This document shows positions 1 to 64,000 of a stretch of 64,000 bases of DNA, piece after piece. Under the pieces are notes generated by a model. That model saw only the letters and a list, made by a program, of their open reading frames with translations. It did no database searches and was not told where the DNA came from. This DNA comes from Methylophilus sp. QUAN (GTDB lineage Bacteria > Pseudomonadota > Gammaproteobacteria > Burkholderiales > Methylophilaceae). Numbering within the stretch: the stretch's first letter is position 1; each line of letters opens with the position of its first letter. The stretch lies in NCBI RefSeq assembly GCF_015354445.1, contig NZ_JADKYT010000001.1, positions 186,001 to 250,000 of the forward strand. The letters are read 5' to 3'. A program made the translations under genes and the position numbers.

Positions 1-232
1 CAATGCCACCGATGGTCGCAATTTTGTCTTCAATCTTGCGTGCCACTTCGGTTTCCAGCTGCGGCGGCGCCGCACCTTCCAGCGCAGCGCTAACGGTGAT
101 GACCGGCAATTCAATATCAGGAAAGTTTTGTTTGCCTAACTGGTTGAGCGATTTCAGGCCGAGAAAACTCAGCACCACAAACAGCAAAATCGCCGGAACC
201 GGGTTACGGATAGACCAGGCCGAAAAATTCAT
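1..232 (-). CDS. RND efflux pump inner-membrane subunit, N-terminus only (partial)
   Basis: This is the first 77 or so codons of a resistance-nodulation-division transporter, cut by the left window edge. The start is the ATG at 232, two bases past the stop of the adaptor gene. The translation opens MNFSAWSIRNPVPAILLFVV, the usual RND amphipathic start plus first membrane helix, and continues with an FPDIELPVITVS stretch and an E-x-E-V-A-R-K-I-E-D segment typical of the first porter domain. Members of this family are proton-driven trimers that export drugs, dyes or metals through an adaptor and an outer-membrane channel. It is the last gene visible of the leftward tetR-led operon. The substrate cannot be told from this fragment. 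Confidence 0.9.
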   Translation of the reverse strand, partial: MNFSAWSIRNPVPAILLFVVLSFLGLKSLNQLGKQNFPDIELPVITVSAALEGAAPPQLETEVARKIEDKIATIGGI

Positions 233-234
233 AC

Positions 235-1425
235 TTAAGCCCCGCTACGCTTGCTCAGGGTGACCACTTGCACAGTGTCGCCATCGTTTAAAAATGCGCC
301 ACCGCTCAGTACCAATTGGGCGTTTGCATTCAGGCTGCCCAGTAACTCAATTTGTTCGCCTCGGGTACGGCCGGTTTGTACCTTGCGCTGAATCACTTTG
401 TGCAAGCCTTGGGCATCCGCTGCCGTCAACTCAAACACATAGGCAAAGCCATCGCGATAAGTCACGGCACTTAATGGCACGGCCAAGCCGTGTTGCTGAC
501 CAATATCCACTTGCCCCTGCACATACATGCCAGGCTTGGCGCTGTCTTTAGGAATATCCACATATACCAGCGCATTGCGCGTATTGTTATCCACCGTCGG
601 CGAAATCAGGCGCACCTTGCCGGTCACCGCGTTGCCACCAGACAAGGTTAAACGCACCGACTGTCCAGCACGTAACGCCGTTTGCTGATCGGCATTCACC
701 TCTCCGCGCCATTCAATCCGGCCCTGACGCACCAGCCGGAACAACTCGGTACCAGAAGACACCACATTGCCCAGGTTGGCCGAGCGTGACGAAATCACCC
801 CATCATCCGGCGCAACTACTTTGGTCTGGCGCAAACGGATTCTCTGGTTTTCCAGCTCAGCCTCGGACAATGCCAGGTTTGCTTTCGCGGTTTGCTCGGC
901 AATCAGGTATTCATTAATTTTTTGGGCCGACAAGGCGCCGCTGTCTTTAATTTCACGTGCACGGTCTGCATTGCTTTTCGCCTCTGCCAGTGCCGCTTTG
1001 TCTTTTTCAACAGTCGCCAACTGTTTTTGCAAATCGGCTTTGACTGTTTCATCGGCCAGCATGACCAAGGCCTGGCCTTTGCTCACTTGCGCACCCACAT
1101 CGGACAACACTTGCTGAATACGCAAACCAGAGATTTCTGCACTCACCAGCGCTTCTTGCCAAGGATAAATGCTGCCGTTGAGCACCAGCGTCATTGGCCA
1201 TTGCACCACCGCGGGCTGTGTCACCTCCACACTCAAAGCAGCTTTAGAGGCCGGCGCCTGTGTGGCTGGGCTAGCCGTCGGCGTGGCAGCCGTTTGGCGG
1301 TTACCACGTTTTTCTGCCAGCTCGGCCTGGTGTAAAGGGTGTTGCCAGAACCACACGCTCACCCCCACCAGTAACGCAGAAATAATGAGAAATGTTGTTT
1401 TTTTTGTCAGTTTTTTTGCCATCAT
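235..1425 (-). CDS. RND efflux periplasmic adaptor (membrane fusion protein, HlyD/MexA type)
   Basis: The 396-residue protein links an RND pump to its outer-membrane channel. An N-terminal anchor helix lies at about residues 11-27, followed by an Ala/Thr/Pro-rich linker. A biotinyl-lipoyl-like half domain (ALVSAEISGLRIQQVLSDVG) follows, then an Ala/Lys/Glu-rich hairpin coiled coil at about 130-205, then the second lipoyl half and a beta-barrel domain. The length is normal for the family. An AAGG ribosome binding site five bases before the ATG at 1425 supports this start. It sits between the outer-membrane factor gene (2-bp gap) and the pump gene (2-bp gap), so the three are surely co-transcribed and probably co-regulated by the TetR protein upstream. 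No lipobox is present, so the N-terminal helix is the likely inner-membrane anchor. Confidence 0.92.
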   Translation of the reverse strand: MMAKKLTKKTTFLIISALLVGVSVWFWQHPLHQAELAEKRGNRQTAATPTASPATQAPASKAALSVEVTQPAVVQWPMTLVLNGSIYPWQEALVSAEISGLRIQQVLSDVGAQVSKGQALVMLADETVKADLQKQLATVEKDKAALAEAKSNADRAREIKDSGALSAQKINEYLIAEQTAKANLALSEAELENQRIRLRQTKVVAPDDGVISSRSANLGNVVSSGTELFRLVRQGRIEWRGEVNADQQTALRAGQSVRLTLSGGNAVTGKVRLISPTVDNNTRNALVYVDIPKDSAKPGMYVQGQVDIGQQHGLAVPLSAVTYRDGFAYVFELTAADAQGLHKVIQRKVQTGRTRGEQIELLGSLNANAQLVLSGGAFLNDGDTVQVVTLSKRSGA

Positions 1426-1427
1426 GC

Positions 1428-2873
1428 TTACCTTTTTTCCATGGGCTTCAGAGGTTTGCCAGTCTGCTGTGTGCCCTGCTGCGTTTCTAGCCAGTCGCCG
1501 CCAAATGCTTTATACAAGGCGATCCACTGTAATACTCGGTTCTTTTGCTGCGTAATCACATTGAGTTCAGCGTTGATTTTCTGACGACGCGCATCTTCCA
1601 GCGACAGCAGATCCAGACCGCCGGATTTCCAGTTAATTTCAGCCGCTTTAAAATATTGCTGGTATTGCTGCGCACTGGCCTGCTCAGACTGTGCACGGCG
1701 CGTGGCGCTGTCCAGGTTAACCAGTGCCTGCTCGACTTCTTTGACGGCAGTTCGCACGTCTTGTTTGTAAGTCGCGAGCAAGCTGTCAAAGTTAGCCCGC
1801 GCCTCGGCGAGATCTGCACGTAAGGTGCCACCATCAAAAATAGGCAACTTGAGCGATGGGCCATAAGACCAGGAATCTGTACGCGTCACCATGCCGTTAA
1901 AATTGGTACGGCGGTAGCCAATCGAACCGGTTAACGTCAAGCTAGGGTACATTTGTGCTTTAGAGACACCAATATTGGCACTGGCTTCGGCCAAGTTGCG
2001 TTCATCTACCGCCAGGTCCGGGCGACGGGTCAGCAAGTTTGCAGGCAGCGCACTGACATCAAACATCGCTGGTTCCGGCATGCCTTTGCCTTTGGCCAAA
2101 GCATCGCGTAACGCAGGTTCGGGCAGATTAGTCAGCTCAACCAATGCCTTGATTAAACCATCACATTCCGCCTGCTGGCCATCCAGCGTCGACTCACTGG
2201 CACGCGTTGCTGCCTCTGCCAGCGCCAGGTCAGATGGGGCAGAGAAACCAGCCTTGGCTGAAATACCTGTCAAACGGGCCGTCTCGGCACGCGAATCGTA
2301 AGCCTGCTGCAATGCCTGCACCGAGGCCTGGCAAGCACGATAATTCACATAGTTATTGGCCACTTCTGCCGCCAGCGTCAGGCGCGCGTCATGCCAGGCA
2401 ATCTTTTTCGACTCGAGCTGGGCCTTGGCTGCCTGCTTGGCCGCTTTCACCTTGCCAAACAGGTCGACTTCCCAGCTGGCATCCAGCGACACAGAGTCAA
2501 TTTCTATGGTGCTGGATGGAAAAGCCGCGTTACCGCCGCCGCCTTTGCTCTTGGTGACACTGCCGGTGCTGGTTAAATCAGGAATGCCTTGCGCACGCGC
2601 CGACAGTACATTGGCACGCGCCACACGGATATTAGCCAATGCAATTTCCAGCGAAGGGCTTTCTTTTTGCGACTCAGCCAACAACTGGTCGAGCACCGGA
2701 TCCTTGAATTGTGCCCACCAGTCTTTTAATGCGACCACACTACCGCTATGTGGCAAAGGCGCCTGCCATTGCTCGGCAATCACAGGTTTGGGACGAATAT
2801 ATTCATCAATCACTGAACAGCTTGCCAGTGGCAAACACAGTAATAGCCAGGCCCAGTGTTTATGACGCTGCAT
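1428..2873 (-). CDS. RND efflux outer-membrane lipoprotein, NodT/OprM family
   Basis: This 481-residue protein is the outer-membrane channel of the tripartite pump. Its signal peptide ends in a lipobox (LASC, Cys19), so it is probably lipid-anchored like OprM. Two TolC-type repeats are visible, including DASWEVDLFGKVKAAKQAAK in the first and the matching GPSLKLPIFDGGTLRADLAEA segment in the second. The C-terminus KALGGDW-like sequence (KAFGGDWLE) is a family hallmark. The start codon lies inside the end of the upstream tetR gene (14-bp overlap), which implies translational coupling. Family knowledge assigns a trimeric beta-barrel with a long periplasmic tunnel. The exported substrate is unknown. 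Confidence 0.93.
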   Translation of the reverse strand: MQRHKHWAWLLLCLPLASCSVIDEYIRPKPVIAEQWQAPLPHSGSVVALKDWWAQFKDPVLDQLLAESQKESPSLEIALANIRVARANVLSARAQGIPDLTSTGSVTKSKGGGGNAAFPSSTIEIDSVSLDASWEVDLFGKVKAAKQAAKAQLESKKIAWHDARLTLAAEVANNYVNYRACQASVQALQQAYDSRAETARLTGISAKAGFSAPSDLALAEAATRASESTLDGQQAECDGLIKALVELTNLPEPALRDALAKGKGMPEPAMFDVSALPANLLTRRPDLAVDERNLAEASANIGVSKAQMYPSLTLTGSIGYRRTNFNGMVTRTDSWSYGPSLKLPIFDGGTLRADLAEARANFDSLLATYKQDVRTAVKEVEQALVNLDSATRRAQSEQASAQQYQQYFKAAEINWKSGGLDLLSLEDARRQKINAELNVITQQKNRVLQWIALYKAFGGDWLETQQGTQQTGKPLKPMEKR

Positions 2874-3525
2874 GAACTGGCTCCATTCCTTCTAATCCAC
2901 GTAAAAACAAACTCACCACAAATGCCACATGCGCCTCGGCATCCCAGTCCGGCTCGAGCACCCCAAACAGTGCCTTGGTCCGTGGGGTCGCAATCAGCAA
3001 CTCACAATACGACTCAGCCGCCCGCATAAAGTCTTGTGTTGGCAACACTCCCTGCGCCGCATAAAAGCGGAAAATATCGGCCAGCATCTGGTGGATACGC
3101 TGCGGGCCGACGGTTTTCATTGCACGTGACAGCTCGGGGATATGTGACGCCTCAGCAATGCCGATACGGAAAAAAGACAGCATGCGTGGCTCCATCACGC
3201 GATTGAGCGCGAAGCGGCCAATATCGGTCAGCACCTGCTGCAATGACTTGTTGTGCAAATCTTCTACCTTAAACATGGCAGACACATCCTGCTCAACCAT
3301 GTGCCGCATGGCTGCAATCAGCAACTCATATTTATTGCTAAAGCGCTCATAAATGGTCCGCGTAGACACGCCGCACACAGAGGCAATATGCGCCACACTG
3401 GTTTGCGCCACGCCCTCAGTCATAAACAGCTCCAGCGCCTGCTCCAGTAACAATACATGGCGCTCTTGCTCAGTCCCTGACTTGGGGCGGCCGACTTTGG
3501 TTTTCACTTGTATAGGTTCCAGCAT
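2860..3525 (-). CDS. TetR-family repressor of the efflux operon
   Basis: The 221-residue protein has an N-terminal TetR helix-turn-helix at about residues 24-70, with SVAHIASVCGVSTRTIYERF as the recognition region followed by the typical F-x-N-K-Y-E-L-L. The C-terminal half is a ligand/dimerisation domain resembling the AefR-like group. It is the first gene of the leftward efflux operon, and its coding end overlaps the outer-membrane factor gene. A 34-bp near-perfect palindrome touches its start codon, so autorepression of the whole operon is the likely mode. The inducer is unknown. The start at 3525 gives a basic leader (VKTKVGRPKSG), usual for this family. Confidence 0.9.
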   Translation of the reverse strand: MLEPIQVKTKVGRPKSGTEQERHVLLLEQALELFMTEGVAQTSVAHIASVCGVSTRTIYERFSNKYELLIAAMRHMVEQDVSAMFKVEDLHNKSLQQVLTDIGRFALNRVMEPRMLSFFRIGIAEASHIPELSRAMKTVGPQRIHQMLADIFRFYAAQGVLPTQDFMRAAESYCELLIATPRTKALFGVLEPDWDAEAHVAFVVSLFLRGLEGMEPVHAAS

Positions 3526-3558
3526 AAAATAAAAATAAAACGTTTCATTTTTATTTTA
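3525..3558. promoter_or_regulatory. 34-bp near-perfect palindrome, probable TetR operator
   Basis: The arms TAAAATAAAAAT (3525-3536) and ATTTTTATTTTA (3547-3558) are exact reverse complements. The centre carries the palindrome AAACGTTT (3538-3545), leaving a single mismatched pair in the entire 34 bp. It starts at the tetR initiation codon and would cover the ribosome binding site and downstream promoter region of the efflux operon. This position fits autorepression. Binding is inferred. Confidence 0.65.
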
Positions 3559-3643
3559 CCTGTCACTTTGTCAAACTAGCAAGCGATTTGTTGTAACCTG
3601 GCAGATACATGCACGCTACGCGCCATGTTCGCGCACAGGTTTG

Positions 3644-3652
3644 CTATACTCG
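3644..3652 (+). promoter_or_regulatory. Possible extended -10 promoter for yaeQ
   Basis: A TGCTATACT-like stretch lies about 35 bases upstream of the yaeQ start, matching an extended -10 element (TGn plus TATACT). No convincing -35 hexamer was seen at the usual distance. The call rests on this short motif only. Confidence 0.3.
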
Positions 3653-3685
3653 CAGCACTTTTAATTCAAACTGCACTGCACAGGC

Positions 3686-4225
3686 ATGGCCCTTAAATCC
3701 ACCATTTATAAGATAGACGTCAATATTGCCGACATGGATCGACATTATTACCAGCAACACCACCTTACACTGGCCAAACACCCGTCAGAGACAGATGAGC
3801 GCCTGATGGTGCGCCTGCTGGCCTTTGCGCTATATGCCGATGAGTCGCTGCTGTTTGGCAAGGGCTTGAGCGAAGACGACGAACCCGACCTCTGGCAAAA
3901 AGACCTGACCGGTGCGATTGAGCGCTGGATTTGTGTAGGCCTGCCAGATGAACGCGACATCCGCAAAGCCTGTGGCCGCTCGGCGCAGGTAGTACAAGTG
4001 CTTTATGGCGGCAGGACGGCGGACATGTGGTGGGAGCAGAACCATAAAGCGCTACTCAAGCTCGATAATGTCACGGTGATTAACCTGCCCGAGACTGAGC
4101 AATTAGCTGCCGCCGCTGCACGCGGGCTCAGCATCAGTTTCACCATTCAGGATAGGCAAATCCTGGTCAGTTATGAGGGCGGTAGTTTTGAAATCAGCCC
4201 GGTATGGTTAAAAGAAGCCAGCTAA
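3686..4225 (+). CDS. yaeQ: YaeQ family protein
   Basis: The 179-residue product matches the YaeQ family along its whole length. It opens MALKSTIYKIDVNIADMDRH and has the conserved blocks RLMVRLLAFALYADE, EPDLWQKDLTG, ERWICVGLPDERDIRKACGR and DMWWEQN. YaeQ has a fold related to PD-(D/E)XK nucleases and was first reported as an RfaH-suppressing protein. Its actual biochemical role is not settled. The protein has no signal peptide or membrane helix, so it is cytosolic. It is a single-gene unit between the divergent tetR operon and a bidirectional terminator just past its stop codon. Confidence 0.9.
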   Translation: MALKSTIYKIDVNIADMDRHYYQQHHLTLAKHPSETDERLMVRLLAFALYADESLLFGKGLSEDDEPDLWQKDLTGAIERWICVGLPDERDIRKACGRSAQVVQVLYGGRTADMWWEQNHKALLKLDNVTVINLPETEQLAAAAARGLSISFTIQDRQILVSYEGGSFEISPVWLKEAS

Positions 4226-4230
4226 ACAAA

Positions 4231-4253
4231 AAGCCAGCATTGCTGGCTTTTTT
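4231..4253. terminator. Bidirectional Rho-independent terminator
   Basis: The stem AAGCCAGC (4231-4238) pairs with GCTGGCTT (4242-4249) over a three-base loop, with a run of T on the right and of A on the left. It lies between the converging yaeQ gene and the 4268-4783 gene and can serve both. A nearly identical stem terminates thiC at 7625-7646. Confidence 0.85.
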
Positions 4254-4267
4254 CATATGAGGTCAGT

Positions 4268-4783
4268 TTAAGGAAAGAGCCGGTGTTCTGCTGGCCAGAC
4301 ACCACTATACATAGCCTCCGGGTGATGTCGCATCAGCCGTTGACGCACCTCACTCAATCTGCGCAAGGGCACAGACACAATCATCAAGATATTGCCCTGC
4401 TCAATTTGGGCAGAATATGATTTGATCCGGTAACTGGGCGCGGCTGTCGCCACCGTCGCTGCCCAGGCAGCACATGACAAGGCGCCTAATACCATGCAAT
4501 ACGGGATCACCATCAACGTGACCTCACCAAACCACCAGGGCACCAAATAAGCCAGCATGCCGCCAAACAGCCCGAACACAGCCCCAAACACAAAGCCCGC
4601 CAGTGCGCTGTAAACCACATCAGACTTTTCTACCGCGTTGGCTTTTGGCAAGTTACCCAGTGCCTGCTCATTTTTTGCATGAAAGTGAATGTGATCTTCA
4701 TCAATTCTCTCCAGCAGCAACTCATTCATCATCGCTTGCGCACTTCTAATATTGGGTAAAACAAAATAGAGCCTGCGTCTCAT
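4268..4783 (-). CDS. DUF1269-like small membrane protein
   Basis: The 171-residue protein starts MRRRLYFVLPNIRSAQAMMN, with an alpha/beta N-terminal segment of the kind found in DUF1269 proteins. A hydrophobic stretch of two helices with Gly-rich GXXXG-type repeats lies at about residues 57-115 (VYSALAGFVFGAVFGLFGGM and the following segment). A second soluble part with QIEQGNILMIVSVP follows and resembles the first, consistent with a sensor or pore-lining role, but no function is established. A clean AGGAG ribosome binding site precedes the ATG at 4783. It ends at the bidirectional terminator shared with yaeQ and is followed upstream by the CorA-like gene on the same strand. Confidence 0.7.
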   Translation of the reverse strand: MRRRLYFVLPNIRSAQAMMNELLLERIDEDHIHFHAKNEQALGNLPKANAVEKSDVVYSALAGFVFGAVFGLFGGMLAYLVPWWFGEVTLMVIPYCMVLGALSCAAWAATVATAAPSYRIKSYSAQIEQGNILMIVSVPLRRLSEVRQRLMRHHPEAMYSGVWPAEHRLFP

Positions 4784-4903
4784 GTCGTTCTCCTATCAAT
4801 ATTGCCAGTCGTTTGCTGGTAGAGTTTTGATAGTGTTTAAACGCAAAGATTCACTTTTTAACACCTGTAGTGCTGGGCGGCCTTGCCACCAATAACGCAA
4901 GAT

Positions 4904-6556
4904 TTATCTGTCATCCAGCTTACCGACCCAGACACTGCGCAACTTGGCCAGTTTATAGCGCAAACCAGCGCCCTCGTTGGAAAGTGCATCCAGAAACAAT
5001 GACAGCCGCCTGGATTTAATGACCGTGTAAAACGTGAGCAAGCTGACCGGGATAAACACGACTGAGAAATAAGCCAGTTTCTCCAGCGTGCTGGCTTGCG
5101 TGAGGTCAATCAGGTTCATACCCAGCAAGCCTGTTGTCATGGTGCCAATCAGGCCTAAAATGGTCACCACTGTGAGGCGGACAACCGTATCCGCCTGGCG
5201 CTTGATTTCTTCGCCTTCCAAATACTCGGCCATGTCCATAATACGGCGACGGGTTTTTTCAAACAGGCTGACGGAATCCAGTTGTTTCAGCATCAGTGTA
5301 AACAGGTCTTTGGCCACGGCCTGGTCAGACACATTTTCAAACCAGTAGCGATGGGTAAAGCGTAAAAACACGGCGGTAGCATTGCGGATACGGTTACGGA
5401 AATTTTTAACCGAGTCTTCGCTTTGGATATCCAGGCGACTGATGGCCTGCACCATGCGGTCTGACAACATGAGCAAAGCCGCTTTCTGGAAATGTGCAAT
5501 TAAAAACAACAGGAAATACTGGTTCTGGTAATGACGCTTGATGCCTGTGCGCTCATTGGTAAACACGCGATGCTGGTGGCTGCCAACGACGACAAAATTC
5601 TGCCCGGTACACATGATGCGGGTGGTGCTCCAGGGGTCTTGCCGGGCTTCGTCCCAATAGCGGTCATAACAGTTATTTTTTTCAAACTCCTGCAAGAAGT
5701 GTTCGGTAAACGGCAGGGTTTCCGAATGCCAGGGCTGGCAGACCAGGCCTAGCCGGATCAGGTCGCCACGACTCAGCTGGCTCACATCGTCAAACGACAA
5801 ATAAGCCATCAGCGGCATGCGCTGGTATTCAATTTCACGGTAGCGTAACTCGCCCTGCTGGCCGGAGTAATGCGGCACCAGCGGATGCAACAACGCCAAC
5901 CAGTGCAACGACACGCAAGGCACATGGTTTTCTTTCACATAAGCCAGGTAGCGCGCCTTGTCTTCATAATCCGAGCGCGCAATTACTTGTCCTTGCTGAT
6001 CCAGCCACTCAATCAATTGTGCGCAGTGCCCACCCTCGCCAGTATCATCCCAGTAATTAGGATAGGTGCGGCCCAGGCGGTACATTACCTCCATAGCCGA
6101 CTTGAGTGGCAGGTCTTTGCCCGTCACTTCAAACGCCAGCATGGCCACATCAATATCAAAAAAGAAGTACAACTCGACATGGGAGACGCGCAAGATGAGC
6201 GGCTCCGCCTCGCCATGCAGCGTGATGCGCACCTGGCTAATATCACTGCGGGTAAAAATATGAATGGGCGATTCACCATAGCCACCAGACTCGCGGCCAT
6301 GCTTGCCTTCGCCATATAAAAAACGCTGGGCAAACGGTAAAAAGGTGACGAACTCCTGATACCTGGTTTCACTCAGATGCGGGGAATCCTGCAAAAACTC
6401 GTCTTGTATCTCGACCCAGGGCGAATCAGGCGCGGCTTTGAGTAGCTGCCAGGGACGATGCACGGCACCCGCACTGTGATCGGTCATCAACTGTATCGGC
6501 CACAACAGTGTTTGCCGAAAATCTCGTACGATACTGCTTTGCAGGTTGTCCGCCAT
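4904..6556 (-). CDS. CorA-like divalent-cation transporter family protein with long N-terminal domain
   Basis: The 550-residue protein ends with the CorA signature. A helix segment TVVRLTVVTILGLIGTMTTG leads into GMN at residues 479-481, followed by a second membrane helix (about 495-520) and a charged tail. This two-helix plus GMN arrangement is the family's ion-selectivity hallmark. The N-terminal 400 or so residues would be cytoplasmic and are much longer than in classical CorA (about 316 residues in total). They contain no domain I can name. Family knowledge suggests Mg, Co, Ni or Zn transport; the ion here is unknown. The neighbouring downstream gene is the DUF1269-like membrane protein and the upstream one another membrane protein, all on the same strand with gaps of about 100 bases. 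Confidence 0.75.
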   Translation of the reverse strand: MADNLQSSIVRDFRQTLLWPIQLMTDHSAGAVHRPWQLLKAAPDSPWVEIQDEFLQDSPHLSETRYQEFVTFLPFAQRFLYGEGKHGRESGGYGESPIHIFTRSDISQVRITLHGEAEPLILRVSHVELYFFFDIDVAMLAFEVTGKDLPLKSAMEVMYRLGRTYPNYWDDTGEGGHCAQLIEWLDQQGQVIARSDYEDKARYLAYVKENHVPCVSLHWLALLHPLVPHYSGQQGELRYREIEYQRMPLMAYLSFDDVSQLSRGDLIRLGLVCQPWHSETLPFTEHFLQEFEKNNCYDRYWDEARQDPWSTTRIMCTGQNFVVVGSHQHRVFTNERTGIKRHYQNQYFLLFLIAHFQKAALLMLSDRMVQAISRLDIQSEDSVKNFRNRIRNATAVFLRFTHRYWFENVSDQAVAKDLFTLMLKQLDSVSLFEKTRRRIMDMAEYLEGEEIKRQADTVVRLTVVTILGLIGTMTTGLLGMNLIDLTQASTLEKLAYFSVVFIPVSLLTFYTVIKSRRLSLFLDALSNEGAGLRYKLAKLRSVWVGKLDDR

Positions 6557-6654
6557 GATGGATGCCCTTTAGCCGCTTGCGTGGAATGTGGACTATACCG
6601 CGGGTTGGCAATACAGAATCAGATAATAAGCGCCGCAAATACCCGCCAAATAAT

Positions 6655-7500
6655 TTAGCCGCAATGTCGATACAAGTCCATCATGGTACGCCCCGCATTC
6701 ACCAGTTCGTACACCAGCGTGCCCGCACCGGTGAATACAACCAGCAATACCGTCGCCAATATCAGCTTGCCAGTACTGAGTGCATGGCCTTTGAGATACA
6801 TCGCCCATAACCGGGCTGACCAGATCAGCAGAATCAGCCCTGTCAGTAACTGCAGGCCTGCGGCCAACTTAAATAATGGCCTGTCGGTTGCCTGCATGTA
6901 AATCGCCTGCAAGGCTGTCAATTGTGTTTGCAACTGTGCGCCCAAGGCTGCGTTTGGCCGCACTTCACCACTGCTGGCATCAGTTGCGCAAAGCACGTTT
7001 TGCTCAACCAGCGGTTTGAGCGTCGCCATGCCTTTTTCCAACTGTATCCATGCTTTTGCTGTGACCGGGTCAGCCAGGCTGATATTGGTGAGCGAAGCGG
7101 CAAACACCTGTATCACCAGCATGACGCCACAAGCCGTGCATATCAGGCCAAAAAAGCGCTGAAATCCGCTTTTGACGCCTGCCACTTTGGCCGCCAGGTA
7201 AGCCAGTGCCGACAAGCCCAACAACTCAAACAACAACCGTATGGCGGCAAATGCATGGGCAGCCATGCCTGCATCATCACTCGCCAGTTGCACCGGGTTA
7301 GTCATTTCAGGAAACACCACGGCCAGCACCAGCGCAATGGTGAAAGACAGTAATAAAAATGCGATGGACTGCTCCAGTTTGGCACGACTATCTTCAGCCT
7401 GCAGATGATCATGCACCAACTGCGCCGGTTGCGACAGCAGGTGGGTGAACTTGCCCAAATAGGCAGGCAGCTCCTTTAATACATCGTCCAACAATGCCAT
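6655..7500 (-). CDS. Multi-pass membrane protein of unknown function
   Basis: I do not recognise this 281-residue protein with certainty. After a soluble N-terminal 45 residues there are hydrophobic segments at about 46-65, 88-108, 116-137, 205-225 and 242-265, giving roughly five membrane spans. A periplasmic or cytosolic loop of about 60 residues (LEKGMATLKPLVEQNVLCAT) separates the third and fourth. The arrangement recalls Yip1-type membrane proteins but no signature motif confirms this. An AGGGG ribosome binding site precedes the ATG at 7500. It lies upstream of the CorA-like gene on the same strand, 98 bases away, so co-transcription is possible. Confidence 0.6.
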   Translation of the reverse strand: MALLDDVLKELPAYLGKFTHLLSQPAQLVHDHLQAEDSRAKLEQSIAFLLLSFTIALVLAVVFPEMTNPVQLASDDAGMAAHAFAAIRLLFELLGLSALAYLAAKVAGVKSGFQRFFGLICTACGVMLVIQVFAASLTNISLADPVTAKAWIQLEKGMATLKPLVEQNVLCATDASSGEVRPNAALGAQLQTQLTALQAIYMQATDRPLFKLAAGLQLLTGLILLIWSARLWAMYLKGHALSTGKLILATVLLVVFTGAGTLVYELVNAGRTMMDLYRHCG

Positions 7501-7624
7501 GGCGCACCCCTTTTACACAGACAGACATACCTTAACACCGTTGTGACGACGGCGGCTACTTCTGGCAGTGTTTGCAAGCAGCGTCGAGCAGCAGGCTGTC
7601 TGTTGCACGCCACACATAATAAAA

Positions 7625-7646
7625 AAGCCAGCATCGCTGCTGGCTT
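7625..7646 (-). terminator. Rho-independent terminator of thiC
   Basis: AAGCCAGCA (7625-7633) pairs perfectly with TGCTGGCTT (7638-7646) across a TCGC loop. The run of A to its left becomes a T tract on the minus-strand transcript. It lies 20 bases past the thiC stop. Confidence 0.88.
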
Positions 7647-7666
7647 TTAAGCGTTCATCAGATTGC

Positions 7667-9690
<2,024 letters not shown>

Positions 9691-9751
9691 CGGATTGTGC
9701 GTGAAAACGCTTGATAAGGCAAGCAAAACAAAGTTTTGCATGTGCCCGCCA

Positions 9752-9779
9752 TTGACAAATAGACAGACCTGTCTACAAT
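9752..9779 (+). promoter_or_regulatory. Sigma70 promoter with embedded TetR-type operator
   Basis: TTGACA at 9752-9757 and TACAAT at 9774-9779 are separated by 16 bases, a near-consensus housekeeping promoter. The spacer contains TAGACAGACCTGTCTA (9760-9775), a perfect 7-bp dyad with a 2-bp centre that runs into the -10 box. Such a site would block RNA polymerase when occupied. The motif resembles operators of NemR-like TetR regulators. No such regulator gene is adjacent, so it would act from elsewhere. Confidence 0.75.
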
Positions 9780-9842
9780 CACAGCACCCGACTACAAAAA
9801 CATACGGGATTTATTTCAATCAGGAACTCAGGAGAGATCATA

Positions 9843-10253
9843 ATGGAAGCTTTACTCATAGGGGCCGTGGCCTGTACTACCGCTTTAATTTTGTCAGCAT
9901 GGTTGATGACATTCGCGCGCTGGTTTCCCATCAAAGGCATAGATGGCGACTTTCTGGTCGACTACAAAACCATGATACGTGCCCACGTCGACTACGCCTT
10001 AATGGCCTTGTTTAACCTGGGATTCTTTGGGGCGGCCAAAGCGGCGGGCGTTGAGTTGCACTATTTTGCCTGTGTCTGCGTGGCGATTGGTGGCTTTACC
10101 AACCCGACCGTGTTTGTAATTGCGGCGTTTGACCCGGATTTCTGGAGCAAAACCAAGTGGAAAGTATTCTCTGCGATCAGCTTTGTCATCACCACGGTTG
10201 GCTTTATGACGATTTGCTACCAGCTGATTTGTCATGCCTTGTGTGCACAATAA
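9843..10253 (+). CDS. Small four-helix membrane protein, unknown function
   Basis: The 136-residue protein has four predicted membrane helices at about residues 3-24, 45-66, 72-95 and 107-132, with the short loop FPIKGIDGDFLVDYKTMIRAH between the first two. It carries several His, Cys and Tyr residues in or near the helices (RAHVDY, LHYFACVC, CHALCAQ), which could bind a cofactor, but no known motif is present. The start ATG follows an AGGAGAG ribosome binding site. The gene stands alone between a near-consensus promoter with a TetR-type operator and a strong terminator. The promoter architecture suggests inducible expression, for example by electrophiles or toxic compounds, but this is inference. 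Confidence 0.75.
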   Translation: MEALLIGAVACTTALILSAWLMTFARWFPIKGIDGDFLVDYKTMIRAHVDYALMALFNLGFFGAAKAAGVELHYFACVCVAIGGFTNPTVFVIAAFDPDFWSKTKWKVFSAISFVITTVGFMTICYQLICHALCAQ

Positions 10254-10274
10254 GGCCTGTCACATCCCTACCTG

Positions 10275-10299
10275 AAACCCTGCTGCGGCAGGGTTTTTC
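10275..10299 (+). terminator. Rho-independent terminator
   Basis: AAACCCTGC (10275-10283) pairs with GCAGGGTTT (10288-10296) over a TGCG loop and runs into a T tract. It closes the single-gene unit starting at 9843. Confidence 0.9.
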
Positions 10300-10449
10300 A
10301 ATCAGGCTGATCGCAATATCAATCAAAACGAGCAGTAATTTAAAAAACTAAGCACCGAACCTGCAATTATTCCGCCATTCACTGCAAACCTGTACCCGCT
10401 AGACTATACGTGGGAAGTAGTCAACAGGGACTCACAAGGCAAATCAAGC

Positions 10450-13400
10450 ATGGATTGGTACGGTATTTTCTTTTTCAGGGCAGGCACTCCGACTGCACTG
10501 CTCTATGGCAGCTATGATGATTGGCTGGTGGTCCTATCTGCGCTGGTCGCCATTGGCTCCTCCATACTTGCCCTGCAATTGACGCGCCTGTCACAGAAGC
10601 AGACGTCAGTCGTTTCACGCCGGTTTTCGATCATTGCCAGCTCAGTATCATTAGGTGCCGGCATCTGGGCCATGCACTTTATCGGCATGCTGGCCTATCA
10701 AATCTGCACGCCGGTTTCTTACTATCCGGATGCCACCCTGGTCTCCATGATGCCAGGCATCCTGGCGTCACACTATGCGCTGAGCTTGATGTCTGAAAAC
10801 CAGATCGACTACCGCAAGCTGATCAAAGGCGGATTTGCCGTCGGCGCAGGCATTGGTGCCATGCATTACATCGGCATGCTCGCCATGCGTATGGAGCCCG
10901 TGCTCAAGTTTGACCTGGTATGGGTATTGGTTTCAGTGGTGGTCGCCGTGGCCTTATCCACACTGTCACTATGGACAGGCATCTTTTTAAACCAGAAAGG
11001 CAAAATCCCGCCCAAAGTGAGCATCATCCTGGGCGGTGTGCTCATGGGCAGCGCTATCACTGCCATGCACTATACCGGCATGGCGTCTGCGCGTTTTCTG
11101 GGTGAGGCGAAACCAGGCTTCAACCCGGATGACAATCAATCCATCACCATGGCGCTGGGCATTACGCTGGTCACTATCCTCATCGGCATTATCGCCACAG
11201 CCATCAACGCATTGATACGCTACCGGCAAATGCTGGCCACCATCCAGGCCAGTGAAACGCGCTTATCGACCATTCTGGATACGGCGGTAGATGGTATCGT
11301 CACCATCAATACCACCGGTGAAATGATTGCCTGCAATGACGCAGTCGAAAAATTATTCGGCTGGAAAAAAGCGGAAATGAAGGGCAAAAACATTTCGCTA
11401 TTAATGCCAGAGCCTGACAGCTCCAACCACCTCTATTACCTGAAAAATTACCAGGCAACAGGCGATGCAAAAATCATCGGCGAAGGTCGTGACCTCGATG
11501 CCATGCGCAAAGATGGCTCAACCTTTCCGATTCGACTGGCGATTGGTGAAGTCAAGCTGGCCAATGAAACCTTATATGTGGGCTTCATCACCGACCTCAG
11601 CCACCGCAAAGCCATTGAAGAGGCGGTGCGCGAAAAAGACCAGCAGATTCGGTCCATGATGAACAATATTCCCGGCGTGACTTTCCGCGTCAGCCTGGCG
11701 GGCGACTGGAGCATACAACTGATCAGCGACGCCGTGCTACAGATGACAGGCTGGCCCGCCCAAGATTTTCTCAGCGGGCAATTACGCTTCTCGCCCTTGA
11801 TGCACCCTGACGATATCGCACGTGTGCGCCCGATTGCAGCAAAAGCCATTGCCAAGCTTGAAAGCTTTGAAGTGGAGTTCAGGATCACTGATCGCAACGG
11901 TAATGAAAAATGGGTATCAGCATTCGCTTCACCGCTGCTGAATAAAGACGGCATGCCATATGCCATGGATGGCGTCTTGCTGGACATCACCGAGTCCAAG
12001 CAGAAAAACGCCGAATTTGAAGGCATCGTCAACGCGATCAATTACTCCACCAGCGTGGCCGAATTTACCATTGATGGCTTTGTCATTACAGCCAACCAGA
12101 ACTTTCTTGACCTGCTGGGCTACCAGGCGGAAGACATCGAAGGCCGCCATCATTCTATTTTCTGCCCCCCCGGCTTTGCCCAGACGGATACCTACCAGAA
12201 GAAATGGTCGTCCTTGCGCCGGGGTGAGTTCGTGCATGGCGAGTTTTTGCGTTACGGCAAAGCAGGTAAGCAAATCTGGATCAATGCCTCTTACAGCCCG
12301 GTGCGTGATGTAGACGGCAAGGTCGTTAAAGTGTTGATGTTTATGATGGACATCAGCGAACGCAAGCAAATGGAACAGGAAATGCGGCAGGCAAAAGAAA
12401 CCGCCGAGCAAGCAGCCAACGCCAAAAGTACATTTCTTGCCAATATGAGCCATGAGATTCGCACACCGATGAACTCTATTATCGGCTTTAGCGAATTGTT
12501 GCTGGATACCCCCATGCAACCGGAACAGCGCAACTATTTATCAACCATCAGCCAGTCAGCCAAGTCTTTGCTGCACTTGCTCAATGACATCCTGGATAGC
12601 GCCAAGCTGGAAAAAGGCATGTTGGAACTGGAAATGCTGGATTTCTCCATGCGCGAAATGGTCGATAGCCTGATTTCATCCCTCTGGTTACAGGCGCGCA
12701 AAAAACAGCTGGACTTGCGGCTGAACCTGGCCCCGGAAACCGCTGGTTACTACACCGGTGCCGAACACCGCATTCGCCAGGTGCTCACCAACCTGCTGGG
12801 TAATGCCATCAAATTCACCGAGACCGGCCATGTTGAACTCAATGTGCACCTGACACCGCAAGGTGAAGTGCAGTTTGACATCATTGATACCGGCATTGGT
12901 ATTGATGAAGACCGGCTGGATGTGATTTTTGAACCATTTACCCAAGCGGACGCTTCGATGAGCCGACGCTTTGGCGGCACCGGCCTGGGCACCACGATTA
13001 GCAAACAGTTGGTAGAGTTAATGGGAGGCCGCATTACCGCCAGCAGCAAAATTGGCAAAGGCAGTTGCTTTTCAGTGATTTTGCCACTCACAGAAGGCAA
13101 CGCACCGGAAAATACAGTGCAAAACAATGCTTCGGTATTCAGCTTACCCGCACTGAAAATCCTGGCCGCAGATGATATTGAACAAAACCGCAGATTGCTA
13201 AACATTGTGCTCGAAAAACAAGGCCACCAACTCACCCTGGCCAGCAATGGCCAAGAGGTAGTCGATGCCTGGCAAGCACAATCCTACGACGTGATTTTGA
13301 TGGATGTACAAATGCCGGTCATGGATGGCCTCAGTGCCAGCCTGCATATCCGCGCATTAGAGCAGCAATCCGGTAGGGCCAGAACACCGATTATTGCATT

Positions 13401-14154
13401 AACCGCTAGCGTGCTTGAGCAAGATCGGCTGGCCGCTGCAGAAGCCGGCATGGATGGCTTTGCGTCCAAACCCATTGAGCTGCCATTATTACTGGCAGAA
13501 ATTCAGCGCGTGTTGCAGCTGGAAGCGGTCGTAATCAGCACCGACACTAGCCCATCCATACCTGCAACGACCCATTTTGACCTGAAAAAAGGCATCCAGT
13601 TATGGGGAGACCAGCAAACCTACCTGCATGAAGTCAATGTATATGTGCAGGAATCCCGCAAACATATCACCACACTCAAACAGGCGATCGCTGCACAAGA
13701 TCACGCTACGGTGAAACAAATTGCCCATGCCAACAAAGGCGTGAGTGCCAATCTGGCGCTATTGAATATCCAGGACAGTTACCACGCCCTGGAACAAACC
13801 GGCGATGATCAATGGCATACCTGCTCAGCACTGGTGGCACAGTTGCAAATTGACGTGCAATCGCTACATGCATCCATCACGCCTTTGCTATCGCAGCAAG
13901 CAGTGATTCCAGCCATAGACGAGACTCAATTGCCAACCGTACAATTGCTCGATTGGCTGCAAGCGCTACGTACGCTGGTTGTCATGAACGAACTGGATGA
14001 TGCACTCGTCAGTAAACTTGTCCAACATGCCCCGGCTGCCTGGCGCAATGCATTGAACACCATTGCACAACTATTGAATGACTTTGACTTTGAGCAAGCG
14101 ACCGTGCATATTGATCAGCTACTGGAAATCGAGAGCCAGGAGGCCTCCTCATGA
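10450..14154 (+). CDS. MHYT-PAS hybrid sensor histidine kinase with receiver and HPt domains
   Basis: This 1234-residue membrane kinase combines several modules. Residues 1 to about 260 form an MHYT domain with seven helices and three copies of the metal-binding motif (MHFIGM from residue 75, then MHYIGM and MHYTGM), thought to sense O2, CO or NO through copper. Three PAS/PAC domains follow between about 265 and 640. A HisKA domain has the phospho-acceptor His668 in [17 protein letters not shown], then a HATPase domain with intact N, G1 (DTGIGI) and G2 (GGTGLG) boxes. A receiver domain has Asp952 (LMDVQMP), and an HPt-like domain has His1093 in [13 protein letters not shown]. The full phosphorelay is present in one chain. 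It overlaps the next gene by four bases (ATGA), which marks the HD-GYP regulator as its partner. Confidence 0.93.
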
Positions 14155-15149
14155 TGGATAACACCGCGCAACAAGCAAAAATCTTGGTTGTTGACGATGA
14201 GCCACTCAACCTTAAAGTATTGAAACAGGTGCTGCAGGACAATTACCGTTTAAGTTTTGCCAAAAACGGCATGGACGCATTGGAGTTGGTCAAAAAAGAA
14301 AGACCCGGCCTGATTTTACTGGATGTGATGATGCCAGGTATGACTGGTTTTGAGGTTTGCCGACAGTTAAAGAGCGACCCCGAAACAAACACCATCCCGG
14401 TGATTTTTGTCACCGCATTGGCGGATGAAGCGGATGAATCTGAAGGTTTTGCTGCTGGCGGTGTGGATTACATCAATAAACCGATTTCCCCGGCTCTGGT
14501 GCGTGCGCGCGTCAAAACGCATTTATCGCTGGTACATATCGACGAACTGAAACGCACCCATCTCGAACTGATCCAGCGTTTAGGCCGCGCTGCCGAGTTC
14601 AAGGATAATGAAACCGGCATGCACGTCATGCGCATGAGCCATGTGTCAGGCAGGCTTGCCTTGCAACTGGGCATGGATCCCTATTTTTCAGAACAACTGA
14701 TTCATGCTGCACCTATGCATGACATCGGCAAAATCGGCATCCCTGACCATGTATTGCTAAAACCGGGTAAATTGAATGATGAAGAGCTGGCATTGATGCG
14801 CAAACACCCGGAAATGGGCGCAAAAATCCTGGATAACTCAACATCACCATTGATCAAACTGGCACATTCGGTCGCACTCTATCATCATGAAAAATGGGAT
14901 GGCAGCGGCTATCCCTTTGGCTTAAAAGGAGAAGCGATTCCGATTGAGGCGCGCATCGTCGCCGTCGCTGACGTGTTTGATGCTCTGCTGAACAAACGCC
15001 CTTACAAAGAGGCTTGGCCAGTAGAAGCGGCCGTAGCAGAAATCGAAAGCAATCGCGGTAAGCACTTTGACCCGGCAATTGTGGACGCCATGCTGCAATG
15101 CCTACCGGACCTGCTGGCGATTAACAACAACTGGCTTGAGGAAGATTAG
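14151..15149 (+). CDS. Response regulator with HD-GYP c-di-GMP phosphodiesterase output
   Basis: The 332-residue protein has an N-terminal receiver domain with phospho-acceptor Asp58 (LILLDVMMPG) and Lys109. An HD-GYP domain follows, with the HD pair at His190-Asp191 in MHDIGKIGIPDH and the GYP motif in HHEKWDGSGYPFGLKGE. All catalytic residues of the family appear present, so it should hydrolyse c-di-GMP when phosphorylated. The start overlaps the stop of the hybrid kinase gene (ATGA), so the two are translationally coupled and probably form one signalling pair: MHYT sensing to c-di-GMP breakdown. An imperfect hairpin lies between its stop and the convergent gatB gene. Confidence 0.93.
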   Translation: MMDNTAQQAKILVVDDEPLNLKVLKQVLQDNYRLSFAKNGMDALELVKKERPGLILLDVMMPGMTGFEVCRQLKSDPETNTIPVIFVTALADEADESEGFAAGGVDYINKPISPALVRARVKTHLSLVHIDELKRTHLELIQRLGRAAEFKDNETGMHVMRMSHVSGRLALQLGMDPYFSEQLIHAAPMHDIGKIGIPDHVLLKPGKLNDEELALMRKHPEMGAKILDNSTSPLIKLAHSVALYHHEKWDGSGYPFGLKGEAIPIEARIVAVADVFDALLNKRPYKEAWPVEAAVAEIESNRGKHFDPAIVDAMLQCLPDLLAINNNWLEED

Positions 15150-15156
15150 GTGACAG

Positions 15157-15186
15157 GCGGGAAGCTGCCATTAAGACAGCATCCCG
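15157..15186. terminator. Imperfect hairpin between convergent genes
   Basis: CGGGAAGCTG (from 15158) can pair with CAGCATCCCG around a short A-rich loop with one mismatch. It lies between the HD-GYP gene and gatB, which converge. T tracts are poor on both sides, so it is only a possible terminator. Confidence 0.35.
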
Positions 15187-15188
15187 GT

Positions 15189-16634
15189 TTAACCCAATTT
15201 GGCTTTAAGTAGCTCGTTGACTTGTGCCGGATTGGCCTTGCCTTTAGACGCTTTCATGCATTGACCCACCAGCGCATTAAAGGCTTTCTCTTTACCGGCT
15301 TTGTATTCATCGACCATGGCCTGGTTAGCTGCCAGCACTTCATTGATAATCGCTTCAATGGCGCCAGTATCAGACACCTGCTTGAGGCCTTTGGCTTCAA
15401 TGATGGCATCAACTTCGCCCTCACCGGCCCACAAGCCTTCAAACACCTGCTTGGCCGCATTGTTAGAAATCGTGTTATCGGCAATACGCTTGAGCAATGC
15501 CGCCAATTGCGCGGCAGACACCGGGCTATCTACAATGGATTTTTCTTCGGCGTTGAGCTTGGCTGACAACGCGCCCATCACCCAGTTTGCCGCTTGCTTG
15601 GGCTCTGCGCCTGCGGCCACGGTCGCCACAAAATAATCGGCCTGACTGCGAGAAGCAGTCAATGTACTGGCATCATAGCTCGACAGTTGGTATTCACTCA
15701 CCAAACGTGCCTGCAAGGCTTGCGGCAACTCAGGCATTAGCGCTTTTACACGTGCTTTATCCGCCTCAGTGACTTCCAATGGCAGCAAGTCAGGGTCAGG
15801 GAAGTAGCGATAATCGTTGGCTTCTTCCTTGCTGCGCATGGCGCGCGTTTCCCCCGTATCCGGATTAAACAGCACGGTGGCCTGCTGGATAGTGCCGCCA
15901 TCTTCCAATGTTTCAATTTGCCACTGGGTTTCATACTCAATCGCCTGTTGCATAAACTTGAACGAGTTGAGGTTTTTGATTTCACGGCGCGTGCCTAATT
16001 TATCAGACCCTTTGGGGCGTACTGACACGTTCACATCGCAACGGAAACTGCCTTCCTGCATGTTGCCATCACAGATCCCTATCCATTGCACCAGCTCGTG
16101 CAGTTTTTTGGCATAAGCCACCGCTTCGGCTGCGCTACGCATATCCGGCTCGGTGACGATTTCCAGCAACGGCGTCCCGGCGCGGTTCAGGTCTATCCCA
16201 GACATACCTTCAACGGCGCCGTGTACAGATTTACCTGCATCTTCTTCCAGATGCGCCCGCGTGATATTGATCACTTTTTCATAAGCTTCGGTATTTTTAG
16301 TCGCAGGCACCTGGATGGTGATTTTGCCTTTACCAACGACCGGCAACTCGAACTGGCTGATCTGGTAGCCCTTGGGCAAATCAGGATAAAAGTAATTCTT
16401 GCGCGAAAACACGCTACGTGGAGCCATTTCAGCCTCAATCGCCAAACCAAACTTGATGGCGCATTCAACGGCCTCTTTGTTGAGTACTGGCAACACACCT
16501 GGCAAAGCGATGCTCACTTCACAGGCCTGCGTATTTGGATCAGCCCCATAGGTGGTCGAAGCACCGCTAAACTGTTTGGATTTAGTTTGTAACTGAGTGT
16601 GGGTTTCCAACCCGATGACGACTTCCCACTGCAT
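15189..16634 (-). CDS. gatB: Aspartyl/glutamyl-tRNA amidotransferase subunit B
   Basis: GatB binds misacylated Glu-tRNA(Gln) or Asp-tRNA(Asn) and carries out its phosphorylation and amidation with ammonia delivered from GatA. The 481-residue protein begins [15 protein letters not shown] and shows the conserved kinase-like cradle blocks [46 protein letters not shown] and [13 protein letters not shown]. The C-terminal YqeY-like helical tail ends [18 protein letters not shown], as in orthologues. The start codon overlaps the gatA stop by one base (TAATG), showing tight coupling. Together with gatC and gatA it forms the complete heterotrimer operon, read leftward. Confidence 0.97.
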
Positions 16635-18118
16635 TATGCGATTCCTTCAGGCATTTGCGTATGCCAATCCGTGACTTGTTGATAGGCGTGGCCAATCTCC
16701 AGCATGCGCGCCTCATCAAAATAATTGCCGATAATCTGCAAGCCTACCGGTAGCGCTTTACCTTCACTATTTTGCGCAAAACCAGCCGGAATACTCATGC
16801 CAGGCAAACCGGCCAGGTTGACAGCAATGGTGTACAGGTCTTCCAGGTACATAGCCACCGGGTCACTGGTCTTCTCCCCGGCTTTAAAGGCTGTCGAAGG
16901 GGCAGCCGGACCCATGATCACATCACAGTGCTTGAAGGCTTCGACAAAGTCCTGCGCAATCAGGCGGCGGATTTGCTGCGCCTTGAGATAGTAGGCGTCG
17001 TAATAACCGGCGCTCAGCACATAGGTACCGATCAGGATGCGGCGTTTAACCTCCGCACCAAAGCCTTCGGCGCGCGACTTCATGTACATTTCCATGAGGT
17101 CGTTGTATTCGGCAGCACGGTGACCGTAACGCACACCGTCGTAACGTGACAGGTTGCTCGAGGCTTCTGCAGGGGCCAGTACGTAATACACCGGAATCGA
17201 CAGGTTATTGTTAGGCAAGCTGACTTCCACAATCTCAGCACCCAGTTTTTTGTATTCGGCAATGGCCGTTTCGATCACTTTGGCCACATCAGCACTCAGG
17301 CCTTCAGCAAAGTATTCTTTAGGCAAGCCGATACGCAAGCCTTTGAGCGGCTGCTCGCCAGTCATGGCCGCCAGGCCACGCGTGTAGTCTTCTTTTTCAC
17401 GGTTAACGCTGGTGGAGTCACGCTCATCAAAACCGGCCATGACGTTGAGCATTAAGGCACAGTCTTCGGCAGATTTAGCCATCGGGCCAGCCTGATCCAG
17501 AGAAGAGGCAAACGCGATCATGCCGTAACGCGAAACCAGGCCATAAGTCGGCTTCAAACCAGTAAAGCCACACAAGGAAGCGGGCTGACGAATTGAACCA
17601 CCGGTATCGGTACCCGTTGCTGCCGCACATAAACGTGCGGCGACGGCTGCGGCAGAACCACCCGAGCTACCTCCCGGTACGCGGTCAAAGTCCCACGGGT
17701 TCTTTACACCACCAAAATAACTGGTTTCGTTGGAAGAGCCCATGGCGAACTCGTCCATATTGGTTTTACCCAGGTTCACCGCACCCGCAGCATCAAACTG
17801 GCTGATGACATGTGCGTCATAGGGGGAGATAAAGGTCTCCAGCATTTTTGAGCTACAGGTGGTGCGCCAGCCTTTGGCACAGAAAATATCTTTTTGCGCC
17901 AGCGGGATACCGGTCAACGGACCGAAATCACCAGTTGCGATGCGTGCATCAGCGGCCCTGGCCTGCGCCAGCGTTTTGTCTTCGTCTATGGTGACATAGG
18001 CATTAATGGTCGGGTTAAGCTGCGCCATGCGCTGCAAATAGGCTTGCGTCAGTTCGACACTGGATACTTGTTTGCTGGCCAACTGCTGGCCTAGCTGCTT
18101 GAGACTACTGTTAATCAT
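16634..18118 (-). CDS. gatA: Aspartyl/glutamyl-tRNA amidotransferase subunit A
   Basis: GatA is the amidase that releases ammonia from glutamine for the GatB reaction. The 494-residue protein has the amidase-signature catalytic triad context: Lys in [14 protein letters not shown], and the serines in [37 protein letters not shown] (split here, motif positions about 150-185). The length is normal. It lies 35 bases after gatC and overlaps gatB by one base. The presence of a complete GatCAB complex suggests the organism forms Gln-tRNA(Gln) and/or Asn-tRNA(Asn) by the indirect route. Confidence 0.97.
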
Positions 18119-18153
18119 AATGAGAACCGTAAAATCGCGTAGAAAGACCGCTG

Positions 18154-18441
18154 TTATTCAATGACTTTGGGCACCAGGTAGAGGCCATCCTGTGTTGCCG
18201 GGGCAATAGACTGGAACAGCTCGCGCTGGTTGGTTTGGGTGACCACGTCTTCACGCAGGCGCTGCGTCACGTCTTGCGAGTGTGACATAGGCGTAATGCC
18301 CGTGGTGTCGACGGCCTGCATTTGCTCGATCAAACCGAGGATGCCAGAAAGTTTGTTCAGGGTTTCCTGCGCTTCGCTATCGCTGACCTCAATGCGGGCC
18401 AAATGCGCGATACGCTTGATATCATCTAGATTCAGTGCCAT
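18154..18441 (-). CDS. gatC: Aspartyl/glutamyl-tRNA amidotransferase subunit C
   Basis: GatC is the small belt-like subunit that wraps GatA and GatB and stabilises the complex. The 95-residue product opens [20 protein letters not shown] and has the family blocks [24 protein letters not shown] and LREDVV. It ends [11 protein letters not shown], as expected. It is the first gene of the leftward gatCAB operon and is divergent from mreB across a 128-base intergenic region that must hold both promoters. Confidence 0.96.
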
Positions 18442-18566
18442 GTCTGGTTAATTGTCTGTAAGATTTTGAAAGCACATCTTAATTTCATGTGCGTTTTGCG
18501 CTATTATACCTTGATTTTATGCCGCACTTAGCGAGCAGTTCTAAAGTCGGAAACTTCACAGGATAA

Positions 18567-19613
<1,047 letters not shown>

Positions 19614-19642
19614 TTCGGGGCAACGTTGGCGCGCACCCGATC

Positions 19643-20722
19643 ATGCTAAAAGGCATACACCAACAGCTTGACCCTCAGGAGTCCCCGGCTTTTTTTATCC
19701 AGGGACCCAAGCCTTTCTCACGCCTGATGTTTTTTTGCACGCTGTCACTGGTAATGATGGCCGTGGATGCGCGCTTTGATTACCTGAGCCAGGTTCGCCA
19801 ATGGTTCAGCACCGCCCTGCACCCGCTGGAGGTGCTGGCCAGCGCCCCTAATGAGTGGGGGCGCAACATTAACACCTACTTCACCTCACACAACCAGCTC
19901 ATTCAGGACAACTTCAAGCTCAAACAACAAGCCTTGATAGACCATGCCGCCTTACAGCGACTGGCAACCGTGGATGCCGAAAACGTACACTTACGCACGC
20001 TGCTCGCGGGTGATTTGCCCATTATCCCGCAAGCCACACTAGGCGAAGTGTTGCACATGGGGCGCGACCCGTTCAGCAACATCATCACGCTTAACCGTGG
20101 CAGCCGCCATGACATCACCCCCGGACAAGCCGTGGTGGATGAACAAGGGGTGGTAGGGCAGATTACGCGCGTCTATCCATTCACCAGCGAAGTAACACTG
20201 ATTACCGATAAAAAACTGTCGATTCCCATCCAGATTGAGCGCAACCAGTTACGTGCGATTGCGTTTGGTGAAGGCAAGCGCAACACGCTGGATATTCCAT
20301 ACCTGCCAACCAGTGTGGACATCAAGGTCGGCGACAAACTAGTCACCTCCGGCATTGATGGCGTGTATCCGGCAGGATTGGCGGTGGCCGTCGTCACCCA
20401 GATCAAGCAAAGCCAGGACTCGCCGTTTGCCAAAATCATCAGCCGTCCGATTGCAGGCGTCAACAACCATAAACACGTACTCATCCTCAAGATGCCGGAT
20501 ACGCCCGCCATGAACCAGGCCAGCGAAAACCGCCCTGTGCTGCCGCGCAACAATGCGCAGCACCTGGACCAGTCAGTGGTGGAAGTACTGCAAAAAAACA
20601 ACGCCGCCGTTGATCCGCATCCGGCCACAGAAACACCCGTTTTAGATGCGGCCCCTGCCAGCCCCGACAGTGGCGCAGCAGCAACACCTGATAACACGCC
20701 TGCCACACCGGAGCACCCATGA
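19643..20722 (+). CDS. mreC: Rod-shape-determining protein MreC
   Basis: MreC is the bitopic periplasmic scaffold that activates PBP2/RodA. The 359-residue protein has a single N-terminal membrane helix at about residues 29-47, a coiled-coil region at about 85-120 (FKLKQQALIDHAALQRLATV) and the double beta-barrel domain with GEVLHMGRDPFSNIITLNRG and PVGDKLVTSGIDG-type sequences. An unstructured Pro/Ala-rich tail of about 60 residues follows, a common lineage-specific extension. The last four bases overlap mreD (ATGA). Confidence 0.95.
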   Translation: MLKGIHQQLDPQESPAFFIQGPKPFSRLMFFCTLSLVMMAVDARFDYLSQVRQWFSTALHPLEVLASAPNEWGRNINTYFTSHNQLIQDNFKLKQQALIDHAALQRLATVDAENVHLRTLLAGDLPIIPQATLGEVLHMGRDPFSNIITLNRGSRHDITPGQAVVDEQGVVGQITRVYPFTSEVTLITDKKLSIPIQIERNQLRAIAFGEGKRNTLDIPYLPTSVDIKVGDKLVTSGIDGVYPAGLAVAVVTQIKQSQDSPFAKIISRPIAGVNNHKHVLILKMPDTPAMNQASENRPVLPRNNAQHLDQSVVEVLQKNNAAVDPHPATETPVLDAAPASPDSGAAATPDNTPATPEHP

Positions 20723-21195
20723 AGCCGGTTAAATTCAGCACATTCCTGTTTACCATGCTGGTCGGGCTTACCTTCCAGCTTTACCCCTGGTCCAATACCG
20801 GCATCATTATCCGCCCAGACTTTTTGCTGGTGATTATGATTTACTGGCTGCTGCAAGCGCCCTACCATTGCAACATTGGCTGGGTCTGGTTTGCCGGGCT
20901 ATTGGTCGATTTATCGACGGGCAGCCTGCTCGGACAGCATGCACTGACCTTTGCAGTGACCGCTTTTCTGGGCCTGATTTACCAGCGCAGGCTGGTACTG
21001 TTTAACCGCTGGCAACTTTATTTATATGTCATCTTTCTGTTTGGTGCGCAACGCGCGCTGATTTTGCTGCTGAAACTGTTTGCTGGCGGCGAATTGCCGG
21101 ACTGGACTTACGGCTTGCCCGTGATTTCCGACCTCATATTGTGGCAATGCATGATTATCTGGTTTGGCGAACTGACCCGCCCGAAGAAGTTATAA
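20719..21195 (+). CDS. mreD: Rod-shape-determining protein MreD
   Basis: MreD is the small integral membrane partner of MreC in the elongasome. The 158-residue protein has about five hydrophobic segments and the family's conserved features RPDFLLVIMIYW, GLLVDLSTGSLLGQHAL and FNRWQLYLYV. Its start overlaps the mreC stop and its stop lies three bases before the PBP2 start, so coupling within the operon is tight. Confidence 0.94.
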   Translation: MKPVKFSTFLFTMLVGLTFQLYPWSNTGIIIRPDFLLVIMIYWLLQAPYHCNIGWVWFAGLLVDLSTGSLLGQHALTFAVTAFLGLIYQRRLVLFNRWQLYLYVIFLFGAQRALILLLKLFAGGELPDWTYGLPVISDLILWQCMIIWFGELTRPKKL

Positions 21196-21198
21196 GCA

Positions 21199-23130
21199 AT
21201 GGGGTATAGTACCGAACTCAAAAACCACCAAAACGAACAGCACAAGTTCCGGGTTCGTCTGGTGTTTCTGATCCTCATGGTCCTCAGCGCATTCTCTGCG
21301 CTGCTTGGCCGTTTTTACTACCTGCAAGTCTTCCGCTATGACTACTACCAGACCCTGGCGGAGAATAACCGTATTTCAATTGTCCCGATCACGCCCAACC
21401 GCGGCCTGATCTCAGACCGTAACGGCATCATTCTGGCGCATAACTTTTTTGTCTATACGTTGGAAATCACACCCTCCAAAACAGATGATTTGCAGGACAC
21501 GATTGCCGAACTGGGTAAGCTGGTCGAAATTTCTGCTACCGATTTAAAACGCTTTAAAAAACTACGCGCGCAAAGTCACACCTTTGAGAGCATTCCCATC
21601 CGCACCCACCTCAATGAGTACGAAGCGGCCAAGTTTGCCGTCAATCGCTTCCGCTTCCCGGGTGTTGAGCTCAAATCACGACTTTTTAGACATTACCCTT
21701 ATGGCACGCTGGGTACGCATGGGATTGGCTATATCAGCCGCATCAATGAAAATGACCTCAAGCAACTCAAAGAGAGCAACCAGCTTTCTAACTACAAAGG
21801 CACCGAACATATCGGCAAAGCCGGAGTAGAACAGGCCTATGAAGCAGACCTGCATGGCATTACCGGTTTCCAACAGGTGGAGATTGATGCCGATGGCCGC
21901 GCTGTGCGTGTGCTTTCAAGCGCGTCCCCCACCTCTGGCAACAATATTGTGCTGTCCATGGACGCCAAGCTGCAGGAAATCGTCGAGCATGAGTTCGCCG
22001 GTCGCCGGGGTGCACTAGTGGCCATACAACCTAAGACCGGTGAGGTCTTGGCCATGGTCAGCATGCCATCATTTGATGCCAACCTGTTTGTGGATGGAAT
22101 TGATTACGACAACTGGAACAACCTGAACAACTCACCTGACAAACCGCTGATTAACCGCTCACTCAAAGGGATTTATCCACCAGGCTCTACCTTCAAGCCG
22201 TTTGTGGCATTGGCCGGGCTGGAGTCCGGCAAGCGTCAGCCGCCCTTCACTATCAGCGACCCGGGCTATTTCATGCTGCCCAACAGCCGCCACCGCTACC
22301 GCGACTGGAAGCCTTCCGGCCATGGCGCCGTTGATATGCGCAGAGCCATTACCGTGTCTTGTGACACGTTTTTTTATGGCCTGGCCGTTGAGCTGGGGAT
22401 TGAACGGCTGACGGACTTTGTACGCCACTTTGGGTTTGGCGAGAAAACCAATATTGATATCCAGGGCGAGCTGTCAGGCTTGCTGCCCACCCCGGCCTGG
22501 AAGCAAAAGCGCTACAAGCAACCATGGTATATGGGCGAAACCGTCATCGTCGGCATTGGCCAGGGCTATACCCTGGTCACACCTATGCAGCTGGCCTACG
22601 CCACAGCCACCTTGGCGAATAGTGGTAAAGCCATCCGTCCGCACCTAGTCAACGCCATCGTGGATGCCAAAACGAATCAGGTCAAGATGCTGCCACACAC
22701 CGTTGCCGACCAGCTTCCGCTCAATACGCAGAATCTGGATATCGTCAAATTGGGCATGATGGACGTGACCCGTCCTGGTGGCACTGCTGCAGCCGTCGGT
22801 GCCAATGCAGGCTATGACATTGCTGCCAAAACCGGGACTGCGCAGGTGGTTGGTATCAAACAGAATGAGAAATACAACGAAAAACTGATCGCCGAACGTC
22901 ATCGCGATCATGCCTGGTTTATTGCCTATGCTCCGGCAGAAGACCCGAAAATTGCCATCGCCGTCATTGTCGAGAATGGCAGCCACGGTGGCTCGACAGC
23001 GGGCCCGATTGCACGCAAGGCCATGGATTATTATTTGCTAGGCAAAGTGCCGGTAGACCCCAATGCAGCCCCCGTGCCTGAAACCACGGTCACCAATGCG
23101 CCTGAAGTAGAGGAGGAGCCTCATGATTAG
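21199..23130 (+). CDS. mrdA: Penicillin-binding protein 2 (elongasome transpeptidase)
   Basis: PBP2 cross-links new peptidoglycan in the lateral wall. The 643-residue protein has an N-terminal membrane helix at about 20-42, a pedestal/dimerisation domain and a transpeptidase domain. The catalytic motifs are visible: SxxK in GSTFKPFVAL, SxD/SxN as SCDTFF and KTG in AAKTGTAQVVG. The length is typical. The last eight bases overlap rodA, its glycosyltransferase partner. The C-terminal 30 residues are Pro/Glu-rich and not conserved. Confidence 0.97.
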   Translation: MGYSTELKNHQNEQHKFRVRLVFLILMVLSAFSALLGRFYYLQVFRYDYYQTLAENNRISIVPITPNRGLISDRNGIILAHNFFVYTLEITPSKTDDLQDTIAELGKLVEISATDLKRFKKLRAQSHTFESIPIRTHLNEYEAAKFAVNRFRFPGVELKSRLFRHYPYGTLGTHGIGYISRINENDLKQLKESNQLSNYKGTEHIGKAGVEQAYEADLHGITGFQQVEIDADGRAVRVLSSASPTSGNNIVLSMDAKLQEIVEHEFAGRRGALVAIQPKTGEVLAMVSMPSFDANLFVDGIDYDNWNNLNNSPDKPLINRSLKGIYPPGSTFKPFVALAGLESGKRQPPFTISDPGYFMLPNSRHRYRDWKPSGHGAVDMRRAITVSCDTFFYGLAVELGIERLTDFVRHFGFGEKTNIDIQGELSGLLPTPAWKQKRYKQPWYMGETVIVGIGQGYTLVTPMQLAYATATLANSGKAIRPHLVNAIVDAKTNQVKMLPHTVADQLPLNTQNLDIVKLGMMDVTRPGGTAAAVGANAGYDIAAKTGTAQVVGIKQNEKYNEKLIAERHRDHAWFIAYAPAEDPKIAIAVIVENGSHGGSTAGPIARKAMDYYLLGKVPVDPNAAPVPETTVTNAPEVEEEPHD

Positions 23131-24220
23131 ACAATGGATAGGCCACTTTATCCGGCATATCGACTCCATTTTACTGGCCACCGTGCTCATGGTGCTGGTG
23201 GTCGCACTGATGGTGCTCTACAGCGCGTCCGGGCAGTCTATGCTCAAAGTCAATGCACAGCTCGTCAATATCGTGGTCATGATGGGCGTCATGTTACTGG
23301 TGGCCAACACACAACCACAGCATATAGAGCGTATTGCCTTACCGGCCTACCTGCTAGGCCTGTCCTTGCTGATTGCTGTCGCCCTGGTGGGAGATATCAG
23401 CCATGGCGCCAGGCGCTGGCTCAACCTAGGCGTGACCAAAATCCAGCCATCCGAACTGATGAAACTGGCCGTGCCTATCATGCTGTCCTGGTATTTCTCC
23501 AAGCGTGAGAGCATGCTGCGTACCGCAGACTATGTGGTTGCAGGGGTCATTTTGCTGGTTCCAGTCTTGCTGATCGCCAAACAACCCGACCTGGGCACCG
23601 CCACACTGGTGTTTGCTGCCGGTTTTTATGTCATCTTTTTGGCCGGACTCAGCTGGAAGTTTATTTTTGGCAGCGCCATTGCATTTGGCGCCGCATTGCC
23701 AATTTTGTGGTCCATGCTGCACGACTACCAGCGCCGCCGGGTAGAGATTCTGATCGACCCGAGCCAGGACCCGCTGGGCGCCGGTTACCATATTATCCAG
23801 GCCACCATTGCCATTGGTTCTGGCGGCAGTACCGGCAAAGGCTGGCTCAATGGCACACAGTCGCAACTCGACTTTGTGCCCGAGAGAACGACCGACTTTG
23901 TGTTTGCCGTCTTTGCTGAAGAGTTTGGCCTGGTCGGCTGCAGCCTGTTATTACTGCTATTTACCATTATTATTGGCCGCGCCTTCATTATCGCGTCACA
24001 AGCCAAGAGTACCTTTTCACGCTTGCTGGCAGGCAGCATTGCGGCGACTTTCTTTACCTATTGTTTCGTGAACATGGGCATGGTGAGCGGCATTTTGCCC
24101 GTGGTCGGGATTCCATTACCGTTGGTCAGCTATGGTGGCACGTCACTATTAACCCTAGGCCTGAGCCTGGGCTTGTTAATGAGTGTGCAATCACACAAAC
24201 GCCTGGTCGCCACAGATTAG
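23123..24220 (+). CDS. rodA: Peptidoglycan glycosyltransferase RodA
   Basis: RodA is the SEDS-family polymerase of the elongasome. The 365-residue protein has about ten membrane helices and the family's conserved sequences GARRWLNLGVTKIQPSELMK, LLIAKQPDLGTA, QSQLDFVPERTTDFVFAVFA and VVGIPLPLVSYGGTSL. The Asp in the FVPE-x-x-TDF region context is consistent with an active enzyme. The start lies within the end of the PBP2 gene, giving the usual pair. rlpA follows after 27 bases. Confidence 0.97.
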   Translation: MIRQWIGHFIRHIDSILLATVLMVLVVALMVLYSASGQSMLKVNAQLVNIVVMMGVMLLVANTQPQHIERIALPAYLLGLSLLIAVALVGDISHGARRWLNLGVTKIQPSELMKLAVPIMLSWYFSKRESMLRTADYVVAGVILLVPVLLIAKQPDLGTATLVFAAGFYVIFLAGLSWKFIFGSAIAFGAALPILWSMLHDYQRRRVEILIDPSQDPLGAGYHIIQATIAIGSGGSTGKGWLNGTQSQLDFVPERTTDFVFAVFAEEFGLVGCSLLLLLFTIIIGRAFIIASQAKSTFSRLLAGSIAATFFTYCFVNMGMVSGILPVVGIPLPLVSYGGTSLLTLGLSLGLLMSVQSHKRLVATD

Positions 24221-24247
24221 GCGCGTCAATACCGATTAAGGAACTGG

Positions 24248-25270
24248 ATGTTTTTTCACTTGCAACGGTTATGCATCATCACACTGACAATCTGGCTGGC
24301 CGCCTGTAGCAGCAGCATGCCGCCGCGGCAGACCGCGCCTTCAACGCCGCCGACAAAACCAGCAGCGAGCAACCCTGCCAACAGCGCACCCATGCCGGCC
24401 ACTAATGCTCCGGCCAGCAATGGCTCAATCATGGGTGGCCCCAAAGTGATTAACATAGACCCCAAACCTGAAAGTAGCGGCAATGCCACCGATGGCATAG
24501 ACCCGAATATTCCGCTCGAAACCACCATCACACCTAAGGTGGAGCCGATTGTCAAAGGCACGACCAAGCCGTATATCGTCAACGGTGAAACCGTGACGCC
24601 TATGTCTGACCTCAGCACGCCATACACGCAAACCGGGCATGCCTCGTGGTATGGCAAGAAGTTTCATGGCCGCAAAACCGCCAGTGGTGAACCTTATGAT
24701 ATGTTCAAACTGACCGCGGCACACCGTACGTTGCCGATTCCGAGCTATGTACGCGTTACCAACCTCAGCAATGGCAAAACCATCATGGCGCGCGTCAATG
24801 ATCGCGGGCCCTTTGGCCGTGATCGTATCATCGACTTGTCTTATGCCGCCGCCAAACAGCTGGATATCACCCGCCACGGTTCGGCCCAGGTACAGGTGAC
24901 ATTAATCGACCCCTCGCAGCCATCAGAGAGCACGGCCACAACTGCGCCACCCATAACAAACACACAAGCACTTCCGCAAGAGACAGTGCAGGTCACGCGC
25001 ACCATTACCACGGCAAAACCATTGTCGACCTTGGATGCAAATGGCGTATATGTGCAGGTAGGCGCTTTCGGCCAGGAAGAGAACGCAGACCGCCTGCAAC
25101 AGCGCATCTTCAGCGCCCTGCCCGAAACACAATCCATGCTCAACAAAGTGTATAATGGAAAAGTGTTCCAGATAGTTCTGGGGCCTTATCCAGATCACGC
25201 ATTGGCGACCCAGGCCGCCAACCAGATGCGTGACCAATTGCAGTTACCCGCGCTGATATTTTCGCGCTAG
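24248..25270 (+). CDS. rlpA: Septal ring lytic transglycosylase RlpA (lipoprotein with SPOR domain)
   Basis: RlpA cleaves naked glycan strands left by amidases at the septum. The 340-residue protein has a lipoprotein signal ending in LAAC (Cys19), a Pro/Ala/Asn-rich linker of about 75 residues, and a double-psi beta-barrel domain with GHASWYGKKFHGRKTASGE and the catalytic Asp in ARVNDRGPFGRDRIIDLS. The C-terminal SPOR domain (VYVQVGAFGQEENADRLQQR, from about residue 262) binds denuded glycan. An AAGGA ribosome binding site precedes the ATG. Its place after rodA is typical of betaproteobacteria. Confidence 0.95.
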   Translation: MFFHLQRLCIITLTIWLAACSSSMPPRQTAPSTPPTKPAASNPANSAPMPATNAPASNGSIMGGPKVINIDPKPESSGNATDGIDPNIPLETTITPKVEPIVKGTTKPYIVNGETVTPMSDLSTPYTQTGHASWYGKKFHGRKTASGEPYDMFKLTAAHRTLPIPSYVRVTNLSNGKTIMARVNDRGPFGRDRIIDLSYAAAKQLDITRHGSAQVQVTLIDPSQPSESTATTAPPITNTQALPQETVQVTRTITTAKPLSTLDANGVYVQVGAFGQEENADRLQQRIFSALPETQSMLNKVYNGKVFQIVLGPYPDHALATQAANQMRDQLQLPALIFSR

Positions 25271-25315
25271 TATTTTCCTGTGAGCTGTTTTCTCATTAAG
25301 TTTTTTTCTCGTTAA

Positions 25316-26464
25316 ATGATGACCATGTGGCGTTCTTGTATTGCTTTTCTACTTTCGATTCCTTTGATGACCGTGGCGGCAGAAGCCATCACTGGCAATG
25401 TGCCGACCCCAACGCTGGCGGCCAAAGCCTTTGTACTGCGTGATGCCAACACTGGCAGCCTGCTGGCGGCTAATAACCCGGATATGCCGGTGGAACCAGC
25501 CTCGCTCACCAAGGTGATGACGGCTTACCTGACTTTTGAGGCGGTGAAGCAAAAACGCCTGGCACTGACACAAACCTTGCCAGTCAGCCAAAAAGCCTGG
25601 AAGGTCGAAGGCTCCAAAATGTTTATCGACACCACCATGACGGTGACGGTGGATGAGCTGCTGCATGGCCTGATTATTCAGTCCGGCAACGATGCCGCCA
25701 TTACGCTGGCAGAGGGCATTGCAGGCAGTGAAGAACTGTTCGCAACCCTGATGAACAAAAAAGCCGCGGCGCTGGGCATGAAAAACAGCCACTTCGTCAA
25801 TGCCACTGGCCTGCCAGACCCGACCCACACAACGACGGCGCGTGACTTGTCCATCCTGGCCAACGCCCTGATCCGCGACTATCCGCAGGACTACGCACGT
25901 TTATACTCACAGAAGTCTTATACCTATAACAACATCACGCAGCCTAACCGCAACCGCCTGTTGTTTATCGACCCGACCGTCGACGGCATGAAGACCGGCC
26001 ACACCGAATCTGCTGGCTACTGCCTGATTTCTTCAGCCAAGCGTAGTGACTTCCGCTTGATTTCTGTAGTACTCGGCACCACTTCAGATAATGTACGCGC
26101 GGCCGAAAGCCAGAAGCTGCTGAATTTTGGTTTCCAGTTTTATGAATCCAAACTGATTTATGCGGCTGACAAAGCCATTACGCGTCAAAAAGTCTGGAAA
26201 GGCACCGAAAGCGAAGTTGATTTAACGGTCGCCAAACCAGTCTATTTAACATTACCGCAAGGTGAGTATGCCAATATGAAGGCGAACCTGCGCATTGCCA
26301 AACCACTAGAGGCGCCATTAAAAGCGCATCAAACCGTGGGCGCGGTGGACTTTAGCCTGGGTGGCAAAGTGGTGCATAGCGTGCCACTGGTCACCGTGCA
26401 TGCCGTTGAGGCCAGCAATATCTTCTCACGCATGATCGACCAGGTGCGCCTGTATTTGCAGTAA
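25316..26464 (+). CDS. dacA: D-alanyl-D-alanine carboxypeptidase (PBP5/6 family)
   Basis: This periplasmic enzyme trims the terminal D-Ala from pentapeptide stems. The 382-residue protein has a signal peptide (cleavage after about VAAEA), SxxK in PASLTKVMTAYLTFE, SxN in IQSGNDAAITLAEG and KTG in DGMKTGHTESAGYC. The C-terminal PBP5 domain ends with an amphipathic anchor (SNIFSRMIDQVRLYLQ). Three in-frame ATG codons lie close together (25316, 25319, 25325) with no clear ribosome binding site, so the exact start is open. The ybeD-lipB-lipA genes follow directly. Confidence 0.95.
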   Translation: MMTMWRSCIAFLLSIPLMTVAAEAITGNVPTPTLAAKAFVLRDANTGSLLAANNPDMPVEPASLTKVMTAYLTFEAVKQKRLALTQTLPVSQKAWKVEGSKMFIDTTMTVTVDELLHGLIIQSGNDAAITLAEGIAGSEELFATLMNKKAAALGMKNSHFVNATGLPDPTHTTTARDLSILANALIRDYPQDYARLYSQKSYTYNNITQPNRNRLLFIDPTVDGMKTGHTESAGYCLISSAKRSDFRLISVVLGTTSDNVRAAESQKLLNFGFQFYESKLIYAADKAITRQKVWKGTESEVDLTVAKPVYLTLPQGEYANMKANLRIAKPLEAPLKAHQTVGAVDFSLGGKVVHSVPLVTVHAVEASNIFSRMIDQVRLYLQ

Positions 26465-26510
26465 ACCCTTGTTGTCATAACGCTGAACGAACACAAAGGT
26501 AGGTGACCCC

Positions 26511-26798
26511 ATGACCCAGCAAGAGCAAACGCCTGCGGCGGAAGAAACCCTGATTGAGTTTCCAACCAACTTCCCGATCAAGGTCATGGGTGAAACGCAT
26601 GATGACTTCACCCTTGAAGTCACCCGTGTTATCCAGGGCCATTGGCCAGAGTTCGATACGCACCTGATCGAGATGCGTGGCAGCAGCAATGGCAAATACC
26701 TGAGTTTGACCTGCCTGGTGTATGTGACCTCCAAACCACAACTGGACGATATTTATCGCAGCCTGACCTCGCACCCGATGGTCAAGGTCGTGCTGTAA
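26511..26798 (+). CDS. ybeD: YbeD/DUF493 family protein
   Basis: The 95-residue protein belongs to the YbeD family, a small ferredoxin-like-fold domain resembling regulatory ACT domains. Conserved blocks are [31 protein letters not shown] and [21 protein letters not shown]. It lies between dacA and lipB, exactly as in Escherichia coli, where a link to lipoate metabolism has been proposed but not proven. It has no signal peptide. Confidence 0.93.
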
Positions 26799-26812
26799 CC
26801 AGCCTTGCCTCC

Positions 26813-27427
26813 ATGCTTGCTCTGCAAATCCGCCAGCTGGGCCTGACTGATTATGCGGCCACGCTGGCTGACATGCAGGCCTTTACCGCAGCACGTAGCC
26901 AAGACACCCCCGACCAGCTATGGATCACCGAGCATCCACCCGTCTATACCTTAGGCCTTAACCGCCGGGGGGTACGCCTGCCGCAAAACGACATCCCTGT
27001 GGTCAATGTAGACCGTGGCGGCAAGATTACCTACCACGGCCCCGGCCAGCTCATTATCTATTGCCTGATTGATCTGGCACGTAGCCACTTGAATGTGCGG
27101 CAACTTGTCTCCATCTTGGAAAACAGCCTGATAGAATTTTTGGCCGCGCATGGCATTGCCGCCGTCGCACGTGCAGATGCCCCCGGCGTGTATGTGGCAG
27201 GAAAAAAAATCGCCTCGCTGGGACTACGCCTGAAAAACCAGTGCTGCTATCATGGCCTGAGTTTGAATATAGACATGGATTTACAGCCGTTTGCCGACAT
27301 TGACCCGTGTGGTTATGCTGGCATGCAAATGACGCAAACCCGGGATTTAAATATCGCGCTGAATATGGCAGAGATCGCAGCAGATTTAACCCAACGATTG
27401 AAAGAGAAACTGACGCATGTCAGATAA
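26813..27427 (+). CDS. lipB: Octanoyl-[ACP]:protein octanoyltransferase LipB
   Basis: LipB moves the octanoyl group from acyl carrier protein to lipoyl domains, the first step of lipoate synthesis. The 204-residue product has the conserved blocks [37 protein letters not shown], and the catalytic region [20 protein letters not shown] with the essential Lys. Cys in IDPCGYAGM is the acyl-thioester residue. A longer open frame starts inside ybeD at 26642, but homology begins only at [10 protein letters not shown], so the ATG at 26813 is chosen. It overlaps lipA by eleven bases. Confidence 0.95.
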
Positions 27428-28412
27428 TTCCAACCAAGAGCATCCGGTCAGCGTACGCCCGGCCAAAAAAGTGGCCGGTGTCAAAGAGATAGACGCCGCC
27501 AAAACATCGCGCATCCCGATTAAAATCGTGCCGCAACCCATGCTGCGCAAGCCGGAATGGATACGCATGAAAGTGCCAGATTCGGCACGTTTCCAGGAAA
27601 TCAAACAGGTGCTGCGCGATAACAATCTGCACACCGTCTGTGAAGAAGCCAGCTGCCCCAACATAGGCGAATGCTTTAGCGGCGGCACGGCCACCTTTAT
27701 GATTCTGGGCGACATTTGCACCCGCCGTTGCCCGTTTTGCGACGTGGCACATGGCAAGCCCTTGCCACCTGACCCGAACGAACCGGAAAACCTGGCGCGC
27801 ACGATTGCACAGATGAAACTGCGTTATGTAGTCGTGACCTCGGTCGACCGTGATGACTTGCCTGACGGTGGCGCCCAACACTTTGTCGATTGTATCCGCG
27901 CCATTCGCGCGCAATCGCCGCAGATTAAAATCGAAATCCTGGTTCCTGACTTCCGTGGCCGCCTGGATGTGTCACTCAAAATCCTGCGTGAAGCGCCGCC
28001 GGACGTCATGAACCATAACCTGGAGACCGTACCACGCCTCTACAAACAGGCGCGCCCCGGCTCTGACTACCAGCACTCGCTAGACCTGCTGAAGCAATTC
28101 AGCCTGATGTACCCGGATGTGCCTACCAAATCTGGCCTCATGCTAGGACTGGGTGAAACCGACGAAGAGATTATTGAGGTTATGCGTGACTTGCGTGCGC
28201 ATAACGTCAGCATGCTCACGCTGGGGCAATACCTGCAACCCAGCGTGCACCATTTACCCGTGTTGCGCTACGTCACGCCGCAAACCTTCGACTGGTTTAA
28301 ACAACAGGCCGACGCCATGGGCTTTGACAACGCAGCCAGCGGCCCGATGGTACGCAGCAGTTATCATGCGGATCAACAAGCCCACGCCGTGATAGAACAA
28401 CCATCAGCATAA
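27417..28412 (+). CDS. lipA: Lipoyl synthase LipA
   Basis: LipA is the radical-SAM enzyme that inserts two sulphurs into the octanoyl chain. The 331-residue protein carries both clusters: the auxiliary [4Fe-4S] motif [12 protein letters not shown] and the radical-SAM motif CTRRCPFC, followed by [15 protein letters not shown]. The C-terminal SSYHA motif is seen as [11 protein letters not shown]. The start overlaps the end of lipB, consistent with coupled translation. The extended Lys/Ile-rich N-terminus is normal for proteobacteria. Confidence 0.97.
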
Positions 28413-28458
28413 ATAGCGCCGACAACCCGGCCCACCAATAACAAGCACAGGAGCAAAC

Positions 28459-29769
28459 ATGGTTCCACATTTAACAACGGCTTTGAGCGGTCCACTATAC
28501 ACGCTGGAAAAACGCGTGTTGCAAGCCATGCCGGATATCGAGCACTGGTTTCGCAGCAAATGGCAGGAAATCCCCGCCCCGTTTTACGCCAGTGTAGACC
28601 TGCGCAATGCCGGGTTTAAACTGGCACCTGTTGATACTAACCTGTTCCCTGGTGGTTTTAATAACCTCAATCCTGAGTTTCTGAGCCTAGCTGTGCAAGC
28701 GGCCCAAGTGGCGGTCGAAAAAATCTGCCCGGACGCACGCCGTTTGTTGCTCATCCCGGAAAACCATACCCGCAATACCTATTACTTGCGCAACGTGGTT
28801 GAACTGTGCAATATCCTCAAAGCCGCAGGCATGGAAGTACGCGTCGGCAGCCTGTCACCTGAGATTACCGAAATCACCAAACTGGAAACCCATGACGGCC
28901 TGCCATTGATTCTGGAACCGCTGGTGCGCGTCAAAAATCGCCTGCAATTAAACGCGGCTTCGTTTGAAGGCGTGGATTATCCGGCCTTTGATAGCTGTGC
29001 TATTTTGCTCAACAACGATTTGTCCGGCGGCGTGCCAGACATGTTGCAAAACCTGGAACAAACCCTGATTCCGCCCTTGCATGCAGGCTGGTTTACCCGC
29101 CGTAAATCACAGCACTTTGCCGCTTATGACAAAGTGGTCGACGAGTTTTCGCAATTACTGCAGATCGACCCCTGGTTGCTGAATCCGTATTTTGACATTG
29201 CTAGCGGCATTGATTTTCATGCCCGCGTCGGTGAAGACTTACTGGCAGACAAAGTCGATGCTATCCTGAAAAAGATTCAGGCCAAATATGACGAATACGG
29301 CATCACACAACAACCGTTTGTCATCGTCAAAGCCGATGCTGGCACGTATGGCATGGGCATCATGAGCGTCAAATCGGCGGATGAAGTGCGCGACCTCAAC
29401 CGTAAAGCGCGCAACAAAATGTCGGTGATTAAAGAAGGCATGCAGGTGTCTGAAGTGATGATCCAGGAAGGCGTGTATACCTTTGAGAACATCAATGATG
29501 CCGTGGCCGAACCGGTGGTGTACATGATGGATCACTTTGTGATTGGTGGTTTTTACCGCGTGCACACCAGCCGCGGCATTGATGAAAACCTCAATGCGCC
29601 CGGCATGCATTTTGCCCCTCTCGCGTTTGAAAAACCCTGTACCCTGCCCGACTGTGCGGGCGCACCTGATGCGCCGCCAAACCGTTTCTATGCCTATGGC
29701 GTGGTCGCGCGCCTGGCACTGCTAGCCGCAGGCATGGAGCTGCAAGAAAACGACCCGTTGAATGATTAA
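28459..29769 (+). CDS. gshA: Glutamate-cysteine ligase, proteobacterial GshA type
   Basis: This enzyme makes gamma-glutamylcysteine, the first step of glutathione synthesis. The 436-residue protein belongs to the separate beta/deltaproteobacterial family (Pfam08886/TIGR02049 type), not the E. coli type. Recognisable blocks are YASVDLRNAGFKLAPVDTNL, FPGGFNNL, VIVKADAGTYGMGIMSVKSA and VYMMDHFVIGGFYRVHTSRG. These include the ATP-grasp-like Lys and metal residues. An AGGAG ribosome binding site precedes the ATG. gshB follows 18 bases later, so both glutathione steps are in one operon. Confidence 0.94.
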   Translation: MVPHLTTALSGPLYTLEKRVLQAMPDIEHWFRSKWQEIPAPFYASVDLRNAGFKLAPVDTNLFPGGFNNLNPEFLSLAVQAAQVAVEKICPDARRLLLIPENHTRNTYYLRNVVELCNILKAAGMEVRVGSLSPEITEITKLETHDGLPLILEPLVRVKNRLQLNAASFEGVDYPAFDSCAILLNNDLSGGVPDMLQNLEQTLIPPLHAGWFTRRKSQHFAAYDKVVDEFSQLLQIDPWLLNPYFDIASGIDFHARVGEDLLADKVDAILKKIQAKYDEYGITQQPFVIVKADAGTYGMGIMSVKSADEVRDLNRKARNKMSVIKEGMQVSEVMIQEGVYTFENINDAVAEPVVYMMDHFVIGGFYRVHTSRGIDENLNAPGMHFAPLAFEKPCTLPDCAGAPDAPPNRFYAYGVVARLALLAAGMELQENDPLND

Positions 29770-29787
29770 ATACCGCCGAGGCGCATA

Positions 29788-30723
29788 ATGAAACTGCTGT
29801 TTATTCTGGATCCGCTGGCATCACTCAAAAGCTACAAAGACACCAGCCTCGCTATCATGCGCGCCGCCCAGGCACGTGGCCACGCAGTCTATGTGTGTGA
29901 ACAGCACGACTGGCACCTGCAACGCGAAACCGTGCGAGTAGATGCCCAGTCTTTTGCCTTTGTTGAAGATGGCGGTTGGCAAACCGGTGAAAAAACCACG
30001 CAAGCACCGCACAGCTTTGATGCCGTGCTCATGCGCAAAGACCCGCCGTTTGATAACGAATACCTCTACAGCACCTATTTACTCGAACTGGCGCAACAAC
30101 AAGGCGCACGCATCCTCAACGACCCGGCCGCCATTCGTGGCTGGAACGAAAAATTATCGGTGACCCGTTTTGCGCAATTCACGCCACCGTTTATCGTCAC
30201 CAGCAAACAGGAAAAAATACTGGCCTTTTTGGCCGAACATGAGGACATTATCGTCAAGCCTCTTGATGGCATGGGCGGCAGTGGTATTTTCCGTTTGCGT
30301 AAAGATGACCCGAATATCTACGCCATCCTCGAAACGCTGACCCGATTTGAAACGCAAACCATTATGGTGCAGCGCTATATTCCCGAGATTAGCAAAGGTG
30401 ATAAACGCATCCTGATCATCAATGGCGAACCGCTCCCCTACGCACTCGCGCGCATCCCCAAAACAGGCGAGACCCGTGGCAACCTGGCCGCTGGCGGTAA
30501 AGGGGTTGCCCAAGCACTAAGCGCACGCGACCAGGAAATCGCTGAAACTGTAGGCAAAATACTCAAACAACACGGCCTGTTTTTAGTCGGGCTCGATGTG
30601 ATTGGTGACTATTTAACCGAAGTAAATGTCACCAGCCCCACCGGCATGGTGGAAATTGCCGCGCAAACAGACTGTGACCCCGCCAAGGTGATGGTGGAAG
30701 CGCTGGAAAAACTCACGGCCTAG
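29788..30723 (+). CDS. gshB: Glutathione synthase
   Basis: GshB adds glycine to gamma-glutamylcysteine. The 311-residue ATP-grasp protein has the conserved stretches LFILDPLASLKSYKDTSLAI, VLMRKDPPFDNEYLYSTYLL, IVKPLDGMGGSGIFRL and the C-terminal GLDVIGDYLTEVNVTSPTG. Its size matches E. coli GshB (about 316 residues). It follows gshA directly. Glutathione is needed in methylotrophs for formaldehyde handling and peroxide defence; a specific link to the genes here is not shown. Confidence 0.96.
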   Translation: MKLLFILDPLASLKSYKDTSLAIMRAAQARGHAVYVCEQHDWHLQRETVRVDAQSFAFVEDGGWQTGEKTTQAPHSFDAVLMRKDPPFDNEYLYSTYLLELAQQQGARILNDPAAIRGWNEKLSVTRFAQFTPPFIVTSKQEKILAFLAEHEDIIVKPLDGMGGSGIFRLRKDDPNIYAILETLTRFETQTIMVQRYIPEISKGDKRILIINGEPLPYALARIPKTGETRGNLAAGGKGVAQALSARDQEIAETVGKILKQHGLFLVGLDVIGDYLTEVNVTSPTGMVEIAAQTDCDPAKVMVEALEKLTA

Positions 30724-30748
30724 GGCGATAAAAACATAACCCTTACGC

Positions 30749-30767
30749 AAACTTGATTATCAAGTTT
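30749..30767. promoter_or_regulatory. Perfect 8-bp dyad upstream of dadA, possible operator
   Basis: AAACTTGATTATCAAGTTT has exact 8-base arms around a TTA centre. It lies 67 bases before the dadA start. There is no T tract, so it is not a convincing terminator for gshB. An operator for a dimeric regulator is the likelier reading. Confidence 0.45.
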
Positions 30768-30833
30768 GATAATATGGCTGATGTCATTTAAAACATAAGT
30801 GATATCGTCAGTTGCAGTCGTAGGAGTGTCATC

Positions 30834-32108
30834 ATGCGTGTGTTGGTGCTGGGTTCTGGTGTGATTGGTGTAACAAGTGCTTATTACCTGGCATTAAAAG
30901 GATTTGAAGTCACCGTCATCGACCGCCAGCCAGCGGTTGGCCTGGAAACCAGCTTTGCCAATGCAGGCCAAATCTCACCGGGCTATGCGGCGCCTTGGGC
31001 AGGCCCAGACGTTCCGCTCAAAGCCCTCAAATGGCTGTTTCAACGCCATGCCCCACTCTCGCTCAAACCCGATTTCAGCTTATGGCAACTGCAATGGATT
31101 GCGCAATTTCTAGGCAATTGCTCCACCGCGCGTTACGACCTCAACAAATCACGCATGGTGCGCCTGGCAGAATACAGCCGCGACTGCTTGCGCACCTTGC
31201 GTACCAATACCGGCATCCAATATGAAGCGCGTAGCCGCGGTACGCTGCAAGTCTTCCGCACACCTAAACAACTGGCCGCTGAAGCTAAGGATATTGCCGT
31301 GCTCAGCCGCATGGGCGTGCCTTTTGAGCACCTGGACCCTACAGGCTGCACGCGCATTGAGCCTGCACTGGCGCACGTGCAAGACCAGTTGCTGGGTGGC
31401 TTGTATTTGCCCGGTGATGAAACTGGCGATTGCCAGCTATTTACCTCACGGCTGGCGCTAGAAGCACAAACACTAGGCGTGCAATTCAGGCAAGACATCG
31501 CTATCGAGCGCCTGATCACACAACAAGGCCAGTTACTTGGTGTAGAAGTTAAAAATGCGCATGGTACCGACACTTTGATGGCAGATCATTATGTGGTCGC
31601 CCTGGGCAGCTACTCACGTCAGCTCATGCAAGGATTAGGCTTGAATCTGCCGGTGTATCCAGTCAAAGGCTATTCCCTGACCGTACCGATTATGCATGCT
31701 GATGCTGCCCCTGTCTCGACAGTGATGGATGAAACCTACAAAGTGGCGATTACCCGCTTTGATCAACGTATCCGCATAGGGGGCATGGCGGAACTGGCTG
31801 GTTTTGACCTGACCCTCAACCCACGCCGACGCCAAACACTGGAGATGGTCTTAAATGGATTATTTCCACATGCAGGGGATATATCACAAGCGTTGTTCTG
31901 GACTGGATTACGCCCAATGACACCGGATGGCACCCCTATTATTGGCCAGGCAGATTCCCGCTATCCGAATGTATGGCTGAATACCGGCCATGGCACTTTG
32001 GGCTGGACCATGGCCTGCGGTTCTGGCCAAGTGCTGGCTGACCTGATGGCGCATGAGAAAACTGCCATAGAGACGCAAGACCTGCCCCTTTCACGCTACC
32101 AAAAGTAA
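30834..32108 (+). CDS. dadA: D-amino acid dehydrogenase small subunit-like FAD oxidoreductase
   Basis: DadA oxidises D-amino acids such as D-alanine to keto acids and passes electrons to the respiratory chain. The 424-residue protein starts with the FAD dinucleotide-binding motif [19 protein letters not shown] and shows the DadA blocks [29 protein letters not shown] and [16 protein letters not shown], ending with [15 protein letters not shown]. Length agrees with E. coli DadA (432). An AGGAG ribosome binding site precedes the ATG. No racemase gene is adjacent. Its job may be recycling D-Ala freed by wall enzymes, which is inference. Confidence 0.92.
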
Positions 32109-32165
32109 ACGCTACACAAATAACCACTCACCCTTCCAAAGCATCATTTTCTTTAGCTTTTCGAT

Positions 32166-32183
32166 ATTCCCTATTGGGTATAA
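32166..32183. promoter_or_regulatory. Imperfect dyad upstream of the TonB receptor gene
   Basis: TATTCCCTATTGGGTATA has arms TATTCCC and GGGTATA with one mismatch. It lies about 130 bases before the GTG start in the 204-base gap after dadA. It does not match the Fur consensus. It is listed as a possible operator only. Confidence 0.3.
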
Positions 32184-32312
32184 CGATGCTAAAATCCATG
32201 ATGGCTTAAGGGGTAAGAAAGATCAACGCTCATCGCGCCACACGCTATTCCCATATGGATATATTGAAGATTTTTCTTATAAAAACAATACTGCAACGAG
32301 AGGACAACCATC

Positions 32313-34451
32313 GTGACAGCGTCACATCAACAAAAAATTGCGGGCATCATCGCTTGTCTGCTGGGAGGCGTCAGCGCTCAGGCGCTGGCAGAAGAAAATA
32401 GCGAGATATTCACCTTGGGCGAAATAGCGGTAACTGGTAAGCGCGATTCAGAAAGCCCCCTGGGTACAGCAACTCTTGACCGCGAACAACTCTGGGATTT
32501 TAGTAAGAATGGTGTCGCTGATGCACTTAACCTGATTCCTGGCGTAGCCACCACGCAAGTTTCCGGGGCAGGCCGACGTAATGAGTCGGATATTAGCTTG
32601 CGCGGTTTAGATCGTACACGTGTTCCGTTGACCATAGATGGCATCCGTCTTTTTCTGCCTGCAGACAGTCGTATCGATTTCGGTCGTTTCTTGACACCCG
32701 ACCTTTCGGAAATTCAAGTCGCCAAAGGTTATGTCTCGGTCATCAACGGCCCAGACGGCATGGGTGGCGCCATCAATTTGGTGACGCGTAAGCCCGTCAA
32801 GAGTTTTGAAGGTGAAGTACGTTACTCAGCGCTAATGGGTGGAAGTGGCCAGCATGATGGTGATATCTGGTATGCGAATTTAGGCGGCAAGCAAGAAAAA
32901 TTCTATTGGCAAGCCAACCTCCAGCAACGTGACATTGACGGTTGGCGACTGTCCAAGGATTACCGCTCCGAATTACCAACCACTGCGCCTAACTATCAGG
33001 GTAGCGGCATTCGTAACTTCTCCGATTCGAATGACTGGCGTGGCAGCCTAAAGCTTGGCTTCACCCCAAACGAAACAGATGAATACTCGCTCAACTATTC
33101 CAAACAGAGCGGCGAAAAGCATCGTGCCCCACCCGTACGAGGGAATGATGATGTGCAAACTAGCGGCGGCGTCACTCGTCTCTGGGATTGGCCTGTATGG
33201 GATACCAGCAGTTTATATTTTTTGTCTAGCACCAAACTTGACGCCAAAACTTATCTGAAGACTCGCATTTATTACAATACCTTTGATAACCAGTTAGATT
33301 TCTATACTGTCGCTCCAGGTGGCGGAAATCGCCTCGGCATCTTGGCGAACTCGAGTATCTATGATGATAATTCTAAAGGGTTTAGCATTGAACTTGGCAC
33401 CCACCATCTTGCACAGCAAACCCTGAAAACATCGTTACACTACCGTCGTGACGAGCATATTGAATGGAACACGAATCGAACCAACAACTCGGCAGTCGCA
33501 GCTAACAACAACCCGCCTGAACCGAAGCAGAGCAATATCGAATCAACTTGGTCATTTGCGGTGGAAGATACCTGGCATGTAACAGAAACAGTTGACCTCG
33601 TTGGCGGCATCAGCTTCGACAAACGCGCCCCCACAAAGGCTGAGGATTTTACCGCTGGCGCCATGGTCAACTACCCGCTGATTGATAACAGTGCGACAAA
33701 CTACCAGGGGGCTGCAATCTGGCGCTATCGTCCAGGTGGCAAAGCACATTTCTCGGTTTCTGATCGTACGCGCTTTCCAACCATCTTCGAACGTTACAGC
33801 ACTCGTTTCAACAGTGCGTCCTCAAACCCTGGTCTCAATCCTGAACGCGCAAACAATATCGAACTCGGATTTGAAGATACGCTGCTGCCAGGCATACGCG
33901 GAACTGCCGCGATCTTCCATAACAAAATTAAGGACTATATCCAGTCGGTACCACTGGACCTCAATGGAAACGGAACCATCGACAGCAACGAGAACCAGAA
34001 CCGTAATGTGGGTACAGCCACGATCAAGGGTATAGAACTAGGGTTAGTAGCCTCGGTACGGTCGACACTCGAAGTAGGTGGTAATTACTCTTGGATAGAC
34101 GCCGAAATTACACCTCCGCCAGGCACGGTTACCCTGTATCCTTATCTGGCGACACCCAAAAACAAAGGCTTCCTCTATGCAAAATGGAATCCAACAGACA
34201 AATGGAACATTGTGCCGAGCTATGAGGTTGCCGACAGCCGTTGGTCACAGCAGCTTGGCGGAATTGCTGGGCCAAGCTTTGTGAAAACGGGCTCCTATGA
34301 CTTACTGAACCTCAAGGTTGATTACATGATCGTTCGCAACTGGGCAGTGTCTTTTGCTGCCAATAATCTGCTCGACAAGAATTATGAGTTGTCGGCAGGC
34401 TATCCTTCTCAGGGGCGTAACTTCCTGTTATCAAGCCGTTACCAATTCTAA
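32313..34451 (+). CDS. TonB-dependent outer-membrane receptor
   Basis: The 712-residue protein is a ligand-gated outer-membrane transporter. It has a signal peptide ending about AQALA, a TonB-box-like stretch (EIFTLGEIAVTG), a plug domain (LNLIPGVATTQVSGAGRRNE, DISLRGLDRTRVPLTIDGIR) and a beta-barrel that ends in RYQF with a terminal Phe. The start is the GTG at 32313 after an AGAGGA ribosome binding site. No siderophore-, cobalamin- or sugar-specific motif was recognised. Downstream come a periplasmic binding protein gene (14-base gap) and a di-heme oxidoreductase gene in the same direction, implying one uptake operon. The upstream 200 bases contain an imperfect TATTCCC/GGGTATA dyad. Confidence 0.92.
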   Translation: MTASHQQKIAGIIACLLGGVSAQALAEENSEIFTLGEIAVTGKRDSESPLGTATLDREQLWDFSKNGVADALNLIPGVATTQVSGAGRRNESDISLRGLDRTRVPLTIDGIRLFLPADSRIDFGRFLTPDLSEIQVAKGYVSVINGPDGMGGAINLVTRKPVKSFEGEVRYSALMGGSGQHDGDIWYANLGGKQEKFYWQANLQQRDIDGWRLSKDYRSELPTTAPNYQGSGIRNFSDSNDWRGSLKLGFTPNETDEYSLNYSKQSGEKHRAPPVRGNDDVQTSGGVTRLWDWPVWDTSSLYFLSSTKLDAKTYLKTRIYYNTFDNQLDFYTVAPGGGNRLGILANSSIYDDNSKGFSIELGTHHLAQQTLKTSLHYRRDEHIEWNTNRTNNSAVAANNNPPEPKQSNIESTWSFAVEDTWHVTETVDLVGGISFDKRAPTKAEDFTAGAMVNYPLIDNSATNYQGAAIWRYRPGGKAHFSVSDRTRFPTIFERYSTRFNSASSNPGLNPERANNIELGFEDTLLPGIRGTAAIFHNKIKDYIQSVPLDLNGNGTIDSNENQNRNVGTATIKGIELGLVASVRSTLEVGGNYSWIDAEITPPPGTVTLYPYLATPKNKGFLYAKWNPTDKWNIVPSYEVADSRWSQQLGGIAGPSFVKTGSYDLLNLKVDYMIVRNWAVSFAANNLLDKNYELSAGYPSQGRNFLLSSRYQF

Positions 34452-34465
34452 TCGGTCCTATTGCC

Positions 34466-35758
34466 ATGACTAACCGCCACCACCTTGCAAAAATGTTCAA
34501 AAAACTACTGCTGGGGGGTGGCCTGCTACTGGGCAGCTTAGTCGCGACCGCCGCCGACAAGGTGGTGGTCATGACCAGTTATCCGCAGGAAATGATTTCA
34601 CAATTTGAAGCGGCTTTTGAGAAGGATTTTCCACAATACCGGCTGGAGGTGTTGTGGAAACAATCGAATGACGCGTTCAGCTATCTCAGCCAACACCCGG
34701 GCGAAGTGGATGTCTACTGGACGCCTTCACGGCAAAACTTCAGCCGACTGGCAAAACAAGGGTTGCTGCAAAAACTGGACCCGGTATGGATACACGCGCC
34801 TGCCAGTTTGCATGGTACCTTGCTCAATGACCCACAAGGTTTTTATGCCGCGACGGAAATCGCCGGCTTGGGCATGGTGATTGCGCCAACTGCATTGGAT
34901 AAAGCGAAGCTTCGCCAGCCACAAGACTGGCAAGACCTCACCAATCCAGCGTTGCAAGGCATGATTGCTTTTCCCCTGCCGACAAAAGTCGGGTTTGCAG
35001 CGGGTCTGATTGATGCCATGTTACGCGGGAAATCCTGGACAGACGGCTGGGCCATGCTGAGCAAAATTGTACTAAATGCACGTTTTATTGATAACGGCGC
35101 CACGTTTATCACAGACGAAGTGGTTGCCGGACGCGCCACGGTCGGCATTACCATGGACTTTTTTGCTGCCTCAACCATTGCCAAAGGCGCACCGCTGCAA
35201 TACGTTTACCCGCCTATCGTCGCCTACTCCCCGGCCCATGTCGCCATCATGCAAGAGGCACCTCACCAGGCTGCCGCTGAAGCATTTGCACAATTCACGC
35301 TCTCCCCTAGCGGGCAGCAATTACTGTTTGCGCCTGATATCCGCAAATTGCCTGTAGACCCTAGCGCCTATGCACACAAACCACAGGGCTACTTTACCCC
35401 CTATGCCGCCCCCGCGCTCAAGGACGAGCATGTACGCGATGTGGCTGAACAAAACATACTGAATGCTTTTTTTGAAGCCAACCTGGTCAAACACCAGGCA
35501 TTGCTGCAATCGCTGTTTGTGAATATCACTTTTGCGCGCCATTTGAAGCGTGATCCAGACAAAATCAATGACATTGAGCGGCAACTGCTGCAACCACTGC
35601 TGGCAGAACCAGCCTTATTCACTGCTGAACATCTGGCCGCATTCCAGGCGGCCCAACCCAGCGAGCGCGAAAGCTTGACCAAACAATGGGGCGAGCTGGC
35701 AAAAGCGCGCTACCAGGCAGCGGCCAATGCATTACAAGCGTTACTGGTTAACCAGTAA
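34466..35758 (+). CDS. Periplasmic substrate-binding protein, AfuA/FbpA-like family
   Basis: The 430-residue protein has a Sec signal peptide (MFKKLLLGGGLLLGSLVATA, using either the ATG at 34466 or 34493). A family-1-type binding fold of the Fe(III)/2-aminoethylphosphonate group (COG1840-like) follows. Supporting blocks are VVVMTSYPQEMISQFEAAFE, DVYWTPSRQNFSRLA and the acidic/aromatic region YPPIVAYSPAHVAIM. The C-terminal 110 residues (from about 310) form a helix-rich extension longer than in typical members. No ABC permease or ATPase gene is adjacent, which is unusual. It sits 14 bases after the TonB receptor and 4 bases before the di-heme gene, so a joint role in uptake of one ligand is likely. 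Confidence 0.82.
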   Translation: MTNRHHLAKMFKKLLLGGGLLLGSLVATAADKVVVMTSYPQEMISQFEAAFEKDFPQYRLEVLWKQSNDAFSYLSQHPGEVDVYWTPSRQNFSRLAKQGLLQKLDPVWIHAPASLHGTLLNDPQGFYAATEIAGLGMVIAPTALDKAKLRQPQDWQDLTNPALQGMIAFPLPTKVGFAAGLIDAMLRGKSWTDGWAMLSKIVLNARFIDNGATFITDEVVAGRATVGITMDFFAASTIAKGAPLQYVYPPIVAYSPAHVAIMQEAPHQAAAEAFAQFTLSPSGQQLLFAPDIRKLPVDPSAYAHKPQGYFTPYAAPALKDEHVRDVAEQNILNAFFEANLVKHQALLQSLFVNITFARHLKRDPDKINDIERQLLQPLLAEPALFTAEHLAAFQAAQPSERESLTKQWGELAKARYQAAANALQALLVNQ

Positions 35759-35762
35759 GACC

Positions 35763-37091
35763 ATGGTCACTTTTGGCATGAGGCTGCTGCTATGTTGGCT
35801 ATTCAGCCAGGTAGCCATGGCCCAAGAAGCGACCATCCCACATCCACCACGCACGGCTGATGCCTATACATACCCTATTGCCAGCCTCACAGACACCGCG
35901 GCTTTGAATACATTCCAGGCCGGGCGTACCCTGTTTCGCCAGGTCTGGACGCTCCACGGCAGCGAAGATAGCCGCTTTAATGGTTTGGGTCCGCTATACA
36001 ACCGTTTTTCCTGCGTGGCCTGCCACCCCGGCAATGGCCGTGGATTTGCACCGGATGGCCCACATCAATCTATGAAAGCCATGCTAGTCAGGCTAGGCAC
36101 TCCGGGCCCACAGAACACCTCGCTGCCGCATCCAGTCTATGGCGACCAGTTAAATGAGTTTGCGGCACCCGGCGTTGCCAGCGAAGGGATGGCGCAGATT
36201 GACTATGAGCCACTGACGGTGACTTTTGCCGATGGTGAGAAAATTCTTTTGCGGCGACCCAAGCTCAGCTTCCGCGACCTGGCGTATGGCCCGCTTGATG
36301 CAGTGCAAACCTCTGCCCGTATTGCGCCGGCAGTGTTTGGCCTGGGCTGGCTGGAGAATATCAGCGAGGAAGACATTTTACGGCAGGCTCAGCGCCGTAA
36401 ACCGGCAGGCATTGGCGGTCGGCCAAACCGGGTGTGGGACATTGCTCAGCAAAAAGTGGTGATCGGCAAATTTGGCTGGAAAGCCAATGTGCCCAATTTA
36501 CGACAACAGATTGCCAGCGCTTTTCATGGTGACCTGAGCATTACCTCTAGCCTGTTTCCACATGAGAATTGCAGCGCACAACAAGCCGCTTGTCTTGCGC
36601 AAACCCGCAAATCCCCCGAACTCTCAGATCAGCAATTAGACGATATCCAGTTTTATTTAAGCATGCTGGCCGTGCCGCCACCTGCCCTTGTTACCCCCGA
36701 AATCACGCGTGGGTCTGCCTTGTTCAAACAAGTACAGTGCATTGAATGCCACACAGATCAATTGCACAGTGGGCCAAACTTGGCCGCACTCAAGCAGCAG
36801 CGCTTAAGCCCTTATACTGATTTGTTATTACATGATATGGGGGAAGCGCTGGCAGACCAGCGGCCGGATTTTATCGCCACTGGCCGTGAGTGGCGCACCC
36901 CGCCACTATGGGGCATAGGCTTGGCAAAAGCCGTGCATGCCAATGCTGGCTTTTTGCATGATGGACGTGCACGCACCTTACAGGAAGCAATCCTATGGCA
37001 TGACGGAGAGGCCGCGACTGCCAAAGAGCGTTTTCTGCACCTGAACAAAGAAGAGCGTGCTGCCTTAATCAGGTTTTTAGAGTCACTTTAG
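35763..37091 (+). CDS. Di-heme c-type oxidoreductase (DUF1111/COG3488 family)
   Basis: The 442-residue exported protein has a signal peptide (MRLLLCWLFSQVAMA), one CxxCH haem-binding site at Cys84-His88 (FSCVACHPGNGRG) and a second at Cys326-His330 (CIECHTDQ). Both sit in a family often annotated 'thiol oxidoreductase' and frequently found beside iron-uptake genes. C-terminal blocks RTPPLWGIGLAKAVHANAGFLHDGRARTLQEAI (motif from about residue 385) are characteristic. A longer frame begins at 35727 but the ATG at 35763 fits the signal peptide. It follows the binding-protein gene by four bases and converges with the bestrophin gene with no gap at all. A role in redox chemistry of the imported ligand is inference. 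Confidence 0.87.
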   Translation: MVTFGMRLLLCWLFSQVAMAQEATIPHPPRTADAYTYPIASLTDTAALNTFQAGRTLFRQVWTLHGSEDSRFNGLGPLYNRFSCVACHPGNGRGFAPDGPHQSMKAMLVRLGTPGPQNTSLPHPVYGDQLNEFAAPGVASEGMAQIDYEPLTVTFADGEKILLRRPKLSFRDLAYGPLDAVQTSARIAPAVFGLGWLENISEEDILRQAQRRKPAGIGGRPNRVWDIAQQKVVIGKFGWKANVPNLRQQIASAFHGDLSITSSLFPHENCSAQQAACLAQTRKSPELSDQQLDDIQFYLSMLAVPPPALVTPEITRGSALFKQVQCIECHTDQLHSGPNLAALKQQRLSPYTDLLLHDMGEALADQRPDFIATGREWRTPPLWGIGLAKAVHANAGFLHDGRARTLQEAILWHDGEAATAKERFLHLNKEERAALIRFLESL

Positions 37092-38015
37092 CTACATCAG
37101 CACAAAGTCTTTAGGCAGCGGTGAAGGTGGAATATCACTCTCACGTAACGCCTCTTTGAGGTCGATTTCTATCATATCGGTCAGGGCATTGATCGGTAAG
37201 GCATTGGCGCCCAAAGAAAAAGGTTCTTCCAGCTCATTACCCAAGGCGTCGAGGCCAAACAGGGTATAAGCTGCCAGCGCGGTCACAAACGGCGTCGCCC
37301 AACCCAGGGTATTGGCAAAACAAAACGGGAGCAAAAAACAAAAGGTATAAGCGGTTCTATGCAGCAACAGCGTATAACCAAACGGGATAGGCGTATTCTG
37401 GATACGCTCACAAGACGCCTGCGCCAGCGCCAACCGCTGCAATAACTCATCCAGCATTTGAAACTGAATCACCTCAATTTTTTGGTTGCGCAAAGCTTCT
37501 ACCAGTAACTGTTGCATGGCCCGCAAAATGACTTCTGGCGGGTTGCGGCTGGTACGCACGGTCTGATAAAGTGCCTCTGGCAGCATGGCCTGTAGCTTGA
37601 ATGATGAGCTGGCCGGACGTAGCTGGATCAACAATGCGTGCGCATAGGCAATGCCATATTTCAACAGGCTTTGGCGCTGGCTGCTGATCGCGCCACCTGG
37701 CTCATCCAGCACCACACTTAAACGCCCCAGACTTCTGCAGGTCAGTACAAACTCCCCCCAGATTTTACGTGCCTCCCACCAGCGCTCATAACAGGCATTG
37801 TTTCTAAAAGCGAGAAAGATGGACAAGGTGATTCCCAGCAAGGCAAATGGCCCGCCATCAAATTTAGGCAACCAGTCTGGCCTGAAGGTATACACCGACA
37901 CCACCGCCGCAGACAAAGTCGCTACGAATACCAGCAGCGGCATGATTCTGAGCACAATCGAGCCTTTAATGATGAAAAACAGCTCAAACAAATGTGGTCT
38001 GGATCTGACGATCAA
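37092..38015 (-). CDS. Bestrophin-family (UPF0187) membrane protein
   Basis: The 307-residue protein resembles bacterial bestrophins (YneE type), which form pentameric ion channels. Signatures are RPHLFELFFIIKGSIVLRIM, the GLGITLSIFLAFRNNACYERWWEARKIWG-like core (from about residue 85, with the conserved FR-N-xx-YERWWEAR) and the C-terminal DALGNELEEPFSLGANALPI. Bacterial homologues conduct cations, mainly Na+; this is family knowledge. The start is a TTG at 38015, chosen because an exact AGGAGG ribosome binding site lies six bases before it and no in-frame ATG fits. Its stop abuts the di-heme gene stop on the other strand. Confidence 0.88.
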   Translation of the reverse strand: MIVRSRPHLFELFFIIKGSIVLRIMPLLVFVATLSAAVVSVYTFRPDWLPKFDGGPFALLGITLSIFLAFRNNACYERWWEARKIWGEFVLTCRSLGRLSVVLDEPGGAISSQRQSLLKYGIAYAHALLIQLRPASSSFKLQAMLPEALYQTVRTSRNPPEVILRAMQQLLVEALRNQKIEVIQFQMLDELLQRLALAQASCERIQNTPIPFGYTLLLHRTAYTFCFLLPFCFANTLGWATPFVTALAAYTLFGLDALGNELEEPFSLGANALPINALTDMIEIDLKEALRESDIPPSPLPKDFVLM

Positions 38016-38177
38016 GGGAAGCCTCCTGCCTGGCGAACCATTGCGATAATGTTATACTCGATAGTCTGTAGTCTATCTGCCAGTGCCGCACCTGTATGTT
38101 TGAAAAAGACAGGGGAAACCACTGGTTAAGCATTTTTTGTCGTCTGCGCCGTGCATCATCGCTAATGGATTAACATC

Positions 38178-38624
38178 ATGTTGAAATGGAAAGATATTCT
38201 CAAACTCGCCAGAGAAGGCAACCTGGCACCTGATCACAAATTACAAAAATCCATACGCGCCTGGCGCGAAATTCTGGATGATGAAGTATTTGCGATTACC
38301 CGCCTGAGTGCGACCGAGCGGCCGTTTTCTTCTGAAATGTGTGTCGCTTTTACGCCGGGGCGCTACGCCTGTACCTGCTGTGAGCAAGTGCTGTTTGATT
38401 CAGGGCAGAAATTTGAATCCGCTTCTGGCTGGCCCTCATTTGACCAACCGTTGGCCAGCAATGCGATTGCCTACTTTGCTGACGAGAGCCACGGCATGCA
38501 GCGCGTTGAAGTGAAATGTAATGTGTGTGACGCACATCTGGGGCATGTGTTTCCAGATGGCAAAACCGAAAGTGGCTTGCGTTATTGCATTAACGGTAAA
38601 GCCATTACGTTTGTCGCCAATTAA
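38178..38624 (+). CDS. msrB: Peptide-methionine (R)-S-oxide reductase MsrB
   Basis: MsrB repairs methionine R-sulphoxide in oxidised proteins. The 148-residue product has both zinc-binding pairs (CTCC and CNVC), the substrate motif SASGWPSFDQP, the GHVFPDG motif and the catalytic Cys in LRYCING. There is no signal peptide, so it is cytosolic. It lies close to the catalase-related peroxidase and the OhrR-like regulator, a small oxidative-stress cluster. It converges with the peroxidase gene at a strong terminator. Confidence 0.93.
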   Translation: MLKWKDILKLAREGNLAPDHKLQKSIRAWREILDDEVFAITRLSATERPFSSEMCVAFTPGRYACTCCEQVLFDSGQKFESASGWPSFDQPLASNAIAYFADESHGMQRVEVKCNVCDAHLGHVFPDGKTESGLRYCINGKAITFVAN

Positions 38625-38636
38625 ACCACAAAAAAA

Positions 38637-38663
38637 TGCGCGGCCTGACACCCCGGCCGCGCA
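38637..38663 (-). terminator. Rho-independent terminator between msrB and the peroxidase gene
   Basis: TGCGCGGCC (38637-38645) pairs exactly with GGCCGCGCA (38655-38663). A run of A at 38631-38636 gives a T tract for the minus-strand transcript of the peroxidase gene. It may also slow rightward transcription from msrB. Confidence 0.88.
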
Positions 38664-38678
38664 GGACTCACTTTAAGA

Positions 38679-39674
38679 TTAATGGGCTAAACGCCTGCCG
38701 AAACTCACGGCATAAGCAGTTGGCCGTGCCAGCAAGATAGGATCCTGGCTAGGCGCAATACCGTCTGTCAGTTGCAGCGGGTTAAACATAATCGGTTTTT
38801 CTGCAGCTTTGCTGTCTGCGACCGCTTTATTTAAAGTCAGCGTACCCAGCTCTACCGTTTTCCGGCTGTCTGGCCATACCACGGTCGCATTGTTCACCTC
38901 ATCCCCTGGCTCAGCCAATTGAAGCAACAGCTTATATTGCACACCTTTGGCCTGCACGCGCTCAACAATGTCTGTCATCAGGTAGTCGGGGGCCGCTTTA
39001 TCAGCAACTTCCTGACTTAAATATTGTGCGCCAGCCACCGGCACAATCTGGTAGCGGCCATACACTGCCTTACCCGCTGCATTGGTAAACTGAAATGCAT
39101 TCACCCCAAAAAATGGCTGCGTGGCAAAACTCACCGGCGCTGGTTTGGGGGTGGTGACAAATTTAAGCGCTGCCGGATGTGATCCTAAAAACTGCTCCAC
39201 CGGGCTAGGTTTAGCCGTGCTACCTTGTGAATCACGTACCGCATTGAGCAAACCCAAAAAGTCCTCAGGCGTGGCAGCCGGAAAACCATTCACAGAAATA
39301 CTCACAATGTCTGTCGCTGTGCCATCTGGCAATTGAAAGCGGATGGCGATGCCTTTAGGGAAAGCATTGCCATTCGCATCGGGGATATTAGGCACACCAG
39401 TGGCATTAGAAAAACGCACCAGTACTGGCAACGCTTTCTGGAAATGCGCGGCCTGGCTAATCCCGGCTGCCTGTGCAGTCGGCGTAAATGTGCCCTCCAC
39501 CATCACGCCCTTGGCATGGTTGGCGCGATAACCAGCATGCGGCCCACCAGACAAGGTCGTTAACGTATTCACCAGCTGTTCGGTCACCGGTGTATCATCC
39601 GCCAGAGCTGGATGGGCTGCGGTGAGTGACGCGGCAAATAACAGACTGACAACGGCGCTTAATTTCATCTTCAT
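38679..39674 (-). CDS. Exported catalase-related peroxidase (SrpA-like)
   Basis: The 331-residue protein is a short member of the catalase superfamily with a Sec signal peptide ending about HPALA. The distal haem His53 is visible in YRANHAKGVMVEGTF, which aligns with the catalase VHAKG motif, and the VRFSNATG block follows. The heme-facing Tyr region and the tetramer wrapping parts of full catalases are missing, as expected for this group, which shows peroxidase activity with organic donors in characterised members. It lies 118 bases after the OhrR-like gene on the same strand. An operator-like motif shared with the ohrR promoter lies in the gap, suggesting induction by organic peroxides. Confidence 0.88.
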   Translation of the reverse strand: MKMKLSAVVSLLFAASLTAAHPALADDTPVTEQLVNTLTTLSGGPHAGYRANHAKGVMVEGTFTPTAQAAGISQAAHFQKALPVLVRFSNATGVPNIPDANGNAFPKGIAIRFQLPDGTATDIVSISVNGFPAATPEDFLGLLNAVRDSQGSTAKPSPVEQFLGSHPAALKFVTTPKPAPVSFATQPFFGVNAFQFTNAAGKAVYGRYQIVPVAGAQYLSQEVADKAAPDYLMTDIVERVQAKGVQYKLLLQLAEPGDEVNNATVVWPDSRKTVELGTLTLNKAVADSKAAEKPIMFNPLQLTDGIAPSQDPILLARPTAYAVSFGRRLAH

Positions 39675-39734
39675 TCCCTTCGGTTAAAAAATGTTCCCAT
39701 TAAAAAATAATTTCTAGGTTGATAACGCAAAATT

Positions 39735-39752
39735 AAATCGTGCACTACTTAA
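39735..39752. promoter_or_regulatory. Operator-like motif upstream of the peroxidase gene
   Basis: AAATCGTGCACTACTTAA is a pseudo-palindrome centred on GTGCAC. It agrees at 14 of 18 positions with the motif at 40259-40276 in front of the ohrR-like gene. It sits about 60 bases before the peroxidase start, a promoter position. Binding by the OhrR-like protein is inferred. Confidence 0.55.
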
Positions 39753-39792
39753 ATGTCAAAAAAATGAAACCCCTGTTTTTAGGCCCTGAGGC

Positions 39793-40245
39793 TCAGGCAA
39801 CGTGCTGAATCAAATGATTGCGCAGGCTATTGAGGCGCTCACGTAACGCACCCAGCTCCTCCAGTGAACAGCCCATGGCACACAGCATGTCATCCATAAT
39901 GCCTGCTGCTTGCTGGCGCAGTTGCCGCCCTGGCTCAGTCAGGCAAATAATCACCTGGCGCTCATCCTGGCTAGAGCGCACACGCTGCACCAGTTCCGCC
40001 ACTTCCAGTCGCTTTAACAAAGGCGTTAAGGTGGCTGAGTCGAGAAACAGTTGCTCACCAATATCACTGACGGTGCGCTGATCGCCTTCCCACAATACCA
40101 GCATGACCAGGTACTGTGAATAAGTGAGATCCAGCTTTTTTAACAATGGCCGGTAAACCTTGTTAATCGCCAGCGACAGCGAATATACCGAAAAGCATAA
40201 TTGCTCTTGTAATACCGGTGTTTTATTTTTTACTGGCTCATTCAT
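39793..40245 (-). CDS. ohrR: OhrR-like MarR-family organic-peroxide sensor
   Basis: The 150-residue protein is a MarR-family winged-helix regulator. The reactive Cys17 lies in LQEQLCFSVYSLSLAINKVY, the hallmark of OhrR-type peroxide sensors, with the partner Tyr residues nearby (YRPLLKKLDLTYSQYLVM). The DNA-binding part has DSATLTPLLKRLEVAELVQR and the wing SSQDERQVIICLT. A second Cys in MLCAMGC could form the disulphide used by two-Cys OhrR. In the family, oxidation of the Cys releases DNA and derepresses peroxidase genes. Here the gene precedes a catalase-related peroxidase rather than ohr, and both promoters share an operator-like motif. Confidence 0.9.
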   Translation of the reverse strand: MNEPVKNKTPVLQEQLCFSVYSLSLAINKVYRPLLKKLDLTYSQYLVMLVLWEGDQRTVSDIGEQLFLDSATLTPLLKRLEVAELVQRVRSSQDERQVIICLTEPGRQLRQQAAGIMDDMLCAMGCSLEELGALRERLNSLRNHLIQHVA

Positions 40246-40258
40246 ATGTTTCGATTAT

Positions 40259-40276
40259 AAATAGCACACTATTTAA
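40259..40276. promoter_or_regulatory. Operator-like dyad upstream of the ohrR-like gene
   Basis: AAATAGCACACTATTTAA has exact 6-base arms (AAATAG and CTATTT) and lies 14 bases before the start codon. It matches the motif at 39735-39752 at 14 of 18 positions. Autoregulation by the OhrR-like protein is likely but inferred. Confidence 0.55.
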
Positions 40277-40294
40277 TAGCAATAGATTTAAAAC

Positions 40295-40366
40295 TTATTT
40301 ATGAAAATAATTAATCACATAGTGAACAATAAAATTGGCTTTTTTATGCATTCTGATCTGGCTCAT
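40295..40366 (-). CDS. Possible 23-residue small protein, unknown
   Basis: A 24-codon frame starts MSQIRMHKKANFIV and is basic with an aromatic, hydrophobic C-terminal half ending NYFHK. The reason to list it is the ribosome binding site: AGGAG lies seven bases before the ATG. It falls in an AT-rich stretch between the ohrR-like gene and the EAL gene terminator. No homologue is recognised and it lacks the Glu-x3-Tyr of PqqA. It may be a real small peptide or chance. Confidence 0.3.
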   Translation of the reverse strand: MSQIRMHKKANFIVHYVINYFHK

Positions 40367-40489
40367 ATCAATCTCCTGTGGATATAGGTCACCATCATAA
40401 GCCCGATATTTAGTGAAATAAAGTTGAATGTTTTTATGAGACTGATTAATAAAATTGATGCATAGGAAAACGGACTGATAGCAAAACAA

Positions 40490-40513
40490 AAGCCCCACGT
40501 CAAAGTAGGGCTT
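40490..40513 (-). terminator. Rho-independent terminator of the EAL gene
   Basis: AAGCCCCAC (40490-40498) pairs with GTAGGGCTT (40505-40513) with one mismatch, around a GTCAAA loop. A-rich sequence to the left gives a T tract on the minus strand. It lies 20 bases after the EAL protein stop. Confidence 0.8.
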
Positions 40514-40533
40514 GTGTCTGCGCAAAAGGGTAT

Positions 40534-42993
40534 CTAGCCGAGATTATCCAGCTTGAAAGGATCTTGTGTCTGCGGGTCGATATCCAGCGGATTAATCTCG
40601 TAGGACAGGTCGTCGCCAATATCAATGTCGATCTCGTTTTGACCTTCCCAGCGCTCCAGCCAGATAGAAAAATCTTTTTCCGGCATAGGTTTGCCAATAA
40701 AGTAGCCCTGACCTTCGTTACATCCCAATCGGGCCAACTGGTTCAGCACAACTTCATTTTCTATGCCCTCTGCCACCACGATCAGGCCCATATTGTGCGC
40801 CAGGTCTATGGTCGACTTCACAATGCTGGCGTCGCTGCTATTTTTGTCCATAAACATGACAAATGAGCGGTCAATTTTAAGCTCTTGCACAGGCAACTGG
40901 CGCAAATAAGCCAGCGATGAGTAGCCAGTCCCAAAGTCATCAATCGACAGATGCAGCCCCATCGCAGCCAGTTTTTTCACTACCACCTCAGCACGTTCAG
41001 GGTCCTGCATCAAACTGCCTTCGGTGATTTCCAGCTTCAATGCTTTGGCATCCAGACCATGTGAGGACAATAAATGGCCAATCTGTTCTGGTAACTCCAT
41101 ATTATTGAGGTCACGCGTGGAGAGATTCACCGCCAGCGTGATGTGCAAACCCTGTTTTTTAAAGCCAGCCAAGACCTGGCAGGCACGCAACAGCATCCAG
41201 TTGGTGATATCACTAATCACCCCGGTTTGCTCGGCAAACGGAATAAACTGATCCGGGAAAATCATGCCTTTTTCAGGATGCACCCACCGGATAAGTGCCT
41301 CGCCGCCTAGCGCGCGGCGCGTTGCCACATCAATTTTTGGCTGGATATACAACAACAACTGATCATGCTGGATAGCTTCCTTCAAATCCGAAATCAGGGT
41401 CAAGGTTTCTGACTGGTCAATTTCCAGCGCTGTGTTATAAACAATCCAGGGCGATTTTTTGGCTCTGGATTCCTGCAAAGCCGTTTCCGCATGGTTCAGC
41501 AATGACTCTTCGTCCAGCCCATGATCCGGATACAAGGCAATACCGATGCCAGTACGCACATCTATCGCCTGGCCTTGCACGCTGACCGGCCGCTCAAACA
41601 CCTGCTGAATCTTGTCGGCATAACGCGTGGCCTTGGCCTGGTCTGTTTGCTGCAATAACACGGCAAATTCATCTGCATCCAGGCGCGCGACCATATCCTG
41701 CGCACCAAGGACATTTTGCTTTAACACCTGGCCGACATGGCGCAGCAAGTCATCGCCAAAATCACGTCCCAGCGTTTGATTAATGGGTTTGAATCGATGG
41801 ATATTGATCACAATGACGCTCAGCTTTTGCTGGCTGTCCGCATGTGTCATGATGGCCTGATGCACGCCCTGATTGAATGCCAGGCGGTTAGAAAGGCCGG
41901 TCAGTTCATCGTTAAACGCCAGGCGCTGAATGCGCAAGGAGCGTTGCAACACTGCTTCGCGCATGCTGTTAAGCGCTTTTGCCAGATGGCCAACTTCATC
42001 AGTACTATTGATCTGGATTTCTTTTTCGTAATCGCCCATGGCAATGGTATCGGCATCGTTGACCAAGGCAGCAATAGGCTCCGTCGTTTTACGCGACACA
42101 TACCAAATCAGCGCAGCAAAAATCAACACGCCAATAAACGTTAATAACACCATTACCTTGAACAGCGTGTTCAAATCCTGTGTGAAAGGCTCAACGGAGC
42201 CTTGCAACACCACCAGTAACGCATCATCTTTGGTTTCATGCAGCGAGCGGATTTTTAAATGATAGGCCTGGCCGTTGAGATCCACACTGTGTAATGACAG
42301 CTTCTGGCGATAAATATCGGCGACCGTTTTCACCAGTAAATTAGACAGTTCACGGGTGGAGGTGCTACTCACAAGTTGCCAGTCACGTTGATGTGTTTTC
42401 TGCACAAAGGTAACGTCGAGGTGTGTCAGTTGCTTGATCTGGTCGGCCAAGCGGCCATCCACGGCAAAACCCATGACAATCCAGCCGATGGTCTCTGGCG
42501 CTTTCACTGGCACCGTAATCAACTGGTACGGTTTGCCTGAAATAATATCGAACTTAAGCGTGCCACTTTGGTTTTCGAGCATCGCTTGCCGGGCATCTTC
42601 TTTGGCATTCGAGCCAAACAGTGCCTGCTCGTTATCCGTGGTGCCAATCACCAGATTGTCATTATTGCTGATGTAATAGGCAATCTGCGCGCGAATACGC
42701 CCCTGGTAACTCTCCAGCGCAGACTCAATGGTCTCGGCATCATTGGTTGCGACGGCTTCCCTAAAAGCAAAGTCAGCCGCCAGCACCTGTGTCGCCTGCT
42801 TCAGGCTTTGCGTGTTATGTTGCAACAAGCTCACAAATACGCGCTCACCGACATTGATCTGCTCTTCAGCCAGCGTATCGGCATGCTTACTCAGCGCATA
42901 TTTAAGCGGAAGCAGCCCGGCCAGCTGAATGGCAACCACCACTGTCAGAAATGTGAAAGCGATGCGCGAGCGGATATGTTTGAACTTGATCAT
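40534..42993 (-). CDS. Membrane sensor with HAMP, degenerate GGDEF and intact EAL domain
   Basis: The 819-residue protein has an N-terminal helix at about 10-30, a periplasmic double-Cache-like sensor region to about 270, a second helix at about 275-297, a HAMP domain (TTEPIAALVNDADTIAMGDY), a GGDEF domain and an EAL domain. In the GGDEF active site the two glycines are replaced: it reads RLDADEF (Asp441-Glu442-Phe443), so cyclase activity is doubtful. The EAL domain is complete, with Glu565 in EALIRW and NLS, EITE, DDFGTGYSS, K-I-D and VAEGIENE motifs, so c-di-GMP hydrolysis is likely. It is the last gene after the truncated-haemoglobin and cupredoxin genes (12-base gap), suggesting that it reads their redox or ligand state. 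Confidence 0.92.
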   Translation of the reverse strand: MIKFKHIRSRIAFTFLTVVVAIQLAGLLPLKYALSKHADTLAEEQINVGERVFVSLLQHNTQSLKQATQVLAADFAFREAVATNDAETIESALESYQGRIRAQIAYYISNNDNLVIGTTDNEQALFGSNAKEDARQAMLENQSGTLKFDIISGKPYQLITVPVKAPETIGWIVMGFAVDGRLADQIKQLTHLDVTFVQKTHQRDWQLVSSTSTRELSNLLVKTVADIYRQKLSLHSVDLNGQAYHLKIRSLHETKDDALLVVLQGSVEPFTQDLNTLFKVMVLLTFIGVLIFAALIWYVSRKTTEPIAALVNDADTIAMGDYEKEIQINSTDEVGHLAKALNSMREAVLQRSLRIQRLAFNDELTGLSNRLAFNQGVHQAIMTHADSQQKLSVIVINIHRFKPINQTLGRDFGDDLLRHVGQVLKQNVLGAQDMVARLDADEFAVLLQQTDQAKATRYADKIQQVFERPVSVQGQAIDVRTGIGIALYPDHGLDEESLLNHAETALQESRAKKSPWIVYNTALEIDQSETLTLISDLKEAIQHDQLLLYIQPKIDVATRRALGGEALIRWVHPEKGMIFPDQFIPFAEQTGVISDITNWMLLRACQVLAGFKKQGLHITLAVNLSTRDLNNMELPEQIGHLLSSHGLDAKALKLEITEGSLMQDPERAEVVVKKLAAMGLHLSIDDFGTGYSSLAYLRQLPVQELKIDRSFVMFMDKNSSDASIVKSTIDLAHNMGLIVVAEGIENEVVLNQLARLGCNEGQGYFIGKPMPEKDFSIWLERWEGQNEIDIDIGDDLSYEINPLDIDPQTQDPFKLDNLG

Positions 42994-43005
42994 GCAGTGT
43001 GATTG

Positions 43006-43593
43006 TTATGGGAGGGTGATCTTGACTTCGGTCGCACCCTCTATGGTTATCTTTTGTTCTACGCCAGGTTTGTTCTGGCCCGGTAGCCAGGCCTGGTAAC
43101 TGTACTGCCCGTCATTTAACTTGAGGACAGCTTTGCCTTTTTCATCCGTTTTGGCGAAAAATGGCGTATCCACGACATAGATGTACCCTACCATAGAATC
43201 GTGAATGTTGCACCCCAAGGTCACCACCCCCGCCTGCTCAAACGGTACCGGATTAGTGGGTACACCTGCATAGAGTTTCAATTCAAATTTCTTGGCAGGT
43301 GAAAAAGAATACACATGATGGCGGACGGTATCTTCATTGGGAAAATTAATGCTGGTCCCGGTTTGCACAATGGTCACTTTGGGATTGAACATCTTGTTTT
43401 TTTGCACGATCTTTCCAGCAGCATTCGGGTTGATAGCTGGCGTCTTGCCATCATAAAAAGCCACCACCGCATCGGTCACCGGCTTACCACCGGCATCGCT
43501 CACCAGCAGCGTGACCTCTGCCGCCAACGCCGATCGGCTCATGGCTATCAACAGCATTCCTGCACATCCCAGCCGAAACATCACGCGTAACAT
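43006..43593 (-). CDS. Periplasmic cupredoxin-like protein ('methylamine utilization protein' type)
   Basis: The 195-residue exported protein carries a type-1-copper-like site: His92/His93 in TVRHHVYSF, then Cys128, His131 and Met134 in TLGCNIHDSMVGYI. This pattern is plastocyanin-like, in the family often labelled MauL-like or 'methylamine utilization'. The signal peptide ends at about SALAA. Two ATG codons are close; the AAGGA ribosome binding site directly abuts the one at 43599, so the ATG at 43593 (MLRVMF) is preferred. A C-terminal carboxypeptidase-regulatory-like beta domain (GKAVLKLNDGQYSYQAWLPG) follows. It lies between the haemoglobin-like lipoprotein and the EAL gene. Electron transfer or copper sensing is plausible. 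Confidence 0.85.
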   Translation of the reverse strand: MLRVMFRLGCAGMLLIAMSRSALAAEVTLLVSDAGGKPVTDAVVAFYDGKTPAINPNAAGKIVQKNKMFNPKVTIVQTGTSINFPNEDTVRHHVYSFSPAKKFELKLYAGVPTNPVPFEQAGVVTLGCNIHDSMVGYIYVVDTPFFAKTDEKGKAVLKLNDGQYSYQAWLPGQNKPGVEQKITIEGATEVKITLP

Positions 43594-43615
43594 CCACATT
43601 CCTTATATCAGGTGA

Positions 43616-44035
43616 TTAATTGGTCACAACATCGCGCTTCATGGGCGCCAGGATCTTCAACAATTCGTTTTTTTCTTTAGTACCGACCCCGTTTATATCC
43701 AACCGTTCGCGCAACACCTCTACCATCAGCTCAAATTCGGCAGTGGTGATATGCAGGTCAGCATGGGAGTTCTTCATGGTTTCACCTTCGTAAACGCATT
43801 CACCACCGGTTTTCACACACAAAAAGTTGGTCAGGCTTTCTTTGAGTGCTTTCATTTTCACATCTTTAAACGAGCGGCTGGTGCGCGGGTCTTTACTGAC
43901 AATATCCAGCGTCTGGTTGGAGATTCTGCTCAACATGGGCAAGCCCCCAATGCGTTCAAACAAACTCGCCTCTGGTTTAGGTTGCGCGATACAACCGCAT
44001 AAAAACAAGGCAATTGCCAAAACATAAAAACGCAT
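43616..44035 (-). CDS. Lipoprotein with group I truncated haemoglobin-like domain
   Basis: The 139-residue protein has a lipoprotein signal (FLCGC) followed by a group I truncated-haemoglobin domain beginning LFERIGGLPMLSRIS. The probable proximal haem His lies in NSHADLHITTAEFELMV, which aligns with the family's HxxLxIT motif. Two extra Cys occur in FLCVKTGGECVYEG. Membrane-anchored periplasmic truncated globins are uncommon, since most are cytosolic. The ATG at 44035 is chosen because GGAG lies six bases before it, while the upstream ATG at 44047 has no ribosome binding site. It heads a leftward operon with the cupredoxin and EAL genes and is divergent from the DUF3034 gene. Confidence 0.83.
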   Translation of the reverse strand: MRFYVLAIALFLCGCIAQPKPEASLFERIGGLPMLSRISNQTLDIVSKDPRTSRSFKDVKMKALKESLTNFLCVKTGGECVYEGETMKNSHADLHITTAEFELMVEVLRERLDINGVGTKEKNELLKILAPMKRDVVTN

Positions 44036-44188
44036 TCCATTCTCCATTACTTGGGTCGACTATCGCATACTACGTGAGCTGACAGCGTTATTAAGCGTCA
44101 ATCAACCAGCGGAATGCGGCTTTTTTTGAGCAATTGTGCTTATCGTGAAAATGAAACAATGCGATAACTAAAGTACCCATATATTCTT

Positions 44189-45061
44189 ATGCGCCTATTT
44201 ACATCAAACTTGTCACGACTGATCACAATATTCGCCTTGACTGCACTCGCACTCCTTGCGCACGCCGGAGACCGCCTGTTAGCCACGGGCGGCGTCACCC
44301 AGATTGAAGGTGCTGCAGGCGGTGGCCTGATGCCATGGGCAGTGATCAGCGGCTACGGCACGGACAAGCAAATCGGTGGCTCACTGTTTTATACCCATGC
44401 CGAAACGCGGGGTGACTTCAAACTTGATACCACAGGCGTTTCGCTAGGCTTTTTCAATCGCGTCGAAGTCAGCGCCAGCCAGGCACGTTTTGGCCTGAGT
44501 GATACCGTGCCGGGGGAACAAATCCGTTTGAATACGCTAGGCATCAAACTGCGTGTATTGGGCGATGCTGTGTACGAGCAGGATAGCTGGCTACCTCAGG
44601 TATCTTTAGGTGCGCAGTATAAATATAACGAAGACTTTAACTTTGTGCCTAAAGCACTAGGGGCCAGTGATCGCAGCGGGGTGGATTATTATGTCGCTAC
44701 CAGCAAGTTATTTTTAGGCGCCATTAATGGCTATAACCTGTTGCTCAACGCCAACCTGCATGCCACCAAGGCTAACCAGTTTGGTATTTTGGGCTTTGGC
44801 GGTGACAGGCATGATCGCTACCGCATTCTGCCAGCCGTGTCCGCCGCGGTCATGCTGTCAGATAATTGGCTGATTGGTACAGAGTTTCGAGATAAGCCGA
44901 ATAATCTATCGGCTTATAAAGAAAACAGTGCCCACGATATTTTCATGACTTGGTTCCCGCACCGCAATGTGTCAATTACCGGCGCCTATATCGACCTTGG
45001 CCGCATTGCCAACAAAGACAATCAAACCGGCTGGTATCTCTCCGGCCAGATTAATTACTAA
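44189..45061 (+). CDS. DUF3034 family outer-membrane-like protein
   Basis: The 290-residue protein has a Sec signal peptide (ending about LLAHA) and then glycine- and aromatic-rich alternating segments that suggest a beta-barrel, with the last residues GWYLSGQINY. It matches DUF3034 by features such as LLATGGVTQIEGAAGGGLMPW, ISGYGT and the conserved IDLGRIANKDNQTGWYLS. The family's function is unknown. It diverges from the haemoglobin/cupredoxin/EAL operon across 150 bases. The ribosome binding site is weak. A strong terminator shared with pqqA lies about 25 bases after its stop. Confidence 0.83.
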   Translation: MRLFTSNLSRLITIFALTALALLAHAGDRLLATGGVTQIEGAAGGGLMPWAVISGYGTDKQIGGSLFYTHAETRGDFKLDTTGVSLGFFNRVEVSASQARFGLSDTVPGEQIRLNTLGIKLRVLGDAVYEQDSWLPQVSLGAQYKYNEDFNFVPKALGASDRSGVDYYVATSKLFLGAINGYNLLLNANLHATKANQFGILGFGGDRHDRYRILPAVSAAVMLSDNWLIGTEFRDKPNNLSAYKENSAHDIFMTWFPHRNVSITGAYIDLGRIANKDNQTGWYLSGQINY

Positions 45062-45087
45062 ACTAAAAAGCACCGCAGAAAATAAAA

Positions 45088-45107
45088 ACGGGCGCCTGAG
45101 CGCCCGT
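45088..45107. terminator. Bidirectional terminator between DUF3034 gene and pqqA
   Basis: ACGGGCGC (45088-45095) pairs with GCGCCCGT (45100-45107) over a CTGA loop. A-rich sequence to the left gives a T tract for pqqA transcripts on the minus strand. Confidence 0.88.
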
Positions 45108-45126
45108 TCATGTCATTAAGAACAAA

Positions 45127-45198
45127 TTATTTGTTCATAACGTACATAGTTACTTCGAAGCCGAAACGCATTTCGGTAGCAGCTGGTTTAGTCCACAT
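45127..45198 (-). CDS. pqqA: Coenzyme PQQ precursor peptide PqqA (orphan copy)
   Basis: This 23-residue gene is too short for usual gene callers. The peptide opens MWTKPAATEMRFGFEVTMYV, with the Glu15-Val-Thr-Met-Tyr19 core whose Glu and Tyr side chains are cross-linked by PqqE to form pyrroloquinoline quinone, the cofactor of methanol and other dehydrogenases. AAGGAG lies seven bases before the ATG at 45198; an earlier in-frame ATG at 45204 is too close to that site. No pqqB, C, D or E gene is adjacent, so this is a stand-alone precursor copy. Some methylotrophs, such as Methylovorus, have several pqqA copies. It has its own terminator. Confidence 0.9.
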   Translation of the reverse strand: MWTKPAATEMRFGFEVTMYVMNK

Positions 45199-45337
45199 AG
45201 TCATTCTCCTTGATCTTAAATTCGTGTTAGCGATTGCTATCAACGTGTGACCATATTAAAACTGCCCGCCACAATTGTCGTGATTAAACTGCGCAACATG
45301 CATTCATGATTTTCATGAGTCTGGCCTGATGCCTGCT

Positions 45338-47575
45338 TTAAGCAAAGCGGGACTTGATATAGCGCAACAGCTTGCGCATGCCTTTGCGGCCGACGGTACG
45401 CTTGAGCCAGACTTTGGCATCATAGACATAAAACGGCCATAAAAACTTCCACTGCAGTCGGCGGCCAGTCATGCCGAGGTACATCTGCAGAAACTGCTTG
45501 CGGCCATCCCAATGCAACTTGTGCAAGGCCCGTGTCAAATCAGCCAGGCGTTGCTTGATCATAGTCGCGGTGGGCGTTGCGTGCAGGCGCGCCGTGTCAA
45601 TCAAGACAAAATTTAATTGCTCGCCCTGGCGCTGCACCAGGATATTGCCACCAGAAAAGTCGCGGAAATAAATACCCGAGTTGTGCATATGCAAACAAAA
45701 GCGGGCAAAGGCGTGATACAGGGTGTCGGCAGCAATGCCTTCAAACTGGCTATCACCGTTTCTAAACGCCAAAAAGGCTTTTGAAATCGCAAAGTCATGC
45801 GGCACAAACGCCGAAATATAAAAATTGTGGCGCAAGGTGGTGTCATTGGCATGCTCAATGTAGGCCAGCGGCATCGACGTGCCAACCCCACGACGCAGCA
45901 GCTCCATGGCCCCATTCCAGCTACGTTTAGCTTTGCTCGGCTTATGTTTGTCCAGCCAGGTTTTGTGCCAATACATGCGCACCGGTTTTTTAACGGTGAC
46001 CTGTTGCGTGGCATCGCGCGGATCGGGCAGTGACCAGATGGCGTTTCTCGCATGGCGCAAAGCGTTTTCCTTGGCTGGCGGCAGCAAGGTTTCTGGGTGC
46101 CAGGCCTGCCACAACTGTTGCGCCTGCTCAGCATTCGCCGCCAAAATCATGCCGCGCCAATCGCCCTCTTCAATCGGAAAATACTGCTGACCCGCGATAT
46201 GCGCGTGAATCACTGTACCACTCAACACAGGCCGTGGCGTGCGCAAGACAATCTGTTCAGCTTGTGGCCAAACCAGGTATAACGGCGACTCAGTGAGCAT
46301 TTGCTTACCCTGCGCCGGTTCACCATCGCGGTTAAATAGTTGCGCTTGCTGCAAACTGTGCGGTGAGTAAATCTGGTCCAATAAGGCGCATTGGCCGTTC
46401 ACAGTCCAAGCAATATGCACGGTCTGCCCATGCTGTTGCAGTCGGTGAATTTCAAGGCCATTGCCGGTGCTGACTGGCGCAATATACTGTGCGCCATTGA
46501 GCCAATGGCTGACCATTTTAAAGGCGGCAAAACTCGGGTTCTGCTGGTAATCAGCCACCACGCCATCGGCTGACTTGTAATAAGCCACGCGCTCCAGCGC
46601 TGGATAATCGGCATCTTTCAAGCCATCATCAATCAAGCCTTCGCGGTGACAGACAAATGCCCCCCAATTGGCATGCCGTAATGCCCCCGCCGCCGCGAGC
46701 AAAGTGAAATAACGCGTGACATAATCGGCCTGCTTCTGTGCGCCATCCGGAAAACGACGCTTGATACGGTAAATCGCCCAAAATGCCACAGGTGACACCA
46801 GCGTAGGCACGCCGAAATCCTCTCCGATTTTTTGCAGCAATTTGGCTTTTTTAATCAGGTTAAATTTGAGAATGCGCGTCCACTTGTGCTTGAGAATACG
46901 GAAATCTGCCAGCTCGGGCTCAACCACGCGCTCTACAAACAGATTATTGCTATGCACATCGGGCAAGCGGCGCTCTGCGCCCAAGGTCTTGAGCAGACTG
47001 ATGTTATAGACAGGCTCAAAGTCTTGGATATTCGGACCCACCACCACGACCCGATATTCTCTGGCCAGGTCGTAAGCAATTTGCCAGGCAACCATAAAGC
47101 CAGGCATATCATAACCAGCCCATTTTTTGCGATTGACCGTATTGCCTATCTCCAGTGCAGCAATACTTGCCGCATAACTTTGCAGCAGCTCGCTGATAAA
47201 CTGCTTCCAGCCCGCCTGCGCCTCGTTGCTACGCATATTTCTGGCCGCCTCATAAGGCTGTACGGCATGCAGCGTCACCGAAAATTCCGCTGCCAGTAAC
47301 CGGCGCAAAAAGCGCTCCTGAAATGGTCGAGCATCGTCATCGCTGATATCCAGGCGCACGCGCTTCACACCCAAGGCCTGCAATTGCGCAAGCACATAGT
47401 CATCGGTGGCCGGGTCAGCATTGCTCGCCACGCATAGACCGGTAAAATCCTCAGGAATCGTATGCGTGATCGCGGGCAAGTGACTGTTCTTGAGCCATAA
47501 ACCACCCGCGGCGATATATTTCAGGCCATCTATCATGACCTGGCGCGTGAGCATCGAAGGTTGTGTCTTCTTCAA
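45338..47575 (-). CDS. Glycosidase-like domain fused to lipopolysaccharide-kinase-like domain
   Basis: The 745-residue protein joins two unrelated parts. The N-terminal 400 residues look like a (beta/alpha)8 glycoside-hydrolase fold, with FTGLCVASNADPATDDYVLAQLQ, VKRVRLDIS and an Ala-x-x-EIGN-type segment (IAALEIGNTVNRKKWAG). The C-terminal 250 residues resemble the Kdo/WaaP kinase family, with the catalytic loop YFRDFSGGNILV (Asp639, Asn644) and the metal-binding Asp660 in LIDTARL. There is no signal peptide, so it acts in the cytosol. The start is a TTG at 47575; an ATG at 47554 is an alternative. It follows the LTA-synthase-type gene by eight bases. A role in surface polysaccharide synthesis is inferred. 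Confidence 0.75.
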   Translation of the reverse strand: MKKTQPSMLTRQVMIDGLKYIAAGGLWLKNSHLPAITHTIPEDFTGLCVASNADPATDDYVLAQLQALGVKRVRLDISDDDARPFQERFLRRLLAAEFSVTLHAVQPYEAARNMRSNEAQAGWKQFISELLQSYAASIAALEIGNTVNRKKWAGYDMPGFMVAWQIAYDLAREYRVVVVGPNIQDFEPVYNISLLKTLGAERRLPDVHSNNLFVERVVEPELADFRILKHKWTRILKFNLIKKAKLLQKIGEDFGVPTLVSPVAFWAIYRIKRRFPDGAQKQADYVTRYFTLLAAAGALRHANWGAFVCHREGLIDDGLKDADYPALERVAYYKSADGVVADYQQNPSFAAFKMVSHWLNGAQYIAPVSTGNGLEIHRLQQHGQTVHIAWTVNGQCALLDQIYSPHSLQQAQLFNRDGEPAQGKQMLTESPLYLVWPQAEQIVLRTPRPVLSGTVIHAHIAGQQYFPIEEGDWRGMILAANAEQAQQLWQAWHPETLLPPAKENALRHARNAIWSLPDPRDATQQVTVKKPVRMYWHKTWLDKHKPSKAKRSWNGAMELLRRGVGTSMPLAYIEHANDTTLRHNFYISAFVPHDFAISKAFLAFRNGDSQFEGIAADTLYHAFARFCLHMHNSGIYFRDFSGGNILVQRQGEQLNFVLIDTARLHATPTATMIKQRLADLTRALHKLHWDGRKQFLQMYLGMTGRRLQWKFLWPFYVYDAKVWLKRTVGRKGMRKLLRYIKSRFA

Positions 47576-47583
47576 AACGAGTT

Positions 47584-49572
47584 TTACTCCGGCAAGCGAT
47601 AACGCTGCTCTTTATACAACAGCGCGGGCAACAGGCTATTCGCCAATGCACGCTCAGCTAACGCAGCGCCATCAGCAGGCGCGGCCGTATTTTGCAATTG
47701 CTTGCTGGCAGGATCGTAACGTCCGAATGCAGCGGGTTTACCTTCGCGCAGCACCACGACCTCATTCTCAACCACCGTTGCCCCCATTTGCTGCATCCAG
47801 CCAAAATTGTAGTTGTACTGCATCATGGCGCGGCCACGGTAGTCAGCACTCACACTCGACAAATCATGCCCGGTCATTGGGTGTTGGACCTCTATACCCA
47901 TTAATGACAACACCGTCACCGGCAAATCAATCTGGCTGGCAATCGCATCCACCGTTTTCGGCTGCACGGCCCCGCCCAGAATCAGCGCCGGGATATGGAA
48001 GTGCTCAATCGGCACCAGTGAATCGCCACGCACGCGGATATCGTGGTCAGCCACCACCAAAAACACCGTATCGTTCCAGTAAGGGCTGGCCTTGGCTTTT
48101 TTAAAGAACTCGCCTATCGCGTAATCAGCGTATTTAACCGCATTGTTATCAGTCGCTTTTGGCTGCTCATACAGCTCAATACGGCCATCTGGAAATTCAA
48201 ATGGCGCATGATTGGAAGAACTGAACGCCAGGGTAAAGAATGGTTTGCCGCTGGCATGGTGCGCCATCAGTTGCTCATGGGTTTTATTCAGCAAATCTTC
48301 ATCTGATGCACCCCAGCTGGCAACAAATACCGGATTCTTGAAGTCAGGCTGGTCCGTGATTTGCTGGAAACCATTGCCCATGAAAAAGCTGCGCATATTA
48401 TCAAAATGGGATTCGCCACCATAAATAAACTCAGTGAGGTAGCCACGCTTAGACAACAAAGAGGCTAAAGTAAAAAAGTTTTTCTGGCTTAAATCCAGTT
48501 TCACCGTGCTGTCCGATGGCGTTGGTTGAAAGCCGGTGACAACGGCCTCAATGCCACGCACCGAACGCGTGCCAGTCGCATACAAGTGCGTGAACCAGAT
48601 ACCATCTGCTTTGAGTTTTTCCAGATTCGGCGTCACCGGCTTGCCGCCCAGTGATTCAACAAAACCCGCACCCAGACTTTCTTGCAGCAAAATGACCAGA
48701 TTCAACGGTTTGTCGCGTTTGACGCTAGGCACCAGTGTTGTCAGCGTAGGGATATCCGCCGCTTGCGCGCCGGTCAGGGCAAAGATTTTTTCGCGTGGCA
48801 TCTTGCCATAAATCGCACTCGACTTTGCTTCGTGCTGCAAACTATAGGCTGCGTAAAAAACAGAATAGGTCGAATTCAATATCAGGCTGTTCACCATGCT
48901 GTCTTGCGTAATGGCAAACAGGGCAGGATTGGCTGGGCGATGTGTCAGCGTTGAACGTATCCCTAACACCGTTAACACCAGTATCAATGGCCACACCAGC
49001 CAAACCGCCGGGCTTGCCCACTTGGCCTCAGCCTGACGCCAGGGTTTAAGCAGTTTAGCAACCGCAGCAAAAGCCACGAGGGTCATGACCAGACCAAACA
49101 CCAACTCGGTCTTAAAACCTTGCCACAACATGCCAAACACTTCGTGTGGATATTTAAGGTATTCGACAAAAATACGGTTAGGCCGCACATCATATTCGAG
49201 AATAAAGCCAGGCGTGGCCGCTTCCAGAAACACCAGTAATACCAGTGATAACAATACCCACCAGTAAGTGAAGCCACGCCAAACCTTGAATAATTTCCGC
49301 GTCGCCAATATGGGTGACAGCAAAACGGGAATAATGGCCAGCAAACCCAGCTGGATAATATCCACGCGCACACCTTGCAGCAGAATCTGGCATAACTCGC
49401 CCGTGGCTTGTACGCGTTCCCATTTCCAGGCGACCAGGCCCAGGCGAGTGAGAGAAAGCAACACCAACCCACTGATAAACATGACGATGAGCGGTGCATA
49501 AGGGCCAAACCAATGGCCGATTGCCCATAATTTTGAAGTGGAACGTGGCTTGCCGAAGTAACTTGATTGCAT
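47584..49572 (-). CDS. LTA synthase / phosphoglycerol transferase family membrane protein
   Basis: The 662-residue protein has five N-terminal helices in about residues 15-215, followed by an extracytoplasmic alkaline-phosphatase-fold domain. Recognisable elements are the first metal site in NLVILLQESLGAGFVESLGG, the catalytic Thr region LYATGTRSVRGIEAVVTG, FYGGESHFDNMRSFF-like sequence and the late metal-binding VVADHDIRVRG. In Gram-negative bacteria this family includes OpgB, which adds phosphoglycerol to periplasmic glucans, and related surface-modifying enzymes. The ATG at 49572 fits. It is directly followed by the glycosidase/kinase fusion gene, implying a two-gene unit that modifies a sugar polymer or LPS. 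Confidence 0.88.
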   Translation of the reverse strand: MQSSYFGKPRSTSKLWAIGHWFGPYAPLIVMFISGLVLLSLTRLGLVAWKWERVQATGELCQILLQGVRVDIIQLGLLAIIPVLLSPILATRKLFKVWRGFTYWWVLLSLVLLVFLEAATPGFILEYDVRPNRIFVEYLKYPHEVFGMLWQGFKTELVFGLVMTLVAFAAVAKLLKPWRQAEAKWASPAVWLVWPLILVLTVLGIRSTLTHRPANPALFAITQDSMVNSLILNSTYSVFYAAYSLQHEAKSSAIYGKMPREKIFALTGAQAADIPTLTTLVPSVKRDKPLNLVILLQESLGAGFVESLGGKPVTPNLEKLKADGIWFTHLYATGTRSVRGIEAVVTGFQPTPSDSTVKLDLSQKNFFTLASLLSKRGYLTEFIYGGESHFDNMRSFFMGNGFQQITDQPDFKNPVFVASWGASDEDLLNKTHEQLMAHHASGKPFFTLAFSSSNHAPFEFPDGRIELYEQPKATDNNAVKYADYAIGEFFKKAKASPYWNDTVFLVVADHDIRVRGDSLVPIEHFHIPALILGGAVQPKTVDAIASQIDLPVTVLSLMGIEVQHPMTGHDLSSVSADYRGRAMMQYNYNFGWMQQMGATVVENEVVVLREGKPAAFGRYDPASKQLQNTAAPADGAALAERALANSLLPALLYKEQRYRLPE

Positions 49573-49644
49573 GTTTGCTTAATCAGATTGATTCAAGCGT
49601 GTGATTATAACGGGTTATTCACAATTGTTCGCGCAGGGCCGAGG

Positions 49645-50022
49645 CTAGCCAGGTAAAACAGAATTCTTGCGCAGATCGAGATACACCGCGGACAGCAATC
49701 CCACCGGAATCACAAACCCGACCAGCAGCGGTACCAAGTCAACCAGCATATCGACAATACCGGTCTGGCTGGTCAATAAACTCCAAGCTTTTGCCAGCAG
49801 CGGAATCACTGTAAACAATAAAGTGGGGATTAAAAACCAGATCGTGCTGGTCGCCCCGCGCTTCGCCAGGCGTGCACAGACATAAGACACCACGGCGACA
49901 ATCACCGCCGCGCCTGCACCCCACACCGCGCCTGCCACAATGGTGATCCAGGTACCTACCTGGTAGAGCAATAAACAAATGATCGCGGTCAGAATCAGTT
50001 TCCGTTGGCTAGCCAATGACAT
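49645..50022 (-). CDS. Small membrane protein, unknown
   Basis: The 125-residue protein has about four hydrophobic segments (residues 10-28, 30-48, 60-80 and 92-115) and no recognised motif. The loop CARLAKRGATSTI is basic, so it faces the cytosol. It lies 72 bases upstream of the LTA-synthase-type gene on the same strand, with no terminator between. A shared transcript is possible. Confidence 0.6.
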   Translation of the reverse strand: MSLASQRKLILTAIICLLLYQVGTWITIVAGAVWGAGAAVIVAVVSYVCARLAKRGATSTIWFLIPTLLFTVIPLLAKAWSLLTSQTGIVDMLVDLVPLLVGFVIPVGLLSAVYLDLRKNSVLPG

Positions 50023-50102
50023 AAAGCGCTTCTTTTTGTTGAGTTAAAGCTAAGACAGGTTTTCATTATAAAAGTGCAGGCGATGCCATGGCATCGCAGC
50101 AA

Positions 50103-50128
50103 AATGGGATTGCCCAAGCAATCCCATT
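50103..50128 (-). terminator. Rho-independent terminator
   Basis: AATGGGATTGC (50103-50113) pairs perfectly with GCAATCCCATT (50118-50128) over a CCAA loop, an 11-bp stem. The A run to its left supplies the minus-strand T tract. It closes the 50141-50518 gene. Confidence 0.88.
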
Positions 50129-50140
50129 ATACCCGCCACC

Positions 50141-50518
50141 TTAATTGGTCGTCGCTGGCGGTGCTGCTTCATATTCAGTCGGTTGCACAGGATTTCCGTG
50201 CGTCGTCCCGGCTTTTTCGTCTTTATTCCTCAGCACTTTGTTTTTGTGCCTTTTCATGGGTCGATCGGCCGAGCCCTTGTCCGTGCGTTGGGCCTGGTCT
50301 TTAACCTGAGGGCTCTCCGAATTGCCCAAGTTGCTAGCATCATTAGACACTCCATCTTGACTGCTACCAATAGGCCCTTTGTCTGTCCGGCTTTGCTGCC
50401 TGTCGACTTGCGGGCTTTTAGACGTCCCTAATGTTGCGCCATCATCTTTGCTTTCAGCCGCATAAGACGACGTGGTTGAAATCACAGAAACCAATAATGC
50501 AATCAGTAATTTATTCAT
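50141..50518 (-). CDS. Small exported protein with a tandem SPQV..RTDKG repeat
   Basis: I do not recognise this 125-residue protein. It has a Sec signal peptide (MNKLLIALLVSVISTTSSYA) and a very polar mature part rich in Asp, Lys, Ser and Gln. Two copies of a repeat are clear: LGTSKSPQVDRQQSRTDKG and LGNSESPQVKDQAQRTDKG, about 38 residues apart, joined by the polar linker GSSQDGVSNDASN. The C-terminus is basic, then Pro/Thr-rich. It looks intrinsically disordered and probably periplasmic. It is a single-gene unit with a perfect-stem terminator. No function is proposed. Confidence 0.65.
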   Translation of the reverse strand: MNKLLIALLVSVISTTSSYAAESKDDGATLGTSKSPQVDRQQSRTDKGPIGSSQDGVSNDASNLGNSESPQVKDQAQRTDKGSADRPMKRHKNKVLRNKDEKAGTTHGNPVQPTEYEAAPPATTN

Positions 50519-50597
50519 GTTTTGTCCTTAAATAAAAAATGTGGTCTGGCATTTTTATTTAAAAGGGAATCATGATGTCTGCTTATCCGTGCCTTGC

Positions 50598-52202
50598 TTA
50601 TTTTGCTGTAGGAAGAGCGCGCCTTAACAAGTGCCTCGGTCCTTTCAGCAATACCCAGGCGAGACCAATCACACTGATTAAAAACAGAATCGCCGGTATC
50701 GGTAATACCGCAGGCGTCTCTGGCTTGCGCGCCAATCCCTCTTTTAACGGCTCAGGCAATGGATTTGGCGTGACCGGGATAATTTGCCACTGGTTTCTGT
50801 CTGCCGGAGCTTGTTGCAAGTATTGCGCAAAGCTATACACAGGTGCCAACCCATATGCCCGGCTGGATGGGATCTGTGGGATGCGTACAAAATAAATGGC
50901 TTCAAGCTGCTCTGGCATTGCTTGCATAGCAACAGAGGTCAATGTTGACTGATTGCCTGTTTGGGCGATTTTAAGCAAATCGTTGCCTATCGCATCAAAC
51001 GCCACGGCTGGAAACAGCCTGGTCATTTCGGTATTCAGGTAATCATAAATAGCGCGGCCTTTTTGCAAGCTGCGCTCAGTCGCCGCCACATACCAGTAAG
51101 CTGCACTGGCTTTGAGCAGGCTTTCTACACCACGTTTTGGCACTTGCCAGCCCAACTGACGCAGGGTGTCTATGCTGATGCCAGCGCAGTTTTCCAGCGC
51201 ATGGTCATAGACAAAGTCATTGCGATAAAAATGCTGGAATACCCTGTTATTCAGCGCTTGTACCTGCTTGGGAATCTCAGGCTGACTAAATACCGCCACC
51301 AGCATATACGAAGGACGATAAAACGATTGCCCGCTATTGAGATCGCCCATGTATTTATCAAACGGCGTCACCCCGGCAATAATGCCTTTTTCACTGTTGC
51401 TGGCCAGGTTGTAATAGTTATTCACCAGCCACGTATCATAAGCACCGTCAGCCCCCACCCGCCCTGTGGCCAATGCAAAATGCCCGCCATGCGCCTCGTC
51501 GTCATCGCCTTGTGCGCCGTTGAGCAAAATACCTAACGCTGCTTTGCCGGACGACTGCTGCCCGAGTCCGGGTGACTTCTCCCATAGCAAGCGACTTTGA
51601 TAGAGGCTTCGGGCACCGCCATGGGCAAACTGCACCAGTGATTGCAGGCTTTCACCTGCTTGCAACGGCTGTGTGCCCGCCGTGAGGTCGAGTTTAAATG
51701 CCTGCGGCCAGACTGTACGCACCACCAGCGTTTGCTTCTCCAGCTCACCACGGATGGCTAGTGGGTCCTGGTTGAAAAAATGGCTGGTGCTAGCGTTCCA
51801 ATATGAGCGATTGCTGGCGATCTTGGGCACTAATTTAAATCCAAATCGCTCCCCTTCTGCGCTTGTGATCGTCGTTGCTTCAGCATGCAAGGTCAACCCT
51901 GACCAGTGCTGACTGGCCCCTGTCCACACTAAAGCAGGTAAGGCCTCAGGAGTTAATCCTTGCGTATCGTCAACGCCACGCTTAGTGGCGTCAAAATGGG
52001 TCATCAATGCATTGCTGTGCGGCAAGGCAAAGGTTTCCTGACGAAAATACCATAATGCTTGCGGCAAGGCCTCACATGGTTGGCAATCACCATGCATCGT
52101 TTGAAACTGGTCTTGTGCATATAAGCCGAGCTGACCGCTACCAGGCTCGCTACAGGCAAACGACGAAATCAGGCCTAAGCCCACACCCATCATGCGACGC
52201 AT
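50598..52202 (-). CDS. DUF4105-like exported/membrane protein linked to lysophospholipid genes
   Basis: The 534-residue protein begins MRRMMGVGLGLISSFAC with a signal-type helix and ends with a helix at about 505-525 and a basic tail. The central region resembles DUF4105 (Lnb N-terminal) proteins: HGGHFALATGRV, then NNYYNLASNSEKGIIAGVTP, and later FYRNDFVYDHALENCAGISI. A His early and a Cys later (in ENC) occupy the positions expected of that family's papain-like active site. The similarity is distant. A longer frame reaches 52268, but the ATG at 52202 lies two bases after the lplT stop and is preferred. As the last gene after arsR-aas-lplT it may act on lysolipids or lyso-lipoproteins. That is inference. 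Confidence 0.65.
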   Translation of the reverse strand: MRRMMGVGLGLISSFACSEPGSGQLGLYAQDQFQTMHGDCQPCEALPQALWYFRQETFALPHSNALMTHFDATKRGVDDTQGLTPEALPALVWTGASQHWSGLTLHAEATTITSAEGERFGFKLVPKIASNRSYWNASTSHFFNQDPLAIRGELEKQTLVVRTVWPQAFKLDLTAGTQPLQAGESLQSLVQFAHGGARSLYQSRLLWEKSPGLGQQSSGKAALGILLNGAQGDDDEAHGGHFALATGRVGADGAYDTWLVNNYYNLASNSEKGIIAGVTPFDKYMGDLNSGQSFYRPSYMLVAVFSQPEIPKQVQALNNRVFQHFYRNDFVYDHALENCAGISIDTLRQLGWQVPKRGVESLLKASAAYWYVAATERSLQKGRAIYDYLNTEMTRLFPAVAFDAIGNDLLKIAQTGNQSTLTSVAMQAMPEQLEAIYFVRIPQIPSSRAYGLAPVYSFAQYLQQAPADRNQWQIIPVTPNPLPEPLKEGLARKPETPAVLPIPAILFLISVIGLAWVLLKGPRHLLRRALPTAK

Positions 52203-52204
52203 GC

Positions 52205-53527
52205 TTACCCTTTCAACCCACGCAGGTAATCGCGCACGCTGTGCCAATATTCCGGTTGGCGAAAACACAGATAAATAGCCACCAGCACATTGACCGCCGC
52301 TGTGATGGCAAACAATTGTGGAATGCTGACGCCCATGCCAAACAGCAACACCGAAAATCCGGCCGAGAGCACCATAAACAAGGCATTCATAATATTGTTA
52401 GCCGCGATCACGCGTGACTGATACCCCGCCTCAGCGCGGCTTTGCAGCAACACATACAGCGGCACGATATACAGGCCGCCGCTCACGCCGAGCAAGCCCA
52501 CATCGAGCAACATGCGCCAATAATCCAGGCCACCTAATGTACGCAACGTGAGTGCCGGATTCGCTAACAGCTGTTGCTGAATACTGCCGGTAGTGCTGGC
52601 AAAATCCCAAGCGAATAAGGACATCCCTGCCGCCCCCAGCATGACCAGGCCCAGCTCTTGTTTACCCTTGGACAACTTTTCACACCAGACCGAACCGACA
52701 CCGACGCCGACCGAAAAAATCGACAGCAGGCTGATAAAGTCACGCTCACTGCCTTGCAACACATTTTTTGCCAGATTAGGGAATTGCGCCAGCAAAGTCG
52801 CCCCAAAAAACCAGAACCACGAAATGGCCACAATCGCTACCCACAAAGTTTGCTGCGCCCAGAACGTGCGCACACTCTTGATCGTTTCGGTGATCGGGTT
52901 CCAGTTAATGTTGATGTCAGGCACAGGCGCCGGTGACAACGGAATACCGCGGCTCAGGTGATAGCCGGAGACAGCGACCAGCAATACACTCAAACTGGTA
53001 AACAAGGCATGTTGCTCTAAACTACCCAACCAGGCGCCAAGCACCTGCCCCAGTAAAATAGCCACAAAGCTGCCCATTTCAACCAGGCCGTTACCCGCCG
53101 TGAGTTCGTTAGGCTGTAAATGCTGTGGCAAATAAGAATATTTCACCGGCCCAAACAGGGTGGAATGCACTCCCATTAAAAACAAGGCCAGCGCTAGCAT
53201 GACCAAGCTGTGGCTTAAAAAACCGATGCTGGCAAACAGCATGATGCAAATCTCAAGCACCTTCACCAGCCGGATAATTTGTGATTTTTCGTATTTATCT
53301 GCCAATTGCCCAGCCGAGGCCGAAAACAGGAAAAACGGCAAAATAAACAGGCCAGGTAGCAAGGTCGCTAATGTCGCGCCATCCAATGTGGTCAGGCTGG
53401 CGGTGTTAAAGGCTACTTGCGTAATCAATGCGGTTTTAAACACATTGTCATTAAAAGCGCCTAACCCTTGTGTCCAGAAGAAGGGCGCAAACCGTTGCTG
53501 GCGTAATAAGATGAATGGGTTACTCAT
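52205..53527 (-). CDS. lplT: Lysophospholipid transporter LplT
   Basis: LplT flips lysophospholipids from the outer to the inner leaflet of the inner membrane for reacylation. The 440-residue MFS protein has about twelve helices and family blocks FAPFFWTQGLGAFNDNVFKT, STLFGPVKYSYLPQHLQPNE and ELTAGNGLVEMGSFVAILLG. Its start overlaps the end of aas by four bases (ATGA), so the transporter and acyltransferase are coupled, although in E. coli lplT comes first. The longer-than-usual length (E. coli 397) lies mostly in the central loop and C-terminus. Confidence 0.9.
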   Translation of the reverse strand: MSNPFILLRQQRFAPFFWTQGLGAFNDNVFKTALITQVAFNTASLTTLDGATLATLLPGLFILPFFLFSASAGQLADKYEKSQIIRLVKVLEICIMLFASIGFLSHSLVMLALALFLMGVHSTLFGPVKYSYLPQHLQPNELTAGNGLVEMGSFVAILLGQVLGAWLGSLEQHALFTSLSVLLVAVSGYHLSRGIPLSPAPVPDININWNPITETIKSVRTFWAQQTLWVAIVAISWFWFFGATLLAQFPNLAKNVLQGSERDFISLLSIFSVGVGVGSVWCEKLSKGKQELGLVMLGAAGMSLFAWDFASTTGSIQQQLLANPALTLRTLGGLDYWRMLLDVGLLGVSGGLYIVPLYVLLQSRAEAGYQSRVIAANNIMNALFMVLSAGFSVLLFGMGVSIPQLFAITAAVNVLVAIYLCFRQPEYWHSVRDYLRGLKG

Positions 53528-55659
53528 GCTGCTTGCTCCGCCATCTGTTTCAATGTCACATAATCCGTTTTACCCGTGCCCAGCACCGGGATTTGCGCCA
53601 CCACAATAATTTTGCGGGCGATGGCAATTTCGGGCGCCCCCATACTTTTAGCCACAATCTGCAAGTCTTCACGCTTGAGTTTGGCATCGGTGGTAAATAG
53701 CACTATGCTTTCACCGCGGCTGGCATCTGCGACCGTGGTAGCGGCGTGTTGTTGTTCGGGGGCGGCGGTAGTCGCCATTTTCTCCACTACTTCGAGCGAG
53801 ACCATTTCACCAGCCACTTTGGCAAAGCGCTTGACCCGACCTTTGATATGAATAAACCCTTCACTATCTATTTCAACCACATCGCCCGTGTCATACCAGC
53901 CATCTTGCGGCGCAACCAACACACCAGGGTTGTCATACAGGTAATAGCCCTGCATGATGTTATCGCCCTTCACCAATAAGCGGCCGCCCTTTTCTATGCC
54001 TGGCACAGGTTCCAGTTTGTGTTCAATGCCGGGGAACAACTGTCCTACCGTGCCATTACGGTTAGCCATCGGCGTGTTGGCCGCGACCACGGGCGCACAC
54101 TCGGTGGTGCCATAGCCTTCTAAAATGCGGATGCCAAATTTTTCGTGGTAAGTCTTGCGCACCTCTTCATTCAGTTTTTCAGCGCCAGCAAACACCACGC
54201 GCAATTTATAAAAGTCGTACGGGTGCGCATATTTGGCGTAGTTGCCCAGAAACGTGCTGGTGGAAAAAAATACCGTGCAGCCTTTGTCGTAAATCACTTC
54301 CGGGATCAACTTGTATTGCAACGGTGAGGGGAACAGCAGCATGGGGATACCGTTTAACAATGGCAGCAACGCACCGGTAAACCCAAAGGCGTGAAACAGC
54401 GGCAAGGCCATCATGAATTTATCCGCCGGGCTAAAATCCAGTGTTGCCAGAATCTGGTGCGTATTGGCCAAGATGGCTTTATGGCTATGCACCACCCCTT
54501 TGGGTTTGCCCTCTGAACCTGAGGTAAACAACACCACCGCTGTCTCTTCGGCAGTGACCAGCTCCATGGCAGCACGCGGGTAATGTAAGGCATAGCCCAT
54601 GAGCCAGGCACGGTCTAGCATGCCAAATTGGCTACGCAAGTCTTCGAGGTAAACAATATTCAAATCGCTCATTTTGGCGACCGTCTCCTCCAGCTTGGCC
54701 GCTTCAATAAACTTGCGCGAACTGATTACCGTACGGATATTGGCGGCGTGGCAAGCATTACGCATACCATCTGCGCCTGCGGTGTAATTGAGCATGGCAG
54801 GGATTCTTTTAAATGCGCTCATCCCCAGCACCAGTGCCAGCGTATTGGTGATATTCGGCATCAATACGCCAACCACTTCAGCAGGCTGACTCACCTTGGT
54901 GGCGATACGTCCCAGTGCCAGGCTGCGCTTGAGCACTTCCTGATAGGTATCTTCAACCTGGTTCATATCCTCGATCATGCGCGACTTGGCACCGTATTTA
55001 TCCATGGCGTCCAAGAACGCTTCGAACAGGCTTTTGCTTTGCTGCGTTTTAAACAGCATATGCTGCATGATGCCGCGCATGGCCTCACCCGCGATCCGGC
55101 GGCGCTGCTTGGCCGTGAGCGGTGCGTGGTGTCCGTGCTGCTCAATGCGGATGTCAGTGGTGGGCAAAATCTTCAGGGTCACACGAGGCAACAATTTGCG
55201 TGGATGCGCATCGGATAAACGGCCAAAATAAGACTGGGCTGCACCTTCAACCCTGACTGGCAAGATTTTGACACCCGTTTTAGCCGCCACAAAGCCAGGG
55301 CCGTCATACACCTTCATCAAGGCGCCGGTCAGGGTAATGCGGCCTTCAGGAAAGATCACCACATTCTCCCCTGCATTCAGACGCTGCACGACTTTCTTCA
55401 TCGCCAGCGGGCTGGCCGGGTCGACAGATAAATGCGGCGTCAGCTTTAACCACCAGCGAAAAAAGATATTTTTTAGCACACCGGTATGCACCACAAAAGT
55501 CGCGCGCTTGGGCAAAAACAAGCCCAACAACAAACCATCCAGAAACGACTCATGGTTGGCAATAATCAACAACCTGTCTTCCTGCGGCACGTTCTCCAGC
55601 CCTGTCACCTGCACGCGGAACAGCAGACGGCAGATCCCCCTTAATACACTCACCAGCAT
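53524..55659 (-). CDS. aas: Bifunctional acyl-ACP synthetase / lysophospholipid acyltransferase Aas
   Basis: Aas reacylates 2-acyl-lysophosphatidylethanolamine using acyl-ACP that it makes itself. The 711-residue protein has an N-terminal PlsC-type domain with the catalytic NHESFLDG (NHx4D) and FPEGRITLTG, and a C-terminal AMP-binding domain with the P-loop VLFTSGSEGKPKGVVHSHK, GYGTTECAP and YDTGDVVEID. The C-terminal Lys in GKTDYVTLK is the adenylation catalytic residue. The length is near E. coli Aas (719). It lies 24 bases after the ArsR-type gene and overlaps lplT, so lysophospholipid recycling is under that regulator. Confidence 0.95.
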   Translation of the reverse strand: MLVSVLRGICRLLFRVQVTGLENVPQEDRLLIIANHESFLDGLLLGLFLPKRATFVVHTGVLKNIFFRWWLKLTPHLSVDPASPLAMKKVVQRLNAGENVVIFPEGRITLTGALMKVYDGPGFVAAKTGVKILPVRVEGAAQSYFGRLSDAHPRKLLPRVTLKILPTTDIRIEQHGHHAPLTAKQRRRIAGEAMRGIMQHMLFKTQQSKSLFEAFLDAMDKYGAKSRMIEDMNQVEDTYQEVLKRSLALGRIATKVSQPAEVVGVLMPNITNTLALVLGMSAFKRIPAMLNYTAGADGMRNACHAANIRTVISSRKFIEAAKLEETVAKMSDLNIVYLEDLRSQFGMLDRAWLMGYALHYPRAAMELVTAEETAVVLFTSGSEGKPKGVVHSHKAILANTHQILATLDFSPADKFMMALPLFHAFGFTGALLPLLNGIPMLLFPSPLQYKLIPEVIYDKGCTVFFSTSTFLGNYAKYAHPYDFYKLRVVFAGAEKLNEEVRKTYHEKFGIRILEGYGTTECAPVVAANTPMANRNGTVGQLFPGIEHKLEPVPGIEKGGRLLVKGDNIMQGYYLYDNPGVLVAPQDGWYDTGDVVEIDSEGFIHIKGRVKRFAKVAGEMVSLEVVEKMATTAAPEQQHAATTVADASRGESIVLFTTDAKLKREDLQIVAKSMGAPEIAIARKIIVVAQIPVLGTGKTDYVTLKQMAEQAA

Positions 55660-55683
55660 TGTTTGCTCCCTGTTAAATTCTTT

Positions 55684-55989
55684 TTATATTTCGTCTTTGA
55701 TGTAGTCCAGCACGTTTTGCAGTGCCAGCTGCATGAATGATTGATTGACCCAGAAATAGACTTCGCGGCCGATTTTCTCGCTCTGCAAGGCCCCACCACG
55801 TTCGAGTACTTTTAAATGATGTGTGACCGCGGTGCGGCTCAGTTGCGAGCCCTCCACAATTTGCAGAATCGTCAGTCGCTCGTTTTTTTCGAACGATAGC
55901 AAAATCCGTTGCCGGTGGGCATCACCCAGCGCAACGAAGAGCTCTGAAATAGCGTTCCAGGGTTCTGGAACTTGGGTCACTGTTTTCAT
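55684..55989 (-). CDS. ArsR-family transcriptional regulator
   Basis: The 101-residue protein is a winged-helix ArsR/SmtB-type regulator: ELFVALGDAHRQRILLSFEK, then QIVEGSQLSRTAVTHHLKVLERGG as recognition helix and the wing EKIGREVYFWVN. Classical metal-binding Cys (ELCVCDL) is absent, so the signal is probably not As or Cd. It is the first gene of the aas-lplT operon. A perfect dyad lies right at its start codon, consistent with autorepression. The inducer may be a lipid or envelope signal, which is inference. Confidence 0.88.
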   Translation of the reverse strand: MKTVTQVPEPWNAISELFVALGDAHRQRILLSFEKNERLTILQIVEGSQLSRTAVTHHLKVLERGGALQSEKIGREVYFWVNQSFMQLALQNVLDYIKDEI

Positions 55990-56009
55990 ATAACTACATA
56001 ATTAGTTAT
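55990..56009. promoter_or_regulatory. Perfect dyad at the arsR-type start, probable operator
   Basis: ATAACTACATAATTAGTTAT has exact 7-base arms (ATAACTA and TAGTTAT) around CATAAT. It touches the start codon of the ArsR-type gene and would block the promoter of the whole arsR-aas-lplT operon. ArsR-family operators are typically dyads of this kind. Confidence 0.6.
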
Positions 56010-56138
56010 TTAGTTTGTTTTGTCAAGCATCATATAATCCCGCCATCCCCATGGACTAGTCTGCGCTTCACTAAAGCATCATCCAACGCTCACACCTGCC
56101 CCGCTACACTGCCATGCCTTATGCACAAGGAGTGTGAG

Positions 56139-56804
56139 ATGTTACGCCTGTCAGTATTATCCTATTTGCTGGCCTGCCTGCCATTGGCGAGCCACGCCAG
56201 TGCACAAATCAGCCTGGCAAACACAAACTGCTCAGGGGACATGGCGCTCTCATCAGGCAGCAGCATCTCATTAAGCTGTACAGGTAACCTGAGCCTGGAT
56301 GGCGGCTGGCTAAAGTCTGACAGCCAAATATCACTGTTCGCCGGTGGTGACCTGACACTCAACAACCTTAGCCTCTACGCGCCGGAAATCAGCTTATCAA
56401 CCCTGACCGGCAACCTGACTATTGGCAGCAACGTGCTGCTCGACATCACACATACGCCCGTACTCACCAGCGGCGCCATCCATATAAACAGTTGGTTACC
56501 ACGCCCGGTGATTGCATGGCAGGACTTTGATATCGGCTTGCAACCCGGCGCCGTCATTAGCGTGAGTAACAGCGCGGGTGCCGCTCACCAAACCATCGTT
56601 CATAGGCCAGAGCTGGCAGGTAGTCTGGTACTCACACCCGCACAAAGTCAGATGCTCATTCATGAATCGCGGATCACATTGATCAACAGCGCAGGCATCA
56701 ATGTCTCTGCGGTGCCTGAACCTGATGGTTATATGATGATATTAGCTGGCTTAGGGCTGATGGCTTGCAGACGCAAGACCAAAAGATTAGCTAGTGGAGG
56801 CTGA
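56139..56804 (+). CDS. PEP-CTERM sorting-domain protein
   Basis: The 221-residue protein has an N-terminal signal peptide (LLACLPLASHASA), a Ser/Leu/Gly/Asn-rich repetitive beta region (residues about 25-150, with GNLTLNNLSL-like filamentous-haemagglutinin-type repeats) and the C-terminal sorting signal VPEPDGYMMILAGLGLMACRRKTKR (motif at about 195-220). This VPEP plus helix plus basic tail marks substrates of an exosortase (EpsH/XrtA type), which usually travel with exopolysaccharide. No exosortase gene lies in this window. The ATG at 56139 is chosen because AAGGAG precedes it; an earlier ATG is at 56121. Its end overlaps hemD tail-to-tail by 18 bases. Confidence 0.85.
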   Translation: MLRLSVLSYLLACLPLASHASAQISLANTNCSGDMALSSGSSISLSCTGNLSLDGGWLKSDSQISLFAGGDLTLNNLSLYAPEISLSTLTGNLTIGSNVLLDITHTPVLTSGAIHINSWLPRPVIAWQDFDIGLQPGAVISVSNSAGAAHQTIVHRPELAGSLVLTPAQSQMLIHESRITLINSAGINVSAVPEPDGYMMILAGLGLMACRRKTKRLASGG

Positions 56805-57566
56805 AAGATGCGTTTGCAGCAGACTGAGCATGGCGACATCGCCAGATTGGTCTGCGCTAAACGCGGTCAAACCGGATTCACGCGCCTGCTCGGCGATGCG
56901 TGCATGGTTAACGAATACAGGGGTCGCTTTTAGCCAGTCACCCTCGCCCGCCAGTGCCAATAAAAAACGCAAGGCTTCGCTGCTGGTGACAACGATGCCA
57001 TGTAATTGGCCTTGGGCATAAGCTTGTTGCAATCGTTGGGCGCTGCTTTGCGGATTCACACGGCGGTAGCATTCACCAAACACCACTTCCGCGCCACGCT
57101 GTTTTAAGGTGTCGGCTAATACTTCACGCCCACCCACGCCACGTACAATCAGTACGCGCTGTCCTAGCATCTGTTGCAATGCAGGTAATGCCAGCAAGGC
57201 TTCGCTGTCAAATCGCTCGCTCGGTGTGAGCACCTCTGTCACGCCAAAACCTTGCAAGCTGGCGGCTGTGGTTGGGCCAATTGCAGCAAATTTTAACGCA
57301 GGCGAAATATCTGCCTGTTGCAACAAAGGCATGCCATATTGCACGGCATTGCTGCTGATAAACACGGCCCAGTCAAACTGGCTTAGCGGCGTCACCGCCG
57401 CATGAAAAGCACTCAGGTCGTCGAGGCCTTTAATATCCAGCAGCGGAAAAGAAATCACAGTGCCGCCTGCGCCAGTGATCGCCGCAGTGAGCTTGGTAGC
57501 TTGCTCGGGTGGCCGTGTGACCGCGATATGCATCCCGGCCAAGGTCGCTGCCGATGGCAGGGTCAT
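56787..57566 (-). CDS. hemD: Uroporphyrinogen-III synthase
   Basis: HemD cyclises hydroxymethylbilane to uroporphyrinogen III in tetrapyrrole synthesis. The 259-residue protein has the HemD features [44 protein letters not shown] and [12 protein letters not shown]. HemD sequences are poorly conserved, so its position next to hemC is also used. The start overlaps the hemC end by four bases. The 3' end overlaps the PEP-CTERM gene on the other strand. Confidence 0.93.
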
Positions 57567-58507
57567 TTCACCCCATCCAGCGTGGCCAGGATTTTATCGG
57601 CACCACGTGCCACCAGTTGCAGCGCCAATTGCTGGCCCAGCTTTTCAGCTTCTGCCGCATGACCAGTGACGGTTTCTTTAAGCATCTGCTTGCCATCAAC
57701 GCTGGCGACAAACCCCTGCATGGTGATGGTGTCACCTTGTTTGGTGGCATAAGCACCCAGCGGCACCGTGCAACTTCCTGCCAGCGCACGGCTGAATCCT
57801 CGCTCAGCTTCCACGCACAATTGCGTATCCACATGATTCAACGGCGCCAACACAGCCATCAGGTCACTGCGGTCAGCATTGATTTCGATACCCAATGCGC
57901 CCTGACCCACGGCCGGAATACTCTCTGCCGGACTAATAAAGCTTTTAATGCGATCGCCTAACTCCAGGCGGATGAGCCCGGCTGCTGCCAGAATAATCGC
58001 CGCATATTGACCTTCATCCAGTTTGCGCAAACGGGTTTGCACATTACCGCGCAATGACTCGATTTTTAAATGCGGAAAGCGCGCCTGTATCTGGCTTTGG
58101 CGACGCAAGCTGGAGGTACCCACCACGCTGCCCTCAGGTAAGGCTTCCAGATTCGCATAGTCGTTAGAAACAAATGCGTCACGCGGGTCTTCGCGCTCAC
58201 CGGTCGCCGTCAGCACAAAGCCTTCGGGCAAATGCATGGGCACATCTTTCATGCTGTGCACAGCCAGGTCAGCCCGGCCATCGGCCAGCGCATTTTCCAG
58301 TTCTTTCACAAACAAGCCTTTGCCGCCTATGCGGGACAACGGGGAATCCAGAATCTGGTCGCCAGTGGTGGTCATGCCTAAAATGCTGACCTCACATTGT
58401 GGATATAAAGCCTGTAACCTGGCCTGGATATGCTTGGCCTGCCACATGGCAAGCGCACTCTCACGTGAGGCAATAACGAGCTTGGCAGGAGGATTGAATG
58501 TACTCAC
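57563..58507 (-). CDS. hemC: Porphobilinogen deaminase (hydroxymethylbilane synthase)
   Basis: HemC joins four porphobilinogens using a dipyrromethane cofactor. The 314-residue product has [40 protein letters not shown] with [19 protein letters not shown] and the cofactor-binding Cys in [13 protein letters not shown]. An open frame reaches the ATG-like position at 58549, but the GTG at 58507, preceded by AGG at a suitable distance, gives the normal family length (E. coli 313). It is the first gene of hemCD and divergent from the MscS-like helix gene. Confidence 0.96.
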
Positions 58508-58700
58508 AACGATCTTACCTTTAATGGATTTAGCGCAACATTTTAGCACGGCAAGACGATTGTTCCGTGCGCATTACCGGCCCGATACAGATGAACCTTT
58601 TGCTCCCCAAGGCAGTCGGATTGAGTTATGCTGACACCTGCATAGCAACCCGAAGTGGCTAGAAAAGTCGCTATTCAATGATAAAAATGGAGGACTATCC

Positions 58701-59372
58701 ATGCAATACCAAATCGACATTTTCCTTTCATCTCTCAATCAATTCTGGGTCGAACTGGTCCATTTTGTGCCTAAATTACTGGCTGCCATGGTCATCCTGT
58801 TTTTCGGCTGGCTGGTCGCAAAAGCGGTGAGGCTCGGTGTGAAACGCATTCTTGAATTGACGCATTTCGATACCTTTGCCCAAAAGTCTGGCCTTGAGGC
58901 CTTTATGCGCAGCGCCAATTACAAAGTCACGCTGAGCGGCATCATCAGCCAGGTTGTCTATTGGCTAGTCATTTTGCTGTTTGTCATTACCGGCGCCAAC
59001 TCACTGGGCCTGACAGAAGTGGCCTCATTACTCAAAGAGCTGGCTAGTTACCTGCCGCATATTATTGTCGCCATCCTGGTGGTGATTTTCGGCACCCTGT
59101 TTGCCCGCTTTATCAACCGCCTGGTCTTTGCCTGGCTGCATAGCATCAAATTTGAGCAAGCGCTGATCATCAGCACCTCTGCGGAATATTGCATCCAGAT
59201 TCTGGCCATTTTCATTGCCCTGGAACAACTGGGCATTGGCATGCAATTAATTCATTCACTGTTTGTGATTGTGTTTGGCGCCGTATTCTTGGCACTGGCC
59301 ATCGCGTTTGGTCTGGGCGGACGCGACTGGGCAGCCAAAGTGATTGATCAAGCGCAACAGAAGAAAAAGTAA
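58701..59372 (+). CDS. Small-conductance-channel-like TM-helix protein
   Basis: The 223-residue protein carries conserved TM-helix repeats of the type found in the N-terminal part of some MscS-like channels (Pfam TM_helix). It has about four hydrophobic segments (25-45, 80-100, 115-137, 180-200), with GWLVAKAVRLGVKRIL and a second, similar ARFINRLVFAWL repeat. The MscS beta-domain is missing, so it is not a classical mechanosensitive channel. The C-terminus FGLGGRDWAAKVIDQAQQKKK is characteristic. GGAGG lies ten bases before the ATG. It sits between hemC and the algR-type gene but on the opposite strand to both. Confidence 0.82.
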   Translation: MQYQIDIFLSSLNQFWVELVHFVPKLLAAMVILFFGWLVAKAVRLGVKRILELTHFDTFAQKSGLEAFMRSANYKVTLSGIISQVVYWLVILLFVITGANSLGLTEVASLLKELASYLPHIIVAILVVIFGTLFARFINRLVFAWLHSIKFEQALIISTSAEYCIQILAIFIALEQLGIGMQLIHSLFVIVFGAVFLALAIAFGLGGRDWAAKVIDQAQQKKK

Positions 59373-59380
59373 CTCCTCAA

Positions 59381-59404
59381 AAAGGCCACCCTCAGGTGGC
59401 CTTT
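59381..59404. terminator. Bidirectional Rho-independent terminator
   Basis: AAAGGCCACC (59381-59390) pairs exactly with GGTGGCCTTT (59395-59404) over CTCA, a 10-bp stem. It lies between the converging MscS-like gene and the algR-type gene, overlapping the latter's stop codon. Confidence 0.88.
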
Positions 59405-60138
59405 ATCACATGCTGGTGGCGACGACTCACCACCAGCGTCTCCGGAACCCCTTTCACCAGCACCACCCATGCCGTCTCCCCGGCCTCTTCGCCTTCGGCA
59501 ATTCGTTGCTTTTCAAATCCGCCAATGGCATTGCGCGCCACCAGCGCATTGCGGTGGATACGCACAAACTGCGCTGCATAGGTGTGCTCAAGCTGGTTAA
59601 GCGAGGTTTCAAGCAAATAGCTTTTATCACGCGTGCGTACGGTCACGTACTTCAACTCAGCCCTTAAATAAAGCACATCTGCGATAGGCACCAGCACCAC
59701 TTTGCCACGCTCGTGTATGCTCAAATGATCATGCGTTTGTTGCAAAGACACCAACGCTTGTGACTGACTAGTCTGCAGCGGCTTGGCCTTGGCCAAGGCT
59801 GCCGCCAGGCGCTCACTGCGTATGGGCTTGAGCAAATAATCAATCGCACTGAGCTCAAACGCCTGCACCGCATAATGATCATAAGCGGTGGTAAAAATCA
59901 GATTGGGAGGTTGCGGCAAGCAGCGTAAATGCTGCGCTAACTCAATGCCATCCATGACAGGCATGCGGATATCCACTAGCACAATATCCACTGTAGCGTC
60001 TTGCAGCAACTGCAACGCTTCCACGCCGTTCGCGGCTTCGCCCACGACGTCGTAGCCGCCCACATCGCCGACCAAATCCCGCAAGCGCTGCCGGGCCAAC
60101 GGCTCATCGTCTACAATTAACAAGCGCTGGTTAGCCAT
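59392..60138 (-). CDS. algR: LytTR response regulator, AlgR-like
   Basis: The 248-residue protein has an N-terminal receiver domain (LLIVDDEPLARQRLRDLV; phospho-acceptor Asp in DIVLVDIRMPVMDG) and a C-terminal LytTR DNA-binding domain (VLYLRAELKYVTVRTRDKSY, HTYAAQFVRIHRNALVARNA). AlgR controls alginate and type IV pili in Pseudomonas; its targets here are unknown. A frame from a TTG at 60144 is open, but GAGG six bases before the ATG at 60138 supports the shorter start. It overlaps the sensor gene by eight bases. Confidence 0.9.
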   Translation of the reverse strand: MANQRLLIVDDEPLARQRLRDLVGDVGGYDVVGEAANGVEALQLLQDATVDIVLVDIRMPVMDGIELAQHLRCLPQPPNLIFTTAYDHYAVQAFELSAIDYLLKPIRSERLAAALAKAKPLQTSQSQALVSLQQTHDHLSIHERGKVVLVPIADVLYLRAELKYVTVRTRDKSYLLETSLNQLEHTYAAQFVRIHRNALVARNAIGGFEKQRIAEGEEAGETAWVVLVKGVPETLVVSRRHQHVIKAT

Positions 60139-61150
60139 GCACAACCTCGGACAGCGGGCGCGTTGGGATCACGATTTCTACGATGTAACGCTGGTCGGCC
60201 TCATATTGCCGCAATTGCGCCTCCAGGTCGTAGTGCAGGCGCAAGCGCTCACGGATATTTTTGAGTGCCATTTTATTGCCGCCAGACTTGTCACTGCGTG
60301 GCGGCAGCGGATTACTGATACGCAACAACAAACTTTTGCCGCTGGGGTGGATTTCAATCACCACCACCCCGCCCTGCGATTGCGGCTCGATACCGTGATA
60401 CACCGCGTTTTCCAGCAAAGGTTGCAGAATTAGCGGCGGGATCATCATCTCGGCAGGAATGTCAGACAGTTGCCAGTCACATTGCAACCGCTCGTCTAGC
60501 CGTAGTTTTTCGATATTCAGGTATTGCTGGCATAAGGCAATTTCTTGTGACAACGGCACCAGATCGCGGTTATCGGCCATCAGCACGCGGAACAGTTCGG
60601 CCATGTCTTCCAGCGCCGTTTCGGCTCGTTGCGGTTGGCTGCGGATCAGCGACAAAGCCGCATTCAGGCTATTAAACAAAAAATGGGGGCGGATACGGGC
60701 CTGCAAAGCCTGCAAACGCGCCTCGGCAATCGCCGGTGAATAAGCGCGCTGCAATAAATCCAGGTAATACAAACACATCAGCACATCGGCCACACACAGC
60801 AGCATCACCTGCCAATATTGTGCGGCGCTCAATGGCGCAATCCAGCGCTGGTAACCATAGCTGGATAATGCAGTGATGCCAATCGCCAGCAAAAACAGGG
60901 CCGCCAAGGCTTGTCGATAAGGCCAGCGACTAATCACAGGGTATGCCAGCGTCAGCGCCCCCAACACCAGCAACAGGGGCGGCAACCACTGGCTGCCTAT
61001 ACGCGCCAGGTCACTGGCCCACAACGTGACATTCCAGCCAGACTGGCCGTCATACACAGTGAGCAAGGCCAGCAAACACAGATGCAACAACAATACACGT
61101 AAGTGTATGCCCAGATTGCGAAAATTGGGGATGCGGCTACTTTTACGCAC
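60131..61150 (-). CDS. algZ: Sensor histidine kinase, AlgZ/FimS-LytS family
   Basis: The 339-residue protein has four N-terminal membrane helices (about residues 15-125) and a His_kinase domain with ARIRPHFLFNSLNAALSLI, where the His before FLFNSLN is the phospho-acceptor. The C-terminal ATPase part has PLLENAVYHGIEPQ and NIRERLRLHYD. It is the cognate sensor of the LytTR regulator. The start is a GTG at 61150 without a strong ribosome binding site. The gene is divergent from argH, exactly the argH-algZ-algR-hemCD arrangement found in pseudomonads and many betaproteobacteria. Confidence 0.88.
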   Translation of the reverse strand: MRKSSRIPNFRNLGIHLRVLLLHLCLLALLTVYDGQSGWNVTLWASDLARIGSQWLPPLLLVLGALTLAYPVISRWPYRQALAALFLLAIGITALSSYGYQRWIAPLSAAQYWQVMLLCVADVLMCLYYLDLLQRAYSPAIAEARLQALQARIRPHFLFNSLNAALSLIRSQPQRAETALEDMAELFRVLMADNRDLVPLSQEIALCQQYLNIEKLRLDERLQCDWQLSDIPAEMMIPPLILQPLLENAVYHGIEPQSQGGVVVIEIHPSGKSLLLRISNPLPPRSDKSGGNKMALKNIRERLRLHYDLEAQLRQYEADQRYIVEIVIPTRPLSEVVHG

Positions 61151-61254
61151 GGCGTGATGTTCGTTTATAATATCGTGCCAGCATCATAAGTATTAAGTGC
61201 CACTGGCGCAAGCACGCGCTGTGCGCCCTATTTCTGGCAGAAAGAATTTTTGTT

Positions 61255-62673
61255 TTGACAACGTCCAATTCCAATACACAGTCATCTTTGCACCAAAAAG
61301 ACCAAGCCTGGTCCGGCCGCTTTAACGAGCCAGTCGCCGAGCTGGTCAAACGCTACACAGCGTCTGTCGATTTCGACAAGCGCCTGGCCACATTCGACAT
61401 TCAGGGCTCAATTGCCCACGCCACCATGCTAGGCGCACAAGGCATTATTTCGACGCAAGATGTCACCGACATTAAGCGCGGCCTGGGCGAGATTCTGGCA
61501 GAGATTGAGGCCGGACAGTTTGAATGGCTGCTGGACCTGGAAGATGTACACCTCAACATTGAAAGACGCCTGACCGAGAAAATCGGCGACGCTGGTAAAC
61601 GTCTGCATACTGGCCGCTCACGCAACGACCAGGTGGCGACCGATGTGCGCTTGTGGCTGCGCAGTGTGGTCGATGATGCCATTGCCGGTATCCGCGCACT
61701 GCAAACCTCGTTGCTGGATCTGGCCGAACAACATGCCGCCACCATCATGCCAGGCTTTACCCACTTGCAAGTGGCCCAACCCGTGACGTTTGGTCACCAC
61801 CTGATGGCCTATTTTGAAATGCTCAACCGCGATGCCGAGCGCTTTGCCGATGCACGCAAACGTATCAACCGCTTGCCGTTGGGCGCCGCCGCACTGGCAG
61901 GCACCAGCTACCCGATCAAACGTGAATTAGTAGCAGAATTATTAGGGTTCGACAGCGTCTGCCAAAACTCGCTGGATGCCGTGTCTGACCGTGACTTCGC
62001 GATTGAATTTAACGCCGCGGCGTCATTGCTCATGATGCACTTGTCGCGCTTTTCTGAAGAATTGATTTTATGGATGAGCCCACGCTTCGGCTTTATTGAT
62101 ATTGCCGACCGTTTTTGTACCGGTTCCTCCATCATGCCGCAAAAGAAAAACCCTGACGTACCAGAGCTGGTACGCGGCAAAACTGGCCGCGTGTATGGCC
62201 ATTTAATCGGCCTGCTGACTCTGATGAAAGGCCAGCCACTGGCCTATAACAAAGACAACCAGGAAGACAAAGAGCCGCTGTTTGATGTGGCTGACACCTT
62301 GCTGGTGACCTTGCAGATTTACGCCGACATGCTGCGCGGCATCACCGTCAAAGCCGACAATATGCGCCAGGCCGCACTCGAAGGCTTTGCCACCGCCACC
62401 GACTTGGCTGATTACCTGGTGAAAAAAGGCATGCCATTCCGTGACGCGCACGAAGTGGTCGCCCACGCCGTCAAAGCAGGCGTGGAATCAGGCCGTGACT
62501 TGGCAGAATTCAGCCTGGCTGAGTTGCAAGCTTTCAGTAGCACCATCAGCGACGACGTGTTTGAAGTGCTGACGCTAGAAGGCTCCGTCGCCAGCCGCAA
62601 CCACACCGGCGGCACCGCGCCCGAGCAAGTGCGCCGCGCCATCGCCCAAGCCAGGCAGCAATTAGGACACTGA
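61255..62673 (+). CDS. argH: Argininosuccinate lyase
   Basis: ArgH splits argininosuccinate into arginine and fumarate, the last step of arginine synthesis. The 472-residue protein has the fumarase/lyase signature [50 protein letters not shown] (split at about 90-120) and [18 protein letters not shown]. The start is a TTG at 61255, as no ATG lies near the expected N-terminus. The gene is divergent from algZ. Its stop overlaps the next gene (TGATG). Confidence 0.96.
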
Positions 62674-63383
62674 TGCCCCACCGCCATCATCCACCGAGTA
62701 AGTGCAAATCACACCCGGTAATGATGGGGCTGGTGTTAGCTATCAGCCTATTAGCGACCCAGCCCACGCAAGCAGCGCTTGGCATCGCCAACCCCAAACA
62801 CGAACAAGCCATGCTGTGGCCGCTGTTGCCAGGTGAAAGCGTCAACAGCCTGGCCGCCAAACTTTATCCACAAAGCCCGGTGCTACAGCAGCGCTTTGTG
62901 CAGCAATCCATCACCCTCAGCCGTGGGCGCGGTATTTTGTTACGCCCGGATGAACGCAGTGAAACCGCACAACTCATCGCCGTACCCAATGCGCAAACCT
63001 TGCACACCCTCACCCACCGTATTAAAAAAGCCGATGAAGTCGACACCGACGCATTTGTCACACCAGGCTTGGTGATGAGTGTGCAACTCACACAAGCATC
63101 GCAGCAAAACGCGACCGGGTGGCATTTGCCAAAGCTGAACCTGCCAGAAGGACTCGCGTTAAAAGGGTATTCTTTTTCTGTGTCGAATTTGACCGGACGA
63201 ATTGCAGCCGCAAAGTCACATATTGTGGAAACCTATCAGGCCAATGCACGGGCGATTGCGCGGACGCCAGTAAAGAAGCTTTATCAAACACCGCAATTGG
63301 CGGTGATTGTAGTGAGTGCGATCTTGTTGCTGGTGTTGAGTTTGAGTTGGGGTGTTTTGGAAGAGCGGTGTAATAATCGATAG
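62673..63383 (+). CDS. LysM-like exported protein anchored by a C-terminal helix, unknown
   Basis: The 236-residue protein has an N-terminal signal-type helix (MMGLVLAISLLATQPTQAAL), a LysM-like segment (PGESVNSLAAKLYPQSPVLQ) and a C-terminal membrane helix at about 208-228 followed by the basic tail EERCNNR. The layout is reminiscent of the N-terminal part of FimV-like proteins, but no firm match is claimed. Its start overlaps the argH stop, so it is translationally coupled to argH. A peptidoglycan-associated role is inference. Confidence 0.6.
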   Translation: MPHRHHPPSKCKSHPVMMGLVLAISLLATQPTQAALGIANPKHEQAMLWPLLPGESVNSLAAKLYPQSPVLQQRFVQQSITLSRGRGILLRPDERSETAQLIAVPNAQTLHTLTHRIKKADEVDTDAFVTPGLVMSVQLTQASQQNATGWHLPKLNLPEGLALKGYSFSVSNLTGRIAAAKSHIVETYQANARAIARTPVKKLYQTPQLAVIVVSAILLLVLSLSWGVLEERCNNR

Positions 63384-63388
63384 CGTTT

Positions 63389-63514
63389 TGTAGCCGTATT
63401 TTTGTAGATAATTGATGTACTTTGGCCGTGATGGCTGGGTGACTTCCTCTTTGGCCACTTTCTGAGGGGCAAGCATCAGAAAGTAGCTCGCCGAGAGGCG
63501 AAAAAACGGCTACA
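63389..63514. repeat. Structured intergenic element with terminal inverted repeats
   Basis: The ends TGTAGCCGT (63389-63397) and ACGGCTACA (63506-63514) are exact reverse complements. Inside lie a hairpin with 8-bp arms ACTTTCTG and CAGAAAGT, and next to it a hairpin TCGCC-GAGA-GGCGA. The whole is 126 bases and non-coding. Similar CTTTCTG...CAGAAAGT-GGCGA patterns occur as dispersed repeats in other proteobacteria. It may be a MITE/REP-like element or a compound terminator between the converging genes on its two sides. Confidence 0.55.
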
Positions 63515-63525
63515 GTCGGGAAATG

Positions 63526-63954
63526 TTAGCCTTTAAGCGCACATTCCACACGCTCAGCCACTACCTTTTGTAACTGATCTCTAATCGCAGTACTCAGTGG
63601 CTGCACCTCGGAGTCCCGCACAGGTTCTCCCCAGTGGCTATTCGGAAAGTGCCTATCACTCTCGAATCTAGGCAATACATGCCAATGCATATGCGGCGTT
63701 TTATTGCCCAAACTTGCCAGGTTGATTTTGTCCGGTTGGATGACTTCACGCACTGCGGTTTCCACCGCAAACACCACTTTCATGGTACGGGCGCGGTCAG
63801 CAGGCGGCAGATCGGTCATTTCTTTGACGTGTGCAAGTAACTCGACACGGCAATAGGCAGGGTAGTCTGCGTCATGCAGTAACACCACGCGGCAGAAATC
63901 GTCTTGCCAGAGTAGGTCCTGTGGTGTGGGCGTGCAAAGTGCGCAATCAGCCAT
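63526..63954 (-). CDS. HIT (histidine triad) family protein
   Basis: The 142-residue protein has the histidine-triad motif in NKTPHMHWHVLPRF (His-x-His-x-His) and the N-terminal CALCTPTPQDLLWQDDFC with two Cys pairs that may bind zinc. HIT proteins hydrolyse nucleoside phosphoramidates and related nucleotides; the exact substrate here is unknown. Its start overlaps an upstream stop codon by one base (TAATG), so it is the second gene of an operon that runs past the right edge. It has no signal peptide. Confidence 0.9.
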   Translation of the reverse strand: MADCALCTPTPQDLLWQDDFCRVVLLHDADYPAYCRVELLAHVKEMTDLPPADRARTMKVVFAVETAVREVIQPDKINLASLGNKTPHMHWHVLPRFESDRHFPNSHWGEPVRDSEVQPLSTAIRDQLQKVVAERVECALKG

Positions 63955-64000
63955 TACGAGACTGCCAGCATTCTGTCCAAGGTCAGCTTGGCCAGTTTGG
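63954..64000 (-). CDS. C-terminal end of an upstream gene (partial, unknown)
   Basis: On the minus strand the frame reading KLAKLTLDRMLAVS ends in TAA at 63956-63954, overlapping the HIT start as TAATG. Only 14 or so codons fall in the window, too few to identify the gene. The overlap pattern is typical of coupled operon genes, which is the basis for calling it. Confidence 0.4.
   Translation of the reverse strand, partial: KLAKLTLDRMLAVS

Follow-up and report, generated by a model that had tools for sequence, protein, structure and literature searches.

The pqqA gene of the analyzed window (the whole 64,000-nucleotide stretch of the Methylophilus sp. QUAN genome considered here) likely belongs to a dispersed pqq regulon, in which a putative activator would jointly switch on scattered pqqA copies and the pqqBCDE genes, both the activator and the response being features that we infer from sequence patterns. 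The same dyad was found in front of the window gene, of other pqqA copies and of pqqB, with one copy of this genome carrying a weak variant.

The gene is located at positions 45127..45198 on the minus strand, has 23 codons (MWTKPAATEMRFGFEVTMYVMNK), and was identified by direct reading and by its match to the Pfam PqqA profile (PF08042; 42.4 bits, with a cut-off of 21.1). Its product contains the Glu-x-x-x-Tyr cross-link core in the form Glu15-Val-Thr-Met-Tyr19, and the initial annotation, which had called a true pqqA here without giving a strand, had the gene and its coordinates right. The good ribosome-binding site it reported is also present (AAGGAGA, 45205..45211, minus strand, 6 nt upstream of the ATG), as is a terminator belonging to the gene itself, formed by a 10-pair stem and a T-rich tail at 45109-45086 of the same strand. 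The terminator scan is weak by itself, because the shuffled region gives a mean of 0.9 such sites; the hairpin was seen in 16 out of 16 aligned orthologues. The alternatives of a chance ORF or of a decaying extra copy were ruled out on the basis of the PF08042 score, the existence of orthologues and the finding of synonymous changes only among the five copies of this genome.

Upstream of the gene and on the same strand, a 5' leader (45199..45252) with a weak TAGC..GCTA hairpin, as stable as shuffled sequence (z about 0), is preceded by the -10-like hexamers TTTAAT/TAATAT (45253..45260), which were read directly and lie 51/53 nt from the centre of a putative pqq operator. The core of this operator, TCATGAAAATCATGA, was identified at 45304..45318 (minus strand) by motif scan and orthologue conservation, and reads as the dyad CATGA-AAA-TCATG; the complete motif of 22 columns spans 45300-45321. 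No sigma-70 consensus pair was detected between positions 44900 and 45500, around the gene. A riboswitch or stabilising hairpin in the 5' leader was also considered and is not claimed here: some of 30 leaders folded well, but the leader of the window copy behaved as its shuffles. Stable leader hairpins were observed in some pqqA copies (e.g., C2:562350 in G000 and C1:1890881 in G062), and their stems covary between copies by eye (GTACATC/GATGTAC, ACGCATC/GATGCGT), that of the window copy being weak.

The window pqqA occupies an intergenic stretch of 276 bp, bounded by a WaaP-like kinase gene (45338-47575), encoded on the same minus strand, and by a DUF3034 gene (44189-45061), encoded on the opposite strand and convergent with pqqA. 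This minus strand also carries the EAL/GGDEF and globin genes and those next to them (40534-44047), so that the previous description of the gene as lying opposite a copper/haem/EAL cluster was mistaken, only the intervening DUF3034 gene being opposite. No functional tie of the window pqqA to the neighbouring genes was found; each of six Methylophilus relatives of the neighbouring gene is followed by a pqqA encoding the same peptide (6/6).

The genome-wide search for pqqA and pqqBCDE proposed in the initial annotation covered the 3,154,887 bases (6 contigs) of this genome, and retrieved five pqqA genes and one pqqBCDE set, the absence of which had been named as counting against the annotation. 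All five pqqA genes scored above the cut-off in the profile search and code for the same 23 residues, with 1-7 synonymous and 0 non-synonymous base differences between pairs. The single pqqE above cut-off (507 bits, C2:642038) is on a different contig from the window copy, confirming that the latter is away from pqqBCDE. The pqqBCDE run starts at C2:639943, with pqqB, pqqC and pqqD preceding pqqE: PqqC and PqqD domains were detected beside pqqE, and a beta-lactamase-fold protein occupies the PqqB position. No pqqA was found next to pqqB, the nearest one being approximately 80 kb from pqqE. Since no pqqA heads pqqBCDE in this genome, the “orphan” copies are the sole precursor genes found. The description of the window gene as an orphan, extra copy thus stands insofar as it lies apart from pqqBCDE, but “extra” is misleading, because the pqqBCDE operon has no pqqA and all five copies are stand-alone. 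Based on the relatives that have one, we infer that an operonic pqqA was lost from this pqqBCDE.

These results also bear on the idea, put forward in the same annotation, that the peptide is only PqqA-like and has another job. Lanthanide handling would be one example, a role suggested as possible for the orphan pqqA of M. extorquens in the available passages of PMC11317620, according to which the expression of its orphan pqqA2/3 varies with the lanthanide source. In the genome analyzed here, however, all five copies encode one and the same sequence of 23 residues and there is no operonic pqqA, and because of this copies of exactly this peptide must feed PQQ, which makes a different job for the window peptide very improbable.

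Regarding the arrangement of the copies, the pqqA genes at C2:72229 and C2:562294 (loci L008 and L007) have near-identical upstream and downstream flanks, and the unit they share is probably a recent duplication. Between the copies at C2:70449 and C2:72229, which are on opposite strands, lie a gene for an S24 peptidase (LexA/UmuD-like) and an ORF resembling a membrane protein; an impB/mucB/samB (UmuC-like) gene is located outside this interval. Opposite-strand pqqA pairs located ~1-4 kb apart recur in many genomes of the genus.

All 22 genomes of the genus, some of them incomplete assemblies, contained 3-10 pqqA matches and one pqqE each. Based on coordinate comparison, pqqBCDE lacked an operonic pqqA in 15/22 genomes, while a pqqA was found just upstream of pqqBCDE in 6/22 (G067, G070, G071, G077, G078 and G072, the last one with a run of N within the gene); G076, in which the contig ends there, was left out of the pqqB counts. 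Orthologues of the window copy, defined by at least 75% identity to its 130 bp upstream, were present in 16/22 genomes, including this one, with 0 amino-acid changes, and these 16 comprise all genomes of the genus except the six where a pqqA precedes pqqBCDE. At the family level, pqqA was present in 185/187 genomes. The passages of PMC4109929 available to us report 3-12 pqqA copies in Methylophilaceae, where the remaining pqq genes occur as a single set in all but one case, and describe this multiplicity as “noted before”.

In order to define the upstream motif, 131 of the 133 pqqA matches in the genus were recovered (the other two were a partial gene at a contig edge and a weak match of 27.9 bits without the core sought), and three with less than 200 bp of upstream sequence were excluded from the motif counts. 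The motif of 22 columns, CT[ACG][AC][TG][GT]AAAATCATGAG, with the symmetric form CTCATGA-AAA-TCATGAG, was trained on 83 non-redundant upstream regions that are representatives of the 128 pqqA scored. It reached a score of at least 10 in 121/128 upstream regions (a count that includes the training data), starting 109-184 bp upstream of the ATG (median 125). As controls, the same score was reached in 8 of 2560 mononucleotide-shuffled upstream regions and in 2 of 638 tiles of the 64-kb window, both of which corresponded to the two strands of the window pqqA promoter (tiles were non-overlapping and covered both strands, so a border-crossing site would be missed). An exact TCATGA was found within 200 bp upstream of 120/128 genes, and in the 7/128 promoters scoring below 10 there seems to be a degenerated form of the dyad in roughly the usual position. 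Moreover, relative to the operator centre, 71% of the 83 promoters had a -10-like hexamer at +53 and 28% had one at +54, the mean for offsets outside 50-57 being 1.4%. Operonic pqqA genes likewise have the operator in some form upstream, with scores of 14.5-15.3 for the four listed.

Among the 16 orthologues of the window copy, the operator core was invariant at 15/15 columns, while the 20 bases just upstream of it were invariant at 3/20 and the remaining upstream alignment at 36/105. This pattern is difficult to reconcile with plain dosage, according to which the copies would be redundant duplicates kept for amount only and the dyad would be leftover promoter sequence. The near-identical flanks of C2:72229 and C2:562294 and a pqqA copy number varying between 3 and 10 across the genus are in line with dosage, but an operator conserved beyond its own upstream flank, and found again in other genera, argues against it, and we consider this explanation quite improbable.

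The independent tests of the motif were provided by pqqB and by the family, the core pattern used in the genome of Methylophilus sp. QUAN having been written after its promoters were seen. After exclusion of locus L234, where the operon does hold a pqqA that includes a run of N, there were 15 pqqA-less pqqB promoters, whose regions were outside the training set. The motif was present in 15/15 of them (scores 18.5-24.6), together with a TATGAT hexamer at the -10 offset of the pqqA type. The sharing of this promoter by pqqB could partly reflect descent from an operonic pqqA promoter. Searches with an exact 15-mer yielded 34 sites in the genus, 29 of which were at pqqA or pqqB by coordinate comparison, and 0 for the reversed control. 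In the family, the symmetric 17-mer was found in 119/187 genomes and 23/24 genera (reversed control: 0 in 187), this strict form being absent from 68/187 genomes. Among the matches listed, 29 of the 30 family loci with the 17-mer had pqqA (23) or pqqB (6) downstream; pqqA was downstream in 22/22 of the listed loci outside the genus, and the eight listed inside it comprised one at pqqA, six at pqqB and one at neither. All ten pqqA promoters examined from eight other genera scored between 15.2 and 25.9, about four of them having no -10-like hexamer at the tested offsets.

In genus g2, which has small genomes (L024-L047), tandem pqqA genes were observed ~200 bp apart, coding for two peptides that end in CNK/CNR and MNK. 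The first copies scored 0.5-9.0 and the second ones -6.9 to 4.3, a recognisable weak dyad being restricted to the first copy. A strict site was present before a pqqA in five g2 genomes among the matches listed.

The separate control of precursor supply suggested previously holds in a physical sense, as the window copy has its own promoter-like region and terminator, but not with respect to the operator, which is common to most pqqA copies and to pqqB at nearly the same distance from the -10. A related explanation is that the copies, although encoding the same peptide, are condition-specific, each promoter having its own signal and the window copy serving particular conditions. The upstream regions of the pqqA copies do differ outside the operator and the -10, and the class to which the window copy belongs has been kept in 16 genomes. 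In addition, the available passages of PMC9851590 describe five pqqA copies whose expression differs widely, and cite Ge et al. 2015, the title of which states that multiple pqqA genes respond differently. The operator and its near-constant spacing, common to most copies and to pqqB, nevertheless make an individual signal for each promoter unlikely. The two explanations are not exclusive, as one activator acting on copies that differ in strength is possible; in the dispersed regulon proposed here, the pqqA copies sharing an activator could still vary in strength or in response, which is compatible with those passages of PMC9851590.

Within the genome of Methylophilus sp. QUAN, the core pattern with 0 mismatches was found at five places, corresponding to four of the five pqqA genes and pqqB. 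With one mismatch, ten places elsewhere were retrieved (1 in the reversed control), half of which (5/10) scored 16.0-18.1; these ten sites were not counted as regulon members, and the ORFs around five of them were inspected. At the fifth pqqA (C2:70449) the variant is weaker and comes with an extra half-site, and its score (12.9) is below those of five background sites, so that the motif alone does not separate this copy from background. A looser pattern of two half-sites matched 12 places in this genome (1 in the reversed control), of which 3 were at pqq genes. In the genus, 5 of the 34 exact sites, distributed in four genomes, were away from pqq genes, and no -10 hexamer at +53 was found at any of these five. 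Four of them adjoin what is apparently the same gene; in L135, the locus that was scanned, it encodes a glycine-zipper protein. At L135, L138, L139 and L146 (~position 1501), the exact operator was observed by this glycine-zipper gene (the domain being assigned in L135 only) and a pentapeptide-repeat or PhoX-like gene.

Genes of the PQQ-dehydrogenase type were searched in the same genome, resulting in seven matches, of which the loci of five genes were scanned (one gene was below the family cut-off). No motif scoring at least 9 was found in front of these five genes, and shared control with the methanol dehydrogenases was ruled out on this basis; the dyad thus appears to be a feature of the cofactor genes rather than of the methanol regulon as a whole. 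A TCATGA-N3-TCATGA dyad with a score of 17.9 was observed next to a hairpin at C3:399736-399750 (L114, L251), behind one of these five PQQ-dehydrogenase-type genes and before a gene for a solute-binding protein.

PqqE cross-links the Glu and Tyr residues of PqqA, and other Pqq proteins complete PQQ, so that PqqA is a substrate that is consumed, one whole peptide per PQQ. Several pqqA copies may be kept because of this consumption. In the proposed regulon, the window gene would supply the PQQ precursor peptide, and the five scattered pqqA genes would stand in for the one missing from the pqqBCDE operon. The putative activator would bind the dyad ~65 bp before the expected start and recruit the polymerase to a promoter that lacks the sigma-70 consensus pair, turning on precursor (pqqA) and enzyme (pqqBCDE) genes together. 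The dyad centre is placed 53 nt before the -10, and the window copy has no consensus pair; a dyad that lies around -65 ahead of a weak promoter might be the site of a LysR-type or NarL/FixJ-type activator. No candidate regulator for the dyad was found. More tentatively, the Methylophilaceae might have a dedicated regulator of PQQ synthesis, with PQQ or dehydrogenase demand as its possible signal, that recognises CTCATGA-N3-TCATGAG in front of most pqqA copies and of pqqBCDE, the number of operator-bearing pqqA genes setting the peptide:enzyme ratio and the operon being thereby freed from keeping a pqqA of its own, a proposal that we regard as possible rather than probable. PqqA availability is cited as rate-determining in Methylovorus MP688 in the available part of PMC11317620.

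The gene studied here belongs to the same peptide family as the pqqA of the canonical pqqABCDE operon, but it stands alone and the pqqBCDE of its genome has no pqqA. A close likeness is with the multicopy pqqA genes of Methylophilaceae (PMC4109929), which share family, gene, copy range and a single pqqBCDE set; unlike the present analysis, the passages available from that paper describe neither a missing operonic pqqA nor a shared upstream operator. The PQQ producer FJNU-6 also has five pqqA genes, three of which stand apart, but its pqqA1 is in pqqABCDE and its pqqA2 in a pqqADE operon, according to the part of PMC9851590 consulted, while no copy is beside pqqBCDE here. Methylovorus sp. MP688 likewise has five pqqA genes, and the orphan pqqA2 and pqqA3 of Methylorubrum extorquens AM1 are, as here, stand-alone genes in a methylotroph (both from passages of PMC11317620). 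The latter strain is an Alphaproteobacterium, unlike the one analyzed here, and the likeness is one of gene arrangement.

The pqqA gene and its multiplicity are therefore already known, and it is the anatomy of their control that was not found described: no description of a pqq operator was retrieved from the literature searched, which mostly leaves out subscription journals, nor did that literature offer an agreed reason why methylotrophs keep many pqqA genes. The window gene is ordinary for its family, its moderate interest being that of a starting point for studying how scattered pqqA copies are controlled. An operator concentrated at pqq genes makes the question of the many pqqA copies testable through its binding protein, and offers a sequence handle both for PQQ production strains and for finding the very short pqqA genes. 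For these methylotrophs, it points to a peptide-precursor pathway in which the genes for substrate and enzymes are scattered and yet apparently wired together.
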